Assembly (NCBI GenBank): GCA_028753945.1
Contig: JAPNXP010000002.1
Coordinates: forward strand, 1,550,001 to 1,614,000
Length of the DNA stretch: 64,000 nt
Origin: Hexactinellida sp. DTS-2022
Lineage: Eukaryota > Porifera > Hexactinellida
Direction of reading: 5' to 3'
In this document: piece after piece, positions 1-64,000 of the stretch
Layout: the number at the start of each line of letters is the position of its first letter
Position numbering within the stretch: the first letter of the stretch is position 1
Program-made: the position numbers and the translations under genes
Notes under the pieces: model-generated
Told to the model about the DNA's origin: nothing
The model's input: the letters and a program-made list of their open reading frames with translations, nothing else
The model's database searches: none

Positions 1-430
1 ATTTGCTTTTCTGCCCATTATATTGTGTATATTTTGAAGTCTGTTATCCCCCTGCTCTCGACTGACGAGTGCCCCTTTCTGTAAAACACTATTTTAGATT
101 TGTCTTATGTTTGTACTTACAACTAGTTATACTTACCATATACTTAATTTGGTATTATCTATAGCAATCTATTCATGTTTGCAATTTTGCATTTCTGATG
201 TTGCTATGACTTAATTTATATCTTTCTGGTAGAATTTCGAATTTATCCGGGATCATTGAGTTGGGATTAAGGTTATTCATGTAAGTTACGATATTGCAAG
301 TCGATTTCTATTGACAAGACCGGTGGCCGTAGTAAGAATCAGATGCTACCTAAGATTTTGGATTTTGGGTTCATTCCGCGAAATATAGTAAGTGACAAAT
401 TAGAATTTAGCAATTGCATTATTTTGCTAA
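1..430. other. AT-rich sequence, no gene seen
   Basis: No open reading frame, RNA gene or clear repeat end is visible. The stretch ends at the putative 5' end of a Helitron (TCTATACTATTAA at 431). Confidence 0.5.
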
Positions 431-452
431 TCTATACTATTAACATAAAAAA

Positions 453-1775
453 CCCCTCACAGACGGGATGGGAGTGTGCTCCTTCTGATTTGCACTTCCC
501 CAATTTTATTTAAGTAGAATTTCTATATTAAAATTACATTTATCTTAGTGTAATATAATTTAATTATTGTTTGAATTGTGAAGACTTCAAATGTTTAAAT
601 AATTAAAGATTAATTAAAATTATTACAAATAGAAATTAGGATACGTGTAGTATTTACGTTACTATTTTGAATACTATAATTGACATCATCATCAACTTGT
701 AAAATGTTCCAACTTCCAAGTGTTTTCTTTGCACTTGTATGAAACACATATTCACTTACAAACCAATCAATAACAGTCAATATCTAGTAGGCTTATGTAA
801 TATGTTCTATTGTATTCAGTATACTATAGAGTAATTACAATATGGAGAAGATGGCTGATTTATGTAAATAATCGTTAATAAAACGTAGAATTGATTAGCG
901 ACCTAATAATTTGAATTGATATATAGAAAGAACACCCTTAGGAGAATACAACCTCTATATTTTCAATAACTAATTCGAATTATTAAAGAGTCACTGGACC
1001 AGGACACAAATTTCGATATAATTGACAAACAAAAGCGAAATTGAGAAATCGGGCTTCGAGATGATCATCTCCAGGAAATTCTATATCTCCTGTCCAAATG
1101 TGAAATCTCTATCCCTAATTGTCTAGTCAGGCCATCGCGTACGGCCGGCCGGCCAGCCGGAAGTCCGACAGAGGTAAATTAAGGCCACGGATCCCCTGGA
1201 AACTGGCGGGGGCCATACACTTGTTATTTTGTTCTATTATACTCTTCCCAAATATCTATTATTCAAGACAAAGTTTGACTCTCTAGCTCATATACTTTCC
1301 GAGATAGAGTGAGTTATGTGAATATGGAACTAAATGACATATCAATTACCATAACATTAATTGAAATTTTCCTACCCACAGGAAAATATTAGAGAATTGG
1401 GCAGTTATCAATGCAGTAATAGATACTATAAAAGTTACTACTATATAGTAGGCTTTAGGCGATAGAGAGCTTTTAGCGATTCATTGTTTACTTTCAATAC
1501 TATTGGAGTGACTTCATAAAATTTTCTGTAATGTGTTACATTCCAGAATATGTCATTTAGTTCCATATTCACATAACTCACTCTATCTCGGAAAGTATAT
1601 GAGCTAGAGAGTCAAACTTTGTCTTGAATAATAGATATTTGGGAAGAGTATAATAGAACAAAATAACAAGTGTATGGCCCCCGCCAGTTTCCAGGGGATC
1701 CGAGGCCTAAATAGTGTACACTTATAAAACTATAGTAGGACCTACTATAACGTTTTTTACTAGAAGAAGCACACT
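453..1775 (-). mobile_element. Family-G non-coding element, copy 1
   Basis: This is the reverse complement of 45622-46982: the same CCCCTCACAGACGGGATGG end, the same internal sequence and the same AGTGTGCTTCTTCTAG end. Both ends carry AGTGTGCT(C/T)CTTCT as a short inverted repeat. It lies in an A-run (aaaaa on both sides), as the second copy does. The superfamily is not recognised. A fold-back element interrupts it at 1189-1701. Confidence 0.65.
1189..1701. mobile_element. Fold-back MITE inside the G element
   Basis: Arms of about 145 bp (1189-1335 and 1560-1701) are inverted copies. They begin GGATCCCCTGGAAACTGG and end in its complement. The second G copy (45870-45890) lacks this insertion, so it is a later arrival. 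Flanks AAGGCCAC and GAGGCCTA share AGGCC in register, possibly a decayed 8-bp duplication. Confidence 0.7.
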
Positions 1776-2209
1776 AAAAATGAATTAAGTAGAAAATCAA
1801 AACACAAAGCCTGGGTGTGTGCTATATTTGTTTGTATGTTGCGAGTTGATTGAGAAAGTGGACGGTTTTCAAATGTGATTTTTGGCATATCGGGGTAACT
1901 TTTGGCACCCGACAACAAGTTGAGGTTTCCACTCATATTTATCACACCTCGACAAGTTATGACGTCATTGTCACATTTCGAGAACCCTGAAAATACACTT
2001 AATCGCCCATAATTTGCGCCCTCTAAGAGATAGATATCTGAAAATTTAATAGAACATGTACATTAATGATGCGGACACGTTGGTCACACCAGATTGCCAA
2101 TATGCTAACTCATTATCGCATGATGACGTAATCACTAAAATTTCACATTGTTAAATTTGCCTTTTAGGCCTATTTACGCTTTAGAATCAATGTTAGAAGT
2201 GTATAAACC

Positions 2210-2372
2210 CAGGGGCGGCTTTAGGCACACGCAACACAAGCAACCGCGTGGGGCGCCATGATTTAGGGGGCGAAAAATTACAATTCAATTAGTATTTGAT
2301 GGAATTGATGGAAAACGCGGGGCGCCAAGATACTTTTTGCGTGGGGCGCCGAAAGAGCTAAAGCCGCCACTG
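2210..2372. mobile_element. hAT-type MITE
   Basis: Its ends are CAGGGGCGGCTTTAG and CTAAAGCCGCCACTG. A perfect 8-bp duplication TATAAACC lies on both sides (2202-2209 and 2373-2380). It is inserted in Helitron family H; other H copies are uninterrupted here. Confidence 0.9.
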
Positions 2373-2693
2373 TATAAACCACATACCAACCGCGAAGCGG
2401 TTGGTATGTGGTTGTGTTCTGTCGCGAAGCGACCTAGCAAGCGAAGCGCGCTAGTTGTTAATTAACTGATAATTATTTCATAAATAATTATATAAGAATT
2501 AAGATACATCCTTTGTTTTAGTCCTCATTATTTCTCTTATATTTATCCTTAAATCATTGAGGCAGCTGACTTGTATAAGTATCTGATCATGTCTATACGT
2601 ACAATTGAATTGCTCAGATCTATTACTATCGAAGGTCACGCTATATGATATTATATACGTGTTGTATTGTGCACTAGTCTGTTGGTATAGGAG

Positions 2694-3070
2694 ATGCTAC
2701 GGAAGAGAAAGAAATCGGAAGGCGGCGATTATCGCGAGGCGTCAGAGAGGAAACAAGCGGAGTTGTTTTGGCTGAGAGAGCACGAGGCGCAGCAGAGCTC
2801 CTGGGACCAGCAGGCTGAGCTCAACTACGAAGAGTTAGCTCAGAAACAGAAGGTACGCGTCGAGGATTCAGCTTACCCAGAGCTGTTCGATTACAAAAGA
2901 TCTTCCGTGTATAGCGTTACATACATGGGAGTCATAAAAGGACTCAACTTTCAACCGATCACTGAGACAGGAAAGTCAGATTTTGTTGAACAGATAGACT
3001 TGGCTCAGAGACAGGGGAGGATACCCTGGATATCCAATGCAGAAGATGCTAGAACTCTAACGATCTCCAG
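2694..3070 (+). CDS. ITGB1BP1-like: ICAP1-like PTB-domain protein, exon 1
   Basis: First coding exon of a two-exon gene (with 12164-12425) whose 212-aa product resembles integrin beta-1 binding protein 1 (ICAP1, about 200 aa), a cytoplasmic adaptor that uses a C-terminal PTB domain to bind integrin tails and KRIT1. What is seen: a basic start (MLRKRKK), a charged Gln/Glu-rich stretch (residues about 15-55), then the PTB beginning at V-T-Y-M-G-V-I-K-G-L and the helix I-D-L-A-Q-R-Q-G. The exon ends TCC-AG|gtgtct (phase 2). Exon 2 starts A-CAC-GAA after ag, restoring Arg and continuing the domain in frame. The ATG at 2694 is the first in-frame start after upstream AT-rich sequence. CCM2-type PTB proteins are the alternative, but the short length and the protein ending with the PTB favour ICAP1. 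Confidence 0.7.
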
Positions 3071-3084
3071 GTGTCTAATTATTC

Positions 3085-4200
3085 GGGAAAAATTCCCAAA
3101 ATACTCAACTTTTTTAAAAATTTCCAAATATACTCAACAATACTCAACTAATTTGTAGATATACTCAAGTTTTATTGGATTATTCCAAATATGCTCAAGT
3201 TTTATTGGATTATTGAAACTAGTATATATGGTGCTCCAGGCACAAATATGTATTAGTACAAGCTGCTCGTCTGCTCTACGCGTCCTTACAACTTGTATTC
3301 GGGCCTGCGGGCCTCGCTTGTCTTTCAAGCATGTTCCTTTTCAAATTAAATGTCGTTCTTGATGAGTGGCCCCTAGCTGTCTAATTATATCCGTGGATCC
3401 TAGCTACAGGTTCATATAAGACAGAGTAAATAATTTAGATATTTTTGCTAATTTGAAGAGATAATTTTCTAGATATTAAAGCTTGTCCGTGTATAATAAT
3501 ATATCAACTCCAAATATTAAAAACTGTACCAGTATACCCCTAACTTTGGGATGTGGAGAAGTTATTGTATTGATTGATATTAATTTGATATCAAATAACA
3601 CAATTGATTGTTAGAAATGTATGGCTAGACAGACAGAACACAAATAACTGATTAGATGCCTGAACTCCTCTCGACCAATTAGATCTCAGTATTCTATAAT
3701 GCACACTTAACATTTGACAGACACTAAAGCATTCAATTAAACTAATTGAATGCTAACTGCTAATCCATACTGGAACAACCTTCGAAATTTAATTGGCTAA
3801 AAGTTTTGACTCCATTTGTGATGGAAGATGTGAATCATTTTTTTATATATTGAACTTGTTGATAGATACAGTATTCCCTACCCCCCTGCCAAATTTCAAG
3901 TCTGTAGCTTTTACCACTTCCTCAATCAATTCTGAACAATAAACAAATACACAAACATCCACAAAAACATTGTGATTTAATTAATATATAGGATATAGCC
4001 TTTCTAACCTTGTTTAGATCTGTGAATTATTGAAAAGTTGAGTGATTGGAATTTATTGACAAAAACTTGAGTAGAATTGGAAGTAATTTTGAAAAACTTA
4101 AGTAGATTAGGGAAGATCTAGTTTTATATTTGAGTGTCAGTAAAAAGTTGAGTATATTTTGAAATTTTGAATAAACTTGAGTAATTTATGGAATTTCCCC
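3085..4200. mobile_element. Terminal-inverted-repeat element K with 10-bp target duplication
   Basis: It starts GGGAAAAATTCCC and ends GGAATTTCCCC, with a perfect 10-bp direct repeat CTAATTATTC on each side (3075-3084 and 4201-4210). Subterminal regions carry repeated ACTCAACTTTT/ACTCAAGTTT motifs in inverted orientation (3100-3210 and 4020-4185). A 9-11-bp TSD fits Mutator-like elements. It is non-coding, and begins 15 bp inside the ICAP1-like intron, directly after the splice donor. Confidence 0.8.
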
Positions 4201-4210
4201 CTAATTATTC

Positions 4211-4737
4211 TATGGATAATTAATTCTATTACACATGCTTTATACCCTTCTTGTTAAAACCAGAGTTTACTCTGTGCTAGTGTCTTTACCATACGGCAGT
4301 CACCCGAGTTATCCAGCACTTAACCGGATATTTTAAATCAAGCGTGTCTAAGTTATTTACTCGAGGGTACTGAGGGTAATCTGTGCCGCGCAACTTTTGA
4401 CCTTCTAAAAAGTTTGTAGCAATGATCGTTTTCTTAACTTATGCCTCATTGAAATTTTTTCTTGACATTTACCCCATTAGCCTATTTATTGACATTTCGT
4501 GTAGATATTCTTGCTATTATGCCCTAAATCCATTTACATTTGACTATATTGGATTCTTTATTATATGGAGTGTGTGTGTTAGATAGTTCTTATGCTTTGG
4601 CTGGATAACTATAAGGTGATCTCCGGTGCCATTCTCAGAGCCCCCTACTTCAGAACTAGATTATGAACACTTATGCATCTCCCATTGGGTTTTACTTACT
4701 AACCGGTTAGTACATAAAACTATGTAATATATATATA
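4211..4737. other. Intronic sequence, nothing recognised
   Basis: AT-rich intron of the ICAP1-like gene between element K and a Helitron end. No ORF or repeat boundary was recognised. Confidence 0.4.
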
Positions 4738-4880
4738 CGAGCCCTTCGGTCTCGGTCGCTTCGCGACTGATCACTCTCACAAAGGCCGCTTCGCGACCTT
4801 TGTTTCGTGGTAGACACTATGTAGTACAAATAACGGCCGCTTAGCGGCCTTACGCACCATGAAGTGTGAGTGTATTACCT
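4738..4880 (-). mobile_element. 3' end of a family-I Helitron (5' end not found)
   Basis: In minus orientation it ends GACCGAAGGGCTCG|T, as do the copies ending at 7401 and 53147. The hairpins are TCGCGAAGCGA and GGCCGC...GCGGCC. The 5' terminus of this copy was not found, so it may be truncated. Confidence 0.6.
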
Positions 4881-5455
4881 CATAAAGAATTAAGTGCTAA
4901 TTATCTTATTATCTCAAAGATTATTGTAGTTAGGCATAGAAAATGTATTATCGATGAATAGGAAGTTACCAATTCAGGATAGATCAGTACCAGTCTAGTT
5001 TACATAACATTCATAGTTTTTGAGTTATGGCACATTTTAGGAAATATACATTTTCCATGGCAACCGAGGAATTGTCAACATTCCATTTATAATTTCGATA
5101 TATTTATTCTACTACTTCTGGGTATAACCATGTCCCAATTTTGAACATTTATAACGCGTTTAACTATGTTATAAGTATGCTAGAAAAACAAGATAATTCG
5201 CAACCAAAATAACCATAACGTCATCAAATGATGACATATCACAATTCTGGAGGGTGCTATGTATACCTGGATACCATATTCCTATTTAGTTATAATACAC
5301 TTTTCAGCTCTATCAGTGCTAATTATTCGAATAAAGATCAATTCTCCACTTTGAAAATTAGAAACTGGCCTCTTTGTTTTATGGCCTTCTCGGCGACATA
5401 TATAGCCGTATATTAAGTAGGCCATGCTTGTACTAATATACTTTAACTCCGCTCC

Positions 5456-5828
5456 TCAGATAGAAAATGAGCGCGCTCATTTTGCGCTCCTTTTTCACAC
5501 CTTTCAAATTGAAAAAATAATTAAATCGTCAGAATTACGTACTTTATAGGGCAATAATATAAAATTTGGTGACTTTCAGAAGAAAATGTTAGCTCGTAAC
5601 TCTCCAATTCACATTTTGCTTCAAATCTTGATGAATTATGGACATAATTAGGAAATTATCTGTGAATAAATGTACTAGAAGTTTTGCAACAATCGAAGAA
5701 AAAAGGAGCGCGCTCCAGTGTGCTCCACCTCGCTCCTCAATTTTAGAAAGAGCGCGCTCCAGCCTGCGCTCCTGAAAAATGGAGCGCGCACCAGGAGCGG
5801 CGCTCTTTGGAGCGCGCTCCTTTAAGGC
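5456..5828. repeat. GAGCGCGCTC palindrome-rich repeat
   Basis: Many short palindromes of the form GGAGCGCGCTCC occur at 5468-5480 and 5704-5822, separated by AT-rich sequence. The two ends are roughly inverted, so this may be a MITE. Related GGAGCGCGA words occur at 29209-29270. Confidence 0.45.
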
Positions 5829-5977
5829 TCTGCTATTAATTCATGGCCACGGTTCACAAATTTGGTGAATAGGCCTTATATATAACGTAGGTCACGATTC
5901 ATTATATACTGAAACGCTTCTATCTAAAATTTCAAAATCTTATTTGATTTATATTGATAATCGTGAGATTATATCTA

Positions 5978-7401
5978 TCTATATATTAAAAGCGGAATTG
6001 TTGTGTGTTTGTTTGTTTGTTTGTTTGTTTGTTTGGATGTTTGTCCGTAATTGATTGGAAAGACTACGAGTCCCAGAAAGCTGAAAATTGGCATGCAGGG
6101 GTAATTTCACACGCTGACAACGATCTATTGGTTTTCTAAGCGAAATAACGGGATTATGACGTCATAAACGAACATATTTGGGGATAACTCATTCAGTTTT
6201 TATTCGATTCGCCCACAATTTTCGATAATAACACAACATACCATGAGACACACGTATACTAATTTATGGGAATGTGACGTCACGTAGGATCTAATTTGGA
6301 TTCAGCTCTTACACTTTTGGTTCAATCGACAAATAATTTTGTCACATTATAAAACAGAATGTATTGCATGTCCCTAGAAATTTTTATAATTTTCGCATTT
6401 AATCTGAGCCAGGCAATAACAAAAATGTAACCTCCAATTGCTGCATCATTGCACATATTGAGGTTTGATGATTTAATCTTTACCTACAATATTTCCGAAA
6501 TTGCATACTTGATTAATCCAGTTTGGCTTCCATCAGTTTATTCTATTCGTGATGTATTTAGCTTACGTCAATCACATAAGTTATATTACTAGCAATCTGA
6601 TTTGTTTGGTCAACAAGAATGCGCTTAGAGTCTAAAATGCATTGTTTATTTATTACACCTATATTGGCTTCTATAATAAGACTATCAATAGAACATAGGA
6701 TTTCTACTAGAAATGAATTAAAAGTAATCTAAGATTTTGGTTCTGCTTAACGATGAGATTTATTATGTTAATTATTCCTATCAATTAAATTAAATAATTC
6801 ACTAACCCAGCTCCTGCAAAATAAATAGTTTATGGAGGGATGTATAAATGTTTATTACTATTAAATCAAATATTTTGCAACCCTGAATGTACCTCTGCAT
6901 AATAATGGTTTAATGGTGAGAATAAGACCGCGTAGCGGTCTTATTCTCATCTTTAAACCATTATTATGCAGAGATTAAATCCAGAGTTGGTAAATTACTT
7001 TGCAATTTACTGAAATTAATTAATTGCGTATAATTTACCAACACAGGTCTCAATTTATTTGAGCTAACAAGCTAACGTTTTAATATAGCTGAACGAGCTA
7101 CCCTTAAGAATTATTGAGCTATTAATTAACTAATAATTATTAACTAATGAGCAATGAGAATAACTTACAAACATAATTTCCCAAAACAAATTACAGTAAC
7201 TAATCAAAACCAAAAATGAATTTTAGGCACGGACACAGGTGAACTCATTATTAATAATTATATTATTGCTTTTGGGGAGGGAAAGGCCGCGAAGCGGCCG
7301 TTAATTGCATTGCGTAGTGCCTAACACGAACGAACAAAAGTCGCGAAGCGACTTTTGTGAGAGAGTGATCCGTCGCGAAGCGACCGAGACCGAAGGGCTC
7401 G
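5978..7401 (+). mobile_element. Helitron-type element, family I, copy a
   Basis: It starts A|TCTATATATTAAAAGCGG followed by a (TTTG)n tract, and ends GACCGAAGGGCTCG|T. The 3' half has a long hairpin at 6893-6973 (stem ATAATAATGGTTTAA, loop region CGCGTAGCG) and terminal hairpins GGCCGCGAAGCGGCC and GTCGCGAAGCGAC. No transposase is visible. The last four bases CTCG differ from the usual CTRR, but three copies agree. It is followed directly by Helitron H copy 2, head to tail. Confidence 0.65.
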
Positions 7402-7909
7402 TACTATTAAAACACAAGGCTGGGTGTATATGTGTATACGTATTATATATATTTGTTTGTATGTTACGAGTTGATTGAAGAAAGTGGACGGTTTCCAAAT
7501 GTGATTTTTGGCATATAGGGGTAACTTTTGGCACCCGCCAACAAGTTGAGGTTTCCACTCAAATTTGTCACACCTCGACAAGTTATGACGTCATTGTCAC
7601 ATTTCGAGAACCCTGAAATACACTTAATCGCACATAATTCCCGCCCTCTGAGAGATAAAAATCTGAAAAGTTAATAGAACATGCACATTAATGATGCGGA
7701 CACGTTGGTCACACAAGATCACCAATATGCTTGCTCATTATCGCATGATGACGTAATCACTAAATTTCACATTGTTAAATTTGACTATTTTAGGCCTATT
7801 TACGCTTTATAATCAATATTAGGAGTATATAAACCACACACCAACCGCGAAGCTGTTGGTGTGTGGTTGTATTCTGCCGCGAAGCGACCTAGCAAGCGAA
7901 GCGCGCTAG
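7402..7909 (+). mobile_element. Helitron-type element, family H, copy 2
   Basis: It starts TACTATTAAAACACAAGG (the first two or three bases of TCTA are lost at the join with family I) and ends GCGCG-CTAG|T. The 3' hairpin region has the pattern CCAACCGCGAAG...TTGG followed by CTAGCAAGCGAAGCGCGCTAG at 7889-7909. Non-coding. Confidence 0.7.
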
Positions 7910-8029
7910 TTGTTATTAAATACGGCAGTTTTATTAGTATATATTGATGAAAATATTGTGGGAATTATCTTGTTCATAAGTAAATTTTGCAAAATATCAA
8001 CACTTCGATATTATGAGTGAGTACCATTT

Positions 8030-8290
8030 AAAAATGGTTGCATAATGTTTGTTCGAAGTACCATTTAAATATGGTTGCATAATGTTTATTCGATGACTGC
8101 CCGAACCATCTAAGCCATGAGCAATCTCAAATTCAATTGGATATTGTTGGGAATTTAGTTCCATAGTTTGCAAATCATCCGCAGTATGTTTCATTAATTC
8201 AAAATAAGAATGAGTAACACCAATATTCTGCCCTTCCTTGTGTATAAATTTAATTTTTGGAGTTAGGGCTATTTGTGATCTAAAAATTGC
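8030..8290 (-). pseudogene. Degenerate coding remnant, unrecognised family
   Basis: The minus strand reads as a continuous protein-like stretch from about 8290 to 8095, with E-I-A-H-G-L-D-G-S-G-S-H near its end. A tandem duplication of about 40 bp (8028-8093, word CATTATGCAACCAT) then breaks it. The D-G-S-G-S-H motif looks like a conserved catalytic or binding motif, but I cannot name the family. A more degenerate piece lies upstream on the same strand (8330-8420). It may belong with the + strand remnant at 8905-9811. Confidence 0.35.
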
Positions 8291-8904
8291 AATGTGATCG
8301 TATTATGGAAAGATTATTAGATTATACCTTCCTGTTTGCACAGCTTTCTGATATTCTAATATTTTCGTTTGCCAATTTCTAGAATGTCGAGCAAAAATGC
8401 AGACTTATCAATAGGCAACTGCTTGTATGAATTGGAGAAGGTGCTGTTTATAATATTTGAGGAAACTATAGAAGCTAGAGTTTCAAAAACTTCTGGGATA
8501 TTTCGTAACCACTATTAGAAAAAATTGATGCATTTCTGAATAAATCGGGTAGGTATTATGTTTCTGGAAATTAAAACGAAGGAAAATACACAAAAAGAGT
8601 CAAAAAAATGCAATAATTGGCCTTTCTTGGGTCAAATATATATGAAACTATTGCACGAATAGTCCCAAGTTGCATCATAATTTACTTATACTAAATATCT
8701 CCAAAAATTTCAGAGCCTAGACATATTCTTTCGTTTAGAAAATATTCATCGGAGTGTAAAATTATGCATTTTGAGATAATAGTGATTAAAGTTATATTAA
8801 CTTAACGTAATAGAGGAAAAATTTTAATCATATTACCCAACTCGGATATTCAAAGGATATCCTTCATCATTACATCGACATATTGGTAAGTTATCCCCAA
8901 GGTG

Positions 8905-9811
8905 CTCAAGCCCCTAAACTTGATATTCTAGGAACTGGTGATAACTCTCGTCGTGTAACACGCACTCATGATTCTGAACATTGTTTAGTTTGCGAAATAT
9001 ATCGTGCGTGTCGTGGAGTTAATTAATCGGTTAATAAAAGATTCCTATAACTCGAAATCCTCCGAAGTAATAGACCAAATATCTTATTCAGATGATGAAT
9101 CTTCAAAGTCTACTTACTTCAAAAATCACAACACTCCTGCAAAGTGTTCAAAATACTTAAACACCCAAACAGTTGCTCATGAGTGCAATAGGCAGCAATC
9201 AATTCAGAATGCTGTGAAATGTTGGAAAGGAAGGGAATTACTAACGAAGTGGTACCCAATTTTCTAAGAAAATTTGCGAGTAATACAAAATCACCAGAAG
9301 TTGAAGTAGATTCGCTTAAAGTTAGGCTATTGAATGGACGTTACGGTAGCTTACCTGCCAACCCATCAGTAAGTACCGAAGATAGTAATCAGTTGAAGAT
9401 CGATCTTGCTATATCTGATAATGTTTTGCAAAAAAATTGTAAAAGGTTGAATAATCACGGCCTCATGATAACTAATCCTCGTAGCGCCCTGGATGCTCTT
9501 AAATCGAAATTGGAGACTTTTTCAGAGAAGATTAAATATTTATGCAACATCGAGCCAAATTGCACGGAGAAGTTGAGAATTACGTAGAAAAGGAGATCGA
9601 GATTGTTTATTGCAATGATATACCCGAGCTTATTCGAAGGACTGAAGGTAAACGTCTGATCAATACAGAGTATTACCGTTGGGGTGTAGATCATGGAAAA
9701 GGATTTCTCAAAGTTGTGCTACAACCGACGTATAATTTAGATTATATTGACAGTGTAAAAGGTTGCCTTTTAGTCGCTGTTACAAATGCTCCTAAAACAA
9801 GGGAAAACTAA
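8905..9811 (+). pseudogene. Degenerate coding region, unrecognised family
   Basis: Three overlapping reading frames (8905-8994 into 9004-9267, then 9219-9587, then 9542-9811) look like one protein broken by frameshifts and an in-frame stop at 8995. Visible features are a zinc-knuckle-like H-C-L-V-C near 8977, a helical Lys/Glu-rich middle, and a C-terminal motif W-G-V-D-H-G-K-G-F-L-K-V-V-L. It is probably transposon-derived because it is broken and lies in a transposon-filled intron. No function is assigned. Confidence 0.4.
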
Positions 9812-10129
9812 AGGAAAATTTTTCAGTTATTTCCGACTCTTGATCTAACCGATCCCAAGACAATGCTTACATCTGATCTAAAGGTCACCAGCCCTGATTT
9901 GTGGTTTACGTGGTGGTGCTGCAAAATACCCATGTCCTTACTGAACTTACTCGAGAACAACTGAAGTAACTCCCTTTCGAGAAAATGTGGGAAAAACTGC
10001 TGTGTGAATATCAAGGTAATCCAAATCATGCAAAATAATGTTATGGTGTTGAAGAACTTCCCCTCTTACATTTTCAAAATCCAGCATTATCATTTCCGAT
10101 CGCTGCAGTACACGCTTAATTAGGACCAG

Positions 10130-10272
10130 AGTTGCACGCGGGCCGAAATTTCTAACCGCGGCCCGGCCCTCGGCCCGCAATATCAAGTAATTCCGGCCCG
10201 CGACTGAATTATTCTGCCCGCAAAAAGCCGCATGGATATTTTTGGCCCGCAAGAGGCCCGCAGCTTGTTTGT
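10130..10272. repeat. GC-rich GGCCCGC repeat
   Basis: GGCCCGC words in both orientations occur in a short block (10137-10265) in otherwise AT-rich DNA. It could be a small MITE; no clean ends were found. Confidence 0.4.
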
Positions 10273-10499
10273 TGCAGCTTGCAGCTTGTATATAAATTTC
10301 AATATGTTTGTTATTAATTTCAGTTCAAGAGGATAATTAGGGAATCCTTGTATGAGTTCCGAGATTGTGAAACTGATGAATAAGGGAAAAATTAGTCTTC
10401 TTACTATTTTGGCCCTCTGGATTTCAGAAACCTACAACTTGAGTGGATAGAGCCAGTTGCAGGTATACATAGGAAATCAGTGGATCATTAGGACACCTG

Positions 10500-11490
10500 C
10501 AAACGAGCTATCAATATACACAGCAATCCAGACAACAAACAATGGAGCTGAAATCTACCACGGAAAATTAAAGTCGGAAATTGTCGTTAATTAACCGTAT
10601 CCTTGCATATGGTTATTTATTCAAACAATGAACGACATCATTTCTGACACAGATTTAGACATAGAACGGATGAAAAGTGGGAAAAAAGATAGAACAACGA
10701 TATGCAGAGGAAATAGAGCAATAATAAGCTAGAATGAGGAGAATTCACCCCATTGCAATATTTATATGCATTGACACATACGATTGAACCAATAACAATT
10801 CAAACTAGCGATATGTCCTCCTCAGATTGTATGAGGACAACAGATATGTTATCTTAGACCAACTTCCCTTATGTTGTGTATGTTTGGAAGTAAGGGAAAC
10901 AACAGGGGGGGGTGAATCGGCAGATACTTGACCCATAGCCAGGTGGTGGGTCCCATTTTGAAAGGTAAATCCATGAAGTACTGCGAAATTTTGCAGCAAA
11001 TTAACTAGAATTTACACTAAGGGTAATTTTTAAAAATCTTATCACACCTAAAGGTGAGAATTGCTGACTAATTAAAATTGTAAAAAAATTTAAAGTGTGT
11101 TTTGGGTAAAAATGCTCATAGGAGGACTTCGGGGACCAGATGTAATTAACTTCGTATCAATTTATGCTAATCTGACACAGGTGACAACTCCAGAGTGTCA
11201 CTTATGGCAAATACTGAATGGGTGTAGGGGTCCAAAAGCAATAAATTCGTTAAGTAATTGGTACTTCGTGAGGGTGGTTGGGTGGGAATCCCTAAAAATA
11301 TATTTTTCCATGAAGTCACCTATGGGTTAGTATTCTTAAGATTGACCCCCCCCCTCGAAACAACAATGTTATTTTATTCCTGCAGACACGCAAAGACCTA
11401 TCAACGATGCACCCAACAACTACGTGAAACCTGCAATCAATGCCCAATTTGCCGTGCCACTATTGGATATTGCATACAAATTTTGATTCT
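10500..11490 (+). pseudogene. MULE transposase C-terminus with RING finger, remnant
   Basis: Around 10515-10640 the + strand reads T-T-N-N-G-A-E-I-Y-H-G, a C-terminal MULE transposase motif, followed by further C-terminal sequence with stops. Downstream, 11389-11480 reads as the second half of a C3HC4 RING finger: H-A-K, C-T-Q-Q-L, C-P-I-C-R-A-T-I. It is preceded by a splice-acceptor-like tttattcctgcag. The same MULE-then-RING order occurs on the minus strand at 42150-43740. Stops and frameshifts make it a pseudogene. It is inside the ICAP1-like intron. Confidence 0.5.
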
Positions 11491-11953
11491 CATTAGATTA
11501 TACCCTCATTATCATAATACTCATTTCATTTTAATTATTTACAATTATGCTAATTTAATTATCTGATTGGCAAATATCGTTAAGTTACCTCAACACTGAA
11601 AAGAGGGCTATAAAAATATAAGATAAAAATAGTAAATTCAATGCATTTCACAGTAATTATTTTAGTATAAAATTGGCTAATTTATTATAGTTAAAATAAT
11701 TTAATTTTAACTTAAACCCACAAAACAATTGTCAGCCTTAAAGGCAAAATGGATTTCGTCAAGGTCTCCTTTCGACGGATATTCTTATCGACCAATTTTC
11801 CTTTTTTGACAATTTTTTTTACGAAATTTCCGTAGACGAACTTTCCGGGATTCGTTAGATGATACCGCATCTCAGCAGACCTCAGACCTCAGAGAGGTTA
11901 CCTATAACTCGTAGTCTGGTGGAATTTAATAAATTGTTTATTTGTTGGTAATA

Positions 11954-12140
11954 CAGTCGACTCCGCTTAATAGAGGCACCGGTTAATAGATTTTTCTCCG
12001 CTTAATGGGGTCAAAATTTCACAGGATTTATAGGACGGAATGACAGTTTGGCTCTAAATATTTTCGGTTAATATATTTCCCCGCTTAATCGGATCAAGGT
12101 AACCTGGTCCCGAGGTGACTCTATTAAGCGGAGTCGACTG
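11954..12140. mobile_element. pogo/Tigger-like MITE at the splice acceptor
   Basis: Termini are CAGTCGACTCCGCTTAATAG and its complement, flanked by TA on both sides (11952-11953 and 12141-12142). The TA target and CAGT start indicate the Tc1/mariner superfamily. Its right end lies only 21 bp before the 3' splice site of ICAP1-like exon 2. A 5'-truncated relative is at 32370-32492. Confidence 0.85.
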
Positions 12141-12163
12141 TATGTCCATAATACTCTGTCTAG

Positions 12164-12425
12164 ACACGAAGTTAAGATAACTGACACACACAAGCTCCAG
12201 GTGTATCACCGGCACACTCTGCATAGGATTGTAGGAATTATCTACTTCGAAGATGCGTATGGAAAGAATATGATTTCACTTCAGATGAGGACAGACAATC
12301 CCATTTGTTTTGATTTCTTCATCTACGAAGTAAATAGTGAGTCTGATGGGAAGAATATTTGCCTCACATTAGCACAGGCGTTCGAAACTATTCAAAAGAG
12401 GATTATCCCTGCGAAATCTGTTTAA
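12164..12425 (+). CDS. ITGB1BP1-like: ICAP1-like PTB-domain protein, exon 2
   Basis: Terminal exon: acceptor ctctgtctag|A, then in frame R-H-E-V-K-I-T and Y-H-R-H-T-L-H-R-I-V (central PTB strands), F-F-I-Y-E-V, and a C-terminal helix I-C-L-T-L-A-Q-A-F-E-T-I, the hydrophobic-Phe helix that closes PTB folds. The stop is at 12423-12425. Joining exon 1 (377 nt) and exon 2 (262 nt) gives 639 nt with no stop. The MULE at 12505 entered the 3' flank 70 bp after the stop, so the native polyadenylation region may now be split. Confidence 0.7.
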
Positions 12426-12504
12426 TTATATATAATATTATTGTAACAAACATAGTTTTCACTTATTTCTTTATTTATGATAAATCTAATTCCCAATCAT
12501 TTCT

Positions 12505-12752
12505 GGGATGCATACAATTCGTGACATTACAATTCGTGACACGTACAATTCGTGACCTCACATTTCGTGACACGTACAATTCGTGACCAGATATTCCAAG
12601 GCACTTACAATTCGTGACCAGTATTCTCATATGGGCATAAATATATTTAATAAGAATAGAATCGTCACCAAAATAACAATTCGTAACTACAAGTAATAGT
12701 TGCTTGAGACTTACAATTCGTGACCAGATATTTCAATGCACGTACAATTCGG
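12505..12752. repeat. MULE left terminal inverted repeat
   Basis: It contains multiple copies of TACAATTCGTGAC, some varied as ACATTTCGTGAC, plus a block with GGGCATAAATATATT. It is inverted relative to 22048-22403. Confidence 0.9.
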
Positions 12753-13103
12753 GACGAAAATTATTTGAAGTTAATCCCTTCGCACGACTTCCCTTGGGGA
12801 CGCTTTGTTATTTTATTAGTTTTAACCATGAGTTCAAAATGTTCCCCTATGGCCATGGGGGAACTTATTTCCATTTCCCTTCCCTCCCGATTAAGAAATA
12901 CAGATCTTACTAATTAAACTTTAATAATTAATTGCAGAAGTTCTGGTATTTGTAATATATATGTACTTCGTACCCTATTTTGAAATTATAAGCATGCTTT
13001 ACAGAAGAACCTTTCTTTTTATTCAAGATATAGAAATATAAAAATATATCAATGTGGATAATGTGTATAATGTGTAACCTCTTGTTTGTCCCTTGTAAAT
13101 ATA

Positions 13104-13204
13104 CAGTAGAATCTACTTAATCCCACACACGTAGGGACTTGGGATAGAAAATATGTGTCAGATTAAGGCGAATTCCGGTTTATAGGATTACGCAGATTCT
13201 ACTG
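13104..13204. mobile_element. Small pogo/Tigger-like MITE
   Basis: CAGTAGAATCTACTTAATCC ... GCAGATTCTACTG with TA on both sides. It lies in the non-coding 3' part of the MULE. Confidence 0.75.
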
Positions 13205-13445
13205 TATTTAGAATTGGTGTCCTAATTTAATAAAAGACAAACACACAACAATTGTGATTTAATAAAGATAATATAGTAAACTCTGGGTAATAAGTAGACG
13301 AATTAGGAAGATTAATTAGTGATTTGTATTGTTTGTTTGAAAATCTACTAGAATGTTGACTACATATTACGTTATTTGAATTAGTTAAAGTATATATCAA
13401 TAAGTTATCTAGTTGGATACGTGGCCCATATACTGAGTGAGGAAT

Positions 13446-14760
13446 TTAGTATAGTAGCTTAATTGATAAATGAGAATTGATAGCTATCCCTCTTAGAAAT
13501 TCTAACTTCGGACGAGATTCATAGCTATCCACTAACGTTGTGAATGCCTTTTCGCGATCAGCATTGAACTTTCTCTTGCTAGGCTTTCTCCCACTGCTAT
13601 AAAATGCCTGTTTTACTTCTACCAAATCTTGCTCTTTCTTCAAATTATCCAAAAATCTCCATATTGAAGGATGATGGCATCCCACGTGACTTGCAAAAGA
13701 TCTGTGCCATGCTTCTATTGCGTTTGTTGTTCTAGGCAACCCTTGGTGAACCATAGAATGGTTACTCCACATATCAATTGGAAATAGTGGAGGTAATACA
13801 AGAGAAAGATTCCCTAAATGTCTCCCGACTATGTGTTTTCAAAACACATAGTCAATTCTGAGGATTCTACTGGTAGAACTGTTAATAATTGATTGAAAAT
13901 TTCAGGGACATCATCAGGACTAGCAAATGAAAGTGCAGGTATCATTCTAAGCTGCAATGCAAACGAGGGCTCTTGTAGATATCGAGTTGCTAGCTCAAAT
14001 TCTTGAATTTTCGCCAAAGGTTTTGTGTAAGATGAAAGAAGCAACCTTTAATTTGGGTATCAGGATACTGTAAGGAAAATGGAATTATCGCTGCCCTTTC
14101 AAAGTCGACAATTAGATGAGAGGGCGTGGAGTCAGGACACAGTTTTTTAACTTCACTCCACATTATATTATAAATTTCTGCCGATTTGTGAGTAAGTAGA
14201 ATAAATAAGCAAGGCAATAGATGACCATCTTCAAGTGGAAGCGGACCTCCTTTTAGTGCATGAATAACATACAACTGATAAAACAAGCTTGGAGCTATTT
14301 TGAATGTGCCATCTTCCATCCAAATTTTCGCTGTATTTAGAACTTCTACATTTGGTTTTGTTCCGATTATGAAGACCCGATATCCACTGTCTGTGCCAGA
14401 GTCAAAGAGGAGAAACGGATCGCCTTTGTTAGTGAATTTGTAAACCTCTGGTATTTCAAGATGCTGGACCGTTGCTGGTTCTGGAGGTATATTTAAGGAC
14501 CTTTTTCGAGCTCTACGGATCGTTTGTTTCAAGCCATCAAGCTTTGGAAGATGTGTTGCTGGTTCTTCTTCCATTTGTTTAAGCGAAGAAGTAAGGATAT
14601 TATGAGTTCCTTCCTGGGTATCAGAAGCTCTCTTTTTAATATTGGCTTTGATTTTGTTGCAAACGAATATAGAGTTATTTCGTTCATGGCTATGTTCATT
14701 TGTTCTAAGCACAACTTTCAGATCCATTGTATGAATTCTGGCATTGCAAGTTCCCCTGTG
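13446..14760 (-). pseudogene. FLYWCH-type MULE transposase, main part
   Basis: Reading on the minus strand from 14760, the first residues (C-I-H-R-G-T-C-N-A-R-I-H-T) complete a FLYWCH zinc finger whose first half is at 20596-20918. The DDE core follows: M-E-D-G-T-F-K-I-A-P, Q-L-Y-V-I-H-A, V-D-F-E-R-A-A and G-C-F-F-H-L-T-Q, the MULE signature. A one-base shift near 14010 moves the frame to 13829-14044. A second shift near 13840 moves it to 13446-13772, which holds P-R-T-T-N-A-I-E-A-W-H-R-S-F and H-P-S-I-W. The function would have been cut-and-paste transposition of the MULE; it is now inactive through frameshifts and insertions. Confidence 0.85.
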
Positions 14761-14768
14761 TATACACT

Positions 14769-14964
14769 CATGGGCGGCGCGGCCGCACCCCCGCAACAGG
14801 TTGGGCTACCGGGAGAGGAGCCCCGCACCCCGCACGGGTGATTCACCCGCGGGCCCCTCAATCGATTACAAAGGGGGGCCCCTTGTTCAGGCCCCACGTG
14901 GCCCTGGACAAAGGGGACTAGTAGGTCGATCACCCGGGGGCCCCCAAAAGCCGCGCCGCCTCTG
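14769..14964. mobile_element. GC-rich hAT-type MITE in the FLYWCH domain
   Basis: Ends CATGGGCGGCGCGGC and GCCGCGCCGCCTCTG. The left duplication is TATACACT (14761-14768). The right copy is split by the next insertion: TATA at 14965-14968, then the 5.6-kb element, then TATACACT at 20592-20599. Its high GC contrasts sharply with its surroundings. Confidence 0.85.
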
Positions 14965-15125
14965 TATATGTTGTAGGCAAAATTGAGTTTCAGGCGAGAT
15001 TGAGTCTCAATCTCGCCTGAAACTCATTCTCGCTAGATTGAGTAAGAGGCGAGATTGAGTAATACTTATATAGAAAATGTTTGACTAAATATTATGGGTT
15101 GTTAAAAATTAATTATATCCCAGAT

Positions 15126-15913
15126 CATGGCCTACTATAAATAATACGGCTATACATGCTGCCGAATCATAGTAGAAAATAAGAGTCCAGTTTTGTAATT
15201 TAATTCTAAGCTAAACTATGCTTCCTATTGGCATAATTTACATTGTGTATGGGGTAATCAACCATTGCGAGTCCAATGGAATCACTTTTGAGATTCTGAG
15301 ATTTGTGGTTAAGCTGTTTAGGCACCATTTAACGATGACGGTAACAATTTATGGTAAATTTAAAAAAATTCAAATATCATAAATTTAATTTTCTTCTTAC
15401 TTTCTAATAATTTTATAACACGAATACTAAAATAGGAATTTATTTCATACCCCAAAGGCTACTAAATCACAAAATGGCGACATTCTAAAAATTTTTAAAA
15501 TTCTAAAGCAACCACATGCTAAAATACAAGTATTATCCGAATTACAACTTACTATTTTCGTCCATAAAATGTATATAATTGCTGGTTTATATATATTCAT
15601 TCTCATTATATATTCGGAAAATGTATACTAAGTATATTAGCAAATTATTTTCATTTTCTCGTAGTTCTTTAGACTCGAATTGTATATATTGTATATTTGT
15701 GATGTCATCGTTAAATGGTGCCTAAACAGCTTAACCACAAATCTCAGAATCTCAAAAGTGATTCCATTGGACTCGCAATGGTTGATTACCCCATACACAA
15801 TGTAAATTATGCCAATAGGAAGCATAGGTTAGCTTAGAATTAAATTACAAAACTGGACTCTTATTTTCTACTATGATTCGGCAGCATGTATAGCCGTATC
15901 ATAGTAGGCCATG
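15126..15913. mobile_element. Long-TIR MITE D, copy 1 (7-bp duplication)
   Basis: Terminal inverted repeats of about 200 bp start CATGGCCTACTATAA. The 7-bp duplication CCCAGAT lies on both sides (15119-15125 and 15914-15920). The other arm of element E (around 20447-20460) holds the same sequence without it, a natural empty site. Nearly identical to 34588-35370 but with the core in opposite orientation. ORFs in the arms are repeat-derived. Confidence 0.9.
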
Positions 15914-16233
15914 CCCAGATCTAATCCCGCTATTTGTTCACTTCCAAATGTTAATACTAGGTAAACAAGTATGCTGAATACGAATTTGACACTCACAAAT
16001 TTATATTATGTCTATTTGTTGTTGTTATTGACAATATAGGTAAACAAATTAAGGAATATTAGAATTTACCGGCCTAGAGACTAGCTTTAGACGGGTATTT
16101 TAAGTAATTGCATATGCTGAATACGAATTTAGAATTAACTACATATGTACTTGCAAATAAGTGCTGTTTGTTGTTAAAGAGACACTTAGTGACACTTATA
16201 TTTGAGATACATACTAATTCTAAGCCACTTACT

Positions 16234-16369
16234 CATAGGCGTCGTAACCCGCCCGGGTGCCCGGAAGGGTTGCCCCTATGCCACTAATACTATACCCGGA
16301 GTTTACCCGGACATTACCCGGAATTTCCGGGCGGCCCGAAGGGTTGACTTTGCATTTACGACGCCTATG
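16234..16369. mobile_element. hAT-type MITE, 136 bp
   Basis: Ends CATAGGCGTCGTAA and TTACGACGCCTATG, with perfect 8-bp duplication CACTTACT (16226-16233 and 16370-16377). The GC-rich interior has repeated ACCCGG words. Confidence 0.9.
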
Positions 16370-16469
16370 CACTTACTGTATAGCGTCAGGATGGAGGTGT
16401 CGACCCCACCCTCAAGTCAGGGGAGAGTATCTTGTTGTTCCCAATATGTTATTGAATGGTAAATTCTGG

Positions 16470-17880
16470 GGCTATGGTTACGATTCAATTTCTCGCCACG
16501 GTTAACCGCCCATGCTGATCAACACAGTAGAACATTTATTTATACTACATAATTAGTAAGGTTCAGCTTTGTTTTTATTCCTTACTACTGCTACATTTCG
16601 TCCTTCAGAAAATATTAAATCAAGCTAGATTCGGTTAACCGCCGCTAATACCAGTTAACTGTTACGGATTTTAGTGATCAGTTAACCGATATGTTAATAT
16701 TACAATTAGAAGTACAAATTTTTGGATAACAGTGTGAATTTGCACGCATTTTGTTCAGAACATAATAATTGTTTATCTTATTAAGTTATTACCCATAGTC
16801 ACATGATATATTTTGGTGACAACACAGTGTAGACTAGAAGTAACCTGAAGTGATATACTTGTACGTATGTTAATTGTACTTATAGAGTACTTGGCTAAAA
16901 GAATGTCTTTTTCGTTACTACAATTTAGATATTTTCTGAGAAATGTCTATATAATTTGTTATAACTTTCAGTGGCGGTTAACCGGTTAACCGTAGTGTGA
17001 AGATAATCGTAACCGTGGCCTCAAAACGGTTAACCAACCCCACCCTTAACTATTGTTTTTACAAGGCTGATTTGTTAACCGGCTGGCTAACCGCTTAACT
17101 GTTGCTATTAAATATCGGTTAGCGGTTACAGATTTCGTTAACCAGTTAGCCGGTCTGTTGATAATCAGCAGTATTATTTGGAAATTATCTTACAGTAAAT
17201 CTCGCTAGTCCGAACAGGAGATCCAACGTATATTACAATGGAATTATAAATTAATAAGTCTCAGACAATTAATTAGGTAATATACTACATGTTTAGTCTG
17301 GATTAAAAAGCTTTGGACAAGTTTGATCCAAATTATCGGAATCTCATGTAATAGAGGCCAATAGAAAATGTATTACTTCACTAATCGGAACACCTCTGTT
17401 GGGATTAGCGAGGCATACTTATAAATAATTAAAAATATCTGAATTTTGTTGGAAATGATGATCATAAATCCATTTCTCATCACCACAATGACCACATTAT
17501 ATATTTTCTGTAACTACACTATTTCTAACTTGCCCAAATTGCGAAATGTATTAGTTTATTTAGTTAATGACTACTTATGGAGTAATACTTTATAATACTG
17601 AGTCCTACACTGTAGTATAAACAAAACGAATAATAACTGTAGCCTCAGAACGGTTAACAACCCCACCCTTGGTTTATAGGAATTTACTACGTATGGAAAT
17701 GCATAGATTTAAGATTACCATATTCTAACAAAATTAATATAATTTAAATTAGTGTTTTATATACGCAATTACATTGATATTATTTAACTAGATTAACAGA
17801 CCGGTTAACTGCTCAATTAAATCTGTAACAGTTAACCAATATTAGCAGCGGTTAAGCGGTCAGCCGGCTAACCGAATTTA
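16470..17880. repeat. Dispersed inverted GGTTAACC-rich repeats
   Basis: Blocks near 16480-16690, 16975-17165 and 17640-17880 share the words CGGTTAACC, CAGTTAAC and ACCCCACCCTT in direct and inverted orientation. They look like parts of one or more nested MITEs; clean ends were not resolved. Confidence 0.5.
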
Positions 17881-17899
17881 GTGTAGACCTGTGAATTGA

Positions 17900-18150
17900 G
17901 TCTAGTCTGTATGTCCAAATTAAAATAGGTATAATTTCGCCCCTCATAATATTATTTGGGGTGGCCGTTAATAGACAGCCGGGACCCCGGATCAAAACCT
18001 CTTGAATAACATAGGTTACGAGATAGCAAAACAATTATTGAACTACCAGAATTACAACTGGTGGATAACCTTAATCCTTAAGATTGCACTATTGTTAGCC
18101 CGCCTATGGTCTCGCGGGCTACCAAATCCGGCAGTGCTTAAGCAGACCAC
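17900..18150. other. No feature recognised
   Basis: AT-rich interior of element E without ORFs or repeat ends that could be identified. Confidence 0.4.
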
Positions 18151-18155
18151 AATCA

Positions 18156-18320
18156 TCTATATATTAAAAGCACAATAGTTCTTTGTGAGTGAGTGTGTGT
18201 GTATTTGTCCGGATTACACTAAAGTAATTCGGAGATTTTAAAAACGCATCTCTATTTGAGATAAAACTAACGAAGGGCCTGCATTTGTCCGCCTTCGTAT
18301 GTCGGCATTTGTCCAAAAAT
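18156..18320 (+). mobile_element. Helitron-like 5' end fragment
   Basis: A|TCTATATATTAAAAGCACAA followed by a (TG)-rich tract resembles the family-I start at 5978. No matching 3' end was found, so this may be a fragment. Confidence 0.4.
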
Positions 18321-18530
18321 TCCAAATATCAAATGTTTAGAATTTTCCGACTACTTTGTCTCTATGTTTTATGCTGGCATTTCTCCGACTGTTTATTAAT
18401 TATCGCAATGTGAGTATTCAATAACAGTTGTAATATATTTATGTTTTCACTCAACACAATATTTGTTGATATATGTACTTTTCAGATATTGTGTTTTATT
18501 TAAATATGATGATATACGTATTGGCTAATA

Positions 18531-18575
18531 ATAATATTTCTTATACGTATATAATACGTATAAGAAATATTATTA
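18531..18575. repeat. Perfect short palindrome
   Basis: Arms of about 21 bp (AATATTTCTTATACGTAT and its complement) with almost no loop. No gene is adjacent. Confidence 0.7.
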
Positions 18576-18599
18576 ATGCTATTTAGTAATTTTTGATAT

Positions 18600-20190
18600 T
18601 TAAATTAACATGGATTTTACTTTGACTCAATAAAAATACAATCGCTGTTCAAAATATAGAACATCTGATTGTCACAAGTTGTTTGTATCCAAAGAAAGAT
18701 AATCAATTTACTAAGGGTTGTGCTCTTTTTCGTAAGAGATGCAATTGCAATTGCGTCCACAGCTAAGCTCAGTCAAGAATGTAATCATATTAGTTAGCTT
18801 TCACAGTCAATATATGTTACTGTGCTATTTCTTTTTCACTCGTTACATAGCACCTTTTTATAGAAAGTGCTCCTGAATTAACATTTAACAAGGCCTCTTA
18901 GTGTGTAAGAGGTTTTCTGCTGAGCCCCCATTAGGGTCGCTGGCTACACTTACTCCTACGCACTTGACACCCACTATAGTTAGGGCTGACTTCGCACCTG
19001 TTCAAAGATTATATTACTTAGTGAAAGTAAAGTATAATGAAGCTTCTAAATAATTATTTATTATCAATTATATAATTTACATTACATATAATTACAATAC
19101 ACATTTGTTATTTGTTTGAAGGTACGAGAAACGAAATGACTTTCAGACCCTGTAGACATGCAATTGGTGTAGATTGCAGCATTAAATAAAATAACTTGGA
19201 TTAACATGTCCTATTTGTCATTCACCAATTCAGAGCAGTTTCGAAATAATATCATTTACAAGTTGCTTAATTCCCACACACTGACCTTGAGTTTGAGATT
19301 TTCTGATTAATTCCCAATCCCTTCTGAATGGACTGGGATTAATCTTAAAATCTTTAAAACTCTAATTCCCTAGGGATTTGGCCCCATCTCTGGTTGTATA
19401 TTATAACAATTGTTAATTTTAGACTATTTTTCCAATATTGAGAAAGTAGTCTGAAAAATGTCAACATCTTAGATTCGGAGAATTCCCACATACGGAGTTT
19501 GACATAGTCTCGGAATGGGATTAGTAGGGCCCATAGGTTAGTCCATTACGGTGACATTGTGAGGCCATTGCACATTGGTATTTCAATTGCCAAATTTTTG
19601 TATGTCCATGTCCCTACCAACCATACCAGAGCCTACGCCTTTGTATTGTTAATTTATAGATGCACATTTAAACACATTTACTACATAAATAGAAAGTAAT
19701 TACTAATTACTCATTTACTCGCTATACATTCTCATCTTAGTGATATTGATAAGCTGATTTAACAGCAAAACCAGCTATTAAACCAACTATCAACACAACC
19801 AGCTTATCAATAAACTCAACATTAATTTGAGAATGTGTCGCGATTAATTATGTTCTGTTTATGGTGAATGTATTGAAAACTATATGTATTGGAGATTAAA
19901 CTGGTGGCTTGAGTGAAATTGTTTGAATTCGCGAGTAGATTATGGTACATATTTATTACGAGCCTATAATCTCGTTCGCTTTTGCTAAGGAATACTTAAC
20001 TATTCCACTTAATTCATTATCATGTATAATTTACACTTTACCACGCAATATAATTAACTTACAAAAGGACTCGTATTGATTTTGTCAAGTCTTCAATATT
20101 AATCTATATACGGTACGTACTATATTATACTAGTTTGCTTACTTACTTATATTTTAAAATCTTAATCTTATTCTTAGTAATTAATTCCCC
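18600..20190. other. Interior of element E, no gene recognised
   Basis: About 1.6 kb of AT-rich DNA without an ORF that resembles a protein. A short block at 18870-18990 is less AT-rich but I could not identify it as an RNA gene. Confidence 0.4.
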
Positions 20191-20595
20191 AACTTTAACA
20201 ACAAACAGAACTTATTTGCAAGTACATAATATGTAGTTAATTCTAAATTCGTATTTAACATACTATGCAATTACTTAAAATAACCGCTAGTCTCTATGTT
20301 AGTATGTAATATTCCTTAATTTGTTTACCTATATTGTCAATAACAACAACAAATAGACATAATATAAATTTGTGAGTGTCAAATTCGTATTCAGCATACT
20401 TGTTTACCTAGTATTAACATTTGGAAGTGAACAAATAGCGGGATTAGATCTGGGATATAATTAATTTTTAACAACCCATAATATTTAGTTAAACATTTTC
20501 TATAAGTATGACTCAATCTCGCCTAGGTGAGAATGAGTTTCAGGCGAAAATGATTCTCAATCTCGCCTGGTACTCAATTTTGCCTGCGACATATA

Positions 20596-20970
20596 CACTG
20601 CCACTGAACAATATCTCCTCTCACCCTGTGTCTTGTATATGTGAAATTACCTTCTACCAAACACTTCCCTCCTCTCTGTGTAGTAGTAAATTCAATTTCA
20701 GATTGAGTTTGATGTGAAGATTGAGTTTGTTGTGAAGATTGAGTTTGATATGAAGATTCAGTATGATGGTACACTTGTGCTTGGTGATCCAATTCGGAAA
20801 TACAATCACTATCTATTCCTGACAGAATTTGTGAACCATTTGTTGATTCTTGCCGCCTTGTTTCAATGGAACGTTGGTGATTTTTATTTAGACTTGTTAA
20901 GTCACCAATCGCTTGCATTAGATCACAATGTATATTAGCCGCTTCTTCATTGAGATTGAGTTGTTCCTAA
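20596..20970 (-). pseudogene. FLYWCH-type MULE transposase, N-terminal FLYWCH half
   Basis: On the minus strand this reads N-L-N-E-E-A-A, then a Gln/Ser/Thr-rich linker, then the first half of a FLYWCH finger (R-G-G-K-C-L-V-E-G-N-F-T-Y, ending W-Q-C-I). The second half lies 5.8 kb away at 14760, and the split falls exactly at the TATACACT insertion site. Rejoining the flanks restores one zinc finger with W-x-C...C-x-A-R spacing. Confidence 0.8.
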
Positions 20971-20974
20971 CATA

Positions 20975-21498
20975 TGTTGCAGTCCAAGTGCGTTTCAACG
21001 CCAAACGCGTTTGGCGCATTTTAATTCAGCCAAACGCGTTTGGCGTGTTTATATACGCCATTCGAGTTTCTAACATTTCTTTTTATTTGGTGTTATTTAA
21101 TTCAAATTTTGTTCAACAATACAAATAATTTTGAATTATTCGGAATTATATTTCCCTCTAAGGCGAGGTACATATTGTTCAATTACTTAGTTTTGAACGT
21201 GAATTGTTTTTAATTCACAATGGTTTTAAATATTTAGTATAAGTCGCAATGGTATTATTTTAGTACAGAGATTAAAATTAACAGTAAATATTGTAGAACA
21301 GATATTTGAATATTAATTAGAATCATTAGATACATACTCTGTTTGTGAATAATCTAACTAGCATTAATTAAATAACAACAAATAAAAAGAAATATAATGT
21401 TAGAAACGCGAATGGCGTATATAAACACGCCAAACGCGTTTGGCTGAATTAAAATGCGCCAAACGCGTTTGGCGTTGAAACGCACTTGGACTGCAACA
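20975..21498. mobile_element. 524-bp MITE F with about 110-bp inverted repeats
   Basis: Termini TGTTGCAGTCCAAGTGCG and its complement, with TA on both sides (20973-20974 and 21499-21500). The arms contain repeated palindrome CCAAACGCGTTTGG. The first bases TGTTGCAG resemble those of element E (TGTTGTAG), so the two may share a mobilising enzyme. Confidence 0.85.
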
Positions 21499-21504
21499 TA
21501 TACA

Positions 21505-21933
21505 TCAGTGGTATTGATTATATATTCATGCAACTTATCTGTAATGTGATCATCAGACCAAATGATTAAATGATCCTCAATCGCGGAAAAGGCAATAAGC
21601 TCATCAAAATTCAGAAATTTGAACGCTATCCCACTCTATTTTCATGACAAATAGATTCTCTCTTTTGCCATTAATGGTGAGAGGCAAGGAAAATGCATCT
21701 CCCATGTTAGGAATTGAGCTGGTAAAGATACTCGAAAATTTCTTTTTAATAGAACGATTAATCTTGGCAGGCCTGACCAATGCACGGAAGGTTATTGATT
21801 CGATAACATTTAAGCTATCTTTGATTTGAATAAGATCATCCTCACTTGCAAGATATTCTTGTTCAATATGACAATAATTCTGGCAGAATGTAGAATGGGC
21901 AAATGTAGTCCATACTACGCCCATATAATCCAT
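21505..21933 (-). pseudogene. Probable N-terminal part of the MULE-encoded protein
   Basis: Minus-strand ORF of 109 aa (21933-21604); a one-base shift continues it to about 21505 (F-L-N-F-D-E-L-I-A-F, then W-S-D-D-H-I-T-D-K-L). It lies upstream of the FLYWCH half on the same strand, separated only by MITE F. No domain was recognised. It may be an N-terminal region of the transposase or a second MULE-borne ORF. Confidence 0.4.
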
Positions 21934-22047
21934 TGGAAATTTTTCAAAGCAGAGGTTTAAGGATATTATCCGAAAATAAAATATATTTATACTTATACCT
22001 CAATGTGTCAAACCATATTATGTTCAAAGCGATAATAATCATAATAA

Positions 22048-22403
22048 CTGTCACGAATTGTAAGTCTCAAGAACTATTACTTGTAGTTACGAATTGTTAT
22101 ACTGGTGACGATTCTATTCTTATTGAATATATTTATGCCCATATGAGAATACTGGTCACGAATTGTAAGTCTCAAGCAACTATTACTTGTAGTTACGGAT
22201 TGTTTTTCTGGTGACGATTCTATTCTTATTGAATATATTTATGCCCATATGAGAATACTGGTCACGAATTGTAAGTGCCTTGGAATATCTGGTCACGAAT
22301 TGTACGTTTCACGAAATGTCAGGTCACGAATTGTACGTGTCACGAATTGTCGGTCACGAATTGTAAGGTCACGAATTGTACGGTCACGAAATGTATGTAT
22401 TCC
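22048..22403. repeat. MULE right terminal inverted repeat
   Basis: GTCACGAATTGTA words repeated. A unit of about 110 bp with GGTGACGATTCTATTC is duplicated here (22108-22165 and 22210-22260), so this arm is longer than the left one. Confidence 0.9.
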
Positions 22404-22412
22404 ATCATTTCT

Positions 22413-23179
22413 TACTACAAATGTCATTACAAGCAGTCTAACGCAGACCGGATTCTGATTAGTGAGAACAAATTAAGTCCCCAGATTTGAATAACATTTT
22501 GTGATTATAAGTCCAATCATAGCATTCTATACATAAGGCAATGGCACTCACTCAAATTTCTGGACCAGGGATTGGTTAGTATAGTCAACTAAATATATGC
22601 AACGCAATTATTCTTCGAAATAAGTATTCCAGGGTGCTTCTACTTATGTAATTGTTTTTTATAAAGGTAGTCATGTACAAGACGCATATTTTTGAGATTG
22701 CACTATGTCGAAATGACGTTACCGTTTTGTATAATAGGCCAAAACTTTGAACGCATGTAAAATGTTCAATTTCGCTTTTTCAAACAAATTGCTTTGACTA
22801 ACCATATAGGAGTCATTTTACATAAAATATCTCAGAATCAATTATGGAACATTACCACATTCCTCTGTTGCCTTGGAAACGTGATTTGAATGATTGAGGT
22901 CATATCTCGAGAAGGAATATAGTTACAGCTTAGTCAATGGATCTAATTGATAGCCCGTCCTCAACTTCCTATTCAATGATAATACATTTCGATGCTCTAT
23001 CTCCAACCAATTTTCTGAGAATTGTGATTATTGTAATATACATTCAAATGGTTATACACATTTTTGCGCTATCAATTGGATCCATCTTATCAATCAATTT
23101 AAGACTAATGCAGCGATTCCCAACCTTTCATGGCAATCACGGCAATCACCGAACATTTTATGCGGGCACCCTGGGTTCC
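22413..23179. other. 3' flank of the ICAP1-like gene, no other gene seen
   Basis: This is the continuation of 12495 once the MULE is removed. A block at about 22520-22570 (AAGGCAATGGCACTCA...) recurs at 59610-59660 next to a RING remnant, so part of it is repetitive. The 97-aa hydrophobic ORF starting at 22937 runs into a MITE and is not supported. Confidence 0.45.
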
Positions 23180-23495
23180 AGAGACGGAACCGGTCGGAAT
23201 CTTCACCGGCCGGTCGATATCTCTATATGATCTATTCGATATCATAATGTCATAATTTGTTTTGATTGAATCTGGCTCCAATAGCCCTTGAGAGCTTAGT
23301 AGTATTAAAGGAGGCTTCCTTAAATGGTCTATAGCCATAATATTTATTCCTAAATTATATGGCATGACACTACAGTAGATTCTTATTCTATTATTTATTA
23401 ATTATTGCTAGCTATGATTGACCGGTCGGGTCGGGTCAAATTTCCAAATGCACCGGTCGGGTCGGGTCATGAAAATCCCGACCGGTACCATCTCT
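23180..23495. mobile_element. CCGGTCGG MITE X
   Basis: Ends AGAGACGGAACCGGTCGG and CCGACCGGTACCATCTCT. Interior GGTCGGGTCGGGTC words. Flanks CTGGGTTCC and CTGGGATCC may be a 9-bp duplication with one change. Confidence 0.7.
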
Positions 23496-23538
23496 GCTGG
23501 GATCCCCCCCCCCCCGAAATGTCTACTAAGTTCTTATC

Positions 23539-23703
23539 CAGGGGCGGTCGCAGGATCTGGCCAGCCCGGGGCAAAAGAGCAGCTTTTAGTATAAATCCGG
23601 GGCATGCTCCATGTAATTATACTACCAATTGGGCTGGAATCCGGGGCAAAATATTTTAACCCGGGGCATTTGCCCCGGATGCCCCCCCATGGGACCGCCA
23701 CTG
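23539..23703. mobile_element. hAT-type MITE, 165 bp
   Basis: Ends CAGGGGCGGTCGCAGG and GGGACCGCCACTG. Perfect 8-bp duplication TTCTTATC (23531-23538 and 23704-23711). Confidence 0.9.
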
Positions 23704-23850
23704 TTCTTATCTGCAGATAATATTATGTGCTTTTTGACGAAAGTGATTCAGTAGACAGATAAGTGCCAGAACCCACCAGATATACACTCACAAGCCCTTT
23801 AAATTTCTAAAAATCTCAAGGGAGACATGCCCCCAGATTTCCCTGCTACA

Positions 23851-24270
23851 GTGGCGGATCTAAGGTGTTGCAACCACCTTTGTATTTTAATGGCTTTGAC
23901 AATGTCCACTATACTATAATTACGTTCTATTAGTGACCACAGCCTCAAATACTATATAACTTACAAATTCAAATATTTTATATTATTACTTGGCGAATAA
24001 CAATGTCACTCTATTGTTAGCGCTAGTACTAGCAATCTACTATTTTTCTGGCTTCCAGGGGTTAGCCCCTATAAGCCAGGAACAATGTTTTAATAAAACC
24101 ACAACCCACTTTTAGCAATTCTTCAACTGGACCCTGGTTCTAGCAGTCTTTCCCCTGCCCTAGACAAACACACTGGCATGAATAGGTCGATTAGATAAAA
24201 ATCTACATACTTAGATTTGAATGCTTTTAAGTATTTAGGTTCACCATATGTACTCTCAAACTTCGCTGTT
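23851..24270. other. hAT end fragment then unassigned sequence
   Basis: CAGTGGCGGATCTAAGG at 23851 looks like one hAT MITE end. No matching partner end was found. The rest is AT-rich with no gene. Confidence 0.35.
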
Positions 24271-24273
24271 CAA

Positions 24274-24405
24274 AGAAAATCCCAAATTTCAGTTTGTGCC
24301 GACGCATTTCCCTTTGGAGGCACTACATTTGGTGGTTGGGTAACTAGTATAGTATTGCTCCAAAGCGAAATACTTTCGGCACAGGCTGCAATTTGGGATT
24401 TTTTC
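24274..24405. mobile_element. MITE V1, deletion derivative of the Tc1/IS630-like element W
   Basis: Inverted ends AAAATCCCAAATTTCAG and CTGCAATTTGGGATTTT. The word GCATTTCCCTTTGGAGG and the sequence beside it match both ends of element W (38745-39741). Confidence 0.75.
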
Positions 24406-24489
24406 ACTAGTCATGAACGCCTCATGGTGTTTAGACTCATTTAACAAGTTACGGGACAATGGAATCAGGCTTGTCAAAAGGTCCCGCAT

Positions 24490-24588
24490 TGTCAGGTCAG
24501 GTCAGGTCAGGTCTTATATACAATATTTACGGTCAGGTCAGGTCAGGTCTTGGTGGAAGAAAATTCATACAGGTCAGGTCAGGTCAAA
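24490..24588. repeat. (GGTCA)n microsatellite blocks
   Basis: Three runs of GGTCA separated by short unique sequence. Confidence 0.85.
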
Positions 24589-24599
24589 TATATCAGAGC

Positions 24600-25175
24600 A
24601 TTCGAATGCTAGCTATCGATATCCTATAAGTTGTTAATACATTTGATAGTCTATATTGCATCTAAATACCTAATCGACCTAAATTGCCATTTCCAGCCAC
24701 TGTGAAGCATTGTCTTTAATTCCCTGGACTTCCCATTGCCCGTAATACAAAAGATTTTTATGGACCTCAGGTTGGGAACCTCAACCACTATACTATTGTG
24801 TTTAAAATAGAGTCATATTTAATAGATCAGGGCATAGGTGTAAGGTTTTATCAATTTTGTTTGGAAGGGGAGCATTGTTTGTGACTCCAAATATTGTATA
24901 AGTTGTTTTCCTTTTAGGAATCCTGTTGTTCCTCCCGGGATTTTATCCTTTTTCGATATTTTCCAAAAAATCGCTTCGATATCTTTGCACTCCGGATATA
25001 GGCTGTATTCCTACATAATTCATGATTACCAAATAAAGAGAAGTGAATTCAATTACTGTGGTGTTCCCCTAATTGCAAGTTCGCCTACTTGCAAGTAAAT
25101 TTAATGCAAAATAGTCAGTGTTGTAAAATTTCCAAAAATTTTGTTTTCCATGGAAATTTCTGGAAAGATTACATG
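24600..25175. other. No feature recognised
   Basis: AT-rich intergenic DNA with no convincing ORF. TTTCCATGGAAATTTC words near 25145 recur at 25915, suggesting an older element that the 25500 hAT MITE entered. Confidence 0.35.
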
Positions 25176-25184
25176 TTTCAAATT

Positions 25185-25333
25185 GAGAATACTTATCCAC
25201 CGATCATCGGCGTTTGTATTAAAAACCTCGCTACTTTCTACCGATGATGTTTTTTTATAAACATAAAAAACAATCGGTAGAAAGTAGCGAGGTTTTTTAA
25301 TACAACGCCGATGATCGGTGGATAAGTATTCCC
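25185..25333. mobile_element. Palindromic MITE with 9-bp duplication
   Basis: Almost the whole element is a hairpin: arms of about 65 bp starting GAGAATACTTATCCACCG and ending with its complement, short central loop. Direct repeat TTTCAAATT on both sides (25176-25184 and 25334-25342). A 9-bp TSD suggests a MULE-type origin. Confidence 0.85.
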
Positions 25334-25499
25334 TTTCAAATTATGCTTAGGAACTTTATTTGAAATTGCCAAAAATTTTGTGCTAATTATATTAATTAAT
25401 TCCGAGGGAAGATAACAAGCGCACAGTAACAACTCTACATTATAGATATGGTTTATAAAAATTAAAAACTAGGTAGTACTGTATATATAATAATTTTTC

Positions 25500-25912
25500 T
25501 AGGGCTGAAACGAATATTCGAAATGAAACGAACGAACCTTTTTCTAAACGAACGAATATTCGAATATTCGTTCGTTTGCATGACTAAGCATTAAATCAAT
25601 TTCTAGAGACAAGATACATTGGAAAGTAGGTTTTTCATAATTTTACAATGGTATAATAATAGTTACAAAGTGTATTATGCACAAGTTAACTAATAATCAG
25701 CTAGTTTAGGAAGGAATTTATTTTTACGATAACTCCAAGCTATACAAAAGTCTTGTTGTTGTCCAAAATTAGTCAAATATTATCCATTTCTATCTAATAT
25801 TCGTCCAAACGAATATTCGTTTCGTAACGAATATTCGTTTGCAAACGAACGAATATTCGTTCAATCATTTCGAACGAATATTCGAATATTCGGTATATTC
25901 GTTTCAGCCCTA
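25500..25912. mobile_element. hAT-type MITE rich in CGAATATTCG
   Basis: Ends TAGGGCTGAAACGAATATTC and CGTTTCAGCCCTA. Perfect 8-bp duplication AATTTTTC (25492-25499 and 25913-25920). Confidence 0.9.
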
Positions 25913-25989
25913 AATTTTTCCATGGAAATTTCCGGAAATTTCCCGAGCTTCAAACACTACAAAATACTACTTGCTATTACGCGAACTCT

Positions 25990-27047
25990 ACTACTGTACG
26001 AATAGGATTCTAATATGTCTTTATTTTCATTGGATAAAATTTCAGATTCCTATTCCAATGGGAATAGCCGATACGCCACAAGCCACAGTAACCCTCCTAT
26101 ACGAAAATTCCCCAATCTATCTGGAGTGAAGAGTATTATTTATAAGGGGGAGAAAGCGAATCTCTACCAGAATTGTTTGCCAAAATAATAGAATGTTGTT
26201 TAATTACTATTTAATATTACAAACACTGAAACACTGACTAATTAGTACACTTTTGTAGAGAGAAAACATAATATTGGTGATGCCTGGGCAGATAAGTAGG
26301 GGGGGGCACTAGGATCAGAGTTATGACCACACTTTTGAGAATATTGCATAGGTTTGACTAATTAAATGTTCACGGACATTTCGTCGAAACATAATTTTGT
26401 TGAATTTAATAATGTCGGGTACATGTTTTTGAGAGTGCAAGAAGTGTGGGGAAAATGTAATGGTCATTTAAGTCATTATTCATTATGGTAGACTACTAGA
26501 CGGATAATCCTCCACGATATTTCCATCAATCCTTAAATCGATGTCAAACCTAGGATGGGACATAATACAACATTCTCAAAAATGTTTTCATAGGACATGA
26601 GAGTTTTAGGAATCCTGAATTATACTATAAATTATTGCACCATTGCCATTTAATATACAGTAGTACAGTAATGCCCAACTGGTGATCGCGGTCCGGATCT
26701 GGGCCTTTCACCGGTCCAGTCGGACTGAACTGCCCGACATAGATTCATCTGCTAATTATCATATACAGTGTATCAAGAGCTGACAGCTGATTTGTTTGCT
26801 TGAATATATGGGCCTCGACAAAATCATTTGATAATCTTTACATTGATATACTTATACCCTGACCAAATAATTCAGTAATAGTTTGTCCAGGCAGACTAAG
26901 TTTAAATCTGGAACAAAAATGTTGAAAATTTTGGTACGGTGTAAAAAATGGTCCGGCCCGGGCGAATATTTCGTGACAATACCATTGTTAAATTATTAAC
27001 CAAACCAATTGCTTGTACCATTCATAATTCTTTTATGCAATGGAATA
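25990..27047. other. Intergenic, no gene seen
   Basis: AT-rich. GGTCCGG words at 26688-26735 and 26948-26965 hint at a decayed MITE, but ends were not found. Confidence 0.4.
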
Positions 27048-27053
27048 TTTATT
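27048..27053 (-). promoter_or_regulatory. Possible polyadenylation signal of the NF-YB-like gene
   Basis: AATAAA on the minus strand about 80 nt after the stop codon. Position fits; there is no other support. Confidence 0.4.
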
Positions 27054-27130
27054 AAGCATTGGGTTATATTCAATAGATTAATTGGGCAATTAATTGGATA
27101 TTAGTACAAGTTGATTTCTAAAACATACAA

Positions 27131-27958
27131 TCATAATAGCTTCTTTATCTGATTGCTGAAAGCTGCCAGGGAATCATGACTAGACAGAAAACCTAAGTTG
27201 TATTCGGCTGTCAGTACATCATCAGTTGTAATTATTTTTCTCTTTTGACTAGAGCAGATTTCATTCGCTTCTGATGAAATAAAGTTAACAAATTCACTAA
27301 CACATTCTTGCATGCACATCTTAGCCTCAGTTGATACCTTGGTATATTCGGGTAGCACAGTTTTCATTATCCTGGAAACGTTTGTAATTGGAAACAGATA
27401 ATCTTGTTCTCGCATAACGCTATTGCTTTTTTTAGCATCGAGAGACTCTGACTTATGGTCATTTGCCATTTGGTAGTACTTAACCAGCCCGAATCCTGTG
27501 TCAACTCCGACACTGCGAACCACGTCTCTCTCTGCTTGAATGTCACACAGGTGGCGCGAATGGTTTGGGAATTCCTTCTGATAGTGACTGCTGACTAATT
27601 GACAAGCGGTACTGAAGTCCTTTAGAGTGTCAGGGAGTTTTGATGACTTAGGAATTGGAAGTTTGTTCGGCTTTTCGCTTAGTAGTGTTCTTCCACGAAA
27701 TGTCTCTAAGGGTAAACTGAAATCGGGATTCTCAAGTTTAAACTGATTTAGAAATCTAGAATAATTATTTACAGAATTGTTTAAATGGCAGGAATAAGAG
27801 TATTGAAACATTGGACTGAAGAAGAAAGCTTTCGAAAAGAGAGAATCAAATATATTATTGAATAGGGTTGTATGCTCCACAATGTTCTCCGAATAGTATA
27901 TGAATTCCATTTCTCCTTCCTCGGGGATTAACTCGTTATCTACCAGTCGTAGTGTCAT
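27131..27958 (-). CDS. NF-YB-like histone-fold protein
   Basis: Single-exon gene of 275 aa. The C-terminal part (residues about 183-258) matches the NF-YB/CBF-A histone fold: R-E-Q-D-Y-L-F-P-I-T-N-V-S-R-I-M-K, then Q-E-C-V-S-E-F-V-N-F-I-S-S-E-A-N and R-K-I-I-T-T-D-D-V-L. NF-YB pairs with NF-YC and, with NF-YA, binds CCAAT boxes. The first 180 residues have no match that I recognise and are rich in Ser, Asn and Phe. That N-terminal extension is longer than in typical animal NF-YB. Residues after L-G-F diverge from canonical NF-YB. The lack of introns suggests a retrocopy or a fast-evolving paralogue. The frame is intact, so it may be functional. Confidence 0.85.
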   Translation of the reverse strand: MTLRLVDNELIPEEGEMEFIYYSENIVEHTTLFNNIFDSLFSKAFFFSPMFQYSYSCHLNNSVNNYSRFLNQFKLENPDFSLPLETFRGRTLLSEKPNKLPIPKSSKLPDTLKDFSTACQLVSSHYQKEFPNHSRHLCDIQAERDVVRSVGVDTGFGLVKYYQMANDHKSESLDAKKSNSVMREQDYLFPITNVSRIMKTVLPEYTKVSTEAKMCMQECVSEFVNFISSEANEICSSQKRKIITTDDVLTAEYNLGFLSSHDSLAAFSNQIKKLL

Positions 27959-27959
27959 T

Positions 27960-28332
27960 ATAGCATTCGTGAATGCAATTATACAACGAGTTATTTATAG
28001 TAACTGCGCTTCTTAACATCTGTCATTAATTTAATAACTATTAACGTTAGATTATCTATATTATTTATTATACTTTTCCTAGAACTTGGAACAATTTATA
28101 ACAAAATACATTTAGATATATATTTCTATTTACTCGCTTCGTGGTTGTTGTTTGTACAACCGCGGCACTTCTTGCATCACAAGGGAGAAAATACCGAATT
28201 TTTTAGAATTTTAGAAAAATTACAAATTTAGTACAGTCATGATGACGTGTAACTCGAGAATGAACTCGTTTACATAAAATGAGTGAAATTTTTTAACTAT
28301 TAGTTTACTTATTCTATTGAATATTAATTAAA
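27960..28332. other. 5' flank of the NF-YB-like gene
   Basis: AT-rich; no clear promoter motif. A family-I Helitron end begins at 28333. Confidence 0.4.
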
Positions 28333-28389
28333 CGAATCCTCGGATCTCTGTCGCTTTGCGACGAATCCGTGCTACAGGTTAACTACCGT

Positions 28390-28546
28390 CAGTAGCGGAT
28401 CCAGGGGGGATGCATCCCCCCACAAATTTATCAATAAACTCATTACAAACAGATGTTATTCCAGGTGGCATAGCCCCCCTTGACCCCCTTAGTGATCGCT
28501 CGCTCTAGATCCCACCTCCCACCAGAAATTTCTGGATCCGCCCCTG
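28390..28546. mobile_element. hAT-type MITE
   Basis: Ends CAGTAGCGGATCCAGG and CTGGATCCGCCCCTG. The flanking 8 bases do not match, so the duplication has decayed or one end is off. Confidence 0.7.
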
Positions 28547-29107
28547 ACGGCCGCTATGTAGCCTTACTACTTCTAAACCATTCATTAGTTCATTATTTAA
28601 ATCGTTTTATGTACCAAAGAAATAAATTTACCACTGAGGAATTATACTTAACTACACTATTATTAAATACTATACTACTTGTTTACTTTATTAATAAGTT
28701 ATGTAATCCCTTCGTTGCCCTGGGGTAAAAGGTATAAATAGAAAATTCCCAGTTTCACTTTCAATTGAAATTGGAATAACTTTCGGTTTGACTATCACAT
28801 TCCGGGGCAACTAAGTTAATTAAATTATAATAAATTAACAACTAAAAGCTAAAATATTTGCATCATAGTTATGTCAAGTATCAATGAATTAAATACGTAA
28901 GCTAAATAATTATTTAGCTTAACTAATGATATAATTATTGAACATTAAATTTGTAATCAGCACACTAGTTTAACTATAATAATTGGAAGCTAGCCTCGAG
29001 GTTCATTTTTGAATTTTGAATATTTTGTAAACAACAACGATAAATATTAATATTATAAATCTACAAATGCGAAATTCGTAATTAACATACTGTACTTTTA
29101 CCTATTA

Positions 29108-29451
29108 CAATGGATGCCGGCTATAAGAACATCGTCGGAAACTGCCTATAATGTTCTTATAACTGGCATAAATTATATAGGGTATATGGCAACCAAGAAA
29201 TTATCCAGGAGCGCGAGTCCTTTGGGAGTTGACTTTTGGAAAATTTTAATTAGGAGCGCGAAAATTTAGAATATTATCGTATACGGTAACACTAATTAGT
29301 GATTTAGGCGTATGGAAATTGGATCAGACCAGGATTAGGAGCGTTTTACAAATAGCTGTATAATATTACACTGATGACTGATGGCAACTGTTTTTTAGTA
29401 GAATGTGATCTTTTATCCGGCATGTTCTTATAATCGTTCTTATTTCTACTG
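29108..29451. mobile_element. pogo/Tigger-like MITE
   Basis: TA-CAATGGATGCCGGCTATAAG ... CGTTCTTATTTCTACTG-TA. Internal GTTCTTATAA words match a fragment at 33320-33385. Confidence 0.5.
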
Positions 29452-30027
29452 TATAACATTTGGAAGTTAGTATCTCAAATATAATGCGGTTTCTATTCCC
29501 TTATCTCTTTAATTAAATTGATACTAAATGGACAAACAAACACACAAACAAAATCCAGTTTTAATAATATAGACGCATATGCTTAGCACGCACGCTGTCT
29601 AGCTGGACTAGTATAAAATTTGCAGTAACTATATTTTATAAGAGGGTCAAGTTTGGGCCGGATGACTTTAACTGTTTAGCCGGAGACTTACCAGAACTGT
29701 ACGAAGCCCCTATATTGAGTGTGCTGAAATTAAATATTGTAACCAAAACCATTTGAAATTTATATTTGATCGTGAACTAGTATAGTAGTTCTTTCAGTGA
29801 AACTACAATATATTCCGCTCAAGGGGTAAAATCTAAAATTACAGCTGTGCAGACAGCATGTACTTATAGAAGCTTAAATCAACGAAATATAGTAATAGAA
29901 AATAATGTCAGCTAGTTATTATCTTAGATTTTACTTCTGTTAAACTATGACAATCCAGTTAAGCGTCCTCCGAACGCGCGCCTTGCATTGCTGTATGTGT
30001 TTGTATTGAATAATTAGGGCTGTAATT

Positions 30028-30353
30028 CAGGCTTGGACCGGGTCAACCGGGTCACAATATTCGCTAAAACTCCGGGTCACTACCGGGTCCGGCTTGGACT
30101 GGGTCACCGTATTACCGGGTCAATCGGGTCACTTAATTTTGATTTTACCCGATTCTTCACAGTAATGCTAATTAAATTTTATTGGTTTGTAGAATTATAA
30201 CTTTAAAAGATTCATTTAATTTAGTAAGCGGTTTCATATTTATGAGACATAGTACTTCAATTGAAATTTCTTTGGTATCGCTGGTAACTGTATACTTACT
30301 TACCGGGTCGACCGGGTCACCGGGTCATGAAATCTTGACCCGGTCCAAGCCTG
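30028..30353. mobile_element. ACCGGGTC MITE Y
   Basis: Ends CAGGCTTGGACCGGGTC and GACCCGGTCCAAGCCTG. Interior repeats of CCGGGTCA. No clear target duplication. Confidence 0.75.
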
Positions 30354-30624
30354 GACTGTATGTTCTGCTTAATCTTGTTGTTGAGTCATGTTATTCAACT
30401 GGAAGTTATACTTAATATATCTTTGTTGTTTATCTTTCATGAGTTGTTTACATATTAGTTGTATAATACGTAAATTTAGTCCACTTATTACGTATAGTGC
30501 ATAAATACACATTATATTATAACTAAAATATTAAGGTAGTTAGATTCTTAAAGACTGAAAAGGAATTACATTACTAAAGCAATGAATATGTTAGGTAGCA
30601 CCATAAACTTATTATTTTGCATAA

Positions 30625-31138
30625 GGCCATATATAATAAATAACTTGTTTTATTATCCCCATCCGTCCCAATTTTCACCCCCGTCCGGATATATTTTATT
30701 ATTATTTTATGAACATAATCGTACAGATATTAGCTATAAACTTGTGTAAAGGACTCCTAATGTATCAATTTTTAATTAGTCTTGTATTTTAGGGTATTAC
30801 TTTAATTATTTGGGCATTGTCATGTTATTTTCTTTAAAATAAAATACAGTAGAACCTCGTTAGTACGAACACTGTTAATACGAACACTATTTCAGTCCCA
30901 TTCAAAGCATTGTCAATAAATATGACACCGGTTAATTATGAATTCCGGATAAGGCGAACACATTTTTACGATCCACTGGTTTACGTACTAACGAGGTTCT
31001 ACTGTATTAACATTTATTGTTTGACATAGGATAATGTACTTGCATATTAATTGAAATAAAAATAAATATAAAATCCATCCGCCGTTGGTATTTTCTGAAA
31101 AAATCCGGATGATAGACAATTAATTAATTTACCTGGCC
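30625..31138. mobile_element. MITE R, copy 1 (PIF/Harbinger-like)
   Basis: Ends GGCCATATATAATAAATAAC and, less conserved, AATTAATTTACCTGGCC. TAA on both sides (30622-30624 and 31139-31141), the 3-bp TWA target typical of PIF/Harbinger. Body matches 55190-55541 in reverse. Contains a nested pogo-like MITE. Confidence 0.7.
30847..31004. mobile_element. pogo/Tigger-like MITE inside R
   Basis: CAGTAGAACCTCGTTAGTAC ... GTACTAACGAGGTTCTACTG, with TA on both sides. Confidence 0.85.
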
Positions 31139-31295
31139 TAATAAAAAGATCATTCATATATTTACACTACTATATTTATTTCTTTAATTTGTAATACGAG
31201 TAATAATTTATTCATCGTACATAATTTTTTGGGGATAATTATTTCACTTTCACAATACGTATCTATTCTCATTTTCTGCGATTATAATTAATATA

Positions 31296-31479
31296 CAGGT
31301 AAACCTCCCAAAGCGGCACCTCCGAGTAGCGGCAACCTCCGAGAAGCGGCACAAAATCATTCTCCCGATGGGTGCCGCTTTGGGAGTTTTACCTTGCGAG
31401 CAACCTCCCAAAGCGGCAACCTCCGAGAAGCGGCACAAAATCATTCTCCCGATGGGTGCCGCTTTGGGAAGTTTGCCTG
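31296..31479. mobile_element. TA-flanked MITE B, copy 1
   Basis: CAGGTAAACCTCCCAAAGCG ... CGCTTTGGGAAGTTTGCCTG, with TA on both sides. The GCGGCACCTCCGA... interior is duplicated. A second copy is at 45652-45834. Confidence 0.85.
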
Positions 31480-31484
31480 TAATA

Positions 31485-32180
31485 GCTTTTTGTGTGTAGT
31501 AATTTGGCTAATTAGATAAGTTACTGAAGACATAGTTCTACGTAATGTTATTCAGAAATGATTAAGATATTATTTTTCGTAATATTAATCTTTTGTTTAT
31601 GTGTTTACTTTTCACATATTTATAAACGGGTAGTCGATCATAATATAATTAATTTTGAGAGACTTGAAATATGGGAACTAATCAAGGTACCAGCGTGGCT
31701 TAGAAATAAATTTGTTACTACGAAGCGAGACTGAGAAAGATTAATCTTATCAGATTATGGTCGAAGATTTGAACGGTTTGAGGAATTAATTAGTAATTTA
31801 GAATCCGAAACGGATGCACTAAGAGATTCAAATTGTCAAATATAACACGATTTTGAAAACTTGTTAATGCTGCTTTGATGATCTGGCGAAATTAAATGAA
31901 GAAATTATTATTTTTATTTCTATAAGTATTTTCTAAATTCAAAAAGCGATAATTACCTCTGATAAGAGAATTATTTTACATTATAACCTAAAAATACAAT
32001 TTATAAATTGCATTATTGCAAATTAAAATAACATTATCTTGATCTTAAACTTACCTCAAAAGTATTGATAGTACTAAGAAAAGTATTGGGATTTGAGAGT
32101 TTTCTCAGACATTCTTTCCTCACTTTTCATCTAATTTTTTTATGAATTTTACAAAATGTGACAATTAAGTAATAATTTGG
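31485..32180. other. No feature recognised
   Basis: AT-rich intergenic DNA without a supportable ORF. Confidence 0.4.
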
Positions 32181-32182
32181 TG

Positions 32183-32343
32183 TGGAATTCTATTCTATTC
32201 CCATTAATCCCATCTTATTCCCACAGGATTTACTTGTTGATTCATATGGGAATTCCCATATGGAGATCCATATAGGGATCCCCATGGGAATTCCCACAGA
32301 AATCCTGTGGGAATGGGATGGGAATGGGAATTCCACTCTCACG
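32183..32343. repeat. GGGAATTCCCA inverted repeat (MITE-like)
   Basis: GTGGAATTCTATTC at the left and its imperfect complement at the right. The middle has repeated short palindromes such as CATATGGGAATTCCCATATG. Confidence 0.6.
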
Positions 32344-32369
32344 GCAACCCTGTAAAATAGTAATTAATT

Positions 32370-32492
32370 TCACAGGATTTATAGGATGGAAATACATTTT
32401 GCCTTAGAATATTTTTTATGTTAATAGATTTCTCCGCTTAATCGGGTCAAAGTAACCTCCCTAGGTGACTCTATTAACCGGAGTCGACTGTA
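32370..32492. mobile_element. Truncated pogo/Tigger-like MITE
   Basis: The right part matches 12010-12140, ending TAACCGGAGTCGACTG-TA. The left end is missing. Confidence 0.65.
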
Positions 32493-32790
32493 TTTAGTTA
32501 ATGAGTTCATACCCTCCGTAAACACGTAAATTCAAAAATAATTTAATTTAATTTTAGTTAACCCATCGTTTTATATAAACATCCATGTTGAAGCATTTAC
32601 ATATGTTATTATCCTGCTAGAAGCTAATTATTGTTGTTCAAATACTTCGTTTGGTTATAATAGTTAATTTAATTATTAGGATACACATAAGTTATCTTTT
32701 GCACTCCATGTATCTCCTATACTGTAGGGTTTTTGGATATATCTATTTAAATTAATTAGGTCCCGCTAATTCCCGCAGATACCAGAAAAT

Positions 32791-33133
32791 ATGCATTTGA
32801 TTATTAGGAAGAGAACTTGGATATGTTTTATTGTATTATTGTTCTTCTCCTTATCAATTTTTCAACTTATTGGTGTGTTCAGCCAGACAAGTATTTCAAA
32901 TGATTATGATCAGTTGACACCTCTTTATCTTCGACCCTATCGAGGGAACGGAGAGACCTTGAGTGGTAGCCTTCAGGATATATTGTCACCAACTGAGTTT
33001 AGGAATATTTCTTGTCCTGTTCAAAAGAAACTCCGAGGTAAGAGACTCCCTCCAATTGCCCTGGCTACCTTCCCTGGATCGGGCACCACCTGGATGAGAT
33101 ACCTCATTGAGGAGTCTACCGGATATCTTACAG
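32791..33133 (+). CDS. WSCD-like sulfotransferase, exon 1
   Basis: First of three exons (with 34269-34502 and 48925-49271) giving a 307-aa protein. Seen: a short basic N-terminus, one membrane segment at residues about 10-32 (type II anchor), then a stem, then A-T-F-P-G-S-G-T-T-W-M-R, the 5'-phosphosulfate-binding loop of PAPS sulfotransferases, in the WSCD style with FPGSGTTW. Known for the family: Golgi-lumen transfer of sulfate from PAPS to a glycan; the substrate cannot be told here. The exon ends CTT-ACA-G|gtagtg (phase 1), and exon 2 continues with matching phase. The WSC domains of vertebrate WSCD1/2 are absent, so this is a bare catalytic form. Confidence 0.85.
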
Positions 33134-33299
33134 GTAGTGAGGGCGTAAATAGGGCACTGCTAGACTTCAACATGATTTTATCAACTATTCAAAACCTTAA
33201 ATGTTCCTTATATACATATGTTACATAGACATAGGTTATTTGAGCCACTCGTTGCGTACTACTTAATTGTAACGAACTAAACCAAATAATATCCTAGGA

Positions 33300-33392
33300 A
33301 TTTAGGCCCTCACTTAAATACATTACACCGGTTATAAGGACATTGTTGGGCGTAAAAGAAACCTTCTTATAACTGGTTGTTTTATAGTATAC
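33300..33392. repeat. Tigger-like MITE fragment
   Basis: CCGGTTATAAGGACATTG...CTTCTTATAACTGG resembles 29115-29165. It lies in intron 1 of the sulfotransferase gene. Confidence 0.45.
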
Positions 33393-34067
33393 CGGTGCAA
33401 GCGTTTTGAGGACTTCTGTCCCTATTCACTAGCATTTAGGGCTCCTTTGAATCCTGAAATTACAGATGTTACAATTGGAGGGAATTCTTCTTAGGGACTG
33501 TAATTTTGATAAAACCTATTCCTCCAGCAGAATAAGAATTGGAAAGAATGTAAAAACTTTAATACATGCATTACTTCATATTTTCCTAATTCCCCTCCTT
33601 CCCTTTACCTCTTCCCATTTTTCTTCCCCAATTTTCTCCTATCCTCCGTTTCCTCATAAAAATGGTTTCAGAAGCATGACATAAGGATGGGATTTCTAAT
33701 ATATTTAGACCCAAAACAAAGTACTCACTGTGGGGTTGGTTAAGGTAACTTGTTGTGAACAATGTTATGACCCTCTCGCTTTGAAGCGTTACGTTACGTT
33801 TGAACCTCCCATTTGGTTCGAGAACCGAGGAGCCCCAAACACTGGCGCATCTTAATCGCTACCATTTTAGTCCCTTTAGGGCACAGAATACGATAAAATT
33901 CGGTTAGGTCAGTTTAGTGCGTTATTTTGTGATACTAACATTATCACTTAATTCGGCTTTTAGAATTATTTTTAGAAGCTTCACTGTTTTGTTTGAATAC
34001 TAACTACTTAATTGTCTGTAGAATTCAAACTGATTGTCTGTAAACAAACACATATTATAATCGTGAA

Positions 34068-34197
34068 CACACGCACACACGCACACACACACACACACGC
34101 AGATCAATGTCCTCATATCCGGGTTTTTGTCCTCACATCTATAGATACGAGGACAAGTTTTTGCGATATGAGGACATCCTCCTGCACACACACACAC
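34068..34197. repeat. (CA)n microsatellites around a GTCCTC inverted repeat
   Basis: Two CA-rich tracts (34068-34098 and 34184-34197) flank a segment in which TGTCCTCATATC occurs inverted around 34145. Intronic. Confidence 0.7.
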
Positions 34198-34268
34198 AAT
34201 CAATTTTGATAAATCGAATTTTCAAGTGATAAAATTTGTAAACTAATAAATTCCACCTTATCTTGTAG

Positions 34269-34502
34269 CCACAATTTACAACAGAGACCATGAAAACTTT
34301 CAAGGAAGTGCTTATAAAGATGGGAGAGTTATAGCTATTAAGACTCACTTCATTTATAATGAGTTTAATTCTGTTCACCCTTCTATGCTGGACTACGGGA
34401 AGGCTATCATCTTGTTAAGACACCCGAGAGATTCTATCATCGCGGAAGTGAACAGGGAATTTTCTGATAATCCACTGGGATTTATGGAAAAATCTTGGAA
34501 TG
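34269..34502 (+). CDS. WSCD-like sulfotransferase, exon 2
   Basis: Acceptor atcttgtag|CC and donor AAT-G|gttagt, both phase 1. The 78 codons include V-I-A-I-K-T-H-F and L-L-R-H-P-R-D-S-I-I, the 3'-phosphate-binding strand and helix of PAPS enzymes. The next exon is 14.4 kb away. Confidence 0.85.
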
Positions 34503-34587
34503 GTTAGTAACTTAGTAGTATTATATTAGGGGTGCCTGCACATGCCAGAATTTATAGTTCTGATTTTGTCAGAATAATCAGTTCTGC

Positions 34588-35370
34588 CATGGCCTACTAT
34601 AATACGGCTATACATGCTGCCGAATCATAGTAGAAAATAAGAGTCCAGTTCTGTAATTTAATTCTAAGCTAAACTATGCTTCCTATTGGCATAATTTACA
34701 TTGTGTATGGGGTAATCAACCATTGCGAGTCCAATGGAATCACTTTTGAGATTCTGAGATTTGTGGTTAAGCTGTTTAGGCACCATTTAACGATGACATC
34801 ACAAATATACAATATATACAATTCGAGTCTAAAGAACTACGAGAAAATGAAAATAATTTGCTAATATACTTAGTATACATTTTCCGAATATATAATGAGA
34901 ATGAATATATATAAACCAGCAATTATATACATTTTATGGACGAAAATAGTAAGTTGTAATTCGGATAATACTTGTATTTTAGCATGTGGTTGCTTTAGAA
35001 TTTTAAAATTTTTAGAATGTCGCCATTTTGTGATTTAGTAGCCTTTGGGGTATGAAATAAATTCCTATTTTAGTATTCGTGTTATAAAATTATTAGAAAG
35101 TAAGAAGAAAATTAAATTTATGATATTTGAATTTTTTTAAATTTACCATAAATTGTTACCGTCATCGTTAAATGGTGCCTAAACAGCTTAACCACAAATC
35201 TCAGAATCTCAAAAGTGATTCCATTGGACTCGCAATGGTTGATTACCCCATACACAATGTAAATTATGCCAATAGGAAGCATAGTTTAGCTTAGAATTAA
35301 ATTACAAAACTGGACTCTTATTTTCTACTATGATTCGGCAGCATGTATAGCCGTATTATAGTAGGCCATG
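34588..35370. mobile_element. Long-TIR MITE D, copy 2 (7-bp duplication)
   Basis: Same ends as copy 1 (CATGGCCTACTATAA and its complement). 7-bp duplication GTTCTGC (34581-34587 and 35371-35377). Almost identical to 15126-15913 with the unique core flipped, implying recent movement. It was inserted into a minisatellite. Confidence 0.9.
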
Positions 35371-35545
35371 GTTCTGCACATATCAGAATGGGATTTATGG
35401 AGTTCTGCACTTGTCTGAATGGAATTTCTAGAGTTTTGCACATGTCAGAATGGGATTTCTAGAGTTTTGCACATGTCTGAATGGGAGTTCTAGAGTTCTG
35501 CACATGTCAGAATGGGATTTCTAGGGTTCTGCCCATGTCGGAAGC
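35371..35545. repeat. Minisatellite, about 34-bp unit
   Basis: Five or so units of GTTCTGCACATGTCAGAATG plus GGATTTCTAGA. Related words occur at 34530-34587 and, inverted, at 44140-44200 and 44620-44700. Confidence 0.8.
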
Positions 35546-35634
35546 TATTTTATTATTTGCATAATTATTAAAATCTTTTGATTATAATGTTGATTTAATG
35601 GTGATTTAAATAAGCAAAACATGTTGTATTCTAA

Positions 35635-35815
35635 CGCCAAAATTGGTCCGGCCGGACTAGTTTTGGTCGCCAAATGTGGTCCCCATTAGCTAAATGTGAT
35701 TCCCGCGGAACTAGTTTTGACAGCCAAAACTGGTCCGGCAGCACCAATTTTAGACATCCAAAACTGGTCCGGGGGGACCAAATTTGGCCTGCCTAAAATG
35801 TGGAAAGAATTTGGT
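35635..35815. repeat. GGTCCGG/CCAAAACTGG repeats
   Basis: Repeated CCAAAACTGGTCCGG-type words, also seen at 42040-42115. MITE-like but ends are unclear. Confidence 0.5.
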
Positions 35816-35933
35816 CTAGGTGACTATTATTTAATGAATTATTTGTGATATAAGATATTACTGGAATAAATATTGGTTTTCATGAATATATAGTTATAAG
35901 TTATACAAAGTTTATAATGGTTGTACAAGCTTG

Positions 35934-36840
35934 TTATTCTGCACATGTATTGCAGTACCAAGTAGACTCCAGGACAAGTGGATTTACATTTGCATAATAA
36001 ATTATACCATTCTCTGCAATTTTTGCACTACCATTCCTAAGATGGCAGTTCTGGCATATGACAATCACAGAAAACCTTGATGATTGCTGTCGATTTGATC
36101 CGCGTCGACTGTCGTTAGTCTTGAATACAGGAAACATATCAAATGTGCCTTTTTCTAAGCATTTGATGAGGTCTTCTCTTTGCACCCTGTTCTAATATGT
36201 AATTCCCTGGTTGTTCCCCGGGACAAAGGTTTATCGCGTACGCGGTAGCAAATATACCACAGTCATTATGCCCTGACTGCATTGAACATCTACATATTTC
36301 ATCTCTATTTCAGGCATTCAAGTGGCTAGTAGTGCAGCTATCTGCTGTTTCACCGCTACGTGAGGAGGACAGAACACGCTGTCATATATAAACACATTGG
36401 GATGCACTGTTCCTATAGTACTGATAGTTAACCAGTGATTAATGGCATTAATAATCTGGAGAAGTCTTCTGTTTCTATGTTGAAAACGAAGATATTACCC
36501 AGTTGACAGTCCTGTAAGCCAGGAACTCCAAATTGTTTTTAGGGTAGTCTGCGCTGCATTAATGATACTACAATTGGGCCAAGCTGTTGAGCTCTCAATA
36601 ATTTCACGGTCCTTAATAGTCATCTTAAAACAGCCGTTATCTATCCAAATAGGCTCCTCATGTTGTATAGGTGAGTGTATCAGGGCATCAACATCAATTA
36701 CGTCATTTGTTTTGGTGGCCAGTTTATCATCTTTTCGATTGAATTTTCTCCACTTAACCATCAAGGTCTTAGCTTTATCATTCACAACCAAGTTGATGAT
36801 ATTTTGCTTTTTAATCTTTGGTGAACTACATCTCACTGAT
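35934..36840 (-). pseudogene. Transposon-borne Ulp1 (C48) protease remnant
   Basis: On the minus strand: D-R-E-I-I-E-S-S...I-I-N-A-A-Q-T-T-L-K (36640-36520), then, after frame changes and a stop, N-H-W-L-T-I-S (catalytic His), I-Y-D-S-V-F (Asp), H-N-D-C-G-I-F-A-T-A (Cys), ending with a Cys-x2-Cys pair repeated (C-Q-N-C ... C-N-T-C) at 35934-36080. This is the order of a Ulp1-type SUMO protease. It lies directly downstream of a Gypsy-like integrase on the same strand, the arrangement reported for Ginger1 transposons. Broken by frameshifts. Confidence 0.65.
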
Positions 36841-36939
36841 TGTGATGATGATTGACAGGATCTTTGGGCAGGTCAATTGTTTCATAGCAAATAGATTATG
36901 TGGAACAGTTCGTTGATAAACAGATCCTTGAAGGTGATA

Positions 36940-38407
36940 GGGTGCGACTTGGTGATATATAATATAAGGCTTCAGATGACTCCCATTTATGCGACTCACA
37001 GTGCAGTCAGGATTACACACAAGTGAAGTGAGTACAACCCTTTTCCCAAATGATTGACAACTGTATAAGGACCAGAAATGGGGTCAAGCCCTTTTGAAAG
37101 GGCTTAACCCCATGTCTGAAAGGACCCAACCATTTAATATCCAATTTTCCTCCCTTACGCTTCTTTCGTTTAAGGCCTTCACAAGTACTTCTGCACCACA
37201 ATGATATGCATAATATTTGGCATGTTTTCGATCATACTGTTCTTTTTGATTTACCTGATCCCTATCGAAATTTGTTTTTGCTTCTTCAAGGATATTGAGT
37301 TGGCTGTCTATTGCCTGGTCAGTAGTGTCTGTTATACAATCTGGCGCATTGTCAAAATTACTCAGAATTTCTTCTGCGGTTTTCAGAGACATCTCAACGT
37401 CTATTGGAAGAAGCGCTTTTCGACCAAACATTAATTCGAAAGTAGTGAAATGTGTTGTTTCATGATTTGATGTATTATAGGCAAATACGCACGTATCTAG
37501 ATAACTATCCCATAACATTTTTTCTCTTCTACAAATTTCACTAGCATTACTTGTAGGGTCTGATTCCATCTCTTATCCAAACCGTTTGCCTAAGAGATAA
37601 TAGAAAATTAATGTTCATTAAAAGTACAGGTTATCCGTTCCAAATAAATATGAACATACAGGCAACGATTTGATTTCTTAGTAGGTAAAAGCTGAAAAAC
37701 AATTATCACAAAAACAAACTTGAGGATGGTATGGAGTGGTGAGACGATGATTAACGTTTAATCTCTTCATAAGTACATTATTAAGTTCATTCACGAACTC
37801 ACCGCCTTGATCAGTAGTGAGCACCTGGGACAATCCCATTCTCATGAATATCTACATGAAAAACAGTCGTATAAAGGTAATTTCGAATTGGTATGGTCAA
37901 TCATGCAATCTGGTCAAGTAGAAAATAAAAGTAATATTTAGTTTAACTGCTAACCTTTAATAGGATCTCACCGACGGTACTGCTCCACTGATTAGGCGCA
38001 GGAACTGCTTCCACTAGTGAAATATATATACTGTTGTTATTGCATGAAGAAGGCAAGGGTCCAACGAAGTCCACCCCAACATGATACCAAGGAAACTTTA
38101 CTGGTTATTATTAGGGTGTAGCTCTGGCCTAGTAATACTCGTTTACGGCTCATCTTTTGACATGTATCACAATGTAAGATCTGTTAGATTATAGTTGTAA
38201 ATTTACTCGTCCAAAAGACTATACACAGAATAAACTTATACTCAGCATGTCCTCCACATCATTTACCATGCCACTCCACATGAATCGCTCACTGATACGA
38301 GCCAAAGTACGCTTGAGGCACTGATGTCCAGACGTTGAATCGTGATGGCAAGCATGCATAATTTTCTGTTGTTCCGTAGGGCTCCTGACAAACCGATGGT
38401 CAACCAT
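36940..38407 (-). pseudogene. Gypsy-type integrase remnant (Ginger1-like)
   Basis: Reading on the minus strand: H2C2 zinc-binding region (A-C-H-H-D...G-H-Q-C-L-K-R-T-L at 38400-38220); catalytic core with D-F-V-G-P-L-P (about 38070) and T-T-D-Q-G-G-E-F-V-N (about 37820), between which there is a GT-AG-like gap; F-A-Y-N-T-S-N-H-E-T-T (about 37480) and F-E-L-M-F-G-R-K; K-E-Q-Y-D-R-K-H; then K-W-L-G-P-F and N-G-S-H-L-K-P-Y, the GPY/F module. Where the catalytic Glu is expected (G-L-x-E-R) it reads G-L-D-K-R-W-N, so Glu appears replaced. A frameshift lies near 37530, and a hairpin of about 35 bp (37078-37112) interrupts the GPF segment. No reverse transcriptase is present, which argues against a Gypsy retrotransposon. 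Confidence 0.7.
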
Positions 38408-38409
38408 TT

Positions 38410-38744
38410 TTGTAAGAAGAAAATCATACAGCTGAAAGCTCCGGGGTTTCAGAAGAAAGATTATTGATATTTCCGTTCATTTACATATTCCAAAAATTTT
38501 GTATTTTCTATTTCCAGTCCTTTAGACATCCCATAAAGAATGGGACAACACTGATAAGTTGGTTACAAAATCATTGCTTCTTCCCCTTGGAATAAATGAT
38601 TCTGAAACCCTGTTGCTGATAATGGCAACTTCAAGCATTTCAATTAGCAATAACTGAAACTAAAATGCTTACTTCCTTCCTCTTCTTTATTAATAAAATA
38701 AAGCCACTAAATCTGCCTCAGACATAGGGTAAGTGTAGTGCCCT
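38410..38744. other. Intronic, no feature recognised
   Basis: AT-rich sequence between the integrase remnant and element W. Confidence 0.35.
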
Positions 38745-39741
38745 CAAAAAATAAAATCCAAAGTTGCAGCCTATGCCGATGCATTTCCCTTTGGAGGTAG
38801 TACATTTGGTGGTTGGGTAACTACTGCACAAAGCATCGTAATATGTGGTGTGCGTTGGTTCCCTGTTATTTTCTTAGCTGGGAATCCTTTTACAGCTCTA
38901 CCTCTTGTTCTTGATGTGTAGAGTCCAAACCCGCACTCATCAACATAACAAAAACGAGCACCCATCTCATGCTGGGACATCAAACATGTTGCGTGTTCCC
39001 TTCTTGATGCCTTCAGTTCGTCGCAATTCCTATTTATTGGAATTTGTTCCAATTTTTTCATTGTAATTAATTTCCCTTCAAGACATCTGGCTATCGTGCT
39101 CACTGAAACCTATACTCCTTTTAAATCCAGTTGTTCTTTCAATTCGTTGAGCGTGATGTCTGGACGGGATTCAACCTTTTCAAGTAAAATGAACATGTGT
39201 ATCATTTAATTTCTTTCCTCTAGAACCACCTCTGTTCTTCACTTGATACTTTCTCAAACTACAAATCCTATATGCAGTATCTACTTTTACACCAAATAGT
39301 TGGGACATTTGCTTGTAGGTCAGGCCTGTTTCGTGGGCATCAATTAATCTCCTGCGCACCTCGTTTGTAATTGTCTTGCCTCCTTTTGGAGCCACACTGT
39401 TACTCCCAAACGATTCTGAGGTTTCCAATGTTGTGTTCATTTTTGAAGAATCAAAGTTTGTATCTTGAAAGTTATTAAGCAAATTATTTGTTTGTGCCTC
39501 ATATTTACCTGCTTATATAAATACACCAACCGTATACCAAAATGAAAAACAACTGTATTCATATTCATTGGATCAATCGGATAATTGGTTGACAGAGTCG
39601 GATAATTGGTTGACCAAATAGGATGATTGGTTGACCCAATGTGATGATTGGTTGACTGAATCGGATAATTGACTGAGAAATACAGTAGTAGTGCCTCCAA
39701 AGGGAAATACTTTCGGAACATGCTGCAATTTTAGATTTTTT
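38745..39741 (-). mobile_element. Tc1/IS630-like element W with broken transposase
   Basis: Inverted ends of AAAATCCAAAGTTGCAG type (left) and CTGCAATTTTAGATTTT (right), with GCATTTCCCTTTGGAGG just inside. The minus-strand ORF 39482-39180 has a helix-turn-helix of IS630/Tc1 type (R-R-L-I-D-A-H-E-T-G-L-T-Y). ORF 39103-38771 has Y-V-D-E-C-G-F-G-L-Y-T-S-R-T-R-G-R-A, the first catalytic Asp region. The rest of the DDE core is deleted, so this is defective. MITEs V1 and V2 are smaller relatives. Confidence 0.7.
39570..39682. repeat. 20-bp tandem repeat
   Basis: About five units of GGATAATTGGTTGAC plus a variable five bases, inside element W. Confidence 0.85.
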
Positions 39742-40152
39742 AGCCATGTCATCATTCGAATTAATATTTTTTTAACATTATCGAAATTTTTTAATTATCT
39801 AACATTGTTTATTTTAGATAGCACAAATTGAATATTTTATAACGAATAAATCGAGCTACCCTCTGAGCTCAATAATGCCTCCTACACATACGAAACAATT
39901 TGGCCATTTAGTTTGAATGTCTATCTTTTATACTTTTTGAGACTAGGCTCGGCTACCATCCACCACTTTCTTCGCGAGAAGGAGAAAAAATTTCTGGAGA
40001 GATGACGACTCATTGAGCCACTTCGGAGGCATACGTCGTCCAAAAATATTCGGATTGAAATTTTACTTCATATTCGGGTAGTTTAGATATGGATGTATAC
40101 TTGCACAGGTACAACCGATCTTTAAACAATTTTCCGAATTCATGGTCCACTT

Positions 40153-41321
40153 CACAGTGGGAATTTAGGTGGAAATAGGATAAAATTATCATTCTCTTGA
40201 AACTTGAATTCGTGCTTACCAGTGAATTCAGAATATCAAATAACCAAGTAATGCATAATTTCATTCTGATCTAAGAAAAATTTTGGTTGTTATGACTATT
40301 CAAAGTATTAGATTTTTGACAATTGGAATTTCTATTTTGCGGTTATAGAAAGTTACTAATGCTTCATTGCATATTTTGAGAACACTGTTCTTCAGAATTA
40401 CTTCTCTTTTGAATATTCTGATATACATGATTTAATTATATATATTATATATCATAATAACATCTCAGTATAAATTGATTATGTGATGTGGCTAACGGAA
40501 AATATACGATTCGGACAATAAATTCTTGCTTAGTCCACCTCCTTCAAGATGATGGGAAATATCGTGTCCAGGTTTATGCGGTTTTTTTTGTGTTTTTAAT
40601 ATAAAGTATACATATTTAACTTCAATATAAACCAAATTCCAGATGCGCAAAACTTTGCCCACAGATATTTTCTTTTATTATTAATTAATTTATTAAGATA
40701 AGTGATTCAAGTACAAATTATACTCCTTCAATTAAAATTATTTTTTATGCATAACAAGGAAGCTTCAGAATTTCTTAACTCGAATCCAGTGAGTTAGGGG
40801 CTACAATGAATTAGAATCTGACTAATATCAAACATTTCGGTGTCAATTTGATGAATTAAAGTTTAGCAGGGAGCTGAACTGTCGGCAAATTAGTGGAAAT
40901 TTACTTTGTACATACTGAGATCTCAACAATACTGTCAAAACTAGGTTCTACTAGCTCTAAAACCTAGGTGATGTAATATTCTTATAAAATAGTTTCTAAA
41001 TGCGCGAAAAGGCGCGACGTAGATTACTTAATAACTTTGAACCATATATATTAGGATTTTTGAAAAAATTATACCTTGTTCAAGAAATATAATCAATAAT
41101 CATGGGTGAACAATAAAAAATTTGTTAACAAACCTAAAGTATAATTTATGATAGAATTAACATAAATTGTCTAGAACTACGTTTAGGTGAATACGTACAT
41201 CATTTTTGATAATTCCATTCAGTTTGCAGCTACCGATAACCTATATGTCAATAATACTTCATTAGAGTCTATATAGCATAGTTTTCCTATTTCCACTTCA
41301 GCCCTGAAAATTCCCACTGTG
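40153..41321. mobile_element. CACAGTG-ended element A, copy 1 (Transib/RAG-like candidate)
   Basis: Both ends are CACAGTGGGAATTT, flanked by the direct 5-bp repeat CACTT (40148-40152 and 41322-41326). The shared block GAAATAGGA sits 12 bp from the heptamer at the left (40172-40180) and 21 bp from it at the right (41285-41293). It is non-coding. The 5-bp TSD and CAC start fit the Transib superfamily, relatives of RAG1. The second copy is 45459-47984. Confidence 0.75.
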
Positions 41322-41536
41322 CACTTTGAGGGGCAATCATCTAATAAGGGGGTATATAACTCTAGTAATAAAAATAAAAATAATGTTTTGTGTCGTGAAT
41401 TTAATAGCATAAAAATTTGATGACTATATTGTGAGTTTAAGGAATATACTATAGTATAGATAATGATTGTCCTATTCAAGTTCGCACTGGGAGGTCTGTT
41501 CTAGCACTTTAGTGCGATCTAACAATAATAATAATA

Positions 41537-42019
41537 CAGTGCAACCTCTATAAGTGGGGTCTCTATAAATGGGGAATTTTTTTACCATATTCGTATATAT
41601 CCATACAAATGAACCTCTATAAGCGGGGAAGTGGGGAATGGGGGACCATAAATTTCAAGGAGTTTTTATCTCCATACAAAACAACCTCCATAAATGGGGG
41701 GAATGGACAAATCCTAACATGATTCTTATAAAATAATACAATATTTCCAATAAATCGACTCAAAAGTTCTACAGAAAAAATATTTTCGATTGATCTACTC
41801 TGATGTTTTTAGAAGAAATCACCTAGTGTAGATCAGCAGTTAACTAAATTGTCATAATATACAAATAAGAACTAGAACGTGCATTAATGTGTGTGTTATA
41901 TGAATATTTTGTATAATATAGCATATATAATGTTTTTCCAATTGAATTTTATAACCGGGGAATGGGGGGCAATTGAAATTTTCCCCGTCCCAGCTCCCCC
42001 ACTTATAGAGGTTCCACTG
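41537..42019. mobile_element. pogo/Tigger-like MITE, 483 bp
   Basis: CAGTGCAACCTCTATAAGTG ... CACTTATAGAGGTTCCACTG, with TA on both sides. Internal repeats of ATAAGTGGGG type. Confidence 0.85.
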
Positions 42020-42149
42020 TACACATAATTGTGCAAAAGTCTAGGCCGGACCTATTTTAGCAAGCTAGGACCATTTATGGCCGGCTAAAATTGGTCCCGG
42101 ACCAATTCTTTCGTGACAGTATTAGTATCATAGCAAAATTAATTAGTAA

Positions 42150-43740
42150 ATTTCTGTAACCTATTGTCTATTCTGTACGGCACACAGGGCACGGCTGATC
42201 TAACTCATAAATCATTTCCTTACACTCTGTACAACAGTTTGCATGCCTACAAGGCATGAAATCCAGGTTGTCATACGTGGTGAAAGGCAAACAAAGCAAA
42301 CATTCCCAGCATGCAGCAGATACTATTTCTTCACTCTCATCTTCAGAATCGTTGGAGGATATACTATCTTCCGCATTGTCTGCACTAATTTTACCAATAT
42401 TATGGCTGCTACCTTGAATACATGCTCATGGGTGAAAGCTCCGTCATGTAAATTTTATTTACATCTACTCCGCTCGTACATCGTTTTCTATATCTACTTT
42501 CTTCTCGGCCTACTTATATCTCTACCAATTTGCAAGCGCCCAACATCATTATCTATATCCCTTACAAGTTACAATATCGTTTAGATTCTTTAGAAGATGC
42601 CATAAATGTCCATATTCTGGGATGTGTATATTTTGAAATATATTTCAGTTTTGAATGGTAGCTCTCGGCTGCATTGTTAGCAGCGAAATTAATCTCATTC
42701 ATGCGGAGTTCAGCGGGTGTAATTTGTCTTATCCAATCATTCTTTAATATTTTTGTAATTTTTCGAGCTTATTTATTCTGCATCGTTTACCGTAGGTAAT
42801 TGGAGACAGCTATAAGTTGGAGTGATGAGAGAACTGGTAGAAAAGGGATGGCCATTAGTTTTGAACGTCAATCTTGAATCCTTGACTGTTTTGTGTTTTC
42901 CTCCTAATACATTGTGTGTAATTGTAGTGGAACCAACACCCATAAATTGTTATTTGGAGATAAACTTCCTTGATTGTATTCCTAGCTGCAGGTTCCCAAT
43001 CTGACATTGAAGCCAGAGGCTTAAATTGAGAGATTTTCACAATGATACTTTCTAAAACCGCTTTATACAGCGCTTGACTTTTCGCAGTCATTAGACAATG
43101 TATTGCAGGTAACGTGTGTCTCCCCACTGCTACAAATATGGTCCATAACTGAGTGAATTGGGTAGGAACTGTGAAAAACGTGCCATAAAATTGTATGTTG
43201 GTCATAACAAAGTGCTCATCTCATTAGAAAAGAAATACACCTGTGTCTACCGGATGGTACCGACATTGGTGGAATTCCCCAAAAGTGGTTGTAGACAACA
43301 TCCCGCAAAATTCAAAAGCGCTAAGCGGAATTTTAGGCTGTAGTATTCTCCTCGCACGATACATGGCTGATTCGCATTCGGTGAATGAAATTTCGCCCTC
43401 ATATGGGTCAGTTCTAGTTACATCATCGAAAATCTTCCTTAGATTTGTTTGAGAATGTTTTGCAATTGTGTTACATTTTGTTTTCAGTTGGTAAACATCA
43501 CTTTTGTATTTTTCTAATCAATGAGTATGAGTGTGCAGAGGGGTGATTAAATTTGTCTCATTATTGAGCTTTCCGGTTCATTTGCAACCACCCCTAAATA
43601 ATACGCACTTAAGTAGATGTACTTTTCGCTAATTTTTGACCCCACATATTTTGTCCGTCTACAGTTGAAAATACTTTTCCCATAAAACTTTGTACTCTTC
43701 CAAAGTGTATTCCATTTGTTGTATGATTTAACTACCAACT
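42150..43740 (-). pseudogene. MULE transposase with C-terminal RING finger
   Basis: Minus-strand order: FLYWCH-like remnant (F-N-C-R-R-T-K at about 43655); T-E-C-E-S-A-M-Y-R-A-R-R region (43380); DDE core with Q-F-T-Q-L-W-T-I-F-V, L-P-A-I-H-C-L-M, M-S-D-W-E-P-A-A-R-N and Y-G-C-W-F-H-Y (43205-42900); then a full C3HC4 RING at about 42350-42170 (C-W-E-C ... P-C-R-H-A-N-C-C-T-E-C ... C-P-V-C-R). In-frame stops and shifts occur throughout. The RING C-terminus suggests ubiquitin-ligase activity in the parent element. It lies in sulfotransferase intron 2. Confidence 0.75.
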
Positions 43741-43924
43741 TCTCAACCTGTTACTATTATACGTATAGACTTAATAATTTGTTGAAGCAACACTGTAGTA
43801 GTATAGATAATGTGATTAATTTACAATAATAACTGGCGTTAGCTCATAATATTATCTTGTAGTGACAAACCCCATTGATTATGAAATTTTGACAAATGTA
43901 AATAATCAATAGAAGAACTCTGAC

Positions 43925-44010
43925 GAAGGTTGAGTTTTGTCCTGTCCAAAACAGTTTTGGACTGACAGTGGACAAACCACGGTTATAACCGGACAATCCT
44001 CAACCTTGAC
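43925..44010. repeat. Small fold-back AAGGTTGAG element
   Basis: AAGGTTGAGTTTTGTCC ... GGACAATCCTCAACCTT with an inner TCCAAAACAGTTTTGGA palindrome. Confidence 0.6.
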
Positions 44011-44139
44011 ATAGTTTGGAAGAAATAATAAACGAGTTTTTAATTTTATTAAACATTCGTATGGCTTATGGAATAATTAAATTAACATTAAGCTTGTATT
44101 CTGAGCTAGGGAGTTAAGAGGGTGTCAGGAGCTAAAATG

Positions 44140-44700
44140 GTAATATTATCAATCTCATTCTGACATGTGCAGTACTCTAGAACTCCCATTCAGACATATG
44201 CAGTACACTTTTTTTTAAAATAAGGAACACCTTTATAAGGAACTCCAGGCTGAGAATTGGCAATAAATTAAGGAACTCTTAAGGAACTGCCCAGCCTGAG
44301 ATTATAAAACCTTAAATAATATACCTATCATAGTATCATTTATTAATTTATCAAGAATAATTCAACATCGTCTATATCTTTCTTTGATATATAATCAATT
44401 GTATCATCTTCAAATACTACTTTAAACTCATCAAGCCTACTGTTAAAATGTTAATAATCAGTTAATTAAGTAATTGAATACGTAGGTACCTTCTTACTAA
44501 GCAAATATTTCGAGCCCAAGAAAATAAGGAACCAATAAGGAACTTTGAGGCTGAAATTGGCAAAAAAATAAAGAACTTCAGCCTGAAGTTTGAATAAGGG
44601 TTCCTTATAAAAAAAAACGTGTACTCAAGAATTCCCATTCTGACATGTGAAGAACTGATTATTCTGACAAAATCAGAAAGTTCTATAAATTCTGAAATGT
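44140..44700. repeat. Inverted-repeat element with nested A-rich MITE
   Basis: Outer arms carry the same GTTCTGCACATG...-type words as the minisatellite at 35371-35545, in inverted orientation. Inside, 44207-44618 has ends T(8)-AAAATAAGGAAC and GTTCCTTAT-A(9), with repeated AAGGAACT words. Confidence 0.55.
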
Positions 44701-45651
44701 GCAACTCCTTTTATAAAGACATTAGTGCATCCTGAAAAAAATATCTAAGATCCCGATCCTATTTTCAATAAGGATCTACGATCCGATCACGATCCTTTGA
44801 TAATTCAATTAGGCAGATATTGACAGTATATAGTAAGTTTGTTCCTATAAGCCAGATTGAATGTCAAAAATATAATATAGGTTTGTAATTTACCGATATT
44901 ATTGTTTTGCCTATTAAGCAAAAATAATTTTGATAATTGTCCTGTATTTATCAAAAAAAGGATCGGGATCATTTTCTATAAATTCTCCGATCAGACCATG
45001 ACATGAATCACATGATCCTAGTTTGTAAACAGAGTGGACCATGGGTCGATGGGTCATGGATCAGATGGGTCAGATGGTTCATGGGTCATATTCTGTTAAT
45101 CTGTATTTATGTTATTATGTTACTGTGACAGAGAGTATTTAGATATTGAAATTGTTTGATGGGTCAATCGGTCACTCGATGGGTCAATGGGTTACTTGCA
45201 GTGGCGTAGCCAGGGGGGGGGGGGCAGCCGGGGCCAGGCGGCTCAGGCCCCGGTTGTCGCACCAATGTTGGGGCCCCACCGGCTCAATATTTCAACCTCG
45301 CGGACCGCGAAGCGACTGAGCAAGCGTAGCACGCTAGTATTTTTTAATATTATAGCTAAAATTACTTAGTAGCTAGGATGCTCTATAACAGTGCTTCTCA
45401 AACTTTTTCATGTCGCGGACCAATAATTTCGTTATCACAATTACACGGACCTCCCGTACACAGTGAGAATTTAAGGGGAAATAGGAAAATTATCATTCTC
45501 TTGAAACTTGAATTCGTGGTTACCACTGAATTCAGAATATCAAATAACCTAGTAATGCATAATTTCATTCTGATTTAAGAAATATTTTGGTTGTTATGAC
45601 TATTCAAAGTATTAGATTTTTAGTGTGCTTCTTCTAGTAAAAAACGTTATA

Positions 45652-45834
45652 CAGGTAAACCTCCCAAAGCGGCACCTCCGAGTAGCGGCAACCTCCGAGA
45701 AGCGGCACAAAATCATTCTCCCGATGGTGCCGCTTTGGGAGTTTTACCTTACGAGCAACCTCCCAAAGCGGCAACCTCCGAGAAGCGGCACAAAATCATT
45801 CTCCCGATGGGTGCCGCTTTGGGAGGTTTACCTG
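45652..45834. mobile_element. TA-flanked MITE B, copy 2
   Basis: CAGGTAAACCTCCCAAAGCG ... CGCTTTGGGAGGTTTACCTG, TA on both sides. G copy 1 shows the uninterrupted site at about 1735-1750. Confidence 0.9.
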
Positions 45835-46536
45835 TAGTAGGGTCCTACTATAGTTTTATAAGTGCACACTATTGAATTTACCTCTGTCGGACTTCCGGCC
45901 GGCCGTACGCGATGGCCTGACTAAACCATTGGCGATAGAGATTTAAAATTTTGACAGGAGATATAGAATTTCCTGGAGATGATCACCTCGAAGCCTGATT
46001 TCTCTATTTCGCTTTTGTTCGTCAGTTATATCGAAATTTGTATTCTGGTCCAGTGACTCTTTAATAATTCGAATTAGTTATTGAAAATATAGAGGTTGTA
46101 TTCACCTAAGGATGTTCTTTTTATATATCAATTAAAATTATTAGGTCGCTAATCAATTCTACGTTTTATTAACGATTATTTACATAAATCAGCCATCTTC
46201 TCCATATTGTAATTACTCTATACTATAGTATACTGAATACAATAGAACATATTACATAAGCCTACTAAAGATAATGACTGTTATTGATTGGTTTGTAAGT
46301 GAATATGTGTTTCATACAAGTGCAATTAAAACACTTGGGAAGTTGGAATATTTTACAAGTTGATGATGATGTCAATTCTATTATTCAAAATAGTAACGTA
46401 AATACTAGCACGTATTCCTAATTGGAATTACTTATATAGAGCTGAGCTTTGTAGAGTTCAGTTTTTCACTATGTTTTCACTTCCTAATTTATATTTGTAA
46501 TAATTAATCTTTAATTTATTTAATTTATTAAACATT

Positions 46537-46722
46537 TGTTATTATTATTTTTATTATTACAGTACTATTATTATTATCATTATTATTATTATTATTTTAT
46601 TAATATTAATTTCATTATTTTAATTAAAGAACGTTCTTATTATTATTATTATTATTTTTATTTTTATTATTACACTACTATTATTATTATCATTATTATT
46701 ATTATTATTTTAGTATTATTAT
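46537..46722. repeat. (TTA)n microsatellite
   Basis: Two long TTA/ATT runs around a short unique segment. The Tyr-rich ORF across it is an artefact of the triplet repeat. Confidence 0.95.
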
Positions 46723-48123
46723 CTTATTAACTTAATTGTTCTTAAATTAAACTGTATTTCATCCAAGTGCAAATAGATACGTATTAATTACTACTATATA
46801 TTATTATTATTTTATTTATAATTAATCTTTAATTAATTTAAACATTTGAAGTCTTCACAATTCAAACATTAATTAAATTATATTACACTAAGATAAATGT
46901 AATTTTAATATTAAATTCTAGTTAAATTAAACATTGGGGAAGTGCAATCAGAAGGAGCACACCCCATCCCGTCTGTGAGGGGTTTTAACAATTGGAATTT
47001 CTATTTTGCGGTTATAGAAAGTTACTAATGCTTCATTGCAGATTTTGAGAACACTGTTGAGAATGACTTCTCTTTTGAATATTCTGATATACATGGATTA
47101 ATTATATATATTAGATATCATAATAACATCTCAGTATAAATTGATTATGGGATGTGGCTAACAGAAAATATACAATTCGGACAATAAATTCTTGCTTAGT
47201 CCCCCTCCTTCAAGGTGGGGGAAATATCGTGTCCAGGCTCATGGGGTTTTTTTAGTGTTTTTAATATAAAGTAGACATATTTAACTTCAATATAAACCAA
47301 ATTCCAGATGCCCAAAATTTGCCCACAGATATTTTCTTTTAATATTAATTAATTTATTAAGATAAGTGATTCAAGTACAAATTATACTCCTAAAATTAAA
47401 ATTATTTCTTATGCATAACAAGGAAGCTTTTGAATTTCTTAACTCGAATCCAGTGAGTTATGGATTACAATGAAATAGAATCTGACTAATATTAAACAAT
47501 TCTGTGTCAATTTGATGAATTAAAGTTTAGCAGGGAGCTGAACTGTCGGCAAATTAGTGGAAACATTCTTTTTACATACTGAGATCACAACAATATTGTC
47601 AAAACTAGGTTCTACTAGCTCTAAAACCTAGGTGATGTAATATTCTTATAAAATAGTTTCTAAATGCGCGAAAAGGCGCGACGTGGGTACTTAATAACTT
47701 TGAACCATATATATTAGGATTTTTGAAAAAATTATACCTTGTTCAAGAAATATAATCAATAATCATAGGTGAACAATAAAAAATTTGTTAACAAACCTAA
47801 AGTATAATTTATGACAGAATTAACATGAATTGTCTATAACTCCGTTTAGGAGCTACGTACATCATTTTTGATAATGCCATTCAGTTTGCAGCCACCGATA
47901 ACCTATATGTCAATAATACTTCATTAGAGTATATCTAGCATAGTTTTCCTATTTCCCCTTACACCCCTGAAAATTCCCACTGTGGCGTATTTTCGCGCAG
48001 TCTCGACCTTAGTAAAATTTGATTATTGTGATGTTTCAACATTTATGATGCAAAAATACGTGGAAATTATCAATTGTGGATAATCGACGGTAAATTATAA
48101 AAAGCGTTTCTAATTAATGTCAA

Positions 48124-48300
48124 CCTAACATACACACCCATACCAAAAGTATACACACCCATAAGTATTCAAAAGTATACATATACCAAAAGTATTCAAC
48201 ATACACACCCATACCAGTATTCAACATACATTCAACATACACACCCATACCAAAAGTATACACACCCAAAAGTATACACACCCAAAAGTATTCAACTACG
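48124..48300. repeat. Minisatellite CATACACACCCATACCAAAAG
   Basis: Irregular tandem copies of ACACACCCATACCAAAAGT and truncated forms, near the right end of the 45199 hAT element. Confidence 0.85.
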
Positions 48301-48507
48301 CTCGCTGGATTTAACTTCGACCCCCTAGATTTTTCTGGCTACGCCGTGGGTGAATACCCCAGGTGTGCCCAGGGGCCTCAAGGTATGGCTACGCCACTGG
48401 TTACTTTATGGCAGGGGCGGCGCCAACACAGCCCCCTTGGGGGGGCGAAAGGTGGGCGGCCAATGGATATAAACAAATGTTGACCCATGATCCACTCTGT
48501 TTGTAAA

Positions 48508-48924
48508 GTATCTATCATCCGATCACCATTCGAAAAAGAGCCTAATGCCATAGCATTATAGATAACTTGTCTACTTCAATGTATGCTATTTTCATACTAC
48601 GACTAGACTCCGAGTTTTTGGTTATTAATTCATCTCTGATTTAACAACAAGAAGTGTAATGAAACATTTGATTATTCAGGCACCAATGTCATATTGTCAT
48701 TTGGCCTTAATTTGGAAATGTGGTTATTACTCTTTATTCCTGAAAAATCACATAACCAAATAACGTTCCAGAATATCCTAATTGTACTCACTTGACTATA
48801 GATGCCATTTTTATTTAGTTTTCAGTTCAAGTCACTTTGCGTTAGCACGGTAGTCTTGGTGAAATTAAAATTTGTCTAAACTAGATTTCGACTCCATATA
48901 ATCTCACTAAGCACTTTCCTATAG
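48508..48924. other. End of sulfotransferase intron 2
   Basis: AT-rich intron with no repeat end found after a hAT end fragment at 48412. It ends in the acceptor tttcctatag. Confidence 0.45.
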
Positions 48925-49271
48925 ATTCTCAGACTCTGACATATCAAACTCATCTGGCTAGAAGGTGGCCTAATTTCGTGAGAGGATGGTTGGACAACTT
49001 CCCGAGACCGAAAATGGTGATTATTTACGAACAATTACGTTCTCGGAGAACACAAATACTCAATGCAATAGCTGACTTTCTGAATGTCCCTATCCTGGAA
49101 GAAGGTATGCAGTGTTTACATCAATACCCGGATGGATATGCTCTGAGGAATAAGAATGGCGCCAGACCCAACAACCTCCACCCTTCAATTGAAAAGATTA
49201 TTCAACAAGGGTTGAAACAAACATATTCAACTCTTCTAAAATATGGAATACACTATAAAATGGACAGCTGA
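48925..49271 (+). CDS. WSCD-like sulfotransferase, exon 3
   Basis: Acceptor tttcctatag|AT joins in phase with exon 2 (G+AT = Asp). Continues T-Y-Q-T-H-L-A-R-R-W, R-G-W-L-D-N-F, then V-I-I-Y-E-Q-L-R, typical of the C-terminal half of WSCD sulfotransferases, and ends Y-G-I-H-Y with a stop at 49269-49271. An AATAAA about 330 nt downstream (near 49604) may be the polyadenylation signal. Confidence 0.85.
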
Positions 49272-49274
49272 GGG

Positions 49275-50030
49275 GATTGTGTGAAGGAATATACTAATTA
49301 ATTTGTATATACGTACATTATTTCCAGCTTAATGATGTTATATTTTTACCTAACTGTGTCAACTAAATTATTTTGCTAATACACTATCTTCTTACAAGTA
49401 GGATTTACTGACGAAGCCCTTGACCTGACGTTTACTCGTATAAACAGGCCTGAAATATTCAGAAATTCATTCTATAAGAAAACCATTTTAATCCTTTGAA
49501 ATGAGTTTAAGTCTACCAACCTTGTGATTTTCCATTAATTGAGTTGTGCGGTTAGACTACTCAGCAGTGTGTAAGGAATTAAATTGCTTAAAGCTTAAGT
49601 AAATAAAACCCACTAAAGTCGATATCGCGTTTGAGAAGGTGCTGGTAAGTTATTATCTTTTCAGAACGAAGTATCTCAGTTAAACTGACCAGAAAACGAC
49701 CGCCACTCATTTGTCTATATTGAGAAAATCTCCTTTCTAATGGATCGGTCTGCAATCTTCCGTTAGTAAGTAATGAAATCCATCTGTGATTAAATCATAT
49801 GATAGATCAGCAATAGCGGCATTTGTATTCATTCATTAATTGTTTTAAAACTCAGCAAGTTAGTGCGAACTTGGTCAGTTTGTATTAGTGGCACGGCCCT
49901 GCAAACAACTAATTTTAATAAAGTGACAAATTCAAAACGATAATTATCTTGCCTTAAATATATTCTAACAACTTCCTATTTCTTCAAGAAAAATCAAATA
50001 AGCCAGTCCGAAGTTATAGAATTGTAATAG
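49275..50030. other. 3' flank of the sulfotransferase gene
   Basis: AT-rich, no further gene recognised. Confidence 0.4.
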
Positions 50031-50104
50031 ATAATTCCTATTACAATAGCTTCTATTACTATTCCTATTACAATAGCTTCTATTACTATTACTATTACTA
50101 TTAG
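50031..50104. repeat. CTATTA/CAATAGCTT tandem repeat
   Basis: Duplicated TTCCTATTACAATAGCTTC followed by an (ACTATT)n run, ending at the start of element Q. Confidence 0.85.
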
Positions 50105-50690
50105 TCAGGTCGCTTAACATCGATTTCGGGAAACGCTGGACAAAAGCACCAAATTTTTTATACGTAATCTTTATGACCCCGGCATCAAATTTTTCCGCGG
50201 CCCCACGACGAACGGATATATTTTCGATGTTATCTTGGACTTTTAAAATTGCGGCTCTCTACTAAATCGCCGGTAATACCCCGAACGGCAACTTTCCAAA
50301 ATCAACTCTGGTCTACTTTTAAAGACCAGATTCGCTGTCCACATGAAATTCCCCGTCGTTTCAGGGGTAACTTGCCCATAGTTTATCCCTAGCAACGAAA
50401 TAACGTCTCAGGAATGTGACAACACCCTTTCTCAAAATTTGTCCTAAACCTATCGAGTGACCCCTTGTTCGACTCCCAACAGCTATCTGAGTCTAGTTAT
50501 AAACATAGTGACACTCTAAATCGTTATTTGATGCTGTTTACGACAATTTCCTTAGTTCTCATTACTCTAATAGTCCACCAGTGGGTAAAAGGACCCAGGT
50601 GGATTATTAGAGAACATGGACCATCCAAGAATTTAGCCTTAAGTAACATCAAATATACATCATATACTAACATACGTTATAGTTAAAGTA

Positions 50691-50917
50691 TAGTAGAACT
50701 CGGTTAAGACGTACCACCCTGGGAAACAAGAATATGTACGTACTAACTGAGGTAGGTCTTATCTGTACACATAATCCACAAGTCGAATACTGACTTGTTG
50801 ATGGTATAAATACGATGTAGGGTATTCAAGTCTTTAACATACTTAATACTTAACGATGAGATTAAACTATTTAATTGTAACCTACTCACTTAAACCAATT
50901 ACTAACTGAGTTCTGCT
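50691..50917. mobile_element. pogo/Tigger-like MITE
   Basis: TAGTAGAACTCGGTTAAGAC ... AACTGAGTTCTGC-TA. It sits exactly where the two Q arms stop matching. Confidence 0.6.
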
Positions 50918-51058
50918 AATAGTTTTCTAGAGTACGTACTAACCGATTTGATTTATAATACAAGTACTGTATATTTATTTACTTGGGAATAGAAATTGGT
51001 ACGTCTTATCAGAGGTACGTCATATCTGAGTACGTATTAACCGAATCATTTATAGTGG

Positions 51059-51500
51059 AATCTTTTAGTTAACTTAACAGAGTTTTTAGAAATATTGCTG
51101 CTAGGTCCAGAAAAATTACACACTCACGAAATCATCGATAGCAAATTGACTGTTCCTGCAGCTGCATGAAGTAGGGTTAAGAGTCTTAGGACGTACTTTC
51201 GGATACTACATACTCTATTAGCCAATTTTTCCTCCTATCTGATCCACTATAAATGATTCGGTTAATACGTACTCAGATATGACGTAGTACTTATTAACCG
51301 AATCATTTATAGTGGATCAGATAGGAGGAAAAATCGGCTAATAGAGTATGTAGTATCCGAAAGTACGTCCTAAGACTCTTAACCCTACTTCATGCAGCTG
51401 CAGGAACAGTCAATTTGCTATCGATGATTTCGTGAGTGTGTAATTTTTCTGGACCTAGCAGCAATATTTCTAAAAACTCTGGTAAGTTAACTAAAAGATT
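51059..51500. repeat. Long near-perfect palindrome
   Basis: Arms 51059-51273 and 51286-51500 (215 bp each) are inverted copies with few differences, around a 12-bp loop (CAGATATGACGT). Confidence 0.9.
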
Positions 51501-51890
51501 TTAGAGCTTAAGTCCAGTATATCTATTATTAAAACTCGATTGTTATTTGTTTGTTTTTGTGTTTTTCCGGATTGTATTTAGGGAATCGAAACCGTATTTC
51601 TAATTAAGATATAAACTAACTTCCAGATGTTATAATAGGTAAACAAATTAATTAAAATTCAAAATCAACCTACAAGTTAGCTTCCAACGGGTATTACATA
51701 TTGGTAAACAAGTTAAAACTATGGAAAATGATAAAAGGCCAAGGGCGGATCAAGGAGGGCTGGGCCCTGGGGAAAGTTGTGATTGTGAGGCCCCATTTTC
51801 CTCGCTAGGATTATTATTGCTAGAAATTAAAAAAATTCGGTAATATGTCCCACAGAATCGTGATGTTCAACGGTCCTTATTATTGTAATA

Positions 51891-52065
51891 CTGTAGACCC
51901 TCGTTAATACGAACAGGGATAAGGAAGACATTTTAAATTCACCAGCCTATTCAAATGTAGTATACTAATGACTTTGGTTAATTAATACGAATTTCGATTA
52001 TTGCGAACTAATTCATGCAGTATTCTGACCGAAATAATTCTGACAGTATGAACGAGAGTTTACTG
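51891..52065. mobile_element. pogo/Tigger-like MITE
   Basis: TA-CTGTAGACCCTCGTTAATAC ... GAACGAGAGTTTACTG-TA, nested in element P. Confidence 0.75.
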
Positions 52066-52221
52066 TACTATAACTATTTCCCTTTTCTTCTCAATAATGT
52101 CAATCGAGAACGACATTCTTAGGGATCTCGTCTTCTCGTCAATTATTGAAACATTTGCTTGTCAAAAAAATCCGAAAGGTTGTAGTTTGAACATTAGTTA
52201 TGCCAATTCTCGTGACCCTTA

Positions 52222-52910
52222 CATACCTGCCAACCGTACAGGGATTTAAACATTTTGGCTGTTCTGTACAGCAGGGGCGTCGGAAGCGTGAAATCGGGGA
52301 GGGGGCAATCAGAATTTAGGGGGGGCACAGACCAAAACTAATTCTTAGTAGTATAAAACCCACGTGATTTTATGTCTTTTTTGATAGTATCACATCGAAT
52401 AAGAGCAGTAGTATCATGACATTTGAACTCATGTATATCATTGGTGTTGTTATTTCATCTATTAGGACAGGGGAAGGGGGCACAGGCGAGGGGATGCACA
52501 GATGAGGGGGGCACCGAGATTTTTGAGGGGGGCACGTGCCCCCCTGTGCCCCCCCCTTCTGACGCCCCTGCTGTACAGACGTACAGGAATTTATTCAATT
52601 TGTACAGGAATTTTTAATTTACTAATTATGAGTCAAATAATGCCTAAAACTGTCTACAGCGATGATAGTATATTCTGCCTTGCATTCTGCATTGACCACA
52701 TAAAGGCACAACTTAGTAAGTTTATATATTTATTCAAGCATACAGGGAATCCCTGTACTGTATGTAATTCTCCTTTCCAAAGTGCTAATTTTGATATGTA
52801 GTGTACACTAAGAAAAATTTTGGGAGGTGTAGTACAGGGATTTTGGTCAATGTACAGGGGAAAATTGGAGCCCTGTACAGGGATATGACTCAAATAGGTT
52901 GGCAGGTATG
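52222..52910. mobile_element. Element O, 6-bp duplication
   Basis: Ends CATACCTGCCAACCGTACAG and GGTTGGCAGGTATG, flanked by CCCTTA on both sides (52216-52221 and 52911-52916). TGTACAGG words are repeated inside. A 6-bp TSD suggests an IS3EU-like group, tentatively. A hAT MITE interrupts it. Confidence 0.75.
52272..52570. mobile_element. hAT-type MITE N, copy 1
   Basis: Ends CAGGGGCGTCGGAAGCG and CCTTCTGACGCCCCTG. Perfect duplication CTGTACAG (52264-52271 and 52571-52578). Same family as 57164-57463. Confidence 0.9.
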
Positions 52911-53969
52911 CCCTTAGTAACATTTTATATAAAGATTATTTCCAATAACAAGGGGGCCCCTGAAGCTTTGGGGCCCTGGGGCACGTGCCCCCGTGCCCCT
53001 TGGTTAATCAGCCACTGTAAAAGGCTTGTTATAACATCCACTACCATTTTGCATGGTAGAAGGATGATGAGTAAGGCCGCATAGCGGCCGTTAACTTGAG
53101 GTGTGTAGCACCGATCCGTCGCAAAGCGACCGAGACCGAAGGGCTCGTCACCATTATGTGTTAAGTGCCAATACTGTTTCTAGCTACACTCAGTTCTCTC
53201 TAAACGTCCACTTCTCTAGTTGCCCACCTTAATTAGTTTCGATGTTATTTAAGCTAACGTCCACATGGGCCCCCTAACAACAGATGGACTAGTAAAGACC
53301 AGATTTTATTACGTATTACTTACGTACAGTTCATACTCCCTAATAGTTTATCTTGAATCTATATATTCTCGATTATATTTGCTTGTACTAATATACTTTA
53401 ACTATAACGTATGTTAGTATATGATGTATATTTGATGTTAATTAAGGCTAAATTCTTTAATGGTCCATGTTCTCTAATAGTCCACCTGGGTCCTTTTACC
53501 CACTGGTGGACTATTAAAGAAATGATATCTAAGGAAATTGTCGCATCAAATAACGATTTAGAGTGTCACTATGTTTATAACTAGACTCTGATCTCTGTTG
53601 GGAGTCGAACAAGGGGTCACTCGATAGGTTAGGACAAATTTTGAGAAAGGAATGTTGATACATTCCTGAGACATTATTGCGTTGCTAGTAATAAACTATG
53701 GGCAAGTTACCCCTTAAACGACGGGGAATTTCATGAGGACAACGAATCTGGTCTTTAAAAGTAGACCAGAGTTGATTTTGGAAAGTTGCCGTTCGGGGTA
53801 ATACCGGCGATTTAGTAGAGAGCCGCAATTTTAAGTCCAAGATAACATCGAAAATATATCCGTTCGTCGTGGGGCCGCGGAAAAATTTGATGCCGGGGTC
53901 ATAAAGATTACGTATAAAAAATTTGGTGCTTTTGTCCAGCGTTTCCCGAAATCGATGTTAAGCGACCTG

Positions 53970-54800
53970 ACTTTAGAGTATAAACTTATTTATCACCTTC
54001 CTGAGAACAATGCTTTCAAGAGTGGCAAGTTAGATTTAGAATTCGAAATGTCAATGATACAATTAGTTAATTAATTAAGTAAGAATCCATAATTTAAAAT
54101 TAAAAAGGGATAAAGTAGTTGGCCAATCAAATTAGGTGCGAATTGTCGTGGTACGAATTGTCGTGGTGCGAATTGTCGGGTGCGAATTGTCGGACTTCCG
54201 TTTCAAGTTGTAATAATTATATTGATTTAACTTATAAATGCCAGCTGGCTTCTATTTAATTGTAGTACGTATTACTATACAATGGATTAAATAAAATTAA
54301 ATAATATAAGGAATTTGTTGACTCAACTCAACCGTGAATAACATTGCTAAAATAAATAATTAATAATATAATTTATTATCAATACTTAATAGTCGGCACC
54401 AGAGTAAGAAAGAAGAGTTGATAAAAATTATGTTTTTGTTTAAATCAAAACCAACCAACCAAAATCCCACTTGGCTAAGCATCCGGGGCCAACGTATTTG
54501 AAAGATGGGCCTGGGGCTTCAGCCCCCGCCTTAATCTGGCCCTGATAACATGAAAAGGGTTGGCGGAGTCGAGCTAATGACAACATACTCAAAACTGAGT
54601 CGAGCCCACGACAACATTCGAAATTCGAGCTATTGACAACACAAGAATTCGATCAAAATCATGCGCCCCATTATAATAAGAGTATAGTGGTAGTAAAGTA
54701 GTAATAAATATGTAATCAACATATCCTCAACTAATCTACTTGTTAAATACTAAATTACGCTATTTGTTAAATCCCACTAGAATAGAAAAATAATTAATTA
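53970..54800. other. 3' flank of the TRP gene with repeat fragments
   Basis: Contains the 13-bp tandem array (54134-54192), a copy of the 62.9-63.1-kb repeat (54198-54400) and a hAT end fragment (54480-54545, CAGGGCCAGATTAAGG on minus). No other gene. Confidence 0.5.
54134..54192. repeat. GTGCGAATTGTCG tandem array
   Basis: Four units, related in sequence to the words in the MULE terminal repeats (ACAATTCGTGAC). Confidence 0.8.
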
Positions 54801-54801
54801 A

Positions 54802-55028
54802 TTAATCATCCTTCTTCAGAATCTCTAACATCTCCTTGATTCGTACTTCGAACATATCTAGCCTGTCATTAATGTTAGATAAACCATCGGCCAGATCATT
54901 GACCTTAAGATTGAGTTCTTCATTGGATCTAGTTGCTTTCTCAAATTCCGTTTCAATAAATTTTTCTGTTCGATTCAGGTCGCTATTTGTATCCAAGGCC
55001 ACTTGTTCAACTTTTCTATTGGGACTAT
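54802..55028 (-). CDS. TRP channel, last exon (coiled coil)
   Basis: Acceptor ttttattttag|AT on the minus strand joins in phase with the donor GATG|gtgagt at 55721 (G+AT = Asp). The 74 codons read a Glu/Asn/Leu-rich helix with heptad-like spacing (L-N-L-K-V-N-D-L-A-D-G-L ... I-N-D-R-L-D-M-F) and stop at 54804-54802. Many TRP channels assemble through a C-terminal coiled coil; that role is inferred here. Confidence 0.75.
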
Positions 55029-55189
55029 CTAAAATAAAATATTGAGCAATAATAAATGTTTAATAAATCATAATTAATTGAATACACTTATTACGTTGAA
55101 ATGTCTAACTAGGTATCTGCACAGCTAATTAGCTCTATGCCTTTTCAAATATGGCATTATCATAAATATTTTTTAATCGGTTCTAATTA

Positions 55190-55541
55190 GGCCATATAAA
55201 ATATATTACTTGTTTATCATCCATATTTTTCGAGAAAATTGGGACGGCGGACGGGATTGTATTTTTTATTTCTATTAATATGCAAATAACATCATCCTAT
55301 GCCAAAAAATAAATATAAATATTTAATTTAATTAGAAAATAACATGACAATGCCAAATAATTAAAGTAATGCTCTAAAATATAGAACTTATTAAAAATTC
55401 ATACATAGTAGGTACTTTACACAAGTTATTGCTTATATTTTGTACGATTAGGTTCATAAGAAAATAATAAAATAGATCCGGACGGGTAGTTAAAATTGGG
55501 GCGGACGGGGATGATAAACAAGTTATTTATTTTATACGGCC
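55190..55541. mobile_element. MITE R, copy 2 (PIF/Harbinger-like)
   Basis: Starts GGCCATATAAAATATATT and ends TATTTTATACGGCC, with TTA on both sides. Reverse orientation to copy 1. Lies in the last intron of the TRP gene. Confidence 0.75.
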
Positions 55542-55721
55542 TTAGAATGATAAATGTATTGGTAAAGTCACATACTGTAAGGAAGAAATAGGTACCATTA
55601 ACTTTAATAATTTTTTTGCGGTTTTGCCATTTTCACAACTCCATATATACTAAAGTTTCCAACCCAAATTAACCAAAAAACTCCAGTTATTTTGTCTATG
55701 ATTATCATATAGAATACTCAC

Positions 55722-57035
55722 CATCCTTAAGTGTATTCCAGCGTGAAAGAGGAATCGTTAATGATTCAATTGTAGTGTATTTCCTGAATCGTTTTCCAAA
55801 CCAAAAGGCAAGATTAGATTTCAACTCAAGAGTAACAACCAATTCTATTTTATAATGATAAGAGTTCTCTTTGATAATTTCCCCATAAGTTTCGGAGAGT
55901 TGAGCAATCAAAATATTCAGCATCACTACGATTATTGTGAATGCAAATACAAGATATATAAATGTGAAGAAAATATTATCTTGAAATAAATCCTCCACAT
56001 GATTTCCTGGACCTCCATCCAAAATAAAGATAAGTCCACTTAACAATGGGCGCCTCAGATCGTACATACAAGTTAGGTCTTGGTTGAACCAAAAGAATTC
56101 AGAATTTGTGTCATTACAGACTTCATATGGAGTATTCGCACAGACATTGGAACTTACATTCAACTTTGGTTGCTGTCTCGCTGCCAGATGAATTCCGCCC
56201 ATATAAGCAATTAATATTATAATTACGATTATGAAGAATCGAGGGATGTCTATCGCAAATATACGGAACACTCCACTAACATATGCTCCAAGCGCAGGAG
56301 AGATTCGAGTATATTTAAAGAGAGAGAGACTAAAAAAGATAAAAGTTAATCCAGCAAAAGACCACTGTATATAGGATCTTAAGGCTCTGAGGATTATTAA
56401 GACAATGAATGAAATGATTGCCAACCAATCAATAAAGTTATATACACCATCAAAATATTCCGGAAATGCGCTGAAAAAGTACTTCAGTTTAATATCAATA
56501 CGATGAAATATTTCAAGAGATTTTTTCCAAGACAAGAAAAATACAGAAAAGAATGGTTTTTTCCCTTCATTGTTAGAGTCCGTTATGTATGTAACAGTCA
56601 AGTGAGTTTCCTCAGGTTTGTCTTTCTTTTCTTCGTAGATCTGAGTCCATTCGATTAGAAATTCAACTGCTTCGTTAAATAAGAAAAAGAAGAAATACAA
56701 TATGCATATCACCTCGCATACCCCCCGTACCCAATCTGCTGGAAACTGGTAAAGCCAGATATGAGTATCACAAACCGTGGAAGCCTGAATTAGAGCGTAT
56801 CCTAGACAAGTTAGGAAGAAGATGTAGAAAAAGAAGGATATAACATACCACCAGCGGTAGAAGCGTAGCTTTTTATCAACTATTATACTAACTAGAGGAT
56901 GGTACTTGAGTTCTTGGTCTGGACAATCCTTCAGCTTATGCAGAAAGGATTGTTTCAGAGGCTTGTATCCTGAATTATGAGGATATTTTCCATCTTCGTT
57001 AGAATCGAAGAATAAAGTTTCTGCTCTGACTTCAC
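55722..57035 (-). CDS. TRP-family cation channel, transmembrane exon
   Basis: A 438-codon exon with the whole channel core. Seen: H-P-L-V-S-I-I-V-D-K-K-L before S1; hydrophobic segments S1 (Y-V-I-S-F-F-F-Y-I-F), S2 (V-C-E-V-I-C-I-L-Y-F), S3 (F-I-D-W-L-A-I-I-S-F), S4, S5 (F-I-I-V-I-I-I-L-I-A); a pore loop with I-L-D-G-G-P-G-N-H; and S6 ending M-L-N-I-L-I-A-Q-L-S-E-T-Y, the TRP signature. The style is closest to TRPA/TRPV; ankyrin repeats, if any, would be in upstream exons that I do not find. It begins at acceptor ttcttgtag|GT and ends GATG|gtgagt. An apparent longer ORF into 57300 is read-through of a hAT MITE. Confidence 0.85.
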
Positions 57036-57163
57036 CTACAAGAATCAAGAGTATAAGAAGGTTTGAACTATTACAATTGGTATTTAAGTGTGCATTTTCC
57101 AAGATAAGGCATGTATGACCATGTAGAAATATATATATTATAAATGTAGAGCTTGTTAGGAGC

Positions 57164-57463
57164 AGGGGCGTCAGAAGGGGGGGGCACAGGGGGACACGTG
57201 CCCCCCTCAAAAATCTCGGTGCCCTCCTCATCTGTGCATCCCCTCGCCTGTGCCCCCTTCCTCTGTTCAAATAGATGAAATAACAACAGTAATGATACAC
57301 ATGAGTTCAAATGTCATGATACCACTGCTCTTATCCGAAGTGAAACTATCAAAAAAGACATAAAATCACGTTGGGTTTTATACTACTAAGAATTAGCTTT
57401 TTGTCTGTGCCCCCTCTAAATTCTGATTGCCCCCTCCCCGATTTCACGCTTCCGACGCCCCTG
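57164..57463. mobile_element. hAT-type MITE N, copy 2
   Basis: Ends CAGGGGCGTCAGAAGG and CTTCCGACGCCCCTG. Perfect duplication GTTAGGAG (57156-57163 and 57464-57471). Inverted relative to copy 1. Lies just upstream of the TRP membrane exon, in the intron. Confidence 0.9.
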
Positions 57464-57504
57464 GTTAGGAGGTGCCTGCATTTGTCCGAAAATGTGGGAC
57501 ATTC

Positions 57505-58270
57505 ACTTGTCCTAATAGTTTTTCAGTTTGTTGTCACTTGTCCGAATCGTTTTTCAGTTTGTTGTCACTTGTCCGAATCGTTTTTCAGTTTGTTGTCACT
57601 TGTCCGAATCGTTTTTAAGCATGTTGTCACTTGTCCGAATCGTATTTCAGTATGTGTCACTTGTCCGAATCGTTTTTCAGTTTGTTGTCACTTGTCCGAA
57701 TCGATTTTAAGCATGTTGTCACTTGTCCGAATCGTTTTTCAGTTTGTTGTCACTTGTCCGAATCGTTTTTAAGCATGTTGTCACTTGTCCGAATCGTATT
57801 TCAGTATGTGTCACTTGTCCGAATCGTTTTTCAGTTTGTTGTCACTTGTCCGAATCGATTTTAAGCATGTTGTCACTTGTCCGAATCGTTTTTCAGTTTG
57901 TTGTCACTTGTCCAAATCGTTTTTAAGCATGTTGTCACTTGTCCGAATCCTATTTCAGTATGTTGTCACTTGTCCGAATCGTTTTTCAGTTTGTTGTCAC
58001 TTGTCCGAATCGTTTTTCAGTTTGTTGTCACTTGTCCGAATCGTTTTTCAGTTTGTTGTCACTTGTCCGAATCGATTTTAAGCATGTTGTCACTTGTCCG
58101 AATCGTTTTTCAGTTTGTTGTCACTTGTCCAAATCGTTTTTAAGCATGTTGTCACTTGTCCGAATCCTATTTCAGTATGTTGTCACTTGTCCGAATCGTT
58201 TTTCAGTTTGTTGTCACTTGTCCGAATCGTTTTTCAGTTTGTTGTCACTTGTCCGAATCGTTTTTCAGTA
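57505..58270. repeat. 31-bp minisatellite with higher-order repeats
   Basis: About 25 tandem units of TTGTCACTTGTCCGAATCG plus TTTTTCAGTTTG. Variants (AAGCATG, a 30-bp unit with TATGTGTCAC) recur at spacings of about 154 and 217 bp, giving a higher-order pattern. Many overlapping ORFs here are artefacts of the repeat. Confidence 0.95.
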
Positions 58271-58422
58271 TATTGGTCAAGATATATACGAGGCAGTTTG
58301 AATTGCGAATGAAAATTCTCTCTGTTCAGGCCTCTCGCTTTGGTGTCTGATTGGGAACCAGGAGCCACAAATTTATTTAAAACAGTGTACACGGAAATCA
58401 ATGTATTGCTGCTGGTTCCATT

Positions 58423-58844
58423 CAGAGTGGACCATGGGTCAACATTGGTGACCCATGACCCATCTGACCCATCCCATTTCTGACCCATGACCCATTGACC
58501 CATTGACCCATGACCCATCGAGTGACCCATTGACCCATCACACAATTTTAAATATCTAAATACGATACTGTGACATTAACAGAATAACAGAATAACAGTA
58601 TAAATTACCTCAACAAACCTACTTGTTGCAATGTCGAATATGTTTAGTAGTTCAATACACATGAATGTTATAATAATTATGATGATGATGAGCGATTCGT
58701 ATTTTAAATGAAGAATACATTGAAATTCCAAATGGGTCATGGGTCATGGGTCACGGAGCCGTGACCCATGACCCATCTGACCCATCGATTTAGGTGACCC
58801 ATCTGACCCATGACCCATGACCCATCGACCCATGGTCCACTCTG
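58423..58844. mobile_element. hAT MITE J, copy 2, built of ATGGGTCA words
   Basis: Ends CAGAGTGGACCATGGGTC and GACCCATGGTCCACTCTG. Perfect duplication GTTCCATT (58415-58422 and 58845-58852). The arms are arrays of GACCCATTGACCCATGACCC type. Confidence 0.95.
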
Positions 58845-58852
58845 GTTCCATT

Positions 58853-59470
58853 ATACTCAATAGATATGGGCCAAAGCACATAAGTTTGGATTGATCTAAG
58901 GATTCCTTAATGATTTACATACAACTACTTACATAAGACAACTAATGGCAATACCATTTTTGCCAGAATCCCTAATATATATCCCACAGCTAGTCTCCTT
59001 CAAATACCGACATTACATCCTTCCGAAAGGTCGAAATTGGAAAAAATTGCAAGTAGTATATCTGCAAGTAGAACTACCAACAACGCAGCTGAATCTTACC
59101 ATTCCAAAATAAAATCTAGAGTAAAACTTGTCATCCACGAATATGGGCCTTTCGGAATCAATTAGTCCTTAGAGGACACATATAACGACTTTGGGATATT
59201 GCGGGAGAGAGGAAATCAGTAGGCCAAGGAAGAAGGACTTAAAAGTCGATGAAATAGGATGAAATGTAAACAGAAACTCAAAGATGGAGTATACAATACA
59301 TTATAATTCTAAAAGCTATGAGCCATACAATAGGAAATGTTGTAACTACTCAAGATGCATTATCAAGTAGCTCTTAAGATGAAGGTGGGATCGATGATAC
59401 TCCAACAATGGGAACCATTGTACTATATGCCTAGGACTACGACTGGTAACTTGGGTATTATGACATGCAG
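58853..59470. other. No clear gene; possible MULE-RING remnant
   Basis: AT-rich sequence that precedes a RING half. A Lys/Arg-rich stretch near 59190-59300 may be a decayed MULE C-terminus, but it is too broken to be sure. Confidence 0.3.
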
Positions 59471-59575
59471 GCTTGCAAATTGTTACTCCGATTGCTGCCA
59501 AAAGATAGAGTATCTAGGATAAATTGTCCTGTGTGCCGCTCCATCATCGATCCAATTTTCAAGATACGTATACAA
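59471..59575 (+). pseudogene. RING-finger half, remnant
   Basis: After an acceptor-like tgacatgcag, the frame reads L-A-N-C-Y-S-D-C-C, then a frameshift, then I-N-C-P-V-C-R-S-I-I-D. The same cut point (just before the H-A pair) as at 11389. The conserved His is Leu here. Related to the RING end of MULE remnants. Confidence 0.45.
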
Positions 59576-59948
59576 TTAATCATACTCCTTCACATAGCAT
59601 TCTAATATACTAAGGCAATGGCACTCATATGTTTTTTTGGACCATGGACTGGTTAACGAGTCATTTTCATATGCATTTGATTTGCAAATTTTTAGGCCCC
59701 GATAAATCCCCTCAATATTGTATATTGTTTAGCATCATTATGTCATACCATACTGATGTCAAGCCTCACAATCGAATGATATTTTCGAACCTGAATTCAG
59801 TGGAATGGGAACTTATTAAACAACCACAAGTTATTTTTATGTTCATTTTATTTACTGTGCACCCATTATGTTTGTATGTGGTCACGATACAATTAGATTA
59901 ATGTAAAAACCAAGTATAATTTTCATCTAAATTCTGTTTTACAAATTA

Positions 59949-60658
59949 CTAGCGCGCTTCGCTTGCTAGGTCGATTCGCGGCAGAACACAACCACACACC
60001 AACCGCTTCGCGGTTGGTGTGTGGTTTATATACTCCTAATATTGATTATAAAGCGTAAATAGGCCTAAATAGTCAAATTTAACAATGTGAAATTTTAGTG
60101 ATTACGTCATCATGCGATAATGAGTAAGCATATTGGTGATCTGGTGTGACCAATGTGTCCGCATCATTAATGTACATGTTCTATTAAATTTTCAGATTTT
60201 TATCTCTTAGAGGGCTCGAATTATGTGCGACTTAGTGAATTTTCAGGGTTCTCGAAATGTGACAATGACGTCATGACTTGTCGAGGTGTGACAAATTTGA
60301 GTGGAAACCTCAACTTGTTGGCGGGTGCCAAAAGTTACCCCTATATGCCAAAAATCACATTTGGAAACCGTCCACTTTCTTCAATCAACTCGGAACATAC
60401 AAACAAATATATATATACAGTCAGGTCTGCTTATTATGAACAAGATTTCGTCTGCTTAATATGAAGATTTTTTATTATGAACAAACCCCGCGGTCCCAAT
60501 TTAACAATTTACATAGGGTTTGTATTAAGTTGAGTTCGCTTATTATGAAGTCTCTCTATTATGAACACAATTTTTGGTCCCTTGAATGTTCATAATAAAA
60601 GAACCTGACTGTATATATACTCACCCACCCACCCAGGCTTGTGTTTTAATAGTATAGA
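59949..60658 (-). mobile_element. Helitron-type element, family H, copy 3
   Basis: On the minus strand it starts A|TCTATACTATTAAAACACAAG and ends GCGCG-CTAG|T. Contains a nested pogo-like MITE at 60418-60611. Confidence 0.75.
60418..60611. mobile_element. pogo/Tigger-like MITE
   Basis: CAGTCAGGTCTGCTTATTATG ends (first 20 bp CAGTCAGGTCTGCTTATTAT) and CATAATAAAAGAACCTGACTG, with TA on both sides. Internal CTTATTATGAA words repeated. Confidence 0.85.
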
Positions 60659-60659
60659 T

Positions 60660-61147
60660 ATTAGGAGTATATAAACCACACACCAACCGCGAAGCGATTG
60701 GTGTATGGTTGTGTTCTAGTGACCTAGCAAGCGAAGCGCGCTAGTAGATTATAAAGCGTAAATAGGCCTAAAATAGTCAAATTTAACAATGTAAAATTTT
60801 AATGGTTACGTCATCATCCGATTATGAGTAAGCATATTGTTGATCTGGTGTGACCAACGTGTCCGCATCATTAATGTACATGTTCTATTAAATTTTTAGA
60901 TATTTATCTCTTAGAGGTCGCGAATTATGTGTGATCAAGTGAATTTTCAGGGTTCTCTAAATGTGACAATGACGTCATAACTTGTCGAGGTGTGAGAAAT
61001 TTTGAGTGGAAACCTCAACTTGTTGGCGGGTGCCAAAAGTTATCCCTATATGCCAAAAATCACATTTGGAAACCGTCCACTTTCTTCAATCAACTCGTAA
61101 CATACAAATATATATATACACACCCACCCATGTGTTTTAATAGTATA
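60660..61147 (-). mobile_element. Helitron family H, copy 4, with inverted 3' end
   Basis: From 61147 down to 60747 this is a minus-strand H element starting TCTATACTATTAAAACACATG. Its last 87 bp (60660-60746), carrying the hairpins and CTAG, are on the + strand instead. Either the tail was inverted or two copies met. Confidence 0.65.
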
Positions 61148-61213
61148 GATTACACTCTTGTTTGTCATAATTGTATTGATTTCTTGTGGATTATGCTAGC
61201 TACTAAGTGAAAT

Positions 61214-61471
61214 ATGCCACTACGTAGTTGTTCGGCTCCAAATTGTAAGGGTAACTACAAATCAAATGACCGGTTCGCGCATTTCAAGATGCACCAGAAA
61301 ACAGATCACTCAGACAAGCTTTATTCGGGCAATTTGCAGAGAATATACATACCGGTTCCCAATAGAGGCTATACATTTCGCAACATTGAATCACAGGAAG
61401 ATGAATAGTTTTCTCAGCTCTATCACTTATCCTGAGTCATACAAAGAAGAAAAGGATTTCCATGAAAAGCA
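61214..61471 (+). CDS. THAP-like zinc-finger exon, degenerate
   Basis: The ATG at 61214 opens M-P-L-R-S-C-S-A-P-N-C-K-G-N-Y, the start of a THAP (C2CH) DNA-binding domain. A one-base shift near 61300 moves the likely continuation to another frame (F-I-R-A-I-C-R-E-Y), which runs to a donor AAG|gtaagt at 61471. The second Cys-x2-His pair is not clear. THAP domains occur in host factors and in P-element and other transposases. Given the frameshift, a transposase remnant is more likely. Confidence 0.45.
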
Positions 61472-61474
61472 AGG

Positions 61475-61900
61475 TAAGTTCTCATTTCTTTCCCCCCTGA
61501 AAATTGGTCATTATGGTATCCCGATGAATATAGCTTGATACGCCCTCGTATAGAATACTATAGCATCATGGTAGTGGCTACTTGTTAGTAAATTTGATCT
61601 CTGTTTAAGCCAGTGTAAGGTGTATTTATCCACTTTCGAAAAATTCTCTAAGTGGGTGGTAGGATATACTCTGCCTGCATCGGCGTAGCACGCGGTTTTT
61701 TGCGCCACTTGTGTCACAAGTGGCGCATTGACAGGAACACAAATGCCACAAGTGGCCCATTGATAGCATTTGGAATATATTGAGACTCAGCCCTGCTACA
61801 ATTCTCATAGCCCCACTCACTATCCCTTTAAATTTCCTTTGCCTGTACCTGCATCAATTCTTGTATAATCAAACTAATTTAATGAGTTTTAATTAATTAT
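61475..61900. other. No gene; short palindrome
   Basis: Contains TGCGCCACTTGTG-TCACAAGTGGCGCA (61700-61726), otherwise unassigned. Confidence 0.4.
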
Positions 61901-61904
61901 TATT

Positions 61905-62523
61905 ACTGTGCCGACTATACTATAGTATAGTGGCCCAGTATTGGAATCACTGCCTTTATTACTGTGCCGACTATACTATAGTATAGTGGCCCAGTATTGG
62001 AATCACTGCCTTTATTACTGTGCCGACTATACTATAGTATAGTGACCCAGTATTGATCTTACTGCCTTTATTAATTTTACTGTGCCGACTATACTATATG
62101 TATAGTGGCCCAGTATTGGAATCACTGCCTTTATGTGCCGACTATACTATAGTATAGTGGCCCAGTTCTAATCTTACTGCCTTTATTATTATTTTTACTG
62201 TGCCGACTATACTATAGTATAGTGGCCCAGTATTGGAATCACTGCCTTTATTATTATTATTATTTTTATTATTTTTACTGTGCCGACTATACTATAGTAT
62301 AGTGGCCCAGTATTGGAATCACTGCCTTTATTACTGTGCCGACTATACTATAGTATAGTGGCCCAGTATTGGAATCACTGCCTTTATTACTGTGCCGACT
62401 ATACTATAGTATAGTGGCCCAGTATTGGAATCACTGCCTTTATTTATATTATTATTATTATTATTATTACTGTGCCGACTATACTATAGTATAGTGGCCC
62501 AGTTCAAATCTCACTGCCTTTAT
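61905..62523. repeat. Satellite of palindromic units (TATACTATAGTATA)
   Basis: Ten tandem units of about 55-75 bp, each with GCCGACTATACTATAGTATA then GTGGCCCAGTATTGG and CACTGCC, separated by variable TTA runs. The palindrome is kept in nearly every unit. Confidence 0.95.
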
Positions 62524-62544
62524 TTTTTTTTTTTTTTTTTTTTT

Positions 62545-63150
62545 CTCCGTAGACGGTGCCCTGGCCTGAGCTTTATAGTTGATGGGCTGAAACTTGGCAT
62601 GTAGGTGCGATGGGACCGTCTAATTTGCACCTGGGGTTACGATTTTTTATTAACAAATTTTTGACACATCTTTAACACCTTTCAAATTTTGTCTGGTCCA
62701 TAACTCAAAAATTGTTTTACTAAACCCGCAAATTTTATTTCACATTTGGATTCGCCATAAAATTCTGCGTCTGATGGGAAAAAAAATATTTCAATAAAGG
62801 GGTCAATTTCTGCCATAAATGGGGGTTGAAATTTCTTTGTTTACTCACACTTCAATTTCAGTAAAACTGTGAAATCTAATTCCATTGTTTCAACTTGTAA
62901 TAATTATATTGATTTAACTTGTTAAATCCTACTCTAGTGATTCAACTTGCGATAATTATATTGATTTAACTTATAAATTCCAGCTGGCTTCTATTTAATT
63001 GTAGTATTACTATACAATGGATTAAATAAAATATTATAATATAAGGAATTTGTTGACTTAATTAAACTTAACCGTGGATAACATTGCTAAAATAAATAAC
63101 TAATAATATAATTTATTATCGATATACTATAATGAATGAATGGCAGTAAA
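62545..63150. repeat. Direct repeat, unit 1
   Basis: CTCCGTAGACGGTGCCCTGG and the following 600 bp recur at 63398-64000 in the same orientation. A 3' part also occurs at 54198-54400. Non-coding; contains its own short internal duplication around TAATTATATTGATTTAACTT. Confidence 0.85.
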
Positions 63151-63259
63151 CTATAGATGGTTTACGATAGAAACAAACTTCAAATTTATCTACCATTCCT
63201 TGTGACTCGGACCAATTAACAAATGGTTTTTGACACCTTGAGGCGTTGATGACTGGGCG

Positions 63260-63390
63260 AAAAAAAATCCAAAATTGCAGACTGTGCCGATAGCATGTTC
63301 CTTTGGAGGCACTATCAATAAACAAACAACAAAATATAGTGCCACCAAAGGAACATGGTCGGCGCAGTCTGCAATTTTGGATTTTTTTTT
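63260..63390. mobile_element. MITE V2, palindromic derivative of element W
   Basis: AAAATCCAAAATTGCAGACTG ends (first 20 bp AAAATCCAAAATTGCAGACT) and complement, with CCTTTGGAGGCACTAT and complement inside. Almost a full hairpin. Lies between the two long direct repeats. Confidence 0.8.
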
Positions 63391-63397
63391 ATTTTTT

Positions 63398-64000
63398 CTC
63401 CGTAGACGGTGCCCTGGCCTGAGCTTTATAGTTGATGGGCTGAAACTTGGCATGTAGGTGCGGAGTGACCGTCTAATTTGCATCTGGGGTTACGATTTTT
63501 GATTAACGAATTTTTGACACATCTTTAACACCTTTCAAAATTTGTCTGGTCCATAACTCAAAATATGTTTTACTAAACCCCCAAATTTTATTTCACATTT
63601 GGATTCACCATAAAATTCTGCGTCTGATGGGAGAGGAATATTTTCAAAAATATGTTTAATTTCTGCCATAAATGGGGTTTGAAATTTCTTTGTTTACTCG
63701 CACTTCAATTTCAGTAAAAGTGTTAAATCTAATTCTATTGTTTCAACTTGTAATAATTATATTGATTTAACTTGTTAAATCTTACTCTATTGTTTCAACT
63801 TGAGATAAATATATTGATTCAACTTAAAAATTCCAGCTGGCTTCTATTTAATTGTAGTATTACTATACAATGGATTAAATAAAATTTAATGATATAAGGA
63901 ATTTGTTGACTAAACTCAAATCACCGTGGATAACATTGCTAAAATAAATAACTAATAATTTAATTTATTATCAATAAGTAATGAATGAATGGCATTAAAC
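63398..64000. repeat. Direct repeat, unit 2 (runs off the window)
   Basis: Matches 62545-63150 with scattered differences. Confidence 0.85.

Follow-up and report, generated by a model that had tools for sequence, protein, structure and literature searches.

A recently mobile, gene-less Transib element in a glass sponge genome carries RSS-like ends with spacers of unequal length

The window analysed here is a stretch of 64,000 nucleotides from the glass sponge Hexactinellida sp. DTS-2022 (contig JAPNXP010000002.1, positions 1,550,001 to 1,614,000). At positions 40153-41321 of the window we identified an element of 1169 bp on the plus strand, classified as a non-autonomous Transib, which has no gene of its own and runs from a short end to a long end. 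Direct reading placed the heptamer CACAGTG at 40153-40159 (plus strand; short, 5′-type end) and at 41315-41321 (minus strand; long, 3′-type end), and the termini form a perfect inverted repeat of 14 bp. At the short end, a spacer of 12 bp (40160-40171, plus strand), read directly and in line with the family and genome-wide counts given below, separates the heptamer from a second block, GAAATAGGA, at 40172-40180 (plus strand), in a nonamer-like position. At the long end, the same block occupies 41285-41293 and the directly read spacer of 21 bp occupies 41294-41314, both on the minus strand. Both blocks were assigned by direct reading, a block model and family alignment. The element is flanked by a target-site duplication (TSD), CACTT, whose left copy at 40148-40152 is identical to the right copy at 41322-41326. 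These letters bear out a sequence-only reading of the same DNA, which had claimed CACAGTG at both termini, a perfect 5-bp flanking repeat and a block unlike the RSS nonamer; the block is GAAATAGG(A), not ACAAAAACC.

A second copy of the same family, with spacers of 12 and 22 bp, was found at 45459-47984 (plus strand) by genome search and end reading. It is flanked by CCGTA/GCGTA, a TSD with one mismatch, and carries an A/T-rich insert with short tandem units at about 45622-46987. Further transposon remains surround the window element between 38219 and 43205, all on the minus strand: domain matches identified an integrase zinc-binding domain (38219-38407), a Sleeping Beauty-type HTH (39180-39482, below the cut-off) and a MULE transposase domain (42855-43205). 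At 55705-57306, also on the minus strand, lies an ion-channel-like open frame of 533 aa whose homologs have PF00520 and ankyrin-type domains.

The genome searched comprises 112.4 Mb in 18 contigs, with a GC content of 34-36%. We identified at least 47 matches to the window family (best 40 of 625 candidates scored). The genome has 114 occurrences of the terminal 14-mer (61 forward and 53 reverse) and 0 of the reversed control pattern, indicating that the ends of the window element are not a product of chance. Comparison of the window copy with 23 full-length copies gave identities of 99.4-99.8% for five of them and 91-95% for the others; since those five differ by only 0.2-0.6%, the family has moved recently. 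Ends were read in 43 copies with distinct flanks, and omission of four whose right end was unrecognisable (L087, L088, L091 and L097) left 39 two-ended copies. The left spacer is 12 bp in 35 of these, 11 bp in 3 and 13 bp in 1, and the right spacer is 22 bp in 29, 21 bp in 9 and 13 bp in 1. Spacers of 12 and 21 bp, as previously claimed, are thus correct for the window copy but are not the family norm: a right spacer of 21 bp is a variant of the young subfamily and a few other copies, and 22 bp is commoner. An exact 5-bp TSD flanks 28 of the 39 copies. In the others, the TSD has 6 bp (L053) or 4 bp (L050), contains one mismatch (L044, L045 and W2), is displaced by two extra bases (L047 and L048) or is not clear (L008, L057, L079 and L080). 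The heptamer is altered in some of the older copies (L008, L079, L080, L085, L086 and L089). In one copy (L083, C17:2420082-2421220) the long-type end is 9 bp shorter, giving spacers of 12 and 13 bp, with an exact 5-bp TSD.

Two longer copies, L039 (3512 bp, with broken frames) and L041 (4232 bp), share the ends of the window element, have exact TSDs and encode a related protein. Over its first 620 bp (40153-40772, plus strand), the window element is 98.7% identical to L041. Its 3′ part (40773-41321, plus strand) ends in 62 bp that match the 3′ end of another autonomous element, L059, at 92% identity, and also contains pieces with 75-87% identity to the 3′ portions of L039 and L041. The combination of an L041-like 5′ part with an L059-like 3′ end indicates that the window element is, as judged from sequence comparison, a gene-less derivative that apparently has its 3′ end from a relative. 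Because L059 resembles this 3′ end more than L041 does, both L041-like and L059-like transposases are candidate movers.

A search of the genome with the transposase protein gave at least 74 matches at about 70 places (best 70 of 1027 candidates scored), many of them broken and others with frames of 600-757 aa. We read 20 of these places, mostly picked for their long frames, which with L039 and L041 makes 22 autonomous loci. Using an end finder that required CAC, both ends were found in 17 loci and a single end in L064, L066, L069, L072 and L074. Fourteen of the 17 two-ended loci have the shorter spacer 5′ of the gene (12 bp in 13 of them, 8 bp in L060); divergence of the block prevents a sure side assignment in L065, L073 and L076. 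L060 has a 5′ spacer of 8 bp, a 3′ spacer of 22 bp and an exact TSD; the 5′ spacer of its relative L062 is 12 bp. Exact 5-bp TSDs flank 14 of the 17 loci, while the TSD of L059 is 5 bp but displaced by two bases, that of L077 has four bases and L078 has none.

The L041 transposase is of the RAG1/Transib type, and its best match among solved structures is HzTransib from Helicoverpa zea (structures 6pqn-6pr5), with an E value of 2.6e-25. A RAG1-core-like DDE transposase is therefore present in the autonomous relatives and not in the window element. The earlier statement that the window has no RAG1-like gene holds for the gene-less element, but such a gene is present elsewhere in the genome. The Transib/RAG-like origin that had been proposed from the ends is supported: the autonomous partner is of this type, 5-bp TSDs predominate among the elements read and the unequal spacing recurs in most end pairs (see below). 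Termini beginning with CAC or CA are known in several superfamilies, so that the element might have been a CACTA, hAT or P transposon resembling an RSS by chance. These identities were rejected on the ground that the autonomous partner encodes a RAG1/Transib-type DDE protein, and we regard the probability of this explanation as negligible. The homologs of the transposase that carry a species name (16 of 83) are all from Oopsacas minuta; one (P0083) is a weak match of another kind.

We further considered whether the elements could belong to the RAGL (RAG1L-RAG2L) group, with a RAG2L gene that was lost or missed. The transposase has helices at residues 402-438, where BbRAG1L aligns throughout and HzTransib has 14 residues against 48 (405-452 of the profile); this helical stretch is, from its position, probably α11-α12. 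A CCHC-type C-terminal motif, Cx2Cx3[GS]Hx3-5C, occurs in 10 of 17 rows and is absent in 7, with a last gap of x3 or x5, not x4. Both traits resemble RAG1L features according to PMC9435367 and the available part of PMC7204232, the latter giving Cx2Cx3GHx4C for RAG1L tails. The same motif is a candidate for the CTT1 C-terminal tail of Subgroup I Transibs (PMC9435367). However, HzTransib scores far above BbRAG1L against the transposase group, and each of the 22 autonomous loci has exactly one open frame of at least 250 aa, so that no RAG2L was found in them, although introns could hide a split gene. A genome search with PF03089 gave 0 matches, as did its search controls, and carries no weight here. 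On balance, we consider RAGL membership very unlikely and treat the elements as Transibs, whose superfamily features they show: a DDE transposase in the autonomous relatives, a 5-bp TSD, TIRs with a CAC heptamer and a single gene without RAG2L.

To describe the ends beyond the window family, 12 autonomous families with both ends found were compared. All 12 have CACAGTGG at both ends. With one gap column put into the 21-type 3′ ends, the spacers are poorly conserved (the commonest base is shared by 5.6 of 12 families on average at the 5′ end and 6.6 at the 3′ end) and the block is better conserved (8.6 and 8.4 of 12, respectively). We then used a leave-one-out block model with one member per family, trained each time on the 5′ ends of the remaining families. 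The best 3′ match lay at +9 or +10 in 10 of the 12 families, compared with 109 of 3600 shuffled ends. The 5′ block was placed at bases 18-20 in 9 families, all of them within these ten, so that both positions were right in 9 of 12; the model failed in L065, L073 and L076. In L065 the best position is base 11 at both ends, which is readable as symmetric. At base 11, both ends of L065 have a motif resembling GGAA(A)T(A)GG, besides a second motif displaced by 9 bp, and L065 is possibly, by its sequence, a family with symmetric or differently built ends. The family-level model and the genome-wide counts replaced a weak per-element shuffle test of the block offset. That test put the best offset at 9 or 10 for 14 of its 18 elements and elsewhere for L041 (2), L060 (8), L073 (17) and L076 (6). 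Among the 14, no more than 100 of 2000 shuffles did as well for eight, and more than 100 did so for the other six (L062, L063, L068, L070, L071 and L078).

At the genome-wide scale, CACAGTGG followed by GAAATAGG was found 153 times at spacers of 8-17 bp and 265 times at 18-25 bp, and controls gave 0. Spacers of 11-13 bp account for 151 of the 153 and spacers of 20-22 bp for 261 of the 265. The long spacer, at the 260 sites listed, is 21 bp (126 sites), 22 bp (126) or 20 bp (8). From these 260 long and 151 short sites, neighbours within 6 kb that face each other were taken as pairs. As many as 73 of the 75 facing pairs are short/long, whereas random joining would give 46%; the pairs share ancestry and are not 75 independent tests. 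In 71 short/long pairs the two spacers differ by 9 or 10 bp; the remaining two are 11/22 and 12/20. One pair is short/short (L083) and one is long/long. The latter (G000, C17:1819139-1819401, 263 bp) has ends of different pattern classes. In addition, all 26 convergent pairs of the exact 14-mer, picked from the first 100 of its 114 places, have one spacer of 11-13 bp and another of 21-22 bp. The asymmetry is therefore present in most copies. The likeness to the 12/23 rule that the sequence-only reading had drawn stands for the short and long ends but not for the long spacer, which is 21 or 22 bp instead of 23, and a functional rule may be inferred from it.

These results raise the question of whether the asymmetry is enforced or inherited. 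A RAG2-free RAG1-like transposase might enforce 12/22 pairing on ends with the exact RSS heptamer, which we propose tentatively and at somewhat under an even chance. Alternatively, the 12/22 asymmetry could be an inherited passenger: mainly the terminal 14-18 bp would be read, and all elements would descend from one asymmetric ancestor by internal deletion. For RAGL transposons, the portion of PMC7204232 at hand proposes that the terminal ~15 bp are recognised and that asymmetry matters little. L083 (12/13) and L060 (8/22) with their exact TSDs also fit a passenger, as does the shared ancestry of all families, which makes the pair counts non-independent. On the other hand, spacer sequence has diverged while spacer length and block were kept, and 412 of the 418 sites found between 8 and 25 bp lie at 11-13 or 20-22 bp, where drift would scatter lengths; this pattern needs exact heptamer and block letters and leaves decayed ends uncounted. 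Weighing both sides, we hold a passenger to be rather improbable, though still a substantial possibility. Strict asymmetry may not be needed, given L083, L060 and the one long/long pair, but these could be later changes or chance neighbours.

For target-site duplications, we combined 65 two-ended elements, namely the 39 window-family copies, 16 other autonomous elements (L041 being counted once) and 10 other short elements (10 of 16 selected). Exact 5-bp TSDs were found in 28, 13 and 7 of these, respectively, that is in 48 of 65, in agreement with the duplication length of the window copy. In 5 of the 65 (L047, L048, L059 and the elements of L107-L108 and L115-L116), 1-3 extra bases stand between a perfect 5-bp TSD and one end of the element; one mismatch is present in 3, and the remaining 9 have a match of 4 or 6 bp or none. 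The element of L113-L114, with four matching bases and three extra, is a sixth offset case. The offset duplications suggest that cuts are sometimes made just outside the heptamer and donor bases carried along. A GC bias of target sites has been described for ProtoRAG, Transib and RAG in the accessible text of PMC8289069. Here, the GC content of 28 TSDs is 39%, only slightly above the 34% of the loci, indicating that this bias is weak.

Taking the ends, the duplications and the autonomous copies together, the window element is very probably a recently mobile non-autonomous Transib transposon with two-part RSS-like ends and a 5-bp duplication, sharing its ends and 620 bp with a transposase-encoding copy. 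Nick-hairpin chemistry is established for RAG and Transib. In the mechanism that we propose, the shared ends would allow the transposase to be supplied in trans, its NBD-like N-terminal part would read the second block, and cutting at the heptamer would follow the nick-hairpin route. One short and one long end would preferentially be brought together, and insertion would occur with a 5-bp stagger. The window copy may have arisen when an L041-like element lost its gene and gained the 3′ end of a relative, and would then have spread recently.

Transibs whose ends have 12/23 ± 1 spacing have been published before, and the present elements belong to that kind. Dipteran Transibs (Transib5 of Drosophila; Transib2, N1, N2 and N3 of Anopheles) have spacers of 12 and 23 ± 1 bp, according to the sections of PMC8355894 at our disposal, and every Subgroup I Transib has asymmetric TIRs (PMC9435367), a feature that the sponge elements share apart from three unclear families (L065, L073 and L076). 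The same 12/22 spacing may already be drawn for Subgroup I ends in Figure 1g of that paper. Like other asymmetric Transibs, the sponge elements have a single RAG1-core-like transposase, a CAC heptamer and a 5-bp TSD, but in this one glass sponge genome at least a dozen families share CACAGTGG, mostly with 12/21-22 spacing. Moreover, autonomous Transibs typically number one, at most a few, per animal genome (PMC4411706, as far as its available text goes), in contrast to the many transposase matches reported above. HzTransib is the best match in both sequence and structure, although its TIRs are called symmetric in the part of PMC8289069 consulted and it has the shorter segment at 405-452. Vertebrate RSSs share the exact consensus heptamer CACAGTG, the 12-bp spacer and a short and a long end about a helical turn apart, and vertebrate RAG1 shares the core fold with an NBD-like region; the block and the long spacer differ from the nonamer and the 23 bp of the RSS, the element has no RAG2, and the process is transposition, not V(D)J joining. 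ProtoRAG and RAGL elements likewise have CAC ends, a 5-bp TSD and a RAG1-like core but carry RAG2L; ProtoRAG has the heptamer CACTATG and spacers of 27 and 31 bp (PMC8289069, available part). In AanRAGL of a pelagophyte alga, the ends are asymmetric with 4/13-bp spacing, a difference of 9 (PMC9435367).

As far as our literature search shows, the host group and the scale are new, as are the near-uniform pairing of short with long ends without RAG2 and the exact RSS heptamer in the autonomous families that we read. That search, made mostly by title, found no title on sponge Transibs, and a term search for Transib and RAG1 gave no hit in the main text of the Oopsacas genome paper (PMC10280926) in the form available. 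If a 12/22 rule is true, 12/23 logic would be independent of RAG2 and maybe older than the RAG1-RAG2 pair, and V(D)J signals would have kept, not invented, their asymmetry. The origin of the 12/23 rule becomes a testable question with a genome of RAG2-free Transibs, some recently active. About a dozen divergent families with near-uniform 12/22 ends offer natural substrates, and several of the transposases, with open frames of 711-757 aa, are near enough to HzTransib for structural work. Finally, the L077 locus has two different Transib left ends, 79 bp apart, at about 691-770 of the oriented locus, which suggests that one element inserted into or beside another.
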